NCBI GenBank assembly: GCA_019119365.1
Contig: DWXD01000048.1
Location: 1 to 40,993 of the forward strand
Reading direction: 5' to 3'
Origin: Candidatus Gemmiger stercoripullorum
GTDB taxonomy: Bacteria > Bacillota > Clostridia > Oscillospirales > Ruminococcaceae
Length of the DNA stretch: 40,993 nucleotides
Numbering within the stretch: the stretch's first letter is position 1; every line of letters starts with the position of its first letter. The translations under genes were made by a program, and so were the position numbers. This document shows positions 1 to 40,993 of this stretch, in pieces. The notes under the pieces are model-generated. The model was given only the letters and a program-made list of their open reading frames with translations. It did not search any database and had not been told where the DNA came from.

Positions 1-623
1 AGCTTGCGGCGGATCAGCTCGGTGCCGCCGAGCATGTTGGACCACTGATCGTCGCCGCCGAACTGCATGTTGCAGCCGTAGTGCTGGAACATGTAGTAGA
101 AGTCGTAGCTCTGCATGATCATGTAGTTGAATTCAAGGAAGGACAGCCCCTTTTCCATGCGCTGCTTGTAGCACTCGGCGCGCAGCATGTTGTTGACGCT
201 GAAGCAGGCGCCGACTTCGCGCAGCAGTTCGACATAGTTGAGGTCCAGCAGCCAGTCGGCGTTGTTTAGCATCATGGCCTTGCCTTCGCCGAATTCGATG
301 AAGCGCTCCATCTGGCGCTTGAAGCATTCGGCGTTATGGGCGATATCCTCTTTGGTCAGCATTTTGCGCATATCGGTACGGCCGGAAGGGTCGCCGATCA
401 TCGTTGTCCCGCCGCCGATCAGGGCGATCGGTTTGTTTCCTGCCATCTGCAGGCGCTTCATCAGCGTCAGGGCCATAAAATGACCGGCGGTCAGGCTGTC
501 CGCCGTGCAATCAAAGCCGATGTAGAACGTGGCCTTGCCGTTGTTGATGACCTCGCGGATCTCGTCTTCGTCTGTGACCTGGGCGATCAGGCCGCGGGCT
601 TTGAGCTCTTCGTAAATCTGCAT
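1..623 (-). CDS. tyrS: Tyrosyl-tRNA synthetase, N-terminal part (runs off the left edge)
   Basis: Charges tRNA-Tyr with tyrosine in the cytoplasm. The visible 207 or so residues cover the Rossmann catalytic core of a class I synthetase: the [13 protein letters not shown] stretch carries the HIGH-like signature, followed by the [13 protein letters not shown] loop, and the [10 protein letters not shown] segment is the tyrosine/tRNA-binding region. The KMSKS loop and the C-terminal S4 domain lie outside the window. The ATG at 621-623 is preceded by AAGGAGG at good spacing. The gene sits behind its own promoter and a tyrosine T-box leader, so expression should rise when tRNA-Tyr is uncharged. Identification is firm; only the truncation limits it. 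Confidence 0.97.
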
Positions 624-639
624 GAGAACTTCCTCCTTG

Positions 640-956
640 AACTTGGCGGCAAGGGATACAAAACGCCCCCTGCCAAATGTGAAATTTGGCAGAGGGCGAA
701 AAATACGCGGTACCACCTCTGTTCGCCCGCGCCTCGCGGCGGCGGGCCTTCGCGGGTACAGGCGGCAGATGCGACCGATCCGATACCCAGACGCTGTAAC
801 GTGCGCACACGGCCCAGCCTACTGCCGCCAAAGCGCGGGTTCGGCCGGCTGCTCCGGGGTGTATTCGCCGCCAGCTGTGCCGGCCCCTTTCACCAACCGG
901 AGCCTCTCTCTCGCACAAAACCGGGCGGGTACTTGTCCCCTTCCCTGCATTTCATA
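640..956 (-). promoter_or_regulatory. Tyrosine T-box leader of tyrS
   Basis: A T-box leader RNA senses uncharged tRNA and switches between terminator and antiterminator. The T-box core AGGTGGTACCGCG reads on the minus strand at 706-718. Upstream is a Stem I-like region with AGAGAGAGG and GGTTGGTGAAAG. A GAATACACC segment places the codon TAC (861-863) as the specifier, which is a tyrosine codon and agrees with the downstream gene. The attenuator hairpin follows at 664-698. Motifs are read directly; the mechanism is that of the established T-box family. Confidence 0.95.
660..698 (-). terminator. T-box attenuator terminator before tyrS
   Basis: On the minus strand CGCCCTCTGCCAAATTT pairs with AAATTTGGCAGGGGGCG-type sequence (two arms of about 15 bp around a short loop) and is followed by TTTTG. 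It directly follows the T-box core, so uncharged tRNA-Tyr is expected to prevent its formation. Confidence 0.9.
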
Positions 957-962
957 GCCCTT

Positions 963-991
963 ATTGTAGCTTGTTGGGGTTCATTTGTCAA
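963..991 (-). promoter_or_regulatory. tyrS promoter
   Basis: Minus-strand TTGACA (986-991), a 17-bp spacer, then TACAAT (963-968). The -35 box is built from the last codons and stop of the MazG-like gene upstream, so tyrS is transcribed independently although it directly follows that operon. Confidence 0.9.
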
Positions 992-1325
992 GCGCTGGAG
1001 CCTTGTCCCGGTGCATCGACTGCTCCGCGCAGAAGCCTTCGGGATAACGCGCGCGCAGCTTGGCAAGATTTACGCGGAGCACGGTCTCCAGGTCCAGATC
1101 CAGCGCGGCGGCCGTCTCGGCCAGGTACCATGCCACATCGCCCAGTTCCCGAACCAAGGCTTCACGGTCCAGCGGGTGGCCCTGCGCCAGATGCTTTTTG
1201 ACAATGTTGATGGCCTCTCCGGCTTCGCCGCAAAGGCCCATCACGCCGTTGAGCAAAACGGCATCCCGGTCCAGCGCGGGGTTCAGCGTGCGCATCGCTT
1301 CCCGCTGGTATTCATTTGCGGTCAC
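981..1325 (-). CDS. MazG-like nucleotide pyrophosphohydrolase
   Basis: A 114-residue all-alpha NTP-PPase of the MazG superfamily, expected to hydrolyse nucleoside triphosphates to monophosphates and pyrophosphate. The metal-binding pattern is visible as E34xxE37 in GEAGE and E60xxD63 in ELGDVAWYL. I chose the GTG at 1323-1325, which overlaps the end of recN by 14 bp and has GAGGGGG just upstream. An ATG at 1368-1370 would give 129 residues but overlaps recN by 59 bp. It is the last gene of the long housekeeping operon. The true substrate (canonical or modified nucleotide) cannot be told from sequence. Confidence 0.85.
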   Translation of the reverse strand: MTANEYQREAMRTLNPALDRDAVLLNGVMGLCGEAGEAINIVKKHLAQGHPLDREALVRELGDVAWYLAETAAALDLDLETVLRVNLAKLRARYPEGFCAEQSMHRDKAPALDK

Positions 1326-3021
1326 AGGCAACCCCCTCTTTCCCGGCAGGGATATCCTGCGATTTTTCAATCAGCTCTCTTGCGTTTGCAAGGCTGAGTT
1401 CCGTGACCTTATCCCCCGAGATCATATTGGCCAGCACTTTGATGCGGCCTTCCAGGTCAAGGGGATGGATCTCGGTAAAGGTGCGGCCGTCGCGGACATT
1501 TTTCTGGATCAGCAGCTGGTTGTCCGCAAAAGCCGCCACCTGCGGCGTGTGGGTGATGCAAAGCACCTGATGGCCCGCGGCGGTCTCGTGCAGCAGCTGG
1601 CCGATGCGCCCGGCCGCCAGGCCGGAAACGCCGGTGTCGATCTCGTCATAGATGACGGTCGGCAGCTCGTCGCGGTCGGCAAGGGCGCTCTTGAACGCCA
1701 GCATAATGCGGGAAAGCTCGCCGCCGGAGGCGATTTTGGCCAGCGGCTTGGGTTCCTCGCCGGGGTTGGTGGAGATCAGGAACTCAACATTGTCCTGCCC
1801 GTGGGAGGAAAGCGCGCCGCGCGCATGGCGCAGGGCAAAGCGGATGCCCGGCATATTGAGAAATTCAAGCGCGGCCTTCATCTGTTTGTTCATGGCGGTG
1901 AAGGCTTTGAGGCGGCTTTCGGTCAGCGTTTCAGCCGCTGCGCGCGCTTTCTGGTAGAGCTCCTGCATTTCGGCGCGCAGCTTGGCGATGGTCTCGCCGG
2001 AGGACTGGATCGTTTCCAGCTCGGCGGCGTCCTGCTCGCGGCGGGCCAGCAGCTCCTCCGCCTCCAGGCCAAAGCGCTTTTTCAGGCGGTAGATCGCATC
2101 CAGGCGGCTTTCGATCTGGTTGAGCTCGCCCGGGTCAAAGCCGTAGGCGTCGAGACGGTCGGCCAGGTCGGTTGCGAGCTCTCGCGCGCCGTAGTACAGT
2201 TCATTCAGCCGCTCCGCCAGAGGCGCCAGGCTTTCGTCCAGCCGGGCGCTCTCCTGCAGGCCGCCTGCGGCGGCTCCAAGCAGATCAGCCGCCCCGGCCG
2301 TCTCCCCTTCCTCATCACCAGACAGCGCCGCATGCGCGGCCGTGATGCCGTCCAGAATGCCCTGGGCATGGGTGATGATGGTGCGGCGCTCCTCCAGATG
2401 GGCTTCCTCACCCGGCTGCAGGTTGACGGCGTCGATGCGCTCGATCTCCTCGGTCAGCTCCTCCACACGCCGCTGCTTGTTGGCTTCCCCGGCCGTCAGC
2501 GCTTCCAGGCGGCGTTTGCAGTCCACAAGTTCGCGGTACAGCTTGTAATAGGCACGGTATTGCGCCGCATTGCGGGCGTACTGGTCCAGGATGCCCAGGT
2601 GATTGGATGGGTTGGTCAGGCTCTGGCTGTCGTGCTGGCCGTGGATGCTCAGCAGCCCGGCTGAAATATCGCGCACGACGGCGGCCGTGGCGGGCATGCC
2701 GTTCACACGGCAGGCGCCCTTGCCGTCTGCGCTGATCTCGCGGTAGAGCAAAAGGTCGTCGCTCGCCTCGTACCCGCAGGCTTCAAGCTGGGCGCGCACG
2801 GCGGCGGGGACATCCTCAAACGTGGCCCAGATGCAGGCTTTGTGCGCGCCGCTGCGCACAAGCTCGCGCGAAGTGCGGTTGCCCAAAATCGCGTTGATCG
2901 AATCAATAAGGATGGATTTGCCCGCGCCGGTCTCGCCGGTCAGCACATTGAGGCCGGGGGTAAAACGCACCCCGGCCTTCTCGATCACAGCCACATTTTC
3001 GATTTTGAGTTCTGCGAGCAT
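1312..3021 (-). CDS. recN: DNA repair protein RecN
   Basis: SMC-like ATPase of 569 residues that acts at DNA double-strand breaks with RecA. The Walker A motif GETGAGKS is at residues 29-36, with the ABC signature ASGGELSRI and the Walker B region TVIYDEIDTGVSG in the C-terminal part. A long coiled coil fills the middle (roughly 150-370). Full family length. The ATG is preceded by AAGGGGAGGA. It follows argR by 30 bp, an arrangement common in Bacilli and Clostridia. Confidence 0.98.
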   Translation of the reverse strand: MLAELKIENVAVIEKAGVRFTPGLNVLTGETGAGKSILIDSINAILGNRTSRELVRSGAHKACIWATFEDVPAAVRAQLEACGYEASDDLLLYREISADGKGACRVNGMPATAAVVRDISAGLLSIHGQHDSQSLTNPSNHLGILDQYARNAAQYRAYYKLYRELVDCKRRLEALTAGEANKQRRVEELTEEIERIDAVNLQPGEEAHLEERRTIITHAQGILDGITAAHAALSGDEEGETAGAADLLGAAAGGLQESARLDESLAPLAERLNELYYGARELATDLADRLDAYGFDPGELNQIESRLDAIYRLKKRFGLEAEELLARREQDAAELETIQSSGETIAKLRAEMQELYQKARAAAETLTESRLKAFTAMNKQMKAALEFLNMPGIRFALRHARGALSSHGQDNVEFLISTNPGEEPKPLAKIASGGELSRIMLAFKSALADRDELPTVIYDEIDTGVSGLAAGRIGQLLHETAAGHQVLCITHTPQVAAFADNQLLIQKNVRDGRTFTEIHPLDLEGRIKVLANMISGDKVTELSLANARELIEKSQDIPAGKEGVACDRK

Positions 3022-3051
3022 AAGGTCCTCCCCTTGCGTTTGCGCCGGATA

Positions 3052-3516
3052 TCAGCCGCGGCGCGCGGTATACTGCTGCAGCTGGCGGCAGATATCGGCC
3101 GCCGCTTCCTCCGAGCGCATGAGGATAAAGAAAGTATCGTCGCCGGACAGCGTACCGACGACATTGCCCCAGGGCTTGGCGTCAAACACTTCGCAGGCGG
3201 CGTTCGCCATGCCGGAAAAACACTTGACCAGAACCATATGACCGGCGTAATCCACCCCGATGACCGATTCGCGGAAGATGGTCTCGAACCGGCTGGGCGA
3301 ATGGGCGACCTTTCCGCTGCCGGTCGCCGCCATGTAGCGGTAGCCGCCGTCCCCCGTGGACGTTTTGATCAGCCGCAGTTCGCGGATGTCGCGGGATACG
3401 GTGGCCTGGGTCACATCAAAGCCTTCCCGGCGCAGATGGGCCAGAAGGTCCTCCTGCCGGTCGATGGGGTATTGCTCGATCAGGCGCAAGATCGCCTGGT
3501 GACGTGCGCTTTTCAT
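3052..3516 (-). CDS. argR: Arginine repressor ArgR/AhrC
   Basis: Arginine-responsive transcription regulator of 154 residues that controls arginine synthesis and catabolism genes. The N-terminal winged helix contains the typical VTQATVSRDIRELRL recognition segment (about residues 35-49). The C-terminal oligomerisation and arginine-binding domain carries GTLSGDDTFFILM. It lies 10 bp after nadK and 30 bp before recN. Given its effector, it is a candidate regulator of the arginine-consuming speA operon elsewhere in this window, but I did not identify an ARG box there. Confidence 0.97.
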   Translation of the reverse strand: MKSARHQAILRLIEQYPIDRQEDLLAHLRREGFDVTQATVSRDIRELRLIKTSTGDGGYRYMAATGSGKVAHSPSRFETIFRESVIGVDYAGHMVLVKCFSGMANAACEVFDAKPWGNVVGTLSGDDTFFILMRSEEAAADICRQLQQYTARRG

Positions 3517-3526
3517 GGCGGAACAT

Positions 3527-4372
3527 TCATCTCCTCATCAGTTTGTTTTCGATGGCGCGGAACTGGTCGGCGCTGCCAAAGCTGACCAGCTGCAGCTTTT
3601 GCGGGGCCACGGTCACCTCAATGCGCGCGCCGGGCGGCAGGCGGCAGGGGTTCTGGCTGTCGGTGCAGGCTGTCACATCGGTGCGGTTTTCGCTCTCGGC
3701 CAAAATGGTCAGCCTGCGCTGCGCCGCCAGAACGAGCGGCGCTTTGCGGCCGCCGTGGGGGCAGACCGGCGTTAAGACCATCGCCTGCGCGGCCGCATCC
3801 AAAATCGGCCCGCCGGCCGAAAAAGAGTAGGCTGTCGAACCGGTCGGCGTGGCGACGATGAGGCCGTCGCTGCGGAAACGGCTGACCGGGATGCCGTCGC
3901 AAAAAACGGCGTAATCCATCGGGTGCAGGCGCGAAACGCCGAAAACCGCCACATCGTTGAGCGCAAGCCCCTGCCAGCCATGCTCCGGGGCCGCGGCGCA
4001 GAGCAGGCTGCGCGGGGCCAGTGCGAAATCCCCGGCTGCCAGGCGGGCCAGCTTTTCGGGCATTTCCTCCACCTCGCAGGTGGCCAGAAAGCCGGTGCGG
4101 CCCAGGTTGACACCCAGCACCGGCTTGCCCGCCTGTACGCAGTTTGGTGCGGCGCGCAGCAGGGTCCCGTCGCCGCCGACCGTCAAAATCAGGTCGGCAG
4201 TGCGGAAAGCCTCCGCCTGCGGCAGGAAGGTCACGTCAAGGCCGGAAAGCGCCTGCGCTTCCCCCTGCAGGGCGAGCAGCGGTACACCGGCGCGGCGCAG
4301 CAGCGCTGCGGCCTGCCGGGTCACGGTCAGGCCGGCGTCTTTTGTCGGGTTGGGATACAGCAAAACAGACAT
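3527..4372 (-). CDS. nadK: NAD kinase
   Basis: Phosphorylates NAD to NADP in the cytoplasm. Length 281 residues, normal for the family. The catalytic GGDGT motif is at residues 66-70, followed by VNLGRTGFLA and the substrate-binding SDGLIVATPTGSTAYSFSAGGP segment (split here only by position). It is 19 bp downstream of tlyA, part of the dxs-tlyA-nadK-argR-recN arrangement. The ATG is preceded by GAGGACC. Confidence 0.97.
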   Translation of the reverse strand: MSVLLYPNPTKDAGLTVTRQAAALLRRAGVPLLALQGEAQALSGLDVTFLPQAEAFRTADLILTVGGDGTLLRAAPNCVQAGKPVLGVNLGRTGFLATCEVEEMPEKLARLAAGDFALAPRSLLCAAAPEHGWQGLALNDVAVFGVSRLHPMDYAVFCDGIPVSRFRSDGLIVATPTGSTAYSFSAGGPILDAAAQAMVLTPVCPHGGRKAPLVLAAQRRLTILAESENRTDVTACTDSQNPCRLPPGARIEVTVAPQKLQLVSFGSADQFRAIENKLMRR

Positions 4373-4391
4373 GGCAGGTCCTCAAAAAAGG

Positions 4392-5210
4392 TCAATGCAG
4401 GTTGGGCGCTTTGTCCAGCGCTTCGTGGGCGGCGCGCACCGTTTTTTCGATCAGTTCCTCCGCCAGCGCCGCGGGAGCCGGGTCGTGCCGGACAAACAGA
4501 AGAAATTCGATGTTGCCTTCCGGGCCTTTGATCGGCGAATAGTCAAGCCCTTCTGCGCTGAAGTGGTTGGCGTTGGCGTATTCTACGGCCGCGCGCAGGA
4601 CTTCACAGTGGGTGGCGGGCTCGCGCACAACGCCTTTTTTGCCGACCTTTTCGCGCCCGGCCTCAAACTGCGGTTTGACCAGGCAGACGCCGCAGGCATC
4701 CGGGGTACAGATGACGTCGGCGACCGGGAAGATATGCTTGAGCGAGATGAACGAGACATCCACGCTGAAAAATTCGATCGGTTCGCCCAGGTCCTGCGGC
4801 GTAACGTTGCGGATGTTGGTGCGCTCCATATTCACGACCCGCGCATCGGTGCGCAGGCTCCAGGCCAGCTGCCCGTAGCCGACATCCACCGCATAGACCT
4901 TGGCGGCGCCGTTTTGCAGCATGCAGTCGGTAAAACCGCCGGTCGAAGCGCCGATGTCCATGCAGATTTTGCCGTTCGGGTGCATCGGGAAGACCTGCAT
5001 GGCTTTTTCCAGCTTGAGCCCGCCGCGGCTGACATAGCCGATATCATGCCCGCGCACTTCGACACGCGCGTCTTCGCGGATCATCTCCCCGGCTTTGTCG
5101 ACTTTCTGTTCGTCGACAAAGACAATGCCGGACATGATCAGCGCTTTGGCCCGCTCCCGGCTTTGGGCATATCCATTTTGACAGAGGTATTGATCCAAGC
5201 GGATCTTCAT
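4392..5210 (-). CDS. tlyA: TlyA family rRNA (cytidine-2'-O)-methyltransferase
   Basis: A 272-residue protein with an N-terminal S4 RNA-binding domain (residues 1-60, starting MKIRLDQYLCQNGYAQSR) fused to an FtsJ/RrmJ Rossmann methyltransferase domain with the SAM loop DIGASTGGFTDC. In mycobacteria TlyA methylates 16S and 23S rRNA; older annotations call it hemolysin A. The open frame extends upstream, but the ATG at 5208-5210 overlaps the dxs stop as ATGA and begins the S4 domain exactly, so I chose it. Product family is firm; the target nucleotide is inferred from the family. Confidence 0.95.
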   Translation of the reverse strand: MKIRLDQYLCQNGYAQSRERAKALIMSGIVFVDEQKVDKAGEMIREDARVEVRGHDIGYVSRGGLKLEKAMQVFPMHPNGKICMDIGASTGGFTDCMLQNGAAKVYAVDVGYGQLAWSLRTDARVVNMERTNIRNVTPQDLGEPIEFFSVDVSFISLKHIFPVADVICTPDACGVCLVKPQFEAGREKVGKKGVVREPATHCEVLRAAVEYANANHFSAEGLDYSPIKGPEGNIEFLLFVRHDPAPAALAEELIEKTVRAAHEALDKAPNLH

Positions 5211-7081
5211 GCGTTTACCGCCTTTCGGTTTTTGAGGATGTCCTGCGCCAGCGCCGCCGCATCCAGCGCCTGGTCGCGGCGCAGCTGCGGAACGTTGGCG
5301 TGCAGCAGGTGGGTGTTGTCCACCGCATGCAGCCGGTACCGGCCCTGCCAGCCGTTTTGCTGCAAGGAGAACGCCAGCTGCTCGCCGATGCCGCCGGTGC
5401 GCACGGCTTCCTCCGCGAACAGGATCGTACCGTAGGGCTGTAGCGCTTCGCAAAGCCCCTGCGGCAGCGGGTAGATCTGCACGAGCTTGTAGCAGTCGGC
5501 CGCAACGCCTTTCTGCGCCAGCAGGTCGGCCGCGGCCAGGATCTCCTCGCTCTCGGCGCCGTAACTGACAAGGGCGACCTGCGCCCCGGGCTGGCGGGCG
5601 ATGCAGTCGAACGGCTGCCCGCTGCAGCCCAGCGCAGCCAGGGCGGGCACCTCGCCGCCGCGCGGATAGCGGATGGCCCGCGGTCCCTGGATGGTAGTGG
5701 TGAGCTTTTCGAGCCAGTACGCAAGCTCCGCATAGTTGACGGGCGAATAAGTCCGTATCCCGATCTGGCTGAAATAGCCGGGGTCGTAGATCCCCTGGTG
5801 GGTCTCGCCGTCATTGGGCACGAGCCCGGCCCGGTCGACGGCAAACAGTACGTTGAGCTGCATGAGCCAGACGTCATGGATCATCTGGTCGTAGGCACGC
5901 TGGAAGAAGGTGGAATAGATGGCCACGACCGGCAAAAGCCCCTGGCTGGCCAGGCCGCCCGCAAAGGTGACGGCGTGCTCTTCCGCCATGCCAACGTCAA
6001 AGAAACGGTCCGGGTGGGATTTCTTGAAGAAGTTGAGGCCGGTGCCGTATTTCATGGCCGCGGAGATCGCGCACAGGCGCTTTTCCTTTTCGCCCAGCTG
6101 TGCGAGCGTGGTGCCGAAACAGGTCGAGAAGGAATCGTTGGGCGACATTTCCGGGTTTGTCAGGTGGTTGAGATCGAACGCAGATACGCTGTGGAACTCG
6201 CCGGGGTTTTCTTCGGCCGGTTTTAAGCCCTTGCCCTTCTGGGTGACGATGTGCAAAAACACCGGCGCGAACTGTTCCTGCAGGTTGTTGAACAGGCGGG
6301 TCAGCTCCAGCACGTTGTGCCCGTCTACCGGGCCGATGTACTGAAACCCCATCTCCTCAAACATCGTTGAATGATAGATGCCGCGGCGGATCAGCTGTTT
6401 GCCCTGCTGCAGCGCTTTTACAACGCCGCTGCCCACGACCGGGATGCGGTCAAGCATCGTTTCCATATGCGCTTTGGCGTGGAAATATTTGGGGTCGGTG
6501 CGCAGCTTGGTCAGGTAGTTGGCCATCTCCCCCACGTTTTTGGAGATGGACATTTTGTTGTCGTTGAGCACGACGATCAGGTTGTTGAGGGTGCCGACGT
6601 TGTTCATGCCCTCATACACCATGCCGCCGGTAAAAGCGCCGTCGCCGATGATCGCAACGACCTTGCCCGGTTCGCCTTTGAGCTTTTTGGCGTGCGCGAC
6701 ACCGATAGCCGTGGACAGCGCCGTGCTGCCGTGGCCGGAAATAAAGGTATCACAGATGCTCTCTTTGGGGCTGGGGAAGCCGGAAATGCCCCCGTTGCGG
6801 CGCAGCTCGGCAAAACCGGCGCGGCGGCCGGTGAGCAGCTTGTGGGTATAGCACTGGTGGCCGACGTCAAACAGGATCTTGTCCTGCGGCAGTTTCAGCG
6901 CGCGGTGCAGCGCTACGGTCAGTTCGACCACGCCCAGGTTGGACGAAAGGTGCCCGCCGGTCGCCGATACGCTGTCGATCAGAAAGCTGCGGATCTCAGC
7001 GCACAGCGGCGGCAGCTGCTGCAGCGGGAGCTTTTTGATATCCCCTGTCTGTTTGATCTGGTCCAGCAAAGGATACGCCAT
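5207..7081 (-). CDS. dxs: 1-deoxy-D-xylulose-5-phosphate synthase
   Basis: Thiamine diphosphate enzyme that condenses pyruvate and glyceraldehyde 3-phosphate, the first step of the MEP isoprenoid pathway. Length 624 residues. Visible are DVGHQCYTHKLLTGR, the ThDP-binding GDGAFTGGMVYEGMNN, the transketolase central domain with DVGMAEEHAVTFAGGLA, and the C-terminal domain. It shares the operon with ispA, which uses the C5 units made by this pathway. GAGGTG precedes the ATG. Confidence 0.98.
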   Translation of the reverse strand: MAYPLLDQIKQTGDIKKLPLQQLPPLCAEIRSFLIDSVSATGGHLSSNLGVVELTVALHRALKLPQDKILFDVGHQCYTHKLLTGRRAGFAELRRNGGISGFPSPKESICDTFISGHGSTALSTAIGVAHAKKLKGEPGKVVAIIGDGAFTGGMVYEGMNNVGTLNNLIVVLNDNKMSISKNVGEMANYLTKLRTDPKYFHAKAHMETMLDRIPVVGSGVVKALQQGKQLIRRGIYHSTMFEEMGFQYIGPVDGHNVLELTRLFNNLQEQFAPVFLHIVTQKGKGLKPAEENPGEFHSVSAFDLNHLTNPEMSPNDSFSTCFGTTLAQLGEKEKRLCAISAAMKYGTGLNFFKKSHPDRFFDVGMAEEHAVTFAGGLASQGLLPVVAIYSTFFQRAYDQMIHDVWLMQLNVLFAVDRAGLVPNDGETHQGIYDPGYFSQIGIRTYSPVNYAELAYWLEKLTTTIQGPRAIRYPRGGEVPALAALGCSGQPFDCIARQPGAQVALVSYGAESEEILAAADLLAQKGVAADCYKLVQIYPLPQGLCEALQPYGTILFAEEAVRTGGIGEQLAFSLQQNGWQGRYRLHAVDNTHLLHANVPQLRRDQALDAAALAQDILKNRKAVNA

Positions 7082-7117
7082 ACTTTTTGCACCTCATTCC
7101 TCATAACATCCGGCGGC

Positions 7118-7585
7118 TCAGACCATGGGCATTGCAAAGCCGATGGCCGCCCCGAAAGCGGCCCCGGTCCAAACCTGTATGGGGGTATGCCCGACCATTT
7201 CCTTCAGCTTTTTATCGCCCAGGAAAGGCAGAAATTCGGATTCCTGGTCCATCCATTCGTTGAGCAGGCGGTTGAGCACCTTGGCCTGCTCCCCTGTTTC
7301 GCGGCGCACGCCCATGGCGTCGTACATCACGATGATCGAGACGATCAAGGCGATGGCAAACAGCGTGGAATGGGTGCCGCAGTACCGCCCGGTGGCGACC
7401 ACCATCGCGCAGACCGTGGCCGAATGGGCGCTGGGCATGCCGCCCGCGCCCCACATGCGCTCCGGGATAAATTTGCCCACCAGGATCAGGTTGAGGATCA
7501 CCTTGATCAGCTGCGCCGAAAATGAGCCGATCAAAGCTGTGACCAGAACATAGTTCCAGCTGAGCGCCTGCATCAGCAAGTTCAT
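7118..7585 (-). CDS. Divergent PAP2-family membrane protein (DUF212, YuiD-like)
   Basis: A 155-residue integral membrane protein with about four hydrophobic segments. It contains GGMPSAHSATVCAM, the PSxHS motif typical of acid phosphatase/vanadium haloperoxidase-related proteins, and a DAMGVRRETGEQAKVLN segment typical of the DUF212/YuiD branch. A lipid or isoprenoid pyrophosphate phosphatase role would fit its place between ispA and dxs (36 bp to each), but this is inference. AAGGAG precedes the ATG. Confidence 0.88.
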   Translation of the reverse strand: MNLLMQALSWNYVLVTALIGSFSAQLIKVILNLILVGKFIPERMWGAGGMPSAHSATVCAMVVATGRYCGTHSTLFAIALIVSIIVMYDAMGVRRETGEQAKVLNRLLNEWMDQESEFLPFLGDKKLKEMVGHTPIQVWTGAAFGAAIGFAMPMV

Positions 7586-7621
7586 TGCGGTACCACTCCT
7601 TCGGCGGGGCCACCGCCGTTT

Positions 7622-8518
7622 TTAATTCTTGCGCTGCAAAAGCTCGCGCGCCATCTCGCGCAGGAAATCCGCCTGCGGCCCCAGCGGCGCCAGCGCATCC
7701 AGCGCGGCGTCGTTGTGCTGCTGCGCAAGCTTTTCGGCCCCGTCAAGGCCGTACAGCGTGATAAAGGTTGTTTTGTCGTTGGTCTCGTCGCTCCCGGCCG
7801 GTTTGCCCAGCTGTTCGGTCGTGGCGGTCACATCCAGTATGTCGTCCACGATCTGGAACACAAGGCCCAGCTCGGCGGCATAGGTATCGAGCGCTTGGGC
7901 AAGCGCCTCGCCGGCGCCGGCCGCGGCGCAGCCCAGCGCGGCGGCCGCGCGGATCAGCGCGCCGGTCTTGTGGGCGTGCAGGGTGTACAGCGCTGCCTCG
8001 TCGGCCTTTTCGGTCTCGTAGCGCATATCAAGCTCCTGCCCGAGGATCATGCCGCGCGCACCGCCGCCCGCGGCCAGCGCAGCAGCTGCCCGCGCCCGGT
8101 TTTCAGCCGGGAGCCCGGCCGCGGCGATCACCTCAAAGGCGGCGGTCAGTAGCGCGTCCGAGGCCAAAAGGGCCGTACATTCATCAAACTGCTTGTGGCA
8201 GCTCGGGCGGCCGCGGCGGAAATCGTCGTTGTCCATGCAGGGCAGGTCGTCCTGGATCAGCGAATAGCAGTGCAGCATTTCCACTGCGCACGCAAAATCG
8301 AGAGCCTGCGCCGCTGGCCGGCCGCACAGCGCGCACCCGGCCAGTGCCAGCACCGCGCGCACCCGCTTGCCGCCCCCCAGGAGGCTGTAACGCGCGGCCG
8401 CGGAAATGCGGGCCTGCGCGGGCAGGTACTGGTCACAGAGTTCTTCCAGCCGCCGTTCGGTCATGGCGGCGTACTGCGCATACTGCGCCTGATAGGCTGC
8501 ACGGTCCATCTTGCTCAC
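7622..8518 (-). CDS. ispA: Farnesyl/geranyl diphosphate synthase (polyprenyl synthetase)
   Basis: Trans-prenyltransferase of 298 residues that condenses isopentenyl and allylic diphosphates. The first aspartate-rich motif DDLPCMDNDD spans residues 90-99 and the second, DDILD, residues 225-229. The first motif has the two-residue insertion typical of short-chain bacterial FPP synthases. The start overlaps xseB by 4 bp (ATGA); a second ATG three codons later is also possible. It provides precursors for undecaprenyl and quinone lipids with dxs in the same operon. Confidence 0.95.
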   Translation of the reverse strand: MSKMDRAAYQAQYAQYAAMTERRLEELCDQYLPAQARISAAARYSLLGGGKRVRAVLALAGCALCGRPAAQALDFACAVEMLHCYSLIQDDLPCMDNDDFRRGRPSCHKQFDECTALLASDALLTAAFEVIAAAGLPAENRARAAAALAAGGGARGMILGQELDMRYETEKADEAALYTLHAHKTGALIRAAAALGCAAAGAGEALAQALDTYAAELGLVFQIVDDILDVTATTEQLGKPAGSDETNDKTTFITLYGLDGAEKLAQQHNDAALDALAPLGPQADFLREMARELLQRKN

Positions 8519-8733
8519 TCCTGTGTCTGTTTCATCTCGTTTTGCAAAGCGGCGTCTATCTCTTCGATCTGCAGCTTGGCCTGCTGCAGCGTTGTGTTGC
8601 AGTAGGCGATCAGCTGCGCCGCTTCGGCATACAGTTTGACGGCCTTGTCCAGGCTGGTGGCTTCATCCTGCATCTGGGCCAGCACGTCCTGCAGGCGCTG
8701 CAGGCCCTCCTCAAAGGTTTTCGGCGTTTTCAT
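8515..8733 (-). CDS. xseB: Exodeoxyribonuclease VII small subunit
   Basis: A 72-residue, largely helical subunit beginning MKTPKTFEEGLQRLQDVL, with the typical leucine-spaced coiled coil and a conserved LDKAVKLYAEAAQLI segment. It binds the long C-terminal coil of XseA to form the ExoVII complex that degrades single-stranded DNA. It overlaps xseA by 23 bp and ispA by 4 bp, implying translational coupling. Confidence 0.96.
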   Translation of the reverse strand: MKTPKTFEEGLQRLQDVLAQMQDEATSLDKAVKLYAEAAQLIAYCNTTLQQAKLQIEEIDAALQNEMKQTQE

Positions 8734-9949
8734 TGGTGTTGTCTCCCTGCGTCATGGTCACGTTCTGCACGGTGCACACAGCCTGCGCCGCCGCGCCGCA
8801 AAGGGTGATGTTCTGCCCGGGGCGCAGCGTATCCACTGTGCGGCAGTTCCCGGCGTCGTCGCGCACCATCGCATAACCGCGCGCCAAAACGGCGTAAGGG
8901 TCCAGCGAGGCAGCCAGCGCGGCGGCGCTGCGCAATGCCTGTTCCCGGGCGGCGGCAGCGGCCGCTGCCGCACCGCTTGCCGCGGCGGCATAGCGGTCCA
9001 CCTGCTGCGCGCGGGCTTCCAGGCTGCCGTGAAATGCCTGCAGGGCCGCACCGGCCCCCAGGGCGTTCACTCTATTATAACACATCTGCAGCCGGGACTG
9101 TATATTTTTCTGAATATTTTGTTCTAAATTGTATATTTCCTGCAGAAACTGGCGCTTGTCCGGCACGCACAGCTCGGCGGCGGCCGAGGGCGTAGGCGCG
9201 CGGACGTCCGCCACATAGTCAAGGATTGTGTAGTCGATCTCATGCCCGACCGCGGAAACGACCGGCTTGCGGCAGGCGTAGGCGGCCCGCGCAATGCGCT
9301 CGCTGTTGAAGACCCAGAGATCTTCTTTGCTGCCGCCGCCGCGCGTGACAAGGATCAGATCCGCCCGGTCGTCCCGGTCCAGCGCGCGGATTCCCTGCAC
9401 GATGCTCTGCTCGGCTTCTATGCCCTGCACGCTGACCGGGGCCAGCAGCAGCTTTGTCAGCGGCCAGCGGCGGGAGATCACGTTGCAGACGTCCTGCAGC
9501 GCCGCCCCCGTCTTGGAGGTGACGATGCCGATGCAGCGCGGCACCGGCGGCAGGGGGCGCTTGTGTTCGGCGGCAAACAGGCCCTCTTCCTCCAGCTTTT
9601 TCTTGAGCGCGTCAAAAGCCATCTGCGCGGCCCCGGCGCCGAACGGGCGCATAAACTCCACATAGACCTGGAAAGCGCCGTCCCGCTCGTACAATGTGGC
9701 GCGGCCGTAAGCCAGCACCAGCATGCCGTTCTGCGGCGGGAAGCCAAGCAGGCGGGCTTTGTCGCGGAACATGACCGCTTTGACCGAGGCGGTCTCGTCC
9801 TTGAGCGTAAAATAGAGGTGCCCGCTTTTATAATGGCGCGTAAAGTTGGAGATCTCGCCCAGCAGGATCAGGTTGCTCAGCGGTTCGCACTGTTCAAGCA
9901 CCTGGCGCGCCAGTGCGTTCAGCGTGCTGATGCGGATGTATTCGGCCAT
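8711..9949 (-). CDS. xseA: Exodeoxyribonuclease VII large subunit
   Basis: Catalytic subunit of ExoVII, 412 residues. An N-terminal OB-fold (about 1-105, with SGHLYFTLKDETASVKAVMF) is followed by the nuclease domain (RCIGIVTSKTGAALQDV, RGGGSKEDLW, VSAVGHEIDYTILDYVADVRAPTPSAAA) and a C-terminal coiled coil. The coil is encoded by a locally A+T-rich patch near 9060-9130 that stands out from the flanks. Slightly shorter than the E. coli protein. AGGGAGG precedes the ATG. Confidence 0.97.
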   Translation of the reverse strand: MAEYIRISTLNALARQVLEQCEPLSNLILLGEISNFTRHYKSGHLYFTLKDETASVKAVMFRDKARLLGFPPQNGMLVLAYGRATLYERDGAFQVYVEFMRPFGAGAAQMAFDALKKKLEEEGLFAAEHKRPLPPVPRCIGIVTSKTGAALQDVCNVISRRWPLTKLLLAPVSVQGIEAEQSIVQGIRALDRDDRADLILVTRGGGSKEDLWVFNSERIARAAYACRKPVVSAVGHEIDYTILDYVADVRAPTPSAAAELCVPDKRQFLQEIYNLEQNIQKNIQSRLQMCYNRVNALGAGAALQAFHGSLEARAQQVDRYAAAASGAAAAAAAAREQALRSAAALAASLDPYAVLARGYAMVRDDAGNCRTVDTLRPGQNITLCGAAAQAVCTVQNVTMTQGDNTNENAENL

Positions 9950-10875
9950 GCGCCCACCTCCCTGGCGGCCAGCAGCGAAACGCCGATCGCGTTGTCGCTG
10001 GCAAATTTACCGGGTACAAACTGCGCGCCGGGCATCCGCCGCGTGATGTAGTCCCGTATGAGGCCGCTGCTCATAACGCCGCCCGCAAAGACGACCGGCA
10101 GGCCCGGATGGAGCCCGAGCGCCGCGGCGGCCATCCGGCGCAGCGTTTCGGCCACGCACAAAAGGCAGTATTTGCATACATATTCCGGCGCGCAGCCCTG
10201 CTGTAAAAGCTGTTCATACTGGTTCTGCAGCCCCGAAAGGCTGCAGTTCATCCCCTTGACGCTGACACGCGGTTTGATGTCCTCCGGGCAGGCGGCCGCC
10301 AGTTCGCTGACTTTGGCCCCGGCCGGGAACGCAAACCCGAGCCGCACGCCCAAACGGTCGACGGCCTGCCCGGCGTAGAGGTCCTGTGAAGTGCCAAGGC
10401 AAAGGATGTTCCCGGCCGCATCGCAGTGCAAAAGGTCGGTCGTGCCGCCCGAAACATGAAAAACGAGCACCTCCCGGCCGAAAAGGTCCGCCCCTGCGGC
10501 GGCATACAGCGCGGCCGCAATGTGCCCCTGCTGGTGGGTCGTGCGCACAAGCGGCACGCCGCGCGCCGCGCTGAACGCCGCCGCGGCGCTGAGCCCGGCC
10601 AGAAAGCATGGCATGTAGGAACCTTCGACCGGGCGCGGGCGCGCCGAAACGCCGACAGCGCCGACTCGTGTAAGGTCGGCCCCGGCGCCGATCTTTTCAA
10701 GCAGCTCCGGCAGCGCGGCGGTGTGGTGGAACAGCGCATCGCTCTGGCGCAGGCCCAGCTGCCCGGCACGCACCGGCAAAAACTGTTTGCAGTCACAAAC
10801 AACCTCTCCGGCGTTTGCGTCAAAGACAGCCAGAGAGGTTGCATAGTTGCTTGTATCAATACCCAGCGTCAGCAT
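9919..10875 (-). CDS. Kae1/TsaD-like domain protein (M22 family paralogue)
   Basis: A 318-residue ASKHA-fold protein related to TsaD/Kae1, the threonylcarbamoyladenosine transferase subunit. Visible are the phosphate loop GIDTSNYATSLAV at the N-terminus, the metal-binding pair H114/H118 in HQQGH, HVSGGTTDLLHC, FAGGVMSSGLI, and D294 in SDNAIGVS. True TsaD usually reads HMEGH or HLEGH and ends with a CTDNAAM-like motif; both differ here. It overlaps nusB by 7 bp and xseA by 31 bp. I read it as a TsaD paralogue typical of clostridia, with no assigned function; whether a separate genuine TsaD exists is not visible. Confidence 0.8.
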   Translation of the reverse strand: MLTLGIDTSNYATSLAVFDANAGEVVCDCKQFLPVRAGQLGLRQSDALFHHTAALPELLEKIGAGADLTRVGAVGVSARPRPVEGSYMPCFLAGLSAAAAFSAARGVPLVRTTHQQGHIAAALYAAAGADLFGREVLVFHVSGGTTDLLHCDAAGNILCLGTSQDLYAGQAVDRLGVRLGFAFPAGAKVSELAAACPEDIKPRVSVKGMNCSLSGLQNQYEQLLQQGCAPEYVCKYCLLCVAETLRRMAAAALGLHPGLPVVFAGGVMSSGLIRDYITRRMPGAQFVPGKFASDNAIGVSLLAAREVGAWPNTSASAR

Positions 10876-11309
10876 GGCGCGTTCTCCGCGGCGGGGTCCG
10901 CTTCCTGTTCACGCGCAACGCTGCCCAGCAGGCCGTTGACGAACTGGTGGTCGTTGTCGGCGCCGTATTTCTTGACCAGCTCCACCGCTTCGTTGATCGC
11001 AACGCCGGGCTTTTTCTCCTCGCCGTACAGCATTTCGGCCAGCGCAATGCGCATGGCGGTCAGGCTGACGCGCGGCAGGCGGGCCAGCGTCCACCCTTTC
11101 AGGTGGGCGGTAATGATGGCGTCGATCTCCTCGCGGTGGGCAAGCAGATCGTCCAGCAGGCGCCGGGAAAAGGCGTCCAGCACAGCTTCGCTGTTTTCGG
11201 TGTGGGCGCTGAGGGCTTCCTGCGGGTCATCGGGCTGGAAGGTGGCCGAAAAGGCGGCCAGAAAGGCATGCTCGCGCGCCTCGCTGCGGCGCAGTGTCGT
11301 TTCGCTCAT
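10869..11309 (-). CDS. nusB: Transcription antitermination factor NusB
   Basis: All-helical RNA-binding protein of 146 residues that, with NusE (S10), supports rRNA antitermination. The C-terminal half shows the family pattern LARLPRVSLTAMRIALAEMLYGEEKKPGVAINEAVELVKKYG (positions about 75-117; split motif), ending in VNGLLGSVA. Only a weak AAAGAGAC ribosome site precedes the ATG. The 101-bp gap to asp23 shows no clear promoter or terminator. Confidence 0.95.
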   Translation of the reverse strand: MSETTLRRSEAREHAFLAAFSATFQPDDPQEALSAHTENSEAVLDAFSRRLLDDLLAHREEIDAIITAHLKGWTLARLPRVSLTAMRIALAEMLYGEEKKPGVAINEAVELVKKYGADNDHQFVNGLLGSVAREQEADPAAENAPC

Positions 11310-11410
11310 CTGTCTCTTTCTTTCTAGTTCTTGGGCTTGTGGGCGGGCGTAGCGGACCGCATAAATTTACGGCGGACCAGCCGTTGCGCACCGCTTCGTT
11401 TTGGCAGGGG

Positions 11411-11767
11411 TCAGTCGCCGGCGTCTTCCGCCAGGCCGGTCACGATCACATCGACCCGCTTCACGGTGATGCCGGTCATGTTTTGGATCGTCTGTTTGAC
11501 ATTCTCCTGCACTTTCTCGCACACGGAGACGATCTTGCAGCCGTAATTGCTGACAATGTACAGCGTTACGGTCGCCACGCCGTCCTCGATCACGACAGTC
11601 ACCGGTTTGTGCAGGCTGGCTTTGTTCAAAAGGCCGCGCACGCTCTGCATGCTGCCGGATGCCACTGAATCAACGCCATCGACTTCTTTGGCGGCCAAAG
11701 CTGCGATCTTGGCCACTACGTCTGTGGAGATCTGCAGGCTGCCAGCCACTGTATTGCGCACATCCAT
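11411..11767 (-). CDS. Asp23/Gls24 family envelope stress protein
   Basis: A 118-residue member of the Asp23 (alkaline shock protein 23/YqhY) family. The sequence runs GSLQISTDVVAKIAALAAKEVDGV, then a beta-rich VTVTLYIVSNYGCKI segment and a helical C-terminus. The ATG at 11765-11767 follows AGGAGGG at good spacing; the frame is open further upstream without a better start. First gene of the long operon behind a strong promoter. The family is linked to cell envelope and lipid homeostasis in Firmicutes; YqhY lies near accBC and nusB in Bacillus. Confidence 0.92.
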   Translation of the reverse strand: MDVRNTVAGSLQISTDVVAKIAALAAKEVDGVDSVASGSMQSVRGLLNKASLHKPVTVVIEDGVATVTLYIVSNYGCKIVSVCEKVQENVKQTIQNMTGITVKRVDVIVTGLAEDAGD

Positions 11768-11832
11768 GGGTCTGCCCTCCTGTATGCCGGACCGCTGCAG
11801 GCGGCCCGGACGTTTCACTTTTAAGTAAATAT

Positions 11833-11861
11833 ACTATAGCATAGTTTGCCTTTTTTGTAAA
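11833..11861 (-). promoter_or_regulatory. Promoter of the asp23-nusB-xseAB-dxs-recN operon
   Basis: Minus-strand TTTACA (11856-11861), 17-bp spacer, TATAGT (11833-11838). It lies just after the spoIIIA terminator and about 65 bp before the asp23 ATG, the only clear housekeeping promoter before about 10 kb of same-strand genes. Confidence 0.85.
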
Positions 11862-11880
11862 TATCGTGCAGGCCCCTTCA

Positions 11881-11917
11881 CACAAAACGCGCCGCGCTTT
11901 CTTTCAGGCGCGGCGCA
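11881..11917 (-). terminator. Terminator of the spoIIIA operon
   Basis: Minus-strand GCGCCGCGC (11908-11916) and GCGCGGCGC (11889-11897) form a perfect 9-bp stem around a 10-nt loop, followed by GTTTTGTG. It begins 17 bp after the spoIIIAH stop and insulates the next operon. Confidence 0.9.
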
Positions 11918-11933
11918 TGGGTGTAAGGCAGTT

Positions 11934-12551
11934 CTACTTTACTTCTGTGATCGTGATGTCCTGGGCGGAAATATCCTCGCAGCTGTTGAGGACGACATCG
12001 CGGATGCGGGTCACTTCCTCCTGGGTCAAGGCGTCGTTCTCGGTCATAACGGTGATGTCCGCACGGCCGTCGCGCAAGGTGACAACGCAGTCGGCAAAGC
12101 CCTTGGCCTTGATCTTGCTTTCAAGCTCGGATTCCGCCGTGATGCTGCTGACCTGTGCCTGCAGGTCTGCGGTCAGCTGTTCTTTTTCCGCTTTGTCGAG
12201 CTCCGCGTTTTTCAGCGCCTTTTTGATCGAATCCAGCGCTTCGTCCCGCGCTTTGGTGCGCGTTAAGCGGGCCTGCTCAAAAAATTCGACTGAGGAGTCC
12301 TGGCTGGCGCTGACAAGCTGGGCTTCGCCGTAGTTTTTGGCCTGCTCTGCCGCAGCGTCTGCCGTTTCGGCCGCCGTCCCGGTTTCCAGCGGGTCGAACA
12401 CGGCGACCGCCTGCCCGTCCGCGGCGGTATCGGCCGGGACGGACGCCTGCGGCGTCTGCCCGGCCAGGGACCAGTTCATATACACCGCGGCCCCCAACGC
12501 CATGACCAGCGTCGCCAGTGTGACCGCGCGTGTGTTCGGGCGCAGCTTCAT
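11934..12551 (-). CDS. spoIIIAH: Stage III sporulation protein AH
   Basis: Mother-cell half of the SpoIIQ-SpoIIIAH channel that joins mother cell and forespore membranes. 205 residues: a short cytoplasmic N-terminus, one membrane segment (about 8-26), a linker with Ala/Thr/Asp, and a YscJ/FliF-like extracellular domain ending QDITITEVK. AAAGGAGG lies 9 nt before the chosen ATG at 12549-12551; a nearer ATG is out of frame. Last gene of the operon. Confidence 0.95.
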   Translation of the reverse strand: MKLRPNTRAVTLATLVMALGAAVYMNWSLAGQTPQASVPADTAADGQAVAVFDPLETGTAAETADAAAEQAKNYGEAQLVSASQDSSVEFFEQARLTRTKARDEALDSIKKALKNAELDKAEKEQLTADLQAQVSSITAESELESKIKAKGFADCVVTLRDGRADITVMTENDALTQEEVTRIRDVVLNSCEDISAQDITITEVK

Positions 12552-12592
12552 CGGATCATGCCTCCTTTGAAAAAAATCAAGATTTGAAACAG

Positions 12593-13129
12593 TTAGGATG
12601 TACCGGCCATCTTTGTAACCGTGATGTGGTTGGCCCCGATGCCGGTCAGGGCGGTGACGAGCTCGGTCACGGCATACTGCACGCCGGGGTCGCCGCCGCC
12701 CTCGCAGACGACCGCTACGCCCAGGATCTGCGGGGCTTCCACCTGTTCGACAAGCGCGGCGTCGCCCAGCAGAACATGCTCCCGGCGCTCGGTATCGGCG
12801 CTGCGCTCCGTGTCGGCGGCATAGCGGGTCAGCTGGCTGCCGGCCAGCGTGACCATGACGCGGGTCTGCCCGGTCCCTTCCATGCGGCAGATCATTTCGG
12901 TCAGCTGCTCCTCCAGCGTTTCGGCGTAGCTGTCCGGCGCAGCCGTGGCGGCGGGGGTGGCGTCTGTTTGCGGCACGGCGGCTTCTTCCGGGAAGCATTC
13001 GGAAACCAGGAGCAGCAGCATACCGCCAAGACCGGCCGCCAGCAGCAGGTTGACCCGCCGCTTTTCGTCGCGGCAGGCGGCCCGCAATTTTTCGGACAGG
13101 CTGTGCAGCAGGGTTTGCGCCTGTTTCAT
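12593..13129 (-). CDS. spoIIIAG: Stage III sporulation protein AG
   Basis: A 178-residue bitopic membrane protein with a hydrophobic segment near residues 27-43 (LLLAAGLGGMLLLLV) and a periplasm-side ring-building domain. The domain shows GTGQTRVMVTLAGSQ and ILGVAVVCEGGGDPGVQ, the usual SpoIIIAG landmarks. SpoIIIAG forms a large ring in the feeding-tube complex. It overlaps spoIIIAF by 4 bp. Confidence 0.94.
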   Translation of the reverse strand: MKQAQTLLHSLSEKLRAACRDEKRRVNLLLAAGLGGMLLLLVSECFPEEAAVPQTDATPAATAAPDSYAETLEEQLTEMICRMEGTGQTRVMVTLAGSQLTRYAADTERSADTERREHVLLGDAALVEQVEAPQILGVAVVCEGGGDPGVQYAVTELVTALTGIGANHITVTKMAGTS

Positions 13130-13578
13130 GGGGTCTCACCCCCTTCCGCCGTGAGCTCCCACGGCAGCGTGCCGCTGTTTTTTTCCAACAGTTCGCTGGC
13201 TTCGCTTTGCCGGGCAGGGTCAGCCAGCGTGATGCGGCATACGCCGTCCTGTAAAACGAAGGAGCACCCGATGCCGTTTTGCTCCAGCAACGCCTGCAGG
13301 GCCTGTGCCGAGGCCAGCAGGGCGATATCCTGCCGGTAGCTTTCAAAGGCGGAAGGCTGCTGTGCGCTGCCCTGCGCCGAAAACGCGCGCAGTTCGGCCG
13401 CGAACGCCGGCCAGTCGGCTGCCGCGCCCACGCGGACGACCGATGTTATAATATACAGCAGCAGCACAAGATTTATAACCGGTTTGAACGCATTTTCCGG
13501 CCAGAACAGGCGGATCATCCCGGCCCCGGCGCACAAAATGCAGCCCCCGAGCGCCAGGTGGCGTATTGTCTGCATCAT
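13126..13578 (-). CDS. spoIIIAF: Stage III sporulation protein AF
   Basis: 150-residue membrane protein with two N-terminal hydrophobic helices (HLALGGCILCAGAGMI and NLVLLLYIITSVV) and a soluble C-terminal domain. The frame is open far upstream, but ATG ATG at 13573-13578 follows GGGGGAGGG and overlaps the spoIIIAE stop as ATGA. The WPENAFKPVINLVLLL stretch matches the conserved second helix of the family. Position between AE and AG supports the call. Confidence 0.92.
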   Translation of the reverse strand: MMQTIRHLALGGCILCAGAGMIRLFWPENAFKPVINLVLLLYIITSVVRVGAAADWPAFAAELRAFSAQGSAQQPSAFESYRQDIALLASAQALQALLEQNGIGCSFVLQDGVCRITLADPARQSEASELLEKNSGTLPWELTAEGGETP

Positions 13579-14618
13579 CCGATCCCTCCCCCGCTCAACA
13601 GCAGCAAGGCTGTGGATAAAAACACCATAAAGAAATAAAGAACCAGCATGGAGCCGCACAGGCGGGCCCCCGCTGAAAAGGTCTTGCAGACCTGCCCGCA
13701 CGCCTCCTGCCCGCTGCCCAGCGCCAGGACGCCTGCCAAATCGAACGCAAGGCAGAACAGCGCGCAGCGCACAAACACCGGCAGGAACATCGCCCCCAGG
13801 GCGGCCACGGCGGCCAGCGCCAGCGACCCTTTGAGCAGCTGTACCGCGCTGACCGCCCCGCTCAGCGCCGCGGCGGCTGCATCGCCCACGACCGGGATCG
13901 CGCCGCTGAGCACGCTGCGCCCCATGCGCAGCGCAGCGCTGTCGGCCGTGGCGGCCAGAATGTTCTGCAGCCCCAGCACAAAGCTGAACAGCGCGCCGCA
14001 GCATTTCAGGCAGAAGGACAGGCTGCGGGAAAACAGGTTTGCGGCCTCCGCAAGCCCCGCATTGTTCCAAACGGCGGAAGAAACGGAAAGGCAGAAATAG
14101 ACCTGCAGCAGCGGCAGCAGCACCCGGCGGATGGCCCAGGCCAGAAAGTTGGACATGGCCAGAAACATCGTGCCGTACACGGCCGCGCCGCCGGTCTGGC
14201 CGCCTGCGGCGGCGGCCCCGCTGTATACCGGGATAAACGTGAGCAGGTAGTTCTGGCAGGATTCCGCCGTGCGCGCGGCGGCATCGAGCAGGTCCTGTAC
14301 CGCGTCCAGACAAACGGCGCCGAACGCCAGCACGCACACAGCCCCAAGACAGCGCTGCCACGCCCCCGGCCCGGCGATGAGCGAAACGGCGCAGCCCAGC
14401 AGCAGAACCACCGCCGCCTGCCCCGCAAACTGCAGCGGCGCGCGCCATGTTTGCCCGGCTGCCTGCCACAGGGCACAGAACAGTTCCGCCAGCGTCCAGG
14501 CGGCAGCGTCTGTGGCGGCGCTATCCCCCAGGATCTCCTGCGCGGCGTGCGGCAGTTCGGCAGCCTGTGCGGCGCTGGGGAACCAAAAGAACAGGCTTAC
14601 TGCAAAAAATGCAGCAAT
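13575..14618 (-). CDS. spoIIIAE: Stage III sporulation protein AE (start codon unusual)
   Basis: Polytopic membrane protein of the SpoIIIA-SpoIIQ channel, about 347 residues. A signal-peptide-like N-terminus (AAFFAVSLFFWFPSAAQA) is followed by at least six hydrophobic segments with family landmarks such as YGTMFLAMSNFLAWAIRR, SGAIPVVGDAAAAALSGAV and a C-terminal LVLYFFMVFL. No ATG, GTG or TTG occurs in frame between the open region inside spoIIIAD and a GTG near 14411, which lies beyond the signal peptide. I set the start at the ATT at 14616-14618, which overlaps spoIIIAD by 22 bp; a CTG a few codons later is an alternative. The product is certain, the start is not. Confidence 0.9.
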   Translation of the reverse strand: MAAFFAVSLFFWFPSAAQAAELPHAAQEILGDSAATDAAAWTLAELFCALWQAAGQTWRAPLQFAGQAAVVLLLGCAVSLIAGPGAWQRCLGAVCVLAFGAVCLDAVQDLLDAAARTAESCQNYLLTFIPVYSGAAAAGGQTGGAAVYGTMFLAMSNFLAWAIRRVLLPLLQVYFCLSVSSAVWNNAGLAEAANLFSRSLSFCLKCCGALFSFVLGLQNILAATADSAALRMGRSVLSGAIPVVGDAAAAALSGAVSAVQLLKGSLALAAVAALGAMFLPVFVRCALFCLAFDLAGVLALGSGQEACGQVCKTFSAGARLCGSMLVLYFFMVFLSTALLLLSGGGIG

Positions 14619-14977
14619 GAGTCGACCAGGCTCTGGAAGAGCGGCAGGGCCTGCAAAAGCGCAAGCGCGCGCCCGCCCAGCTCCGCGGCGTTGGCGGCGG
14701 CTGCAAGCCCGGATTCGCGGCAAAGGTCGGCGGCAAACTGGGCGATCAGCGCAATGCCGAGCACACGCAGGATACAGCCGGCGCTCTGCCCGCCTGCATA
14801 CCGGGAAAGCGTTTCGACCAGATCGAGAACCGGCTGCATCTGCTGCGCCGCCAGCGCCAGCACCGCACCCGCGCTGCCGGCCGAGACGAGGAAGGCAAAG
14901 GCGGGTTGGTCTTTTTTCAGGGTCAACACCAGCAGCCCCGTCACAAGCGCCAGCGCTGCAATCTTTAAAACCAGCAT
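14597..14977 (-). CDS. spoIIIAD: Stage III sporulation protein AD
   Basis: 126-residue membrane protein with hydrophobic segments at about 1-20 (LVLKIAALALVTGLLVL), 27-45 and 68-85, and the family feature LGIALIAQFAADLCRESG. Near the usual length (about 130). It starts 3 bp after spoIIIAC. Its 3' end overlaps the presumed spoIIIAE start. Confidence 0.93.
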   Translation of the reverse strand: MLVLKIAALALVTGLLVLTLKKDQPAFAFLVSAGSAGAVLALAAQQMQPVLDLVETLSRYAGGQSAGCILRVLGIALIAQFAADLCRESGLAAAANAAELGGRALALLQALPLFQSLVDSLLHFLQ

Positions 14978-14980
14978 AGC

Positions 14981-15175
14981 TCATAAGTCAAACAGCGCTT
15001 TGATCAGCACGAACAGCTCGCTGATCTGGCGCACCAGCATCGTAAGTACAACGATCAGCCCGGCCAGCGTCGTCATCATGGCCTGGTCTTCGCGCCCCGA
15101 GCGGATCAGCAGTTGGTTGAGCACCGCCACGATGATGCCGATGGCGGCGATTTTGAAAACCAGGTCGATGTCCAT
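14981..15175 (-). CDS. spoIIIAC: Stage III sporulation protein AC
   Basis: 64-residue protein with two membrane helices: DLVFKIAAIGIIVAVLNQLL and LAGLIVVLTMLVRQISELF. The short loop between them has SGREDQAMM. Length and motifs match the family closely. Lies 22 bp after spoIIIAB with an AAGGAG-type site. Confidence 0.95.
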   Translation of the reverse strand: MDIDLVFKIAAIGIIVAVLNQLLIRSGREDQAMMTTLAGLIVVLTMLVRQISELFVLIKALFDL

Positions 15176-15197
15176 GGTTTTTCTCCTTTGTGCAGGT

Positions 15198-15674
15198 TTA
15201 TAAAAGCAGGATCGCCCCCAGCAGCCCCAGGCAGGCCCCCAACCGCGGATAGAGCGCCCGCGCCTGCGCGGCGGCTTGCCGTGCCTGCTGTTCGGCGGCG
15301 CGGCATATCGCTGTCAGGTGCGCAAGCGTGCGGCAGGCGCTCTCCCGCCCGGCGCTTTCGAGCGCGCGCAGCCCTTCGCGCAGTTCTCCCTGCCAGGCGC
15401 CGAGCGCGGGCGGGACCGGAAGTTCGGAAAAATGGCGGAAGCGCTGCAGTGCAAATTGCGCAAAGGCCGGGTTGCGCGCGGCCATCGCCAGCACGGTTGG
15501 CCCGGGCAGCGCGCGGTAGCGGATCGCGTCGCTCATGTAAAGCAGCAGGCTGACAAAACAGCGGATGCTTTCCGCCTGCTTCCGCAAATGCGCGCATTTC
15601 AGCACCCCGGCGCCAAAACCGGCGCACGCCAGCATGGCTGCGCCCAGCAGTTTCAATACAAGCGGCAGGGTCAT
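15198..15674 (-). CDS. spoIIIAB: Stage III sporulation protein AB
   Basis: 158-residue protein with an N-terminal membrane helix (LPLVLKLLGAAMLACAGFGAG), a helical cytoplasmic domain and a C-terminal hydrophobic tail (LGACLGLLGAILLL), a layout like GspF/archaeal FlaJ-type platform proteins. The ATG at 15672-15674 overlaps the spoIIIAA stop (ATGA); the frame is open upstream but no other start fits the family N-terminus. Confidence 0.92.
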   Translation of the reverse strand: MTLPLVLKLLGAAMLACAGFGAGVLKCAHLRKQAESIRCFVSLLLYMSDAIRYRALPGPTVLAMAARNPAFAQFALQRFRHFSELPVPPALGAWQGELREGLRALESAGRESACRTLAHLTAICRAAEQQARQAAAQARALYPRLGACLGLLGAILLL

Positions 15675-16558
15675 GGCAGTGCCTCGATGGCGCGCACCTG
15701 CCCGGGGTGCGCGCACCCGGCCAGCAGCGCGGCCTGCGTGAACGCACCAGTCGCCAGCAGGCGGCGCAGGTGCGGCTTTTGGGTCAGCTGCGCCGTGGCT
15801 TCGCCATGGACCGAAGCGACAAATACGACCCCCGAGGCAACGCCCTGCTCAAGAGCGTCGGCGTCAGCGCGCGTGCCGATCTCATCGCACAGGATGACCT
15901 GCGGGTTCAGGCAGCGCAGGGCCATGAGCACGGCGGCCGCCCGCGGACACCGCGTGAAGACATCGCAGTTGACGCAAGGCTTGTCCGGCGGCGCGCCCTC
16001 TTCGCCCAGCAGCTCGCCGCGCTCGTCCGCAACACAGACGATCCGCGCCTGCGCCGCCAGATAGTAAAGGATGCTGCGCAGCAGCGTTGTCTTTCCGCTG
16101 CCGGGCGGACCGATGACCAGAATGCCGCCGTCCAGCCGGTCCAAAGCCTGCCGCAGCGCCTGCGGCAGCGGGCAGGTGATAAACCTGGCAACGCGCAGGC
16201 AGAGCGCCGTGACCGCCGCAAACCCGCCCGGGCCGCGCAGCCCGGCCACGCCGACGCGGTGCCCGCCCGGCAGTGTGAAATAACCGTCCTGCAGTTCCTG
16301 CTCATACGCATAGACGCTGTGCCCGCACAGGGCAAGGAACGTCCGGCGGATATCCTCCTGCCTCAGCGGCCCCGGAGAGCGCAGCACAGGCAGCAGCTGC
16401 GCACAGGGCACGAGCCGTCCGGCGACTGTAAACTGCAGCGGCTGCCCGGCGCGCAGGCGTATCTCCTGTATCTCCGCCGCCTGGGCGGGCGGCAGCGTGC
16501 CGAGCAGCTCGCCAAACGGCGGCCCCAGCGCCCGGACCACGCGGTAGTACTCGTCCAT
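15671..16558 (-). CDS. spoIIIAA: Stage III sporulation protein AA (ATPase)
   Basis: Secretion-type AAA ATPase of 295 residues that powers or assembles the SpoIIIA-SpoIIQ channel in the mother cell. Walker A GPPGSGKT is at residues 150-157; Walker B appears as PQVILCDEIG with a following ASVHGEA segment. The N-terminal domain contains EIRLRAGQPLQF. A GAGGTGATGGGG ribosome site precedes the ATG. In other spore formers this operon is under sigma-E; I could not find a convincing sigma-E promoter here. Confidence 0.96.
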   Translation of the reverse strand: MDEYYRVVRALGPPFGELLGTLPPAQAAEIQEIRLRAGQPLQFTVAGRLVPCAQLLPVLRSPGPLRQEDIRRTFLALCGHSVYAYEQELQDGYFTLPGGHRVGVAGLRGPGGFAAVTALCLRVARFITCPLPQALRQALDRLDGGILVIGPPGSGKTTLLRSILYYLAAQARIVCVADERGELLGEEGAPPDKPCVNCDVFTRCPRAAAVLMALRCLNPQVILCDEIGTRADADALEQGVASGVVFVASVHGEATAQLTQKPHLRRLLATGAFTQAALLAGCAHPGQVRAIEALP

Positions 16559-16620
16559 CCCCCATCACCTCACACCCCCACTGTATTCCGGGACAAGCCG
16601 CCCTAGAACCGGGCGGCAAA

Positions 16621-16660
16621 GACAAAAAGGCAGCCACAGCGCTATGCTGTGGCTGCCTTG
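16621..16660 (-). terminator. Terminator downstream of ligA
   Basis: On the minus strand AAGGCAGCCACAGC (16646-16659) pairs with GCTGTGGCTGCCTT (16627-16640) around a 5-nt loop and is followed by TTTTTGTC. A 14-bp near-perfect stem, separating ligA from spoIIIA. Confidence 0.95.
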
Positions 16661-16671
16661 GGGGGCAATTT

Positions 16672-18735
<2,064 letters not shown>

Positions 18736-19671
18736 TCACAGGGTATACGCTTTATACGAAACTTTTTGCAGCAGCGGCGCGATGGCGGCATAGTTGGCGG
18801 GCTGGGTGCCGCTTGTCATCACATTCGCCGCACCGGTCGCCATCGAAAGGCGGATGCTCTGGTCAACGTCCATCTGGCGCTGTGCAGCCAGGGCCAGGGC
18901 GGCCAGCATGCTGTCCCCTGCGCCCACGGTGCTGCCGAGCGGCACCGGCACAGCCTGCGCCTGCCACATTTTGCCCTCCGTCAGGTACAAAGCGCCTTCG
19001 CCCCCCAGAGACACGACGATCTTGCGGACGCCGTAGGCAAAAAGCCCCTGTGCCGCTTCCGCAATGTCGGCGCAGGAGGACAGCGGCCGCCCGACCAGGC
19101 GGGAAAGTTCATCCCGGTTGGGCTTGATCAGATACGGCCCGGCCTGCAGCCCGCGCGCGAGCGCCTCCCCGTCCGCATCCAGGAAAACGCGCGCGCCCGC
19201 CTGCCGGCAGCGCTCGGTCCAGCGGCGGTAGGTATCGGCCGGGGCCCCGGCGGGCAAACTGCCGGAAAGGACGACAAGATCGCCCGGGGCAATGCGCGCC
19301 AAAAGGCGGCGCAGCAATTCTTCCAGCGCCGTGGCGGAAACCTGCGGGCCGGGTTCGTTGACGTCGGTGTTCGTATGGCTGGCGGGGTCGATGATCTTCA
19401 GGTTGGTGCGGGTCTCGCCGTCCGCCTCATACAATTCGCTTTCGAGCCCCCGTTCCGCCAGCATCCGGCGCAGCGCCTGCCCCGCCGCGCCGCCCGCAAA
19501 GCCAAACGCAACGCTGGCTTCCCCCAGTTCGGCCAGGACCTTTGAGACGTTGATCCCCTTGCCGCCCGGGTCCATGCGCACGTTGGTAACGCGGTTGACG
19601 GTGTCGGTACGGAAATGCGGGATCACCACGGTTTTGTCAAGCGCCGGGTTCAGTGTGACGGTATAGATCAT
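18736..19671 (-). CDS. fruK: 1-phosphofructokinase / PfkB family hexose kinase
   Basis: A 311-residue PfkB-fold sugar kinase. MIYTVTLNPALDKT, the sugar-binding DPGGKGINVSKVL and the C-terminal anion-hole GAGDSM are typical of the FruK/LacC branch, which phosphorylates fructose 1-phosphate or tagatose 6-phosphate at the second terminal carbon. No PTS transporter or DeoR-type regulator is next to it, so the assignment to fructose 1-phosphate rests on the sequence family alone. The upstream promoter faces away from the hydrolase gene. Confidence 0.85.
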   Translation of the reverse strand: MIYTVTLNPALDKTVVIPHFRTDTVNRVTNVRMDPGGKGINVSKVLAELGEASVAFGFAGGAAGQALRRMLAERGLESELYEADGETRTNLKIIDPASHTNTDVNEPGPQVSATALEELLRRLLARIAPGDLVVLSGSLPAGAPADTYRRWTERCRQAGARVFLDADGEALARGLQAGPYLIKPNRDELSRLVGRPLSSCADIAEAAQGLFAYGVRKIVVSLGGEGALYLTEGKMWQAQAVPVPLGSTVGAGDSMLAALALAAQRQMDVDQSIRLSMATGAANVMTSGTQPANYAAIAPLLQKVSYKAYTL

Positions 19672-19700
19672 AACAGTACCCTCCCAAGGTGCTTTTTGCC

Positions 19701-19729
19701 ATTATACTACAAACTGCGTCCACAGGCAA
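19701..19729 (-). promoter_or_regulatory. fruK promoter
   Basis: Minus-strand TTGCCT (19724-19729), 17-bp spacer, TATAAT (19701-19706). Its -35 box is only 7 bp from the -35 box of the divergent hydrolase promoter. Confidence 0.85.
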
Positions 19730-19736
19730 AAGGCGC

Positions 19737-19765
19737 TTGCACACCCGCGCGCGCCGCGCTACAAT
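19737..19765 (+). promoter_or_regulatory. Promoter of the MBL-fold hydrolase gene
   Basis: TTGCAC (19737-19742), 17-bp spacer, TACAAT (19760-19765), 27 bp before the GTG start. Back to back with the fruK promoter. Confidence 0.8.
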
Positions 19766-19792
19766 GAAAGAAAAATACAGGGGGCGACGGAT

Positions 19793-20590
19793 GTGAAGAT
19801 CTGGACGTTATTGGAGAACACGCGCCAGGCGGAGGCTTTTACCGCAGAACACGGCCTGAGCCTGTATATCGAGACCGGCCGCCGCCGCATTTTGCTGGAC
19901 ACCGGCCAGACCGGCGCGTTTGCCGCCAACGCGGCGGCGCTGGGGGTGGACCTGGCTGCGGTAGATACGGCGGTGCTCTCCCACGGCCATTACGACCATG
20001 GCGGCGGGCTGGAACGTTTTTTGGCGCTGAACCGGACAGCGGCGCTGTATCTGAGCCGCCATGCGTTTGAGGCGCATTACCACGGGCCGGAAAAATACAT
20101 CGGGCTGGACCCGGCGCTGCAGCGGCATGCCGGGCGGCTTGTCTATGTGGCGGATGCAGCCGTCTCTCTCGGCGATTCGCTCAAGCTCGTCCCGGCCGCA
20201 GGGCTCGAACAGCGCTACCCGGCGCGTGCTGGCGGGCTGCAGGTCATGGAAAACGGCGTGCTGCAGCCGGAGGATTTCCGCCACGAGATCTACCTGCTGG
20301 CGGAAGAAAACGGGCGGCGGGTGCTGTTCAGCGGCTGTTCGCACAAAGGCGTGCGCAACCTGCTTGACTGGTTCCGGCCGGATGTGTTCGTGGGCGGGTT
20401 CCACTGTACGGGGCTGGACCCGGCAAGCAGCGGCGCGCAAGAGCTTGCCGGGATGGCCGCAGCCATGCAGCGTTCGGATGCGGTGTTTTATACCGGGCAC
20501 TGCACCGGGCAGGCCGCCTATGAATACTTCAAGCAGCGCCTGGGCCCCCGCCTGCACCGGCTGAGCACCGGGCGGATGTTCACGCTGTAA
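19793..20590 (+). CDS. Metallo-beta-lactamase-fold hydrolase (COG1237-like)
   Basis: A 265-residue MBL-fold metalloenzyme. The zinc motif HGHYDH is at residues 64-69 (LSHGHYDHGGG), with later metal-binding regions FSGCSHKGVRNLL and GGFHCTG. The overall layout is that of the COG1237 group, which includes a dihydropterin-related synthase in methanogens; the substrate here is unknown. The start is GTG at 19793-19795 behind a GGGGG-rich site. It is one of the few plus-strand genes and is flanked by a divergent promoter and a strong terminator. Confidence 0.85.
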   Translation: MKIWTLLENTRQAEAFTAEHGLSLYIETGRRRILLDTGQTGAFAANAAALGVDLAAVDTAVLSHGHYDHGGGLERFLALNRTAALYLSRHAFEAHYHGPEKYIGLDPALQRHAGRLVYVADAAVSLGDSLKLVPAAGLEQRYPARAGGLQVMENGVLQPEDFRHEIYLLAEENGRRVLFSGCSHKGVRNLLDWFRPDVFVGGFHCTGLDPASSGAQELAGMAAAMQRSDAVFYTGHCTGQAAYEYFKQRLGPRLHRLSTGRMFTL

Positions 20591-20601
20591 AAATATCCTG
20601 T

Positions 20602-20650
20602 AAAAGGCGCTTCCCCCGCAAAACCTGCAGGGGGGAAGCGCCTTTTGGGG
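20602..20650 (+). terminator. Terminator of the MBL-fold hydrolase gene
   Basis: AAAAGGCGCTTCCCC and GGGGAAGCGCCTTTT pair as a 14-bp stem with a loop of about 15 nt, followed by a short T-rich tail. Likely works for plus-strand transcripts. Confidence 0.9.
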
Positions 20651-20674
20651 TTTGAGCATATGTTTTTGGGGAAC

Positions 20675-20703
20675 GAAAACGGCGGCTAACTCCGCCGTTT
20701 TAT
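20675..20703 (-). terminator. Terminator of the polyamine/ABC operon
   Basis: AAAACGGCGG and CCGCCGTTTT form a perfect 10-bp stem around a 6-nt loop (20677-20700). T-tracts exist on both sides, so it can stop the minus-strand operon, 40 bp after its last stop codon. Confidence 0.88.
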
Positions 20704-20740
20704 ATGGGGTCCCAAAGCGAAGAAACACGCTGGATTTCCG

Positions 20741-21511
20741 TCACAGGAATCTCCTCCGCGTTTCCTCCTTCAAGTCCTTCTCTGTTTCGAGGCCGTTTTG
20801 TACCACACCGGCCACAACCACAAAGAAAAGCAGCATGGGGACCGCAGCCAGAGCCGTCTGGCGGAGATTCGCTGCCTGCAAAAAATATGTGCTCAAAACC
20901 GGCTGCGTATCCGCCTGCAAAAATGTTAGGGGCTGTTCGAGCATGGCCCAGCTTTCGGCAACGGACAGCAAACTCCCGGCCAGCAGGTACGGTGTGAGCA
21001 AAGGCAGGCAGATATGCCGGAATATTTGCGGGCCGCTTGCGCCTTCACAGGCGGCGGCTTCTAGCAGGCTGGTCTCGATCTGCCGGAAACCGGCCCAATA
21101 CAGCAGCACAAGAAACGGCTGGAACGCAGACAGGAGCACCAGCCCGCCGAGGCGGTCCAGCAGATGCAGCACATCCAGCACCAGGTACTGCGGCAAAAGC
21201 AGCGCCTGCTGCGGCAGCAGCATCAGCAGCAGGCACAGCGCCAAAACCCTGTTGGCGGCGCGCGGCGGCAGCAGCTTGGCAAGCGCCAGCCCGGCCGGGA
21301 CGTTTACAAGCCACTGCAACAGCAGATTGGCGGCGGCCAGCAGGCAGCTGTTGCGGTACGCCAGAAGAAATGCGGCCGTCAAAGGGCCGCTATCCGCTTC
21401 TGCGGCCGCGGGCACGGCTTCCCAAAGAAAGGAAAACAGCGCAAGGCAGGGAAACAGGTAAAGGGCCAAAAGCAAAAAGAACAGCGCTTTTTTCAAAGAA
21501 TTCCGGTGCAC
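20741..21511 (-). CDS. ABC transporter permease, MalG type
   Basis: A 256-residue inner-membrane permease with about six membrane helices (FFLLLALYLFPCLALFSFL at the N-terminus, LLFFVVVAGVV at the C-terminus). The EAA loop that contacts the ATPase reads EAAACEGASGPQIFRHICLP. The frame is open upstream through the preceding gene, but a GTG at 21509-21511 follows GGGGAGGG and gives a normal length. It follows the other permease by 5 bp. No ATPase gene is nearby, so it probably uses a shared MsmK-like ATPase. Confidence 0.87.
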   Translation of the reverse strand: MHRNSLKKALFFLLLALYLFPCLALFSFLWEAVPAAAEADSGPLTAAFLLAYRNSCLLAAANLLLQWLVNVPAGLALAKLLPPRAANRVLALCLLLMLLPQQALLLPQYLVLDVLHLLDRLGGLVLLSAFQPFLVLLYWAGFRQIETSLLEAAACEGASGPQIFRHICLPLLTPYLLAGSLLSVAESWAMLEQPLTFLQADTQPVLSTYFLQAANLRQTALAAVPMLLFFVVVAGVVQNGLETEKDLKEETRRRFL

Positions 21512-21516
21512 GGCGC

Positions 21517-22371
21517 TCACCCTCCCCTTCTGCGGCGCTGCCGCATCACCCGGGCAAGCAGCACCCCGCCGGCCAGCGCGGGCACGGCGATCAACAATAC
21601 ACAGGCGGCCTCCAGGCGGGCAAAATTCATGTTGGTGAAGTTGTTTTGCAAAAAGTGCTGTAAGCTGTAAAGGGATTCGGCCGGGTGCGCGCCGCCCAGC
21701 ATCAGCGCTTCGCGGAAGCAGCGGAACGCATTGTATACGCCCAAAAGGGCGCTCAGGGCAAAGGCGGGGCGCAACAGCGGCAGGTAGATATGGCGCAAAA
21801 TGGCGCCGAACGCAGCGCCTTCCACCTGGGCGGCCTGCGTATACTCCAGCGGGATGGAGGACAGCGCCGCGGTGAGGACCAGAACGGTATACCCCAACCC
21901 TTTCCACAGGACCAGCAGAGCAAACACAAAGCCGACCACCGGGCTGTTTGCCCGGCCGGAGAGCCACCCTTCCGCCGGAAAACGGCCCAGCCAGTCGTAT
22001 ACGATCGAGACCGTCGCGGCGGCCGGCAGCACGGCCGGCAGGAAGAACAGAAACCGGTGCTTTTGCCAGGGGGCCCGGTGGCAGAGCAGCGCCGCCACAA
22101 AGCCAGCCAGAAGGTTCAGCGGCAAAACGAAGCACCACAGCAAAACCAGGTTGCGCAGCGCCAGCAGGAACGTTTGGTTGCGCAGCAGGTCCGCGTAGTT
22201 TTCCAGCCCGGCGAATTCACCGCCCATGCCACGGAAGAAACTGCGGACCAACGCCATGGCAAACGGCAGCAGATAGCTGACCCCAAACGCCAGCAGCGCC
22301 GGCGTCAGCAGCAGCCAGCCTAAACGGCGGTTTTGCCGGGGAGAGCCGGCCGGTTTGTGGGTTTTGTGCAT
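21517..22371 (-). CDS. ABC transporter permease, MalF type
   Basis: A 284-residue permease with six predicted helices; the first is LGWLLLTPALLAFGVSYLLP. The EAA-like loop reads QAAQVEGAAFGAILRHIYLP. I chose the ATG at 22369-22371 with AAAGGGGTG upstream; an ATG at 22387-22389 would overlap the binding protein gene and add six residues. Pairs with the downstream permease to form the membrane channel. Confidence 0.87.
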   Translation of the reverse strand: MHKTHKPAGSPRQNRRLGWLLLTPALLAFGVSYLLPFAMALVRSFFRGMGGEFAGLENYADLLRNQTFLLALRNLVLLWCFVLPLNLLAGFVAALLCHRAPWQKHRFLFFLPAVLPAAATVSIVYDWLGRFPAEGWLSGRANSPVVGFVFALLVLWKGLGYTVLVLTAALSSIPLEYTQAAQVEGAAFGAILRHIYLPLLRPAFALSALLGVYNAFRCFREALMLGGAHPAESLYSLQHFLQNNFTNMNFARLEAACVLLIAVPALAGGVLLARVMRQRRRRGG

Positions 22372-22381
22372 GGCCACCCCT

Positions 22382-23836
22382 TTATTCATCCAGGTACATC
22401 TGCAGCCGCGGCGTCAATTCTTCGATCAACTGCTCCAGCGGTTTGCCGCCATACAGATATTCGTTCAGCGCTTCGGTCAGCAGGTCGCTCCCGGTTTCGC
22501 TCTGCCCCAGTTGGAGCGCGTGCTCCCAAATCGAATGGAAATGCGCCGCGCTCACCTTTTCGCAGATATCCTGCAATGCCAGGACCATATCCTCGCTCAG
22601 ATCGGCCCCAAACGCGCTTTCGCGGAACGCGATGTCGTCCTCGCTCACCGTCTCTTTGGATGCATCGTAGACGATAAACTGATGGAAATTTTTCAGCGCG
22701 TTTCCCAGGCTCGCCACCCGCACCGGGAGTTGCTCTGTGGCGGAAGGATAGGCCGCCGCATCCTGGCATTCCGCGCTCATCAGATAATACAGCAGGGCCG
22801 CCGCCTCTTCCGGGCAGGCGGTATTGGCGCTGGCCATCGCATAGGAGCTGATCTGCGCCGTGACGCCCCCTGCCTCATTGGGAACAGCCTGGACGAAAGC
22901 CTTCACCCCCTGTGCGGCAAAAGGCCGCAGGATGCTCAGCGCGCCGTTCGACATTTCAACAGTACCCAGCGGGGTCCCGGCCGCCATCGCCTCGATCTGC
23001 GCCGGGTCATAACTGTCAAAAAAGTTGAGCTGGCTCGTGGCAAAGGCCTTTTCCGTTTCCAGCGCCTGGCGGACCGGTTCGGTATCCAGGTATACCTGCC
23101 CCGCTGCATAGTCGATCAGTGGCTGCTGCAGAAGATTGGTCAGGCTCAGCGTATACAGGACTTGCGCCCCGCTTTCGTTCAAGGCGCGGGATAATTCATC
23201 AAAAAACGCCGTCTGGTTCGCGGCCGCAGCCTCTGCATCAAACCCGGACTTCTCCACCGCGTCTTTACCGCCGACGAACAGCGGCACCGAGATGCTCAGC
23301 GGCAGGATATACTGTTCCCCCTCCAGCTGCCCTGCTTCCAATGCGGGCTGGATATAATCATCGCGCTGGAAGCCTGCGGCCTGCGCATAGGTGTTCAGCG
23401 GCAGGAACGCATGGTTGCCCATCGCTTTTGCCACATCAGGGAAGAGATTGCTGTCCGTATAGCGGAAAGTCCCCATGATGAAAACGTCTGGGCCGCCGCC
23501 GGTAATGATCTCGGTGTTGAGCTGGTGGATCTCTTTTTCCCGTTTGGCCGGGTCATTGGCGCCGCCTACCGGGGAAACAAATTCCAGTTCGATCTCCGGG
23601 TGCGCTTCGTCGTAGGCTTTCAGCTTTTCGTAAATGGGGTAATGTACGCCTTCTTGTGTGTAAAGGGCTTCCAGGTAAACCGTCAGCGTGACCGGTTCGG
23701 CCGGTTCCTGCGCCTGGCTTTCTGCCGGTAGGCTGCTTGTTTGTGGGGCGGGCTGCGCCCGTACACTTTCGCCGCATGCGGTCAAAAAGAGCGCCAGTAC
23801 AGCAGCCCCGAACCGTTTTAAAATAGATTTATGCAT
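22382..23836 (-). CDS. Extracellular solute-binding lipoprotein (family 1, sugar type)
   Basis: A 484-residue ABC substrate-binding protein. The N-terminus is a lipoprotein signal (KRFGAAVLALFLTAC) with the lipidated cysteine at residue 21, then a Pro/Ala/Glu-rich linker (24-48). The mature part begins VTLTVYLEAL and has GGGPDVFIMGTF and NTYAQAAGF, patterns of the MalE-like (COG1653) rather than the PotD-like family. It starts only 20 bp after aguB with GAGGC as ribosome site and no promoter between them, so it is probably transcribed with the polyamine genes. The ligand is unknown. Confidence 0.87.
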   Translation of the reverse strand: MHKSILKRFGAAVLALFLTACGESVRAQPAPQTSSLPAESQAQEPAEPVTLTVYLEALYTQEGVHYPIYEKLKAYDEAHPEIELEFVSPVGGANDPAKREKEIHQLNTEIITGGGPDVFIMGTFRYTDSNLFPDVAKAMGNHAFLPLNTYAQAAGFQRDDYIQPALEAGQLEGEQYILPLSISVPLFVGGKDAVEKSGFDAEAAAANQTAFFDELSRALNESGAQVLYTLSLTNLLQQPLIDYAAGQVYLDTEPVRQALETEKAFATSQLNFFDSYDPAQIEAMAAGTPLGTVEMSNGALSILRPFAAQGVKAFVQAVPNEAGGVTAQISSYAMASANTACPEEAAALLYYLMSAECQDAAAYPSATEQLPVRVASLGNALKNFHQFIVYDASKETVSEDDIAFRESAFGADLSEDMVLALQDICEKVSAAHFHSIWEHALQLGQSETGSDLLTEALNEYLYGGKPLEQLIEELTPRLQMYLDE

Positions 23837-23856
23837 CTATTCTGCCTCGTATTGGT

Positions 23857-24735
23857 TTACAAATCACAGATCGCGCCGTAACAGCCGGGACGGCGGTCGC
23901 GGAAGACGCCCCACTCAAAGCGCAGGCGGCGGATTGCGTCAAAGTCATAGGCCGCTGTCAGCACAGCGTCCCCGCTCTTTTCCGCCTGGGTCAGCAGCGC
24001 GCCGGTTTCGTCGGTCAGGAAGCTGGAACCGTAGAAGCGCAGCGCGCTCTGCTGCCCGCCGTTTTCGGCGCAGGGCACGACCGTCTCGACGCCGTAGCGG
24101 TTGGCCGCCGCGACAGGCAGGATGTTGGCCGCGGCGTGCCCCTGCATGGCGCGCTGCCAGTGGCCGACGCTGTCCAACTCCAAAATCGGTTCGCTGCCGA
24201 TCGCCGTGGGGTACAGAATCAGGTCGGCCCCGGCCAGGGCCAGGCAGCGGGCGGTTTCGGGGAACCACTGATCCCAGCAGATGCCGACACCGACGCGGGC
24301 GTAACGCGTTTCAAAAACACGGAAACCGCTGTTGCCGGGCGTAAAGTAAAATTTTTCCTGATAATAGTGGTCGTCCGGGATGTGCGTTTTGCGGTAGACG
24401 CCGAGAATGGCGCCGTCCGCGTCGATCATGGCGACGCTGTTGAACAGCCGCGTGCCGTCCGCCTCATAAAAGCTGACCGGCATTGCAAGTTCGAGCTCAC
24501 GGCAAACTTCGCGAAAGCGCTGGACGGCAGGGTTCTCCCCCACCGGTTTGGCATACGCGTAATATTCATAGCGGCGTTCCTGGCAAAAATACGGGCGCTC
24601 AAACAGCTCGGGCAGCAGCACGATCTGCGCGCCTTTGGCGGCGGCTTCCCGGGTCAGGGCTTCGGCGCGGGCCAGGTTGGCGGCCGCATCGGCAACGCAG
24701 GACATCTGGATGGCGGCCACAGTGACCTTGGACAT
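23857..24735 (-). CDS. aguB: N-carbamoylputrescine amidase
   Basis: Nitrilase-superfamily enzyme of 292 residues that converts N-carbamoylputrescine to putrescine, CO2 and ammonia. The Glu-Lys-Cys triad is visible as E43 (LLPELFE), K116 (VYRKTHIP) and C153 (GICWDQWFPE). The ERPYFCQ and HYYQEKFYFTPGN segments are typical of the AguB branch. It follows aguA by 34 bp, which supports the substrate assignment. Confidence 0.96.
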   Translation of the reverse strand: MSKVTVAAIQMSCVADAAANLARAEALTREAAAKGAQIVLLPELFERPYFCQERRYEYYAYAKPVGENPAVQRFREVCRELELAMPVSFYEADGTRLFNSVAMIDADGAILGVYRKTHIPDDHYYQEKFYFTPGNSGFRVFETRYARVGVGICWDQWFPETARCLALAGADLILYPTAIGSEPILELDSVGHWQRAMQGHAAANILPVAAANRYGVETVVPCAENGGQQSALRFYGSSFLTDETGALLTQAEKSGDAVLTAAYDFDAIRRLRFEWGVFRDRRPGCYGAICDL

Positions 24736-24769
24736 AGAACGTTTCCTTTCTTGAAAAGCGAAAAGAGCA

Positions 24770-25873
24770 TCACAGCGGGATCTGCTGGGTGATGCAGTGG
24801 ATGTTGCCGCCGCCCTGCAGAATTTCCCGCGCGGGCAGGCCGGTCACGCGGCGGTCCGGGCAGAGCTGCTGCAAAATGCGGCAGGCGCGCGCGTCGCTTT
24901 CGGCGTTTTCACCGCCGAACTGCGGCACAAGCACGGCACCATTGGTAAAGTAAAAATTTACATAGCTGGCCGCCAGGCGTTCACCGGGGGTACGAACATC
25001 CTCGCCGGGGGCAAAATCATAGGCGGCGCAGTCGCCGGCGCTGCAAAGGATCGGATGATCGGGGACCGGCAGCCTGTGCACGGTCAGCGGGCGGCCTTTG
25101 GCGTCGGTCTGGCGCTGCAGGTAAGCAAGGCTGGCGGCCGAGAGCGCGTATTGCTCGTCGGCGGTGTTGTCTGTCCAGGCCAGCACGACATTGGCCGGTG
25201 CAACAAAAGCGCAGACATTGTCAACGTGTTCGTTGGTCTCATCGTTATAAATGCCGCGCGGCAGCCACAATACCTTCTGCGCGCCCAGCCAGGCGCACAG
25301 TGTTTCTTCAATTTCCTGGCGGGACAGCTGCGGGTTGCGCCCGGGGGAAAGCAGGCAGCTTTCGGTCACGAGCAGCGTGCCTTCACCGTCTGAGTGGACG
25401 CTGCCGCCTTCCAGCACGAACGGCGCAGCGCTGGCGCAGGGCAGCCCGACCGCACGGCAGAAGGCCGCGGCAAGGGCGTCGTCCTTGCGCCAGTCGGCAT
25501 AAAGGCCGTCGACCGTACCGCCCCAGGCATTGAAGGACCAGCTGATGCCGCACAGACCTTTCTGCGGATGGCGCACAAACGTCGGCCCGACATCGCGCGC
25601 CCAGGCGTCGTCGCTGTCGATACACAGCAGCTTGACGCGCGGCAGGCGGGCGGTGGCCGCCCGTGCGGCGGGCAACTGGTCCGGACCGGCCAGCAGGTAG
25701 AGGTCCTCGCTCTGCGTGACAGCCTCAAACACCCGCACAAAGGCGGCCTGGGCCGCGCGCGGGTCGCGGCCCCAGCTGCCGGGGCGGGACGGCCAGATCA
25801 TCAGCGTGGCCCGGTGGGGGGCATATTCGGCGGGCATCGTATACCCGGCCAGGCCGGAAGGCGGCTTATACAT
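24770..25873 (-). CDS. aguA: Agmatine deiminase
   Basis: Converts agmatine to N-carbamoylputrescine and ammonia. 367 residues, the usual length. The nucleophile is C360 in GGGNIHCITQQ; other family marks are MPAEYAPH, DDAWARDVGPTF, LEGGSVHSDGEGT and NDETNEHVDN (guanidinium-binding and catalytic His/Asp regions). It lies 18 bp after nspC. Together with SpeA and AguB it forms a complete arginine-to-putrescine route. Confidence 0.97.
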   Translation of the reverse strand: MYKPPSGLAGYTMPAEYAPHRATLMIWPSRPGSWGRDPRAAQAAFVRVFEAVTQSEDLYLLAGPDQLPAARAATARLPRVKLLCIDSDDAWARDVGPTFVRHPQKGLCGISWSFNAWGGTVDGLYADWRKDDALAAAFCRAVGLPCASAAPFVLEGGSVHSDGEGTLLVTESCLLSPGRNPQLSRQEIEETLCAWLGAQKVLWLPRGIYNDETNEHVDNVCAFVAPANVVLAWTDNTADEQYALSAASLAYLQRQTDAKGRPLTVHRLPVPDHPILCSAGDCAAYDFAPGEDVRTPGERLAASYVNFYFTNGAVLVPQFGGENAESDARACRILQQLCPDRRVTGLPAREILQGGGNIHCITQQIPL

Positions 25874-25891
25874 GACGGGTTTCCCTTTCGT

Positions 25892-27040
25892 TCAAGAAAG
25901 ACGGGTCTTAAAATCTTCGTAACCGAAGCGGCGGATCACACGGCAACCGCCTTCGGCATCCCGCCAGGCGATGTCCGGCAGCGGCATGCCGTTGAAGGTG
26001 TTGTTTTTGACCATGGTGTAGATGGCCATGTCGCCGAACACGAGCCGGTCGCCCACCTGCGGCGGCGCATCAAAGCTGTAATCCCCGATCACATCCCCTG
26101 CCAGGCAGGTGCGGGCGGCCGGGCGGCAGGTATACGGCTTTTCCCCGGGCAGCCCGGCACCGTGCAGCGGCGGGCGGTAGGGCATTTCCAAAACGTCCGG
26201 CATATGGCAGGCGGCGGAGGCATCCAGGATCAGCACCGGCGTCTCGCCCGGCACGATGTCGAGCACCGTTGTGATGAGCGTTCCGGCATTCAGGGCGATG
26301 GCCTCCCCCGGTTCGAGATAGACTTCAAGGCCGTATTTTTCCCGGATCGACAAAATCAAGCCCTCGAGCGCGGCAAGGTCGTACCCCTGCCGGGTGATGT
26401 GGTGCCCGCCCCCAAGGTTGAGCCAGCGCAGCTGCGGCAGATATTCCCCAAACGCCTGCTCAAACGCGGCAAAGGTCTCCACAAGCGGCGCGGCGTCCTG
26501 CTCGCACAATGTATGGAAGTGCAGCCCCTCGACGCCGTTTGGCAGCCGCGCGGGCATATCGCAGCGGCGGATGCCAAGGCGGCTGCCGGGCGCGCAGGGG
26601 TCGTAGATCGCGTGCCCTTCCTGTGTGGAGTGTTCCGGGTTGACGCGCAGGCCCACGCTGGCGCGGCTGCCCTGCCACAGCGGGCGGTGGGCTTCGAGCT
26701 GCGCGAGGCTATTGAAGCTGATATGGTCGCAGATCGCCACGAGTTCGGCCATCTCGGCGGGTGTGTAAGCCGGGCTGTAAACATGGTTCTCGCGCCCGGG
26801 CATCTCCTCGTGCGCAAGGCGCGCCTCAAACAGGCCGCTGGCGGTCGTCCCGGCCAGATAGCGGCCAATGAGCGGGTATGCGTAAAACAGCGAGAACGCT
26901 TTCTGTGCCAGCAAAATGTGGCAGCCTGTGCGCCGCTGCACGCCGGACAGGATTTCGAGATTGCGGCGCAGCGCCAGTTCGTCCACCACATAGACCGGCG
27001 TTTGCAGCGCCGGTTCGGAACTGTACAGGCGGTCCATCAT
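25892..27040 (-). CDS. nspC: Carboxynorspermidine/carboxyspermidine decarboxylase
   Basis: PLP-dependent, alanine-racemase-fold decarboxylase of 382 residues that makes spermidine (or norspermidine) from its carboxy precursor. The PLP lysine is K47 in LLAQKAFS; further family features are EHSTQEGHAIYDPCAPGSRLG-type residues (at about 133-153) and FHTLCEQDAAPLVE. The start ATG ATG overlaps the stop of the upstream dehydrogenase (TGA at 27037-27039), so the two are translationally coupled. Confidence 0.96.
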   Translation of the reverse strand: MMDRLYSSEPALQTPVYVVDELALRRNLEILSGVQRRTGCHILLAQKAFSLFYAYPLIGRYLAGTTASGLFEARLAHEEMPGRENHVYSPAYTPAEMAELVAICDHISFNSLAQLEAHRPLWQGSRASVGLRVNPEHSTQEGHAIYDPCAPGSRLGIRRCDMPARLPNGVEGLHFHTLCEQDAAPLVETFAAFEQAFGEYLPQLRWLNLGGGHHITRQGYDLAALEGLILSIREKYGLEVYLEPGEAIALNAGTLITTVLDIVPGETPVLILDASAACHMPDVLEMPYRPPLHGAGLPGEKPYTCRPAARTCLAGDVIGDYSFDAPPQVGDRLVFGDMAIYTMVKNNTFNGMPLPDIAWRDAEGGCRVIRRFGYEDFKTRLS

Positions 27041-28299
27041 TCCACCGTGGCGGGGGCCTCATCGACCACCCAGGGCAGGCCGTAACGGTTGAGCATGTCC
27101 ATGAACGGGTCAGGGTCCATCTCTTCGAGGTTGAACACGCCGGGTTTGCGCCAGGCGCCGCTTGCCACCAGCGCCGTGCCGATCATGGCCGGTACGCCAG
27201 TGGTATAGCTGATGGCCTGGCTGCCCAGTTCGCGGTAGCAGGCCTGGTGGTCGCAGACATTGTAGATGTAGATGGTGCGCGCCTTGCCGTCCTTGACGCC
27301 GGTATAGATGCAGCCGATGTTGGTTTTGCCGACGGTGCGCGGGCCGAGCGAAGCCGGGTCCGGCAGCAGCGCCTTGAGAAACTGGATCGGCACGATCTCC
27401 CTGCCTTCAAACTCGATCGGGCTGGTCGAGAGCATCCCGACATTTTCCAGGCACTTCATGTGGGTGAGGTAGCTCTGGCCGAAGGTCATGAAGAAGCGGA
27501 TACGCTGCACGCCGGGCACGTTTTTGGCCAGGCTCTCGATCTCCTCATGATGCAAAAGGTACATGTCCTTTTTTCCGACCTCGGGGAAATCATACTCGCG
27601 TTTGATCTCCATCGGTTTGGTCTCCACCCAGTGGCCGTTTTCCCAGTAGCTGCCGTTGGCCGAAACCTCGCGCAGGTTGATCTCGGGGTTGAAGTTGGTG
27701 GCAAACGGATAACCGTGGTCGCCGCCGTTGCAGTCAAGGATGTCGATGGTGTGGATCTCGTCAAAATAATGCTTGAGCGCATAGGCGGTGAACACGCTGG
27801 TCACGCCCGGGTCAAACCCGGAACCGAGCAGTGCGGTGAGCCCGGCTGCCTTGAACTTTTCGGCATAGGCCCACTGCCAGCTGTAATCGAAATAGGCGGT
27901 GAAGCCTTCTTCCTTGCAGCGCTTTTCATAGATGGAGCGCCAGGCAGGGTCGTCGGTATTTTCCGGCTCATAGTTGGCGGTATCGACATAATGCACGCCG
28001 CATGCCAGGCAGGCGTCCATGATGGTCAGGTCCTGGTACGGCAGCGCCACGTTCAGAACAAGGTCGGGGCCGTAGGCGGTGATGACGCGCTTGATGTCCT
28101 CCACATCATCGGCGTTGACCGTCATGGTCGTGATCTTGACCGGCGTACCGGCCGCTTCCAGCTTTGCCTTGAGCGCGTCGCATTTGGACACGGTACGGCT
28201 GGCGATGCACAGCTCGGGGAAGGTTTCGTGGTTCTGGCAGCATTTCTGGATGGCGACGGACGCCACGCCGCCGCAGCCAATGACAAGCAGTTTGCTCAT
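27037..28299 (-). CDS. Carboxynorspermidine/carboxyspermidine dehydrogenase (saccharopine dehydrogenase family)
   Basis: A 420-residue NADPH-type dehydrogenase with an N-terminal Rossmann GCGGVASVAIQKC motif and a saccharopine reductase-like C-terminal domain (GSGFDPGVTSVFTAYALKHY, DILDCNGGDHG). Members next to nspC reductively condense putrescine or diaminopropane with aspartate semialdehyde to give carboxyspermidine or carboxynorspermidine. Putrescine made by AguAB suggests carboxyspermidine here (inference). Often mis-annotated as lysine biosynthesis enzyme Lys1. AAAGGAG precedes the ATG, directly after a 17-bp palindrome. Confidence 0.93.
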   Translation of the reverse strand: MSKLLVIGCGGVASVAIQKCCQNHETFPELCIASRTVSKCDALKAKLEAAGTPVKITTMTVNADDVEDIKRVITAYGPDLVLNVALPYQDLTIMDACLACGVHYVDTANYEPENTDDPAWRSIYEKRCKEEGFTAYFDYSWQWAYAEKFKAAGLTALLGSGFDPGVTSVFTAYALKHYFDEIHTIDILDCNGGDHGYPFATNFNPEINLREVSANGSYWENGHWVETKPMEIKREYDFPEVGKKDMYLLHHEEIESLAKNVPGVQRIRFFMTFGQSYLTHMKCLENVGMLSTSPIEFEGREIVPIQFLKALLPDPASLGPRTVGKTNIGCIYTGVKDGKARTIYIYNVCDHQACYRELGSQAISYTTGVPAMIGTALVASGAWRKPGVFNLEEMDPDPFMDMLNRYGLPWVVDEAPATVE

Positions 28300-28313
28300 G
28301 AGGGGGCTCCTTT

Positions 28314-28330
28314 CAAATTTTCAAAATTTG
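28314..28330. repeat. 17-bp perfect AT-rich palindrome between speE and the dehydrogenase gene
   Basis: CAAATTTTCAAAATTTG: two 8-bp inverted arms around a single base. It lies in the 55-bp intercistronic gap, directly before the ribosome site of the dehydrogenase gene. It could be a protein operator or form a short RNA hairpin; no T-tract follows, so it is not a terminator. Confidence 0.6.
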
Positions 28331-28354
28331 CGTTCATGTACGGGTGGGTGCGCG

Positions 28355-29218
28355 TTATTCCTCTTCTTCCTGTAAGAGGTCCTCGACATAGCGCGGCAGC
28401 ATGAAAGCGCCGCGGTGCAGGTGGGTGGTATAATACCAGGTCTTGATGCCGCGCTTGTTCCAGCGCTTGGGGTCAAAGTCCTTGAGGGGGTGATACTTCT
28501 TGCTTGCAAAGCCGAACAGCCAGTACCCGGCCGGGCAGGTCGGGATATGCGCCTGATAGACGCGGCTGATCGGGAAGGAACGGTAGGCGCGCTTGTGCAT
28601 GGCGCGGCAGCTTTCCTCGTCCTCGTCAAAGAACGGGCTGCCGTGCTGGTAGACCATGATGCCGTCCTCGTGCAGGGCCTTGTAGCAGCTGCCGTAGAAT
28701 TCCTTGGTGAACAGCCCGGCCGCATGGCCCAGCGGGTCGGTACAGTCGTTGATGATCAGGTCGTACTCATCCTCGCGCCCGCGCAGAAAGCGCAGGCCGT
28801 CCTCGTAATAGATGCGCACGCGGATGTCATCGAGCCCGCAGGAGTTATCCGGGAAAAACTTGCGGCAGACATCCACAAACATCTTGTCCGGCTCCACAAC
28901 GTCGATGACTTCGATCTCCTGATAGTGGGACAGCTCGCGCGCAACGCCGCCGTCTCCACCGCCGATGACCAGCACCCGCTTGACGTCTGGGTGGACGGCC
29001 ATCGGCACATGCACGATCATTTCGTCATAGGTGAATTCGTCCTTTTCCGAAAAGATCACGCTGCCGTTGGAAGCCAGAAAACGGCCGAATTCCGGCGAAT
29101 CGAATACGTCGATGCGCTGGAAATCGCTGGTGCCGCTGTAAAGCTGCCGTTCCACACGGATACAGGTCTTGACGTTGGCTGTGTGCAGTTCGCCGAACCA
29201 GTAATCCATTTCCTGCAT
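28355..29218 (-). CDS. speE: Spermidine synthase (aminopropyltransferase)
   Basis: Transfers an aminopropyl group from decarboxylated SAM to a diamine or related acceptor. 287 residues; N-terminal beta domain, then a Rossmann domain with GGGDGG at 86-91 and NDCTDPLGHA, which corresponds to the DSTDP acceptor-side motif. The QEMDYWFGE start is typical. It begins 3 bp after the speA stop with AAGGAGG overlapping the end of speA. No speD (SAM decarboxylase) is in this window, so its donor supply must come from elsewhere. Confidence 0.94.
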   Translation of the reverse strand: MQEMDYWFGELHTANVKTCIRVERQLYSGTSDFQRIDVFDSPEFGRFLASNGSVIFSEKDEFTYDEMIVHVPMAVHPDVKRVLVIGGGDGGVARELSHYQEIEVIDVVEPDKMFVDVCRKFFPDNSCGLDDIRVRIYYEDGLRFLRGREDEYDLIINDCTDPLGHAAGLFTKEFYGSCYKALHEDGIMVYQHGSPFFDEDEESCRAMHKRAYRSFPISRVYQAHIPTCPAGYWLFGFASKKYHPLKDFDPKRWNKRGIKTWYYTTHLHRGAFMLPRYVEDLLQEEEE

Positions 29219-29221
29219 CGG

Positions 29222-30676
29222 TCACACCTCCTTGAGTACGTTGAGCTCCGAAATATCGCTGCTTTCCGGGCCCTGCATCGAGCAGCCCTTCGCTTTGGCG
29301 AACTCGATGTAGTCGATGATCTCCTGCGTGATGACCTCGCCCGGGGCCAGGATGGGGATGCCCGGCGGGTAACACATGACAAATTCGCTGCAGATGCGCC
29401 CGGCGGTGGCGCGCAGCGGCAGCATTTCCTTCTCCGAGTAAAACGCCTGCTGCGGCGTGGCCACGACCTGCGGGGTGATGTATTCGGCCGTGAACTGGTC
29501 GCTCCGCGGCCTGGAATACAGGCGCCGGATATCGGCCAGCGCCCCGACAAGGCGCTCGATATCCTGGATGCGGTCGCCGATCGAGATATAGGCGAGCATG
29601 TTGGACAGATCGCCAAATTCGACCTGGATGTCATATTCGTCGCGCAGCAGGTCGTAGACTTCGATGCCGGTCAGGCCGAGGCCGCGGGTGTTGACGGCGA
29701 GCTTGGTCACGTCAAAATCATAGACGCTGCCGCCGTTTTTCAGCTCGGACCCATAGGCGTAATAGCCGCCGATGGCGTTGATCTCCCGGCGGGCGTACTC
29801 GGCCATGTCCACAACACGGGCAAAACTCTTCTCGCCGCGCATGGCAAGGTTGCGGCGGCTGATGTCAAGGCTTGCCATCAGCAGATAGGAACCGCTGGTT
29901 GTCTGGGTCAGGTTGATGATGTTGCCCACATACCCGGCGTTGACGCCCGGCCCGCACAGCAGGATCGAACTCTGGGTCAGGCTGCCGCCCGATTTGTGCA
30001 TCGAGACCGCCGCCATATCGGCCCCGGCCGCCATGCCGCTGCAGGGCAGCCCGCTGCCGAAATACAGGTGGGTGCCGTGCGCCTCGTCCACCAGCGCCAG
30101 CATACCGTGGCTGTGCGCCAGTTCGACCAGCGCGCGCAGGTCGGAGCAGATGCCGTAATAAGTGGGGTTGTTGATGAAAACGGCGACCGCGTCTGGGTTT
30201 GCCTCAATGGCCGCGCGCACATCGGCGGCTTCCATGCCGAGCGGGATGCCGAGCTCCCGGTCTACTTTCGGGTCGATATAAACCGGCTTGGCCCCGCACA
30301 GCACCAGCGCATTGATCGCGCTCTTGTGGACGTTGCGCGGCAGAATGATCTTGTCCCCCGGTTTGCACGCGGTCAGGATCATGCTCTGCACGCTGCTGGT
30401 CGTGCCGCCCACCATCAAAAACGCCTGCGCCGCGCCGAAAGCGTCTGCGGCGAGGTCTTCGGCGTCTTTGATGACCGAGACCGGGTGGCAGAGATTGTCC
30501 AGCGGTTTCATGGAGTTGACGTCGAGGCTGACGCATTTTTCGCCCAGAAGCTCCACGAGTTCCGGGTTGCCGCGGCCGCGCTTGTGGCCCGGCACATCGA
30601 ACGGGACCACGCGCTGACGGCGGAATTTTTCCAGCGCCTCATAGATCGGCGCTTTCTTTTGACGTTCCAGATCCAA
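29222..30676 (-). CDS. speA: Arginine decarboxylase (Orn/Lys/Arg decarboxylase, Bacillus SpeA type)
   Basis: Fold-type I PLP decarboxylase of 484 residues, close to the 490 of Bacillus SpeA. The PLP lysine is K228 in AVSMHKSGGSLTQ; DEAHGTH and PGHKRGRG are also typical. The start is a TTG at 30674-30676, six bases after AGAGGA. The frame stays open for about 345 bp upstream, but that part overlaps a terminator and a structured leader and lacks family similarity. Arginine as substrate (rather than lysine or ornithine) is inferred from the downstream agmatine genes aguA and aguB. Confidence 0.94.
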   Translation of the reverse strand: MDLERQKKAPIYEALEKFRRQRVVPFDVPGHKRGRGNPELVELLGEKCVSLDVNSMKPLDNLCHPVSVIKDAEDLAADAFGAAQAFLMVGGTTSSVQSMILTACKPGDKIILPRNVHKSAINALVLCGAKPVYIDPKVDRELGIPLGMEAADVRAAIEANPDAVAVFINNPTYYGICSDLRALVELAHSHGMLALVDEAHGTHLYFGSGLPCSGMAAGADMAAVSMHKSGGSLTQSSILLCGPGVNAGYVGNIINLTQTTSGSYLLMASLDISRRNLAMRGEKSFARVVDMAEYARREINAIGGYYAYGSELKNGGSVYDFDVTKLAVNTRGLGLTGIEVYDLLRDEYDIQVEFGDLSNMLAYISIGDRIQDIERLVGALADIRRLYSRPRSDQFTAEYITPQVVATPQQAFYSEKEMLPLRATAGRICSEFVMCYPPGIPILAPGEVITQEIIDYIEFAKAKGCSMQGPESSDISELNVLKEV

Positions 30677-31070
30677 GGTGTTTCCTCTTTCCTGCACACA
30701 GACACAAAAAAGGCAGTGTGCCGATATTTGCACACTACCTGTGATAAACAAAGAGGTATGGCCCCTGCGTGAAAAATGGGGCGCTGTAAACCCGGTTTGT
30801 CCGATCCGTACTTTAGAGTTTTCTGCAGAGTTTTCCGCAAACTGTTTGGCGCTGTGCCGCGCTGCAACTCTTATTGACGTTTCACAAGTGGTGTGCATCC
30901 GCACGGTTATCAAAGTGACCAACTTATAAAAGTTCCGGGGCGATCCCCGATCAATAAAGTTGTGATGCTTACCATCACACGCGGCAGCGGCCAGCCCTGT
31001 CCGATGAGCTTTAGGCGGCAAAAACGCCCGGCCAAACTATTTTGCTTTGCGGCCCGCAGGACCGGGCCCA
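30677..31070 (-). promoter_or_regulatory. Structured speA leader RNA, candidate riboswitch/attenuator of unknown class
   Basis: A gene-free 5' leader of about 390 nt between the promoter at 31076-31103 and speA. Stems visible on the minus strand: GTGATG/CATCAC (30963-30979); CGGGG/CCCCG (near 30935-30949); a long stem joining 30951-30962 to 30865-30877 (about 12 bp, one bulge); a rival pairing of the same 5' arm with ATAAGTTG near 30920-30927; and GTGC/GCAC (30893-30904). GCACACCACTT at 30886-30896 matches the 5' arm of the terminator at 30730-30740 in 10 of 11 pairs, so it could act as antiterminator. CCTCTTT at 30750-30756 is perfectly complementary to the AAAGAGG ribosome site at 30684-30690. 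No T-box core or known riboswitch consensus was recognised by eye. Confidence 0.7.
30704..30740 (-). terminator. Attenuator-type terminator before speA
   Basis: Minus-strand AGGTAGTGTGC (30730-30740) pairs with GCACACTGCCT (30711-30721), 11 bp with one G-U wobble, around an 8-nt loop, then TTTTTTGTG. It ends about 30 nt before the speA TTG, inside the operon's own leader, so it must be bypassed for speA expression. Confidence 0.88.
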
Positions 31071-31075
31071 GAATT

Positions 31076-31103
31076 ATTTTAACATAAGATATTTTCTTGT
31101 CAA
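31076..31103 (-). promoter_or_regulatory. Promoter of the polyamine operon
   Basis: Minus-strand TTGACA (31098-31103), 16-bp spacer, TAAAAT (31076-31081). The -35 box includes the stop codon of the Crp/Fnr gene. Predicted start of transcription is about 31069, giving a leader of roughly 390 nt. Confidence 0.85.
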
Positions 31104-31708
31104 GCCTTTTCGCCGTCCGGCGCGCCGGCGGTCGGGCCGGCTTTGCGGTCGGCCGCGCGCAGGCGGCTCAGCGTTTCCGGGGTCATGTTGAGGAAACTGG
31201 CGATATACCGGTTGTTGACATCAAAGATCAGCCCGGGATACGCCTGCAGGAACCAGTCGTATTTTTGCTTGGCCGAATAATTGCACAGCGTGTTTTTGAT
31301 GCGGTTGTGCAGCTGCATGGAGGCGACGAGCAAATTGCTGTACAGGTGCAGGATGTCGGGCGATTCATGGATAAAATTAACCGCGTCGTCGACCGGCAGG
31401 ACCGCAAACTCACAATCGGTCAGCGTCATTAGGTTGATGGGCGAAGGGTCATAAAGACCGCAGGGCGGCATGGCGGGCGAGCCGCGGCGGGCGCAGAAGC
31501 AGTCGGTATGCTCCGAACCGTTCACATCGGTATAATAGCCGCGCACGATGCCGCTCCACAGCAGCATCACCCGGCTCTGGCGCTCGCCCTCGTGCAGGTA
31601 AACCTCTCCCTTTTTCAGGCGGCAGACCTGCACGGTATCACGAAGACGCCGCAGCACGGCCGGGTTATCAATATGGTATACTCCCTGAAACAGCTCAAGC
31701 AGTTCCAT
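31100..31708 (-). CDS. Crp/Fnr family transcriptional regulator
   Basis: A 202-residue regulator with an N-terminal cyclic-nucleotide-binding-like jelly roll (about 20-115; KKGEVYLHEGERQSRVMLLWSGIVRGYY) and a C-terminal helix-turn-helix (NNRYIASFLNMTPETLSRLR, near 165-184). It lacks the regular four-cysteine Fe-S pattern of Fnr; DCFCARRG contains two cysteines only. The tail after the HTH is short. It ends right at the polyamine promoter, so it is a candidate local regulator, but no binding site was identified. AAAGAGG precedes the ATG at a rather long spacing. Confidence 0.88.
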   Translation of the reverse strand: MELLELFQGVYHIDNPAVLRRLRDTVQVCRLKKGEVYLHEGERQSRVMLLWSGIVRGYYTDVNGSEHTDCFCARRGSPAMPPCGLYDPSPINLMTLTDCEFAVLPVDDAVNFIHESPDILHLYSNLLVASMQLHNRIKNTLCNYSAKQKYDWFLQAYPGLIFDVNNRYIASFLNMTPETLSRLRAADRKAGPTAGAPDGEKA

Positions 31709-31884
31709 TCACACCAGACCTCTTTCCCCAAAAGATTCGTGTTCCCCGTTTTGCCTGCACACCCCGCAGATGTGTTGTTGATGTGCGTCAATCGTTCGTT
31801 TTATCCGCTGCATCGCACGGAAAAAACGCTGTGCGCACTTGATTCTCTGTTTTCCCGGGAAACCCTGTCCTGTTGCATGTTTAT

Positions 31885-31914
31885 ATCATGGCAGATAACC
31901 CGGGTATTTGTCAA
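31885..31914 (-). promoter_or_regulatory. Putative promoter of the Crp/Fnr gene
   Basis: Minus-strand TTGACA (31909-31914), 18-bp spacer, CATGAT (31885-31890, four of six consensus bases). It would give a leader of about 170 nt. Moderate support because of the weak -10. Confidence 0.5.
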
Positions 31915-31974
31915 GCCCATTCGTGCAGATTTGCGGGATTTTATGGGCATTCTTACCGGATGTGATATTTTTCC

Positions 31975-32003
31975 TTGCCAAGAGCGGCGTTTTTATGTAT
32001 AAT
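31975..32003 (+). promoter_or_regulatory. Promoter of the GGDEF gene
   Basis: TTGCCA (31975-31980), 17-bp spacer, TATAAT (31998-32003). Leader of about 85 nt to the GTG start. Confidence 0.85.
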
Positions 32004-32097
32004 GCAATAAATATAGTTCGGTATTATTATCTAATACTGTATTCTGCCTTTCTCTGTTCAGAACCGAAAAGGCGCTGCAAAGGAGGTGCTGCGGCAG

Positions 32098-33228
32098 GTG
32101 AAACGGGACGTTGCAATTTCAGCGGTGGCGTTTAAGCGCCGCATGGCGTATTTCCGGGAAGCCAGCGAGGAGATCGCCGCCGCCAACCTTCGGATGCTGT
32201 TTGCGGCCAGCGTGATGACGCTGGGGCTGCTGGCCGTCTTTTTGCTGGTGACGCCCTATGTGATTCGCGGCTGGACGCCGACGCTTTACCATCTGGCGCT
32301 CATCCCGGTCGCATGCTGGGTCTGCCTGATCACCGGGATACAATACCACATTGGGGTGGGGCGCCCGCTGCTTGTGCTGATCCAGTGCGTTTTATATCAG
32401 GCCACGATCTTCTGTTTCATCATCCTGGTTGACACGGCCGGTACGCCGGCAGGACCTGCGGCCTTTGTTCCGCTTCTGTTCATTGCGCTGCCCGCCCTGT
32501 TCGTTGTACCGCACATAATCGCCTATGCGGTCGTGCTGTTTTTCGAGGCAATTTACATCATCGCGGTCTGTACCTTCAAAGCGCAGCAGATCGGACAGTA
32601 CGACATTTTTATCTCGCTGGTCGGTCTCGCCTTTTCGGTCGCGCTGAACAATCTGATCCTTTCCCTGCGCATCAGCGACCACGAGATGCAGATGAAATAC
32701 AAAGTCCTGAGCACGATGGACTATCTTTCCGATATTCTCAACAAACAGACCTGCCTGCAGGTCTGCAAGGAATATCTGCAGACCATCGGCAGGGACTCGG
32801 TCTGTTCCCTGCTGATCCTCGATCTCGATGATTTCAAGGCTGTCAACGATACAAAAGGCCACTACACCGGGGATATCGTGCTGCAGGTCACAGGCGAACT
32901 GCTGCGCAAGACCTTCCGGCGCAGCGATATCGTCGGGCGGTTTGGCGGCGATGAATTTCTGGTGCTGCTCAAGGGGATCGCGTCCCATGAACTGCTGGCG
33001 CGCAAATGCAGGCAGATCCAGACCGGGCTGCCACAGCTGACGCAGCAGCGCGCGGGCGTGTCTGTCAGCTGCAGCATCGGCGCGGTCATGCTGCAAAAGC
33101 AGGCGGATATCACCTTTGACGAGCTGTTCCGCCAGGCCGATCTCGCGCTGTACAGCGCCAAAAAGGCAGGCAAAGGCCAGGCCGCCTTCCTTTCGTATCA
33201 GAGGGCGCAAACGGCGGAAAGCCGTTGA
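32098..33228 (+). CDS. Membrane diguanylate cyclase (GGDEF)
   Basis: Predicted to make cyclic di-GMP from two GTP. 376 residues: a short cytoplasmic N-terminus, about six membrane helices (roughly 33-190, such as MTLGLLAVFLLVTPYVI and PLLFIALPALFVVPHIIAYAVV, no recognised sensor domain), a short coil, then a GGDEF domain. The active-site RFGGDEF is intact (GGDEF at 283-287) and an inhibitory I-site RxxD (274-277) lies five residues before it, so product feedback is expected. The start is GTG at 32098-32100, 11 bp after AAAGGAGG; a GTG at 32086 overlaps that site and is less likely. Confidence 0.92.
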   Translation: MKRDVAISAVAFKRRMAYFREASEEIAAANLRMLFAASVMTLGLLAVFLLVTPYVIRGWTPTLYHLALIPVACWVCLITGIQYHIGVGRPLLVLIQCVLYQATIFCFIILVDTAGTPAGPAAFVPLLFIALPALFVVPHIIAYAVVLFFEAIYIIAVCTFKAQQIGQYDIFISLVGLAFSVALNNLILSLRISDHEMQMKYKVLSTMDYLSDILNKQTCLQVCKEYLQTIGRDSVCSLLILDLDDFKAVNDTKGHYTGDIVLQVTGELLRKTFRRSDIVGRFGGDEFLVLLKGIASHELLARKCRQIQTGLPQLTQQRAGVSVSCSIGAVMLQKQADITFDELFRQADLALYSAKKAGKGQAAFLSYQRAQTAESR

Positions 33229-33255
33229 CCGTTGCGCCGATTAAAAATCACAAAC

Positions 33256-33289
33256 GCAAAAAATTCCCCCTGCCGCGGCAGGGGGAATT
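33256..33289 (-). terminator. Terminator of the carboxyltransferase operon, shared with the GGDEF gene
   Basis: AATTCCCCCTGCC (33262-33274) and GGCAGGGGGAATT (33277-33289) form a perfect 13-bp stem with a 2-nt centre. On the minus strand TTTTTT follows; on the plus strand only CTTTAAG, so it is stronger for the minus-strand operon. It lies between converging genes. Confidence 0.93.
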
Positions 33290-33309
33290 CTTTAAGTTTA
33301 TACGTTGAC

Positions 33310-34713
33310 TTAGACCGGATGAGACTTGCTCTTGTAATCCGCATGCTGGGCATCGACACCCTGCAGGCGGGCATTGCGCTTTTCAAAGAACTTGGGCGCG
33401 ACCTGCGGGAACATCGCATAGGTCAGAACGTCCTCTTCCTGGATCGCGTACTTGGCGGCCTCGGCCTTCATCTTCTCGACCTCCGGCTCGAGGAGGTCGG
33501 CCGGGCGGCAGGTGATGGGCTCCTCGCCCTTGAGGATCATCTTGGTGAACTCCGGCTTGATCGGCGCGGGCGTCTTGCCGTAATCGCCATGGACCAGGCC
33601 CTTGAATTCCTTCGTGACCATCTTGTAGCGTTCGCCCATGATGACGTTGAACACGGCCTGCGTGCCGACGATCTGGCTGGTGGGCGTGACGAGCGGCGGA
33701 TACCCGGCGTCCTCACGCACGCGCGGGATCTCCTTGAGCACTTCATCAAGCTGGTCTTCCTTGCCGGCGTCCTTGAGCTGCTTGATCATGTTGGACAGCA
33801 TGCCGCCCGGCACCTGATACAGCAGCGTGTTGGCGTCGACGCCCAGCACCTTCGGGTTGATCTGGCCATTGGCGATGTACTTTTCGCGCAGCTTGGCAAA
33901 ATGCTCGCGCACGACGTTCAGCTTGCCCAGATCAAGGCCGGTATCGTAGTCGGTCCCCTGCAAAGCGGCGACCAGACTCTCGGTGGGCATATGAGAGGTG
34001 CCAAGCGCCAGCGGGCTCATCGCGGTATCGATGATGTCGGCGCCGGCCTCGATGCCCTTGAGGATGGACATGGAAGCCAAACCGGCGGTATAGTGGCTGT
34101 GGATGTCGATGGGAATGCTGACGGCCTCCTTCAGCGCCTTGACAAGGTCGTAGCAGGTATAGGGCTTGAGCAGACCGGCCATATCCTTGATGCAGATGGA
34201 ATCGGCGCCCATCTCTTCGAGGGTCTTGGCGTACTCAACGAAATATTCGTTGGTATGCACCGGGCTCAGGGTGTAGCTGATGCAGGCCTGAACATGCGCG
34301 CGCTCCTTGCGGGCCGCCTTGATGGCGGTCTGGAGGTTGCGCGGGTCGTTCAGCGCGTCGAAAATACGCAGGATGTCGATGCCGTTGGCAACGGACTTCT
34401 GCACGAAATACTCGACAGCGTCGTCGGCATAATGGCGGTAGCCGAGCATGTTCTGGCCGCGGAACAGCATCTGCAGCTTGGTGTTGGGCATCTCACGGCG
34501 CAGCGTGCGCAGGCGCTCCCACGGGTCTTCGTCCAGGAAACGGATGCAGGCGTCAAACGTGGCACCGCCCCAGCATTCCACCGAGAAGTAGCCGACTTCG
34601 TCCATCGTCTTGAGGATCGGCAGCATCTCGTCGATCGTCATACGGGTAGCCAGCAGCGACTGGTGCGCGTCGCGCAGGACGACCTCAGTGATCTTAATGG
34701 GTTTCTTAGCCAA
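33310..34713 (-). CDS. oadA: Pyruvate/oxaloacetate carboxyltransferase subunit (OadA / transcarboxylase 5S type)
   Basis: A 467-residue DRE-TIM-type carboxyltransferase that moves CO2 between biotin and pyruvate/oxaloacetate. Visible are RDAHQSLLATR (14-24), FRGQNMLGYRHYADD, the lysine expected to be carboxylated, K176 (SICIKDMAG), and metal-binding H205/H207 (DIHSHYTAG). A PYC-OADA conserved domain follows (about 300-450). It ends without a fused biotin domain; the biotin carrier is the next gene upstream. This matches the 5S subunit of transcarboxylase or a split OadA alpha. Confidence 0.92.
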   Translation of the reverse strand: MAKKPIKITEVVLRDAHQSLLATRMTIDEMLPILKTMDEVGYFSVECWGGATFDACIRFLDEDPWERLRTLRREMPNTKLQMLFRGQNMLGYRHYADDAVEYFVQKSVANGIDILRIFDALNDPRNLQTAIKAARKERAHVQACISYTLSPVHTNEYFVEYAKTLEEMGADSICIKDMAGLLKPYTCYDLVKALKEAVSIPIDIHSHYTAGLASMSILKGIEAGADIIDTAMSPLALGTSHMPTESLVAALQGTDYDTGLDLGKLNVVREHFAKLREKYIANGQINPKVLGVDANTLLYQVPGGMLSNMIKQLKDAGKEDQLDEVLKEIPRVREDAGYPPLVTPTSQIVGTQAVFNVIMGERYKMVTKEFKGLVHGDYGKTPAPIKPEFTKMILKGEEPITCRPADLLEPEVEKMKAEAAKYAIQEEDVLTYAMFPQVAPKFFEKRNARLQGVDAQHADYKSKSHPV

Positions 34714-34754
34714 TCTTATTCACCTCGTTTTCAAACTTTGCCTTGCGCCGAACA

Positions 34755-35144
34755 TCAGTTCATGCTGCACAGCAAATCGCCGGAGTTGACCGTATCGCCC
34801 TTGCTGACATTAACGCTGGCGATGGTGCCGTCCTGCGGGGCGGAGATCTCGTTTTCCATCTTCATGGCTTCCAGGATCAGCAGCGTGTCGCCCGCTTTGA
34901 CAGAATCGCCGGGCTTGACGCGCACATCCAGAATGTTGCCGGGCATCGGGGCATTGACAGCCACCGCACCAGCGCTGCCGGCAGGCGCGGCCGCAGGAGC
35001 CGGAGCCGGGGCCGGGGCGGCGGGAGCCGCAGCGGCAGGCGCCGGAGCAGGCGCAGCAGCGGGCGCGGCCACAGCGCCGCCCGCGGTCTCTTCAACGGTG
35101 ACATCGTAAGCAACGCCGTTCACGGTCACGGTAAGGTGTTTCAT
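34755..35144 (-). CDS. Biotin carboxyl carrier protein (BCCP / transcarboxylase 1.3S type)
   Basis: A 129-residue carrier that shuttles carboxyl groups on biotin. Residues 1-20 form a short N-terminal strand region, 23-62 a flexible Ala/Pro linker, and 63-129 a biotinyl domain with biotin lysine K95 in EAMKMEN. Length is close to the 123 residues of the Propionibacterium 1.3S subunit. It lies between the two carboxyltransferase genes and very likely serves both. GGAGG precedes the ATG. Confidence 0.95.
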   Translation of the reverse strand: MKHLTVTVNGVAYDVTVEETAGGAVAAPAAAPAPAPAAAAPAAPAPAPAPAAAPAGSAGAVAVNAPMPGNILDVRVKPGDSVKAGDTLLILEAMKMENEISAPQDGTIASVNVSKGDTVNSGDLLCSMN

Positions 35145-35180
35145 GGGAAAGTCCTCCTTAATATGTCATAAGATCATGAT

Positions 35181-36503
35181 TTACAGGGAAATGTTGCCAT
35201 GCTTCTTTGCCAGACGGACGGCGCGCTTGCTCGCGAGCATATCCAGCGCCTGCGCCACGGCGTTGCGGACATCCGCCGCCGCGACAGCCGCATCCGCAGC
35301 ACCGGCGGCCACAGCGGCCTGGGCGCTCGCCACGTCTTTGCGGTAGGCATCGGCCTTTGCCTTGGTCGCCTGCTGGATGTTGTCCGAACCGTCGATCTCG
35401 TCTTTATACAGCACGCTGACGGCGGCTTCCGGCGCGAGCGGCGCAACGGTGCAGCCTTCGACCGCCACACGCCAGTCGGCCGAAGCGGCAAAGACGGTGT
35501 AGATGGGGCCGACGGCCTCACCGGCCAGCACAGCGACCTTGACGGTGGTCGCTTCGGCATAGACACCGGCCAGGCGCGCCGCCTGACGGATGCCGCCCGC
35601 CATGTCGTCGCCCTCGCTGCGCACAAAGCCCTCGGTGTTGACAACGGTCAAAACCGGGATGCTGTAAGCGTCGCACAGGCGGATGAAACGGGCCGCTTTG
35701 GCCGTGCAGTGGTGATTGATGGAAGACTTGGCCGTAGCCACGATGCCGGCCGTCATGCCGCCGACAGTGGCCAGCGCCGTGTAAACGGCCTTGCCGTAGC
35801 CGCCGTACAGCTCAACGACGCTATCCGCATCTGCCAGCGCCGCAGCCGCGTCAGCCGGGGCATACTGGGCCAGGTTCAGCGTCTTGGCCGGGGCGGCAAA
35901 ATCGAACACCGCGGGACCGGCCAGGTTGTTCGAGGGCATCAGGCCCGCGATGCGGGACGCCTGTTGGGCGGCGTCGAGCGCGTCCTTGGCCGTGACGGCG
36001 GCGACACCGGCACGCGCGGCGAATGCGGCGCTGCCAGCCTTTTCGATCTTGTCGTCACTGTTGAACGGGGCGTTGAGGAACAGCTCGGCTTCCTCGCTCA
36101 TGATGCACAGGTCCGCAGCGGCGGCCTGCACGGCGGCCGAACCGGCGCAGATGCCGGTGACGACGGCGATCTGCGGCACGACGCCGGAGATGCGCGCGAT
36201 CTGCGCCATCAGTTCCGAGTTCGCGTTGAGCAGCTTGAGGCCGCCCTCCAGGCAGGCGCCGTTCGAGTTATAGAACGTAACGACAGGCGCGCCTGTTTCG
36301 GCCGCCATCTTCAGCACTCGGATCGTTTTTTCGATATCGGACACATCCAGCGGCTGGCCGTTCTGATACACGACATACACGCTCTGGCCGTTGGCACAGC
36401 CGTAAGCGGCGCTGACCGGACCATCAGCAAACAGTGCAGTATAAGTCCCTTCATCATAAAATGCGGCAAGGGTTTCCGCCTTGCCAGGTTTCGTAGCTGC
36501 CAT
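35181..36503 (-). CDS. Divergent CoA carboxyltransferase (PccB/MmdA/12S family)
   Basis: A 440-residue crotonase-fold carboxyltransferase, shorter than the usual 500-520. The N-terminal half has GICAGSAAVQAAAADLCIMSEEAELFLNAPF, the C-terminal half SSINHHCTAKAARFIRLCDAYSIPVLTVVNTEGF and CTVAPLAPEAAVSVLYKDEI, which align with conserved parts of acyl-CoA carboxylase beta subunits. Where PccB has a DxPGFxPG loop and an RKxYGGAY loop, this one reads NTEGFVRSEGDD and AGEAVGPIYTVF. AGGAGG precedes the ATG and a good promoter lies upstream. It should hand carboxyl groups between biotin and an acyl-CoA, but the acceptor is unknown. Confidence 0.85.
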   Translation of the reverse strand: MAATKPGKAETLAAFYDEGTYTALFADGPVSAAYGCANGQSVYVVYQNGQPLDVSDIEKTIRVLKMAAETGAPVVTFYNSNGACLEGGLKLLNANSELMAQIARISGVVPQIAVVTGICAGSAAVQAAAADLCIMSEEAELFLNAPFNSDDKIEKAGSAAFAARAGVAAVTAKDALDAAQQASRIAGLMPSNNLAGPAVFDFAAPAKTLNLAQYAPADAAAALADADSVVELYGGYGKAVYTALATVGGMTAGIVATAKSSINHHCTAKAARFIRLCDAYSIPVLTVVNTEGFVRSEGDDMAGGIRQAARLAGVYAEATTVKVAVLAGEAVGPIYTVFAASADWRVAVEGCTVAPLAPEAAVSVLYKDEIDGSDNIQQATKAKADAYRKDVASAQAAVAAGAADAAVAAADVRNAVAQALDMLASKRAVRLAKKHGNISL

Positions 36504-36580
36504 GTACTGACCTCCTGTTTAAATTGAGAGTGCGGAAACGGCTTTCATAATAAAAACCGTCCACAATGCCATATACGTTG

Positions 36581-36609
36581 ATTATACTACTTTCTTTTTG
36601 TTCCGACAA
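36581..36609 (-). promoter_or_regulatory. Promoter of the carboxyltransferase operon
   Basis: Minus-strand TTGTCG (36604-36609), 17-bp spacer, TATAAT (36581-36586), about 75 bp before the first gene. Confidence 0.8.
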
Positions 36610-36649
36610 GTGGATTTTGTACAGAAAGTGAGGAAATATGCACGTTTTT

Positions 36650-37423
36650 TCAGCGCGGTTTTTCCCCTTCCGGCGCGGCCGCCCGGCCGCCCGCTTTGGT
36701 GGCCGCGTTGCGCAGGGCCGTAACCTCGGACCGTTTGAGCTCCCGCCATTCGCCCGGCGGCAGCATGCCCAGCTTGACCGGGCCTTCGGCGCTGCGCTTG
36801 AGGCGGATGACCTCGAGGCCGACGGTTTCGCACATGCGGCGGATCTGGCGGTTGCGGCCCTCGTGCAGTGTGATCTCCAGCACGGTGCGCCCCGGTTCGT
36901 CGCTGACCACATGGATCACGGCGGGGGCCGTTTTGACGCCGTCGTCCAGCACGACGCCGCTGGACAGCCGGATGATCTGTTCTTCGGTCGCATGCGGTCG
37001 CACCGTGACGCGGTACAGCTTGCCGACGCCGCCGGACGGGTGGGTCAGCAGGTTGGCGAACGCGCCGTCGTCGGTCATGAGCAGAAGCCCCTCGCTGTCT
37101 TTGTCCAGGCGCCCCACCGGGTAAACGCGGCGGCCGACGCCCTGCACCAGGTCCATGACCGTTTTGCGGCCGCGCTCGTCGGACGAGGTCGTGATGTATC
37201 CGCGCGGCTTGTGCAGCATGATATAGATATATTTGCGCTTGCGGACGATGCGCACGTTCTTTCCGTCGATGGATACTTTGTCAAAATCGGGGTCCATCTT
37301 GTCGCCGATCTTGACCGGGTGGCCGTTGACCTTGACGCGGCCCTCCTCGATCAGGCGCTCGGCGGCGCGGCGGGAGCAGACGCCCTGGTCCGACAATACT
37401 TTCTGGATTCGTTGTTCTGCCAT
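36650..37423 (-). CDS. rluB: 23S rRNA pseudouridine synthase, RluB/RsuA family
   Basis: A 257-residue enzyme with an N-terminal S4 domain (MAEQRIQKVLSDQGVCSRRAA, residues 1-60, shown in part) and an RsuA-type catalytic domain. Catalytic aspartate D107 is in GRLDKDSEGLLLMTDDG; LHEGRNRQIRRMCE is the conserved C-terminal motif. A Gly/Ala/Glu-rich tail follows. In Firmicutes RluB modifies 23S rRNA (helix 89 region). The start lies only 12 bp after a terminator hairpin, which is unusual. Confidence 0.93.
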   Translation of the reverse strand: MAEQRIQKVLSDQGVCSRRAAERLIEEGRVKVNGHPVKIGDKMDPDFDKVSIDGKNVRIVRKRKYIYIMLHKPRGYITTSSDERGRKTVMDLVQGVGRRVYPVGRLDKDSEGLLLMTDDGAFANLLTHPSGGVGKLYRVTVRPHATEEQIIRLSSGVVLDDGVKTAPAVIHVVSDEPGRTVLEITLHEGRNRQIRRMCETVGLEVIRLKRSAEGPVKLGMLPPGEWRELKRSEVTALRNAATKAGGRAAAPEGEKPR

Positions 37424-37435
37424 TCTGGGTTCCTT

Positions 37436-37472
37436 TCAAAAAGGCGCAAAGGGTCCAGCCGCTTTGCGCCTT
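37436..37472 (-). terminator. Terminator between gerW and rluB
   Basis: Minus-strand AAGGCGCAAAG (37462-37472) pairs with CTTTGCGCCTT (37441-37451) around a 10-nt loop and runs into TTTTTG. Its T-tract ends about 14 bp before the rluB start and partly adjoins its AAAGGA ribosome site. Confidence 0.9.
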
Positions 37473-37479
37473 GGTGGGG

Positions 37480-37917
37480 TTATTCGGTTTCAGCTTTTTC
37501 TGCGGCGGCGAAAGCCTCCTTGGCGGCCTCGGTCGCGGTCTCCTGGCTGGGCTTGCTGCGGCCGAGCATGGCGGCCAGCTTGTCCACCAGTTCCGGCAGC
37601 GCGCTGATCGCGTTGTCGATCGTGCAGGCGTGCTCGGTCAGCTGCATCGTGCGCACGCCGGACGGCGTAACGATCAAAAAGGCCACCGGTGTGATCGAGA
37701 CCCCTGCACCGGAACCGCCGCCGAACATGTCCTTGCTGGCCTTGGCCCCCACGTCCGAACCGCCGGAGGCAAAGCCGAAAGTCACGCGGGAGACCGGGAT
37801 GATGGTGGTGTCCGCATCGACCTTGATGGGGTCGCCGATGATGGTAGAAGAATCGACCATCTCCCGAACCTTGTCCATCGTAATGCCCATCATCCCCTGA
37901 AGCGGATGTTCTGCCAT
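37480..37917 (-). CDS. ytfJ: GerW (YtfJ) family sporulation protein
   Basis: 145-residue small protein starting MAEHPLQGMMGITMDKVREMV, with IIPVSRVTFGFASGGSD and a glycine-rich FGGGSGAGVSITPVAFLIV, the classic features of the YtfJ/GerW family. In Bacillus it is needed for germination with GerA-type receptors and is made in the forespore. It follows the DUF2953 (YtfI-like) gene by 36 bp, the same pair as in Bacillus. The C-terminus is an Ala/Glu-rich helix. Confidence 0.95.
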   Translation of the reverse strand: MAEHPLQGMMGITMDKVREMVDSSTIIGDPIKVDADTTIIPVSRVTFGFASGGSDVGAKASKDMFGGGSGAGVSITPVAFLIVTPSGVRTMQLTEHACTIDNAISALPELVDKLAAMLGRSKPSQETATEAAKEAFAAAEKAETE

Positions 37918-37953
37918 GATAAAAACCTCCTTATGATGCGGCCCTGTTGGCGC

Positions 37954-38739
37954 TTATTCTGCGCCGAGCTGTTCCAGGGCTTTGCGCAGCGGGACCTCGC
38001 CGGTCTTTTCGTTCCTTTGCAGCAGCGCTTTCAGCACTATCAGCATTATATACGTTCGGCAAAGGATTTGGCAAGATATGCAGCGCTTTTCTTTTTGCTT
38101 TCCGGTAAAATCGGGTTCCAGCCGCAGCCGGTCGGCCTGGATGCGGATATGGTCGCGCGCTGCGGCCAGCGCCATATTGCAGGCGGCGATGCGGCGGCCG
38201 TAGGTAATGGCGGTGTCGGCGGCGTCCGCGCCGGTGACGGTCCAGAAAATATTCAGGTGTCTAACCCGGATACGGTTCAAAAACGCCTGCCGCCTGGGCC
38301 AGAGCGCCGCTGCCAGCGTGCGCGCCGCCCCCAAAAGGCCGCCCGCATCCGGCTGGGCCGCTGGCGCGGGAGCCGCCGCGGCGGCCGGCCCCTGTTGTGC
38401 GGTATCCGGCTGTGGCGCCGCAACGCCTGCGTCTTCGTCTTTATTTTGCGCTGGCGGCGCCGGGGGCGGCCCCGGTTCGGGGCTTGCCGCTTTTTGCTCC
38501 GGCTTGGTTTTTGCCTTTGGTTTTGCTTTGGCTTTCGCCGCTTTTTTCTGTGGCCGCGGGTACACCGGGAAACGCAGGGGCCCGGCACAGAACTTGACAG
38601 CCAGGTCGTTTTTGCGGTCCCAGCGGATATCCAGCCCCACCGGCAAAAGCAGAAGGACCGCAGCCAGCAGCGCCACGACCCCCAACAGGACGGCGGCGAC
38701 CCGCACGGCCAGCAGCACCCCGCCCAGCACGGCGCTCAC
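37954..38739 (-). CDS. DUF2953 family membrane protein (YtfI-like)
   Basis: A 261-residue protein with a strongly hydrophobic N-terminus (about 5-33, VLLGVVALLAAVLLLLP), then a DIRWDRKNDLAVKFCAGPLRFPVYP strand region, a long low-complexity insert (Lys/Ala then Pro/Ala/Gln-rich, about 64-133), and a DUF2953 core (LNIFWTVTGADAADTAITYGRRIAACN). The role is unknown; it accompanies ytfJ in many Firmicutes. Start ATG overlaps the scpB stop. The insert is longer than I would expect for the family. Confidence 0.82.
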   Translation of the reverse strand: MSAVLGGVLLAVRVAAVLLGVVALLAAVLLLLPVGLDIRWDRKNDLAVKFCAGPLRFPVYPRPQKKAAKAKAKPKAKTKPEQKAASPEPGPPPAPPAQNKDEDAGVAAPQPDTAQQGPAAAAAPAPAAQPDAGGLLGAARTLAAALWPRRQAFLNRIRVRHLNIFWTVTGADAADTAITYGRRIAACNMALAAARDHIRIQADRLRLEPDFTGKQKEKRCISCQILCRTYIMLIVLKALLQRNEKTGEVPLRKALEQLGAE

Positions 38740-39314
38740 GGCGTTTCCTCCATCCCCAGCTGCTGCGGAAGTTCTTCCTCCGGCGCGGGGGCCGGTTCTT
38801 CCTCGTCATGCAGCGGCGGCAGGTCGGCCAGGCTGCCCAGGCCGAACACACGCAGGAAAGTATCGGTCACGCGGAAAGCCACCGGTTTGCCGGGCAGGTC
38901 AAGCCGCCCGGCCTCCTCGATCAGGCCGCGCTCCAGCAGCTTGGAGACGGTGGAGGAAGAATCGACGCCGCGCACCTGCTCGATAAAGCTGCGGGAAACC
39001 GGCTGGTTGTAGGCGATCACCGCCAGCACCTCCAGCGCTGCGGGGGACAGCGGCGCGTTGTGGCGCGTGTCCAGTATCCGTTTGACGACCTCGCCGTAAT
39101 ACGGGCGGGAGGCCATCTGCCAGCGGCCGCCCTCGAACTGCAGCAGCATCAGGCCGCTGTCCCGGGTATCATATTCGGCCTGCAGCGTGCGCAGCAGGTC
39201 TTCCGCCTGGGCCGGTTCGATGCGCATGGCTTCGGCCAGGCGGGCGGCTTCGACCGGCTCGCCGTTGGCGAAAAGCATGGCTTCCAGCGCCCCCAGCTTT
39301 TGCTGTTCGTTCAT
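38736..39314 (-). CDS. scpB: Segregation and condensation protein B
   Basis: A 192-residue winged-helix kleisin-interacting subunit of the SMC-ScpA-ScpB chromosome condensation complex. Typical stretches: KLGALEAMLFANGEPV, EVLAVIAYNQPVSRSFIEQVRGVDSS and FRVTDTFLRVFGLGSLADLPPL. An acidic, Pro/Glu-rich tail ends the protein. Overlaps scpA by 4 bp. Confidence 0.97.
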   Translation of the reverse strand: MNEQQKLGALEAMLFANGEPVEAARLAEAMRIEPAQAEDLLRTLQAEYDTRDSGLMLLQFEGGRWQMASRPYYGEVVKRILDTRHNAPLSPAALEVLAVIAYNQPVSRSFIEQVRGVDSSSTVSKLLERGLIEEAGRLDLPGKPVAFRVTDTFLRVFGLGSLADLPPLHDEEEPAPAPEEELPQQLGMEETP

Positions 39315-40039
39315 TCGCTTTGCCCCTTCCCTGTTTTATGCCGCAGGTGGCGGCGTTCCACCGCGAGCTGCCCTTCTGCGCCAATGCGCACGCGCCCGGC
39401 GCGGATGAGCTCCAGCAGCGCCAAAAAAGTGGCCACGTTGGTGCTGCGGCTTTCGTTTTTGCTGAACAGCTGCCCCATGCGGTGCAGCGTGCCGCGCAGC
39501 ATACCGCGCAGCACATGCATCACACGGCTGCCCACCGAGACGAACGGCGCCGTGACCAGCGGTTCAAAACGCTCCTGGCTTGGCTTTTTGCGCCGCAGGC
39601 TGCGGCCCATCAGGCTGTACCATGCCTGTACCAGACGGTCCGGGTCCTGCGGGCGGGTGTATTCGGCCGGGCTGTCCAGCGGCATCGGCGCGCGCACCGC
39701 CGTATACAGGTCGCGCGCGCGGCCGCCCAGCTCAGCGGCGACCCGCTTGCAGGTGCTGTATTCGATCAGGCGTCCGGTCAGCTCCGCCTTCATGCGTTCG
39801 GCTTCCTGGCTGCGGGGCAGCAGCAGCGCGCTTTTCATCTGCACAAGGTGGGCTGCCATGTCGATGAATTCGCTCGATACCTCCATGCGGTCCTGCATCG
39901 ATGCGATCGCCGCCGTGTACTGGTCGATCAGCTCCATGATGTTGATGTCATAGAGGTTCATCTTGTTCTTGCCGACCAGATGCAGCAAAAGATCCAGCGG
40001 GCCGTCAAAGTCCTCGATATGAAAAGTCAATACGTCCAT
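39311..40039 (-). CDS. scpA: Segregation and condensation protein A
   Basis: Kleisin subunit of the SMC complex, 242 residues. The N-terminus LTFHIEDFDGPLDLLLHLVGKNKMNLYDINIMELIDQY is diagnostic (about 4-41, shown for its pattern only in part: DFDGPLDLLLHL). The C-terminal winged helix carries ATFLALLELIRAGRVRI. It lies 6 bp after the M50 protease gene and is coupled to scpB. Confidence 0.97.
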   Translation of the reverse strand: MDVLTFHIEDFDGPLDLLLHLVGKNKMNLYDINIMELIDQYTAAIASMQDRMEVSSEFIDMAAHLVQMKSALLLPRSQEAERMKAELTGRLIEYSTCKRVAAELGGRARDLYTAVRAPMPLDSPAEYTRPQDPDRLVQAWYSLMGRSLRRKKPSQERFEPLVTAPFVSVGSRVMHVLRGMLRGTLHRMGQLFSKNESRSTNVATFLALLELIRAGRVRIGAEGQLAVERRHLRHKTGKGQSE

Positions 40040-40045
40040 GTTTCC

Positions 40046-40711
40046 TCAAATCATCCCAAAGGCGGCGTCAACAAAGCCGGTGGTCAGGTCCATCAGCCCC
40101 CACACCGCGCTGACGCAGAAAGACAGCGGCCGGTCCAGCAGACCAAAAAAGACCAGCAGCAGGACCGCGCCCATAATATAGCGTTCATACCGCATGGCGC
40201 GGAAGTACAGACGCGGCGGAAGGAACAAAAGAAAGATGCGGCTGCCGTCAAACGGCGGCACCGGGATCAGGTTGAACACGCCCAGGCTGATGTTCAGCGA
40301 AGCGAGCACGCTGAGAAAATCCAGCACAAAGCCGGGAACCGCCGCGCCGCCTGCCATCAGGTAGAACAGCGCTTTATACAAAAGTACGCACACATACGCC
40401 AACAGCAGGTTGGCGGCCGGACCGGCCGCCGCCGAGAGCGCCATGCCCTTTTTGGGGTCGCGGAAGCGGCGCGCGTCGATCCCGACCGGCCGCGCCCAGC
40501 CGACGCCGCCGAGCACCATGCACAGCGTGCCCAGCGGGTCGAAGTGCCGCAGCGGATTGAGCGAAAGGCGGCCGGCGTTCTTGGCAGTCGGGTCGCCCAG
40601 CTTCCAGCTGATGAAGGCGTGCGCGGCTTCGTGGAACGGGATCACCAGCAGCACGGCCGCCGCGCGCAGGATAAACATATATAAAGCGTTAGGGCCCAAC
40701 AGGCCGTTCAT
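40046..40711 (-). CDS. M50 family (site-2 protease-like) membrane zinc metalloprotease
   Basis: A 221-residue integral membrane protease with about five or six helices. The zinc motif is HEAAH at 27-31 inside the first helix, and the third ligand D155 is in NLIPVPPFDGSR. This short form without a PDZ domain is like the YwhC/Rip-type rhomboid-neighbour proteins found next to scpA in Firmicutes. Substrate unknown. First gene of the scpAB-DUF2953-ytfJ operon with its own promoter; GAGGAAC precedes the ATG. Confidence 0.92.
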   Translation of the reverse strand: MNGLLGPNALYMFILRAAAVLLVIPFHEAAHAFISWKLGDPTAKNAGRLSLNPLRHFDPLGTLCMVLGGVGWARPVGIDARRFRDPKKGMALSAAAGPAANLLLAYVCVLLYKALFYLMAGGAAVPGFVLDFLSVLASLNISLGVFNLIPVPPFDGSRIFLLFLPPRLYFRAMRYERYIMGAVLLLVFFGLLDRPLSFCVSAVWGLMDLTTGFVDAAFGMI

Positions 40712-40745
40712 ATCAGTTCCTCAAATCATACAAAATTCTTTCGCT

Positions 40746-40774
40746 ATTATACTGTATCCGGCGCTGCAAAACAA
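40746..40774 (-). promoter_or_regulatory. Promoter of the M50-scpAB-ytfJ operon
   Basis: Minus-strand TTGTTT (40769-40774), 17-bp spacer, TATAAT (40746-40751), about 35 bp before the start codon. Confidence 0.8.
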
Positions 40775-40846
40775 GTGCTTTTGCAGGCGGCAGGCTGTTA
40801 TCCCGGCAGAAAAGCCCGATTTTTTCGCAACTTTTCAAAAAAAGGC

Positions 40847-40875
40847 TTGCTTTTTCCTTCGGGATTTGCTATGAT
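40847..40875 (+). promoter_or_regulatory. rpmB promoter
   Basis: TTGCTT (40847-40852), 17-bp spacer, TATGAT (40870-40875), 30 bp before the rpmB ATG. Divergent from the M50 operon promoter. Confidence 0.8.
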
Positions 40876-40905
40876 AGTACAGCTATGTAAAAGGAGGTGC
40901 AAGCT

Positions 40906-40993
40906 ATGGCCAAATGTGCATGCTGTGGCAAGGGTGTTGCGTTCGGCATCAAGGTATCCCACTCCCACCGTCGGAGCAATCGTACCTGGAGCC
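40906..40993 (+). CDS. rpmB: 50S ribosomal protein L28, N-terminal part (runs off the right edge)
   Basis: The visible 29 residues start MAKCACCGKGVAFGIKVSHS and continue HRRSNRTW, matching the L28 N-terminus, where the conserved SHSHRRSNRTW segment binds 23S rRNA. Cysteines at residues 4, 6 and 7 suggest a zinc-binding (C+) form. AAAGGAGG lies upstream at good spacing. The remainder is outside the window. Confidence 0.95.
   Translation, partial: MAKCACCGKGVAFGIKVSHSHRRSNRTWS

Follow-up and report, generated by a model that had tools for sequence, protein, structure and literature searches.

The polyamine operon of Candidatus Gemmiger stercoripullorum begins with speA and is preceded by a 370-nt leader, which raises the question of whether this RNA controls the operon and, if so, what it senses. 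The locus lies in a 40,993-nt contig, analyzed over its whole length and hereafter called the window. An earlier note had described the leader as a candidate riboswitch or attenuator, of no class known by eye. The reading favored here, to which we give a probability of roughly two in three, is that of a riboswitch that turns transcription off in response to an end-product polyamine, spermidine being the likeliest.

All features of the leader and operon lie on the minus strand of the window. The promoter (TTGACA-16-TAAAAT with an extended -10 (TG), 31103-31076) matches the consensus at 11 of 12 positions, and its -35 hexamer overlaps the stop codon (31103-31100) of an upstream gene with a cyclic-nucleotide-binding domain. 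It is followed by a conserved RNA of about 210 nt (31035-30827) and by an intrinsic terminator with its U-tract (30740-30705), in which a hairpin of 11 pairs (30740-30711) precedes TTTTTT about 30 nt before the speA start. Both the promoter and the strong terminator had been claimed in the earlier note, and both are present. Of 100 dinucleotide shuffles of the leader, 99 fold less stably than the native sequence (z -2.9). The first gene, speA (30676-29222, TTG start), encodes a predicted Orn/Lys/Arg decarboxylase of the aspartate-aminotransferase fold (Pfam OKR_DC_1, 224.5 bits), for which the NCBIfam decarboxylase models all score far below their cut-offs. The rest of the operon (29218-24770) consists of speE, the gene for carboxynorspermidine dehydrogenase (CASDH), nspC and aguA. 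The speE, nspC and aguA products pass an NCBIfam cut-off, while CASDH reaches 399.6 bits, below its 800-bit equivalog cut-off. An open frame past aguA (about 24789-23860) resembles, by eye, N-carbamoylputrescine amidase (aguB). The speA frame is also open across the whole leader (31021-30676, 0 stops in 119 codons), which is probably due to chance; an in-frame extension of the protein was rejected, the corresponding leaders of 11 out of 11 kin containing 3 to 6 stops.

The RNA is conserved far beyond this genome. When 126 nt of the leader served as query, matches appeared in 25 of 41 relatives, own genome included, some of them in other families of the order. The conserved stretch is about 200 nt long, and the 25 matches precede speA or, in two cases, speD followed by speA. 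The genus holds two subtypes, one visible to Rfam and one, that of the window, invisible to it. Because a MAFFT alignment of all 25 copies shifted helices P1 and P2 between the subtypes, the first covariance model (R1) was trained on 10 sequences, all of them from the other subtype. R1 detects the window copy at 58.5 bits (E 3.8e-13), recovers all 25 relatives' copies (10 of them its training set) and, in a sample of 391 genomes of the class, matches 47, or 30 of 221 genera. A pattern drawn from the 3′ core occurs in at least 118 stretches of named genome contigs, and the matches listed include Lachnospiraceae, Oscillospiraceae, Bacillus, Paenibacillus, Streptococcus, Acidaminococcus and Phascolarctobacterium, among others. 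R1 matched 78 of the first 80 pattern stretches at E ≤0.01 and all 42 loci of a further set, of which 38 came from the pattern and 4 did not. A second covariance model (R2), built from 98 copies, found the element at E ≤0.001 in 20 of the 398 phylum genomes scanned and in 29 of 35 from the genus Gemmiger, where it separates the Rfam-visible subtype (158-172 bits) from the invisible one (81-100 bits). The element is also present in a record of Gemmiger formicilis An723 (L171). The collection used below comprises 175 copies, including 8 repeats, hence 167 distinct ones.

The conserved RNA begins upstream of the stems named in the earlier note, with a 5′ domain (31033-30982) homologous to the stretch modeled by Rfam RF02440 (ldcC RNA). 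This domain is made of P1 (31033-31030/30992-30989), P2 (31029-31025/31017-31013), P3 (31010-31006/30997-30993) and a loop pseudoknot between CGGACAG (31003-30997) and CUGCCG (30987-30982). It is followed by the P4 hairpin GUGAUG/CAUCAC (30978-30962) and by the P5 helix, in which UUAUUGA (30957-30951) pairs with UCAAUAA (30877-30871) to enclose P6, P7, P8 and P9. Together with an extension in the window, P5 is the long enclosing stem that the earlier note had drawn. Inside it lie the P6 hairpin CGGGG/CCCCG (30949-30936) and the P7 helix, formed by UUUUAUAAGUUGG (30931-30919) and CCACUUGUGAAA (30891-30880), which closes the P8-P9 junction and whose 3′ strand is part of the antiterminator. The stretch 30920-30927, which the earlier note took for a rival partner of the long stem's 5′ arm, is more plausibly read as belonging to the 5′ strand of P7. 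The junction carries the P8 hairpin GGU..ACC (30920-30905) and the P9 hairpin GUGC-GGAU-GCAC (30904-30893), the latter being the GTGC/GCAC hairpin already noticed and here found to be a conserved element. A 3′ segment (AGAGU ... UUUGC ... ACUCU, 30871-30827) shares its sequence with many relatives; a P10 stem within it did not rise above shuffles (141 vs 133 of 171).

Covariation across the upstream regions of relatives, named in the earlier note as a check on its proposal, is strong. The main alignment holds 98 of the 175 copies, mostly those of at least 100 bits plus two from Streptococcus. It was aligned to R1 and is thus fitted to R1's structure, and the shuffles used for comparison do not keep relatedness; within these terms, 95.5% of the cells are paired (85.8 +/- 0.3 in shuffles), two-sided changes occur in 24 of 44 pairs (15.6 +/- 2.0 in shuffles) and they amount to 384 cells, vs 95 +/- 16 in shuffles and at most 78 when the partner is slid by 1 to 3 columns. 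Most helices are also recovered from alignments that were not fitted to a structure. On a MAFFT alignment of 15 own-subtype copies, RNAalifold predicted P1 to P7 and P9, with two-sided changes in 8 of 51 pairs, all within P2, P4 and P6. On a MAFFT alignment of 20 diverse copies it predicted P1, P2, P3, P5, P6, P7, P8 and P9, with two-sided changes in 14 of 54 pairs. P4 was missing from this second prediction, its place being taken by a TGCC/GGCA pairing incompatible with both P4 and the pseudoknot; P4 nonetheless shows compensatory changes within its own subtype and two-sided changes in all 6 pairs across the family.

The helices differ in how they are supported. P6 shows compensatory changes in the family and in both RNAalifold sets. 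P8 has two-sided changes in 3 of 4 pairs in the family and is predicted in the diverse copies, not in the own subtype. In 92 of 96 sequences, the P9 segment folds with 3 bp or more, compared with 56% of letter-shuffled ones, at a mean of -5.5 vs -1.4 kcal/mol. P5, with 5 of 7 pairs invariant among the 98 sequences, and the nearly invariant P7 (UUUUAUAAG/CUUGUGAAA) are predicted by RNAalifold in both alignments. The loop pseudoknot (CGGaCAG/CUGCCG) is paired in 95.2% of the cells of the 98-copy alignment with zero two-sided changes, hence P5, P7 and the pseudoknot draw little support from covariation. An outer helix, P0, likely closes the RNA. In the window, its 5′ strand CCGCAAA (31046-31052) has a putative partner in UUUGCGG (30841-30835), a pair read by hand, the longest match found there by script being another, wobble-containing one. 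Helices of this type (GCAAAUAU/AUAUUUGC) are found in many relatives' copies, and over 150 of 174 copies the longest run averages 8.35 bp with the own partner, 6.90 with swapped and 6.59 with shuffled partners.

The suggestion that this RNA belongs to no known class holds for the window copy and fails for its homologues of the same genus. At the gathering score, no Rfam family is found in the window leader, and a scan at E up to 10 gave just two chance-level matches there (E 4 and 4.8), neither of them to RF02440, the gathering threshold of which (37.2 bits) is not reached. In the whole genome, the RF02440 matches listed include none at the leader locus or above the cut-off. RF02440, "Streptococcus sRNA SpF59 (ldcC RNA)", is a 54-nt model of Rfam type "Gene; sRNA". 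In relatives, a scan at E up to 2 placed it over the first 52-75 nt of the RNA in 10 of 10 loci, and a scan at the gathering score found it in 4 of 6 loci, CASDH and potA leaders included, and missed L059 (Streptococcus oralis) and L161. Searches of 25 relatives' genomes put RF02440 above the cut-off in 7, none of which is the own genome or one of the eight others of its subtype; it was also above the cut-off in 1 of 14 control genomes. These matches in relatives are confined to the first 50-75 nt of the RNA.

The window's 5′ domain carries the P1-P3, CGGACAG and CUGCCG architecture of RF02440, and it is continuous with RF02440-positive copies, since R1, built from the other subtype, finds the window copy and since both subtypes occur in one genus. 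From its sequence, the window RNA is best described as a divergent variant of a catalogued but uncharacterized RNA; it is a homologue and, as it fails the RF02440 threshold, is not filed under that family. A wholly new class, as the Rfam blank of the window alone would have suggested, was dropped in view of the RF02440 matches in relatives. The Rfam model fits the 5′ domain of relatives before speA, CASDH, speD and potA genes, but it lacks the P4-P9 core, P0 and the terminator switch, and is typed as a small RNA. A 2017 study reportedly proposed the ldcC motif to be a candidate cis-regulator. Among the open-licence papers listed, none was seen to assign this RNA a ligand.

The genes behind the element are those of polyamine synthesis and uptake. 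Using tblastn with six reference proteins, the first gene was found to be speA in 105 of the 175 copies, speD in 26 and CASDH in 26. The remaining 18 consist of 10 copies before a PotA-like ATPase, one before a P-II gene followed by a PotA-like gene, and 7 with at most 252 nt left. For the 167 distinct copies, the counts are 99 speA, 25 speD, 26 CASDH, 9 potA, one P-II then PotA-like and 7 cut off. Hence a polyamine gene comes next in 167 of the 168 copies with a visible gene, starting 92 to 502 nt past the last base of the covariance model. Most CASDH contexts (23 of 26) come from records whose names point to genera of the Bacillaceae or Paenibacillaceae type, and streptococcal copies precede speA wherever the gene is visible. 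Gene identities were examined with NCBIfam and Pfam for a few loci, the remaining PotA calls coming from reading translations. PotA of L043 passes NF043075 (566 vs 550 bits) and SpeD of L012 passes TIGR03331; the PotB-like protein of L079 (174 vs 350 bits) and CASDH of L063 (422 vs 800) stay below their cut-offs. Pfam identifies ABC_tran and TOBE_2 in L043, L079, L092 and L135, and P-II in L135.

All four contexts (speA, speD, CASDH, potA) make or import spermidine. Among the ligands offered in the earlier note, spermidine would therefore fit the contexts best, arginine, agmatine and SAM each suiting only some of them. Three neighborhoods are worth recording in their own right. The P-II nitrogen regulator gene between the element and the PotA-like gene of L135 might point to a link with nitrogen. 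In L150, the element precedes speD and then a gene that is MetF-like by eye, suggesting a link to SAM supply. In L029, some 330 nt separate the element from a raiA RNA (973-1172, minus strand, 155 bits) on the opposite strand.

The leader ends in what appears to be an expression platform. Of 174 records, 166 extend far enough upstream to be scored, and in 121 of these the 120 nt ahead of the RNA contain a promoter-like site matching at least 10 of 12 positions, compared with 3.5% of first-order resampled sequences; at 9 of 12 or better, the figures are 137 of 166 and 21.8%. The -10 lies at a median of 48 nt before P1. A terminator, defined as a U-run behind a hairpin of -7 kcal/mol or lower, precedes the gene in 161 of 167 visible-gene copies (154 of 160 distinct, a raw count). 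The median distance from its end to the approximate start of the gene is 51 nt, with 60 nt or less in 107 of 161 and 100 nt or less in 140 of 161.

In the window, 10 of 11 positions of GCACACCACTT (30896-30886) are complementary to AGGTAGTGTGC (30740-30730), the 5′ arm of the terminator, as the earlier note had claimed. Written as RNA, this antiterminator 5′ strand GCACACCACUU overlaps the 3′ strands of P9 and P7, and the GCACACCACUU/AGGUAGUGUGC duplex is better than those of 200 out of 200 letter-shuffled arms. Across the family, the terminator 5′ arm pairs with the 3′ strand of the core better than do 95% of its letter-shuffled versions in 113 of 160 copies, or 93 of 136 distinct arms, and misses this mark in 47 of 160, Streptococcus among them; the duplex averages -12.7 kcal/mol with the own arm and -10.5 with swapped arms. 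The letters of the pair shift by lineage: GCAGACUUGUG with CGCAAGUCUGC in L022, UCACUUGUG with UGCAGGUGA in L046, CAUCAUCUU with AGGAUGAUG in L103 and, in a potA context, ACACAUCG with CGAUGUGU in L044. Four of the five distinct Streptococcus arms do not rise above chance (fractions 0.77 to 0.89), and the remaining one, L134, comes to 0.055. The streptococcal L059, L072, L143 and L164 have short terminators and no significant antiterminator pairing, suggesting that a different platform is possible there; in the alignment, L059 and L072 also lack P8 altogether and P9 for the most part.

The element thus combines a conserved, structured, aptamer-like domain with an expression platform that, by computation, excludes the aptamer fold. 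The proposal of a riboswitch or attenuator before the polyamine operon is supported by the conservation, the covariation, the terminators and the lineage-shifting antiterminator complementarity. Upon forced folding of the window leader, the core form reaches -133.4 and the antiterminator form -127.8 kcal/mol, against -138.0 for free folding. Free folding favors the terminated form, so that an ON state would need to arise kinetically.

With structure, conservation, gene contexts, terminator and competing-strand complementarity established computationally, the speA-speE-CASDH-nspC-aguA leader would attenuate transcription in cis by means of a large RNA that resembles an aptamer (P1-P9, the pseudoknot and likely P0). 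When the core is stabilized, P7 and P9 would hold the strand GCACACCACUUGUG, leaving the hairpin at 30740-30711 free to form, and transcription would stop before speA. When the core is not stabilized, GCACACCACUUGUG would pair with the terminator 5′ arm and allow RNA polymerase to read through. The stabilizing ligand would be an end-product polyamine, most likely spermidine, in which case polyamine synthesis and import would be shut off when the cell has enough. We infer direct metabolite binding, the identity of the ligand and the OFF polarity from this arrangement. Transcription attenuation in cis by the conserved RNA is highly probable, and a small-molecule ligand, given such attenuation, is only slightly less so; that this ligand is spermidine or a close polyamine is favored with lesser confidence.

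The same attenuator could respond to another molecule of the pathway, namely putrescine, agmatine, arginine, cadaverine, SAM or decarboxylated SAM. Agmatine or cadaverine is the product of SpeA-type enzymes, SAM is a substrate of SpeD and putrescine is a further cargo of PotABCD, but CASDH, NspC and SpeD probably consume or by-pass these compounds. An OFF switch for any of them would accordingly fit part of the contexts only, spermidine being the presumed shared product or cargo, and we regard another ligand as rather unlikely. Less likely still is a protein that binds the RNA and controls the terminator. The present analyses read the same for a small ligand and for a protein, and a gene with a cyclic-nucleotide-binding domain lies directly upstream in the window; however, the element is spread over Clostridia, Bacilli, Negativicutes and Streptococcus records, and its conserved junctions and variable outer helices resemble those of an aptamer.

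The alternatives to metabolite-sensing attenuation also include a trans-acting small RNA (F59/srn235/SN20/Spd_sr49) that merely adjoins speA. In PMC3395615, F59 of S. pneumoniae is listed among sRNAs and placed between SP0915 and SP0916. PMC12323649 likewise lists srn235/F59/Spd_sr49 among sRNAs, with coordinates spanning 327 nt and a match in 385 genomes, and F59 is listed with "Lung" in a review (PMC4387999). The Rfam type of RF02440 agrees with these lists, and a promoter and terminator of its own would yield a discrete RNA. However, the near-constant polyamine gene next to the element (167 of 168 visible cases) and the tie between the terminator arm and a core strand speak against an independent RNA, and the short distance from terminator to gene (median 51 nt) leaves little room for a second promoter in most copies. 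This explanation is therefore improbable. Ribosome-dependent attenuation through a leader peptide is the most doubtful reading: such control would suit arginine or lysine decarboxylases, but a closed ORF of at least 8 codons preceded by a Shine-Dalgarno sequence occurs in only 21 of 161 leaders, and the leader peptide was rejected as a candidate.

A polyamine-sensing OFF riboswitch would have one accepted counterpart. According to PMC10853860, convincing polyamine riboswitches were long sought, and the one accepted class, for spermidine, is a SAM-I variant described as rare. This class resembles the present element in its targets (ldcC, speE, speB and speD) and in acting as an OFF switch via an intrinsic terminator and antiterminator, but differs in its SAM-I-like aptamer and in its occurrence in Bacillus, Trichococcus and relatives (PMC10853860). 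In the window leader, no SAM family is matched at E up to 10, and no SAM-I-like aptamer was found. T-box RF00230 is likewise not matched in the leader at E up to 10; its sole match in the window is a T-box leader at 689-954 (minus strand), slightly above the gathering score (95 vs 93 bits). The odc1 uORF element and the potE motif (PMC8632094) are also RNA elements near polyamine genes but are described with other genes (ornithine decarboxylase with a uORF, and potE).

An RNA of about 210 nt before genes of both polyamine synthesis and uptake allows the question to be put directly to the test in gut commensals such as Gemmiger and Faecalibacterium and in soil Bacilli, and it also shows that the 54-nt RF02440 model of Rfam misses a whole subtype. 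Taken to the scale of the family, the chances are about even that it forms a second and far more widespread natural class of riboswitches for spermidine or a close polyamine, with an aptamer unrelated to SAM-I. Such a class would govern synthesis by SpeD/SpeE and CASDH/NspC as well as import by PotABCD across Bacillota, and the pneumococcal "sRNA" F59 would be its terminated leader. The finding could also reassign a pneumococcal small RNA to a switch acting in cis.
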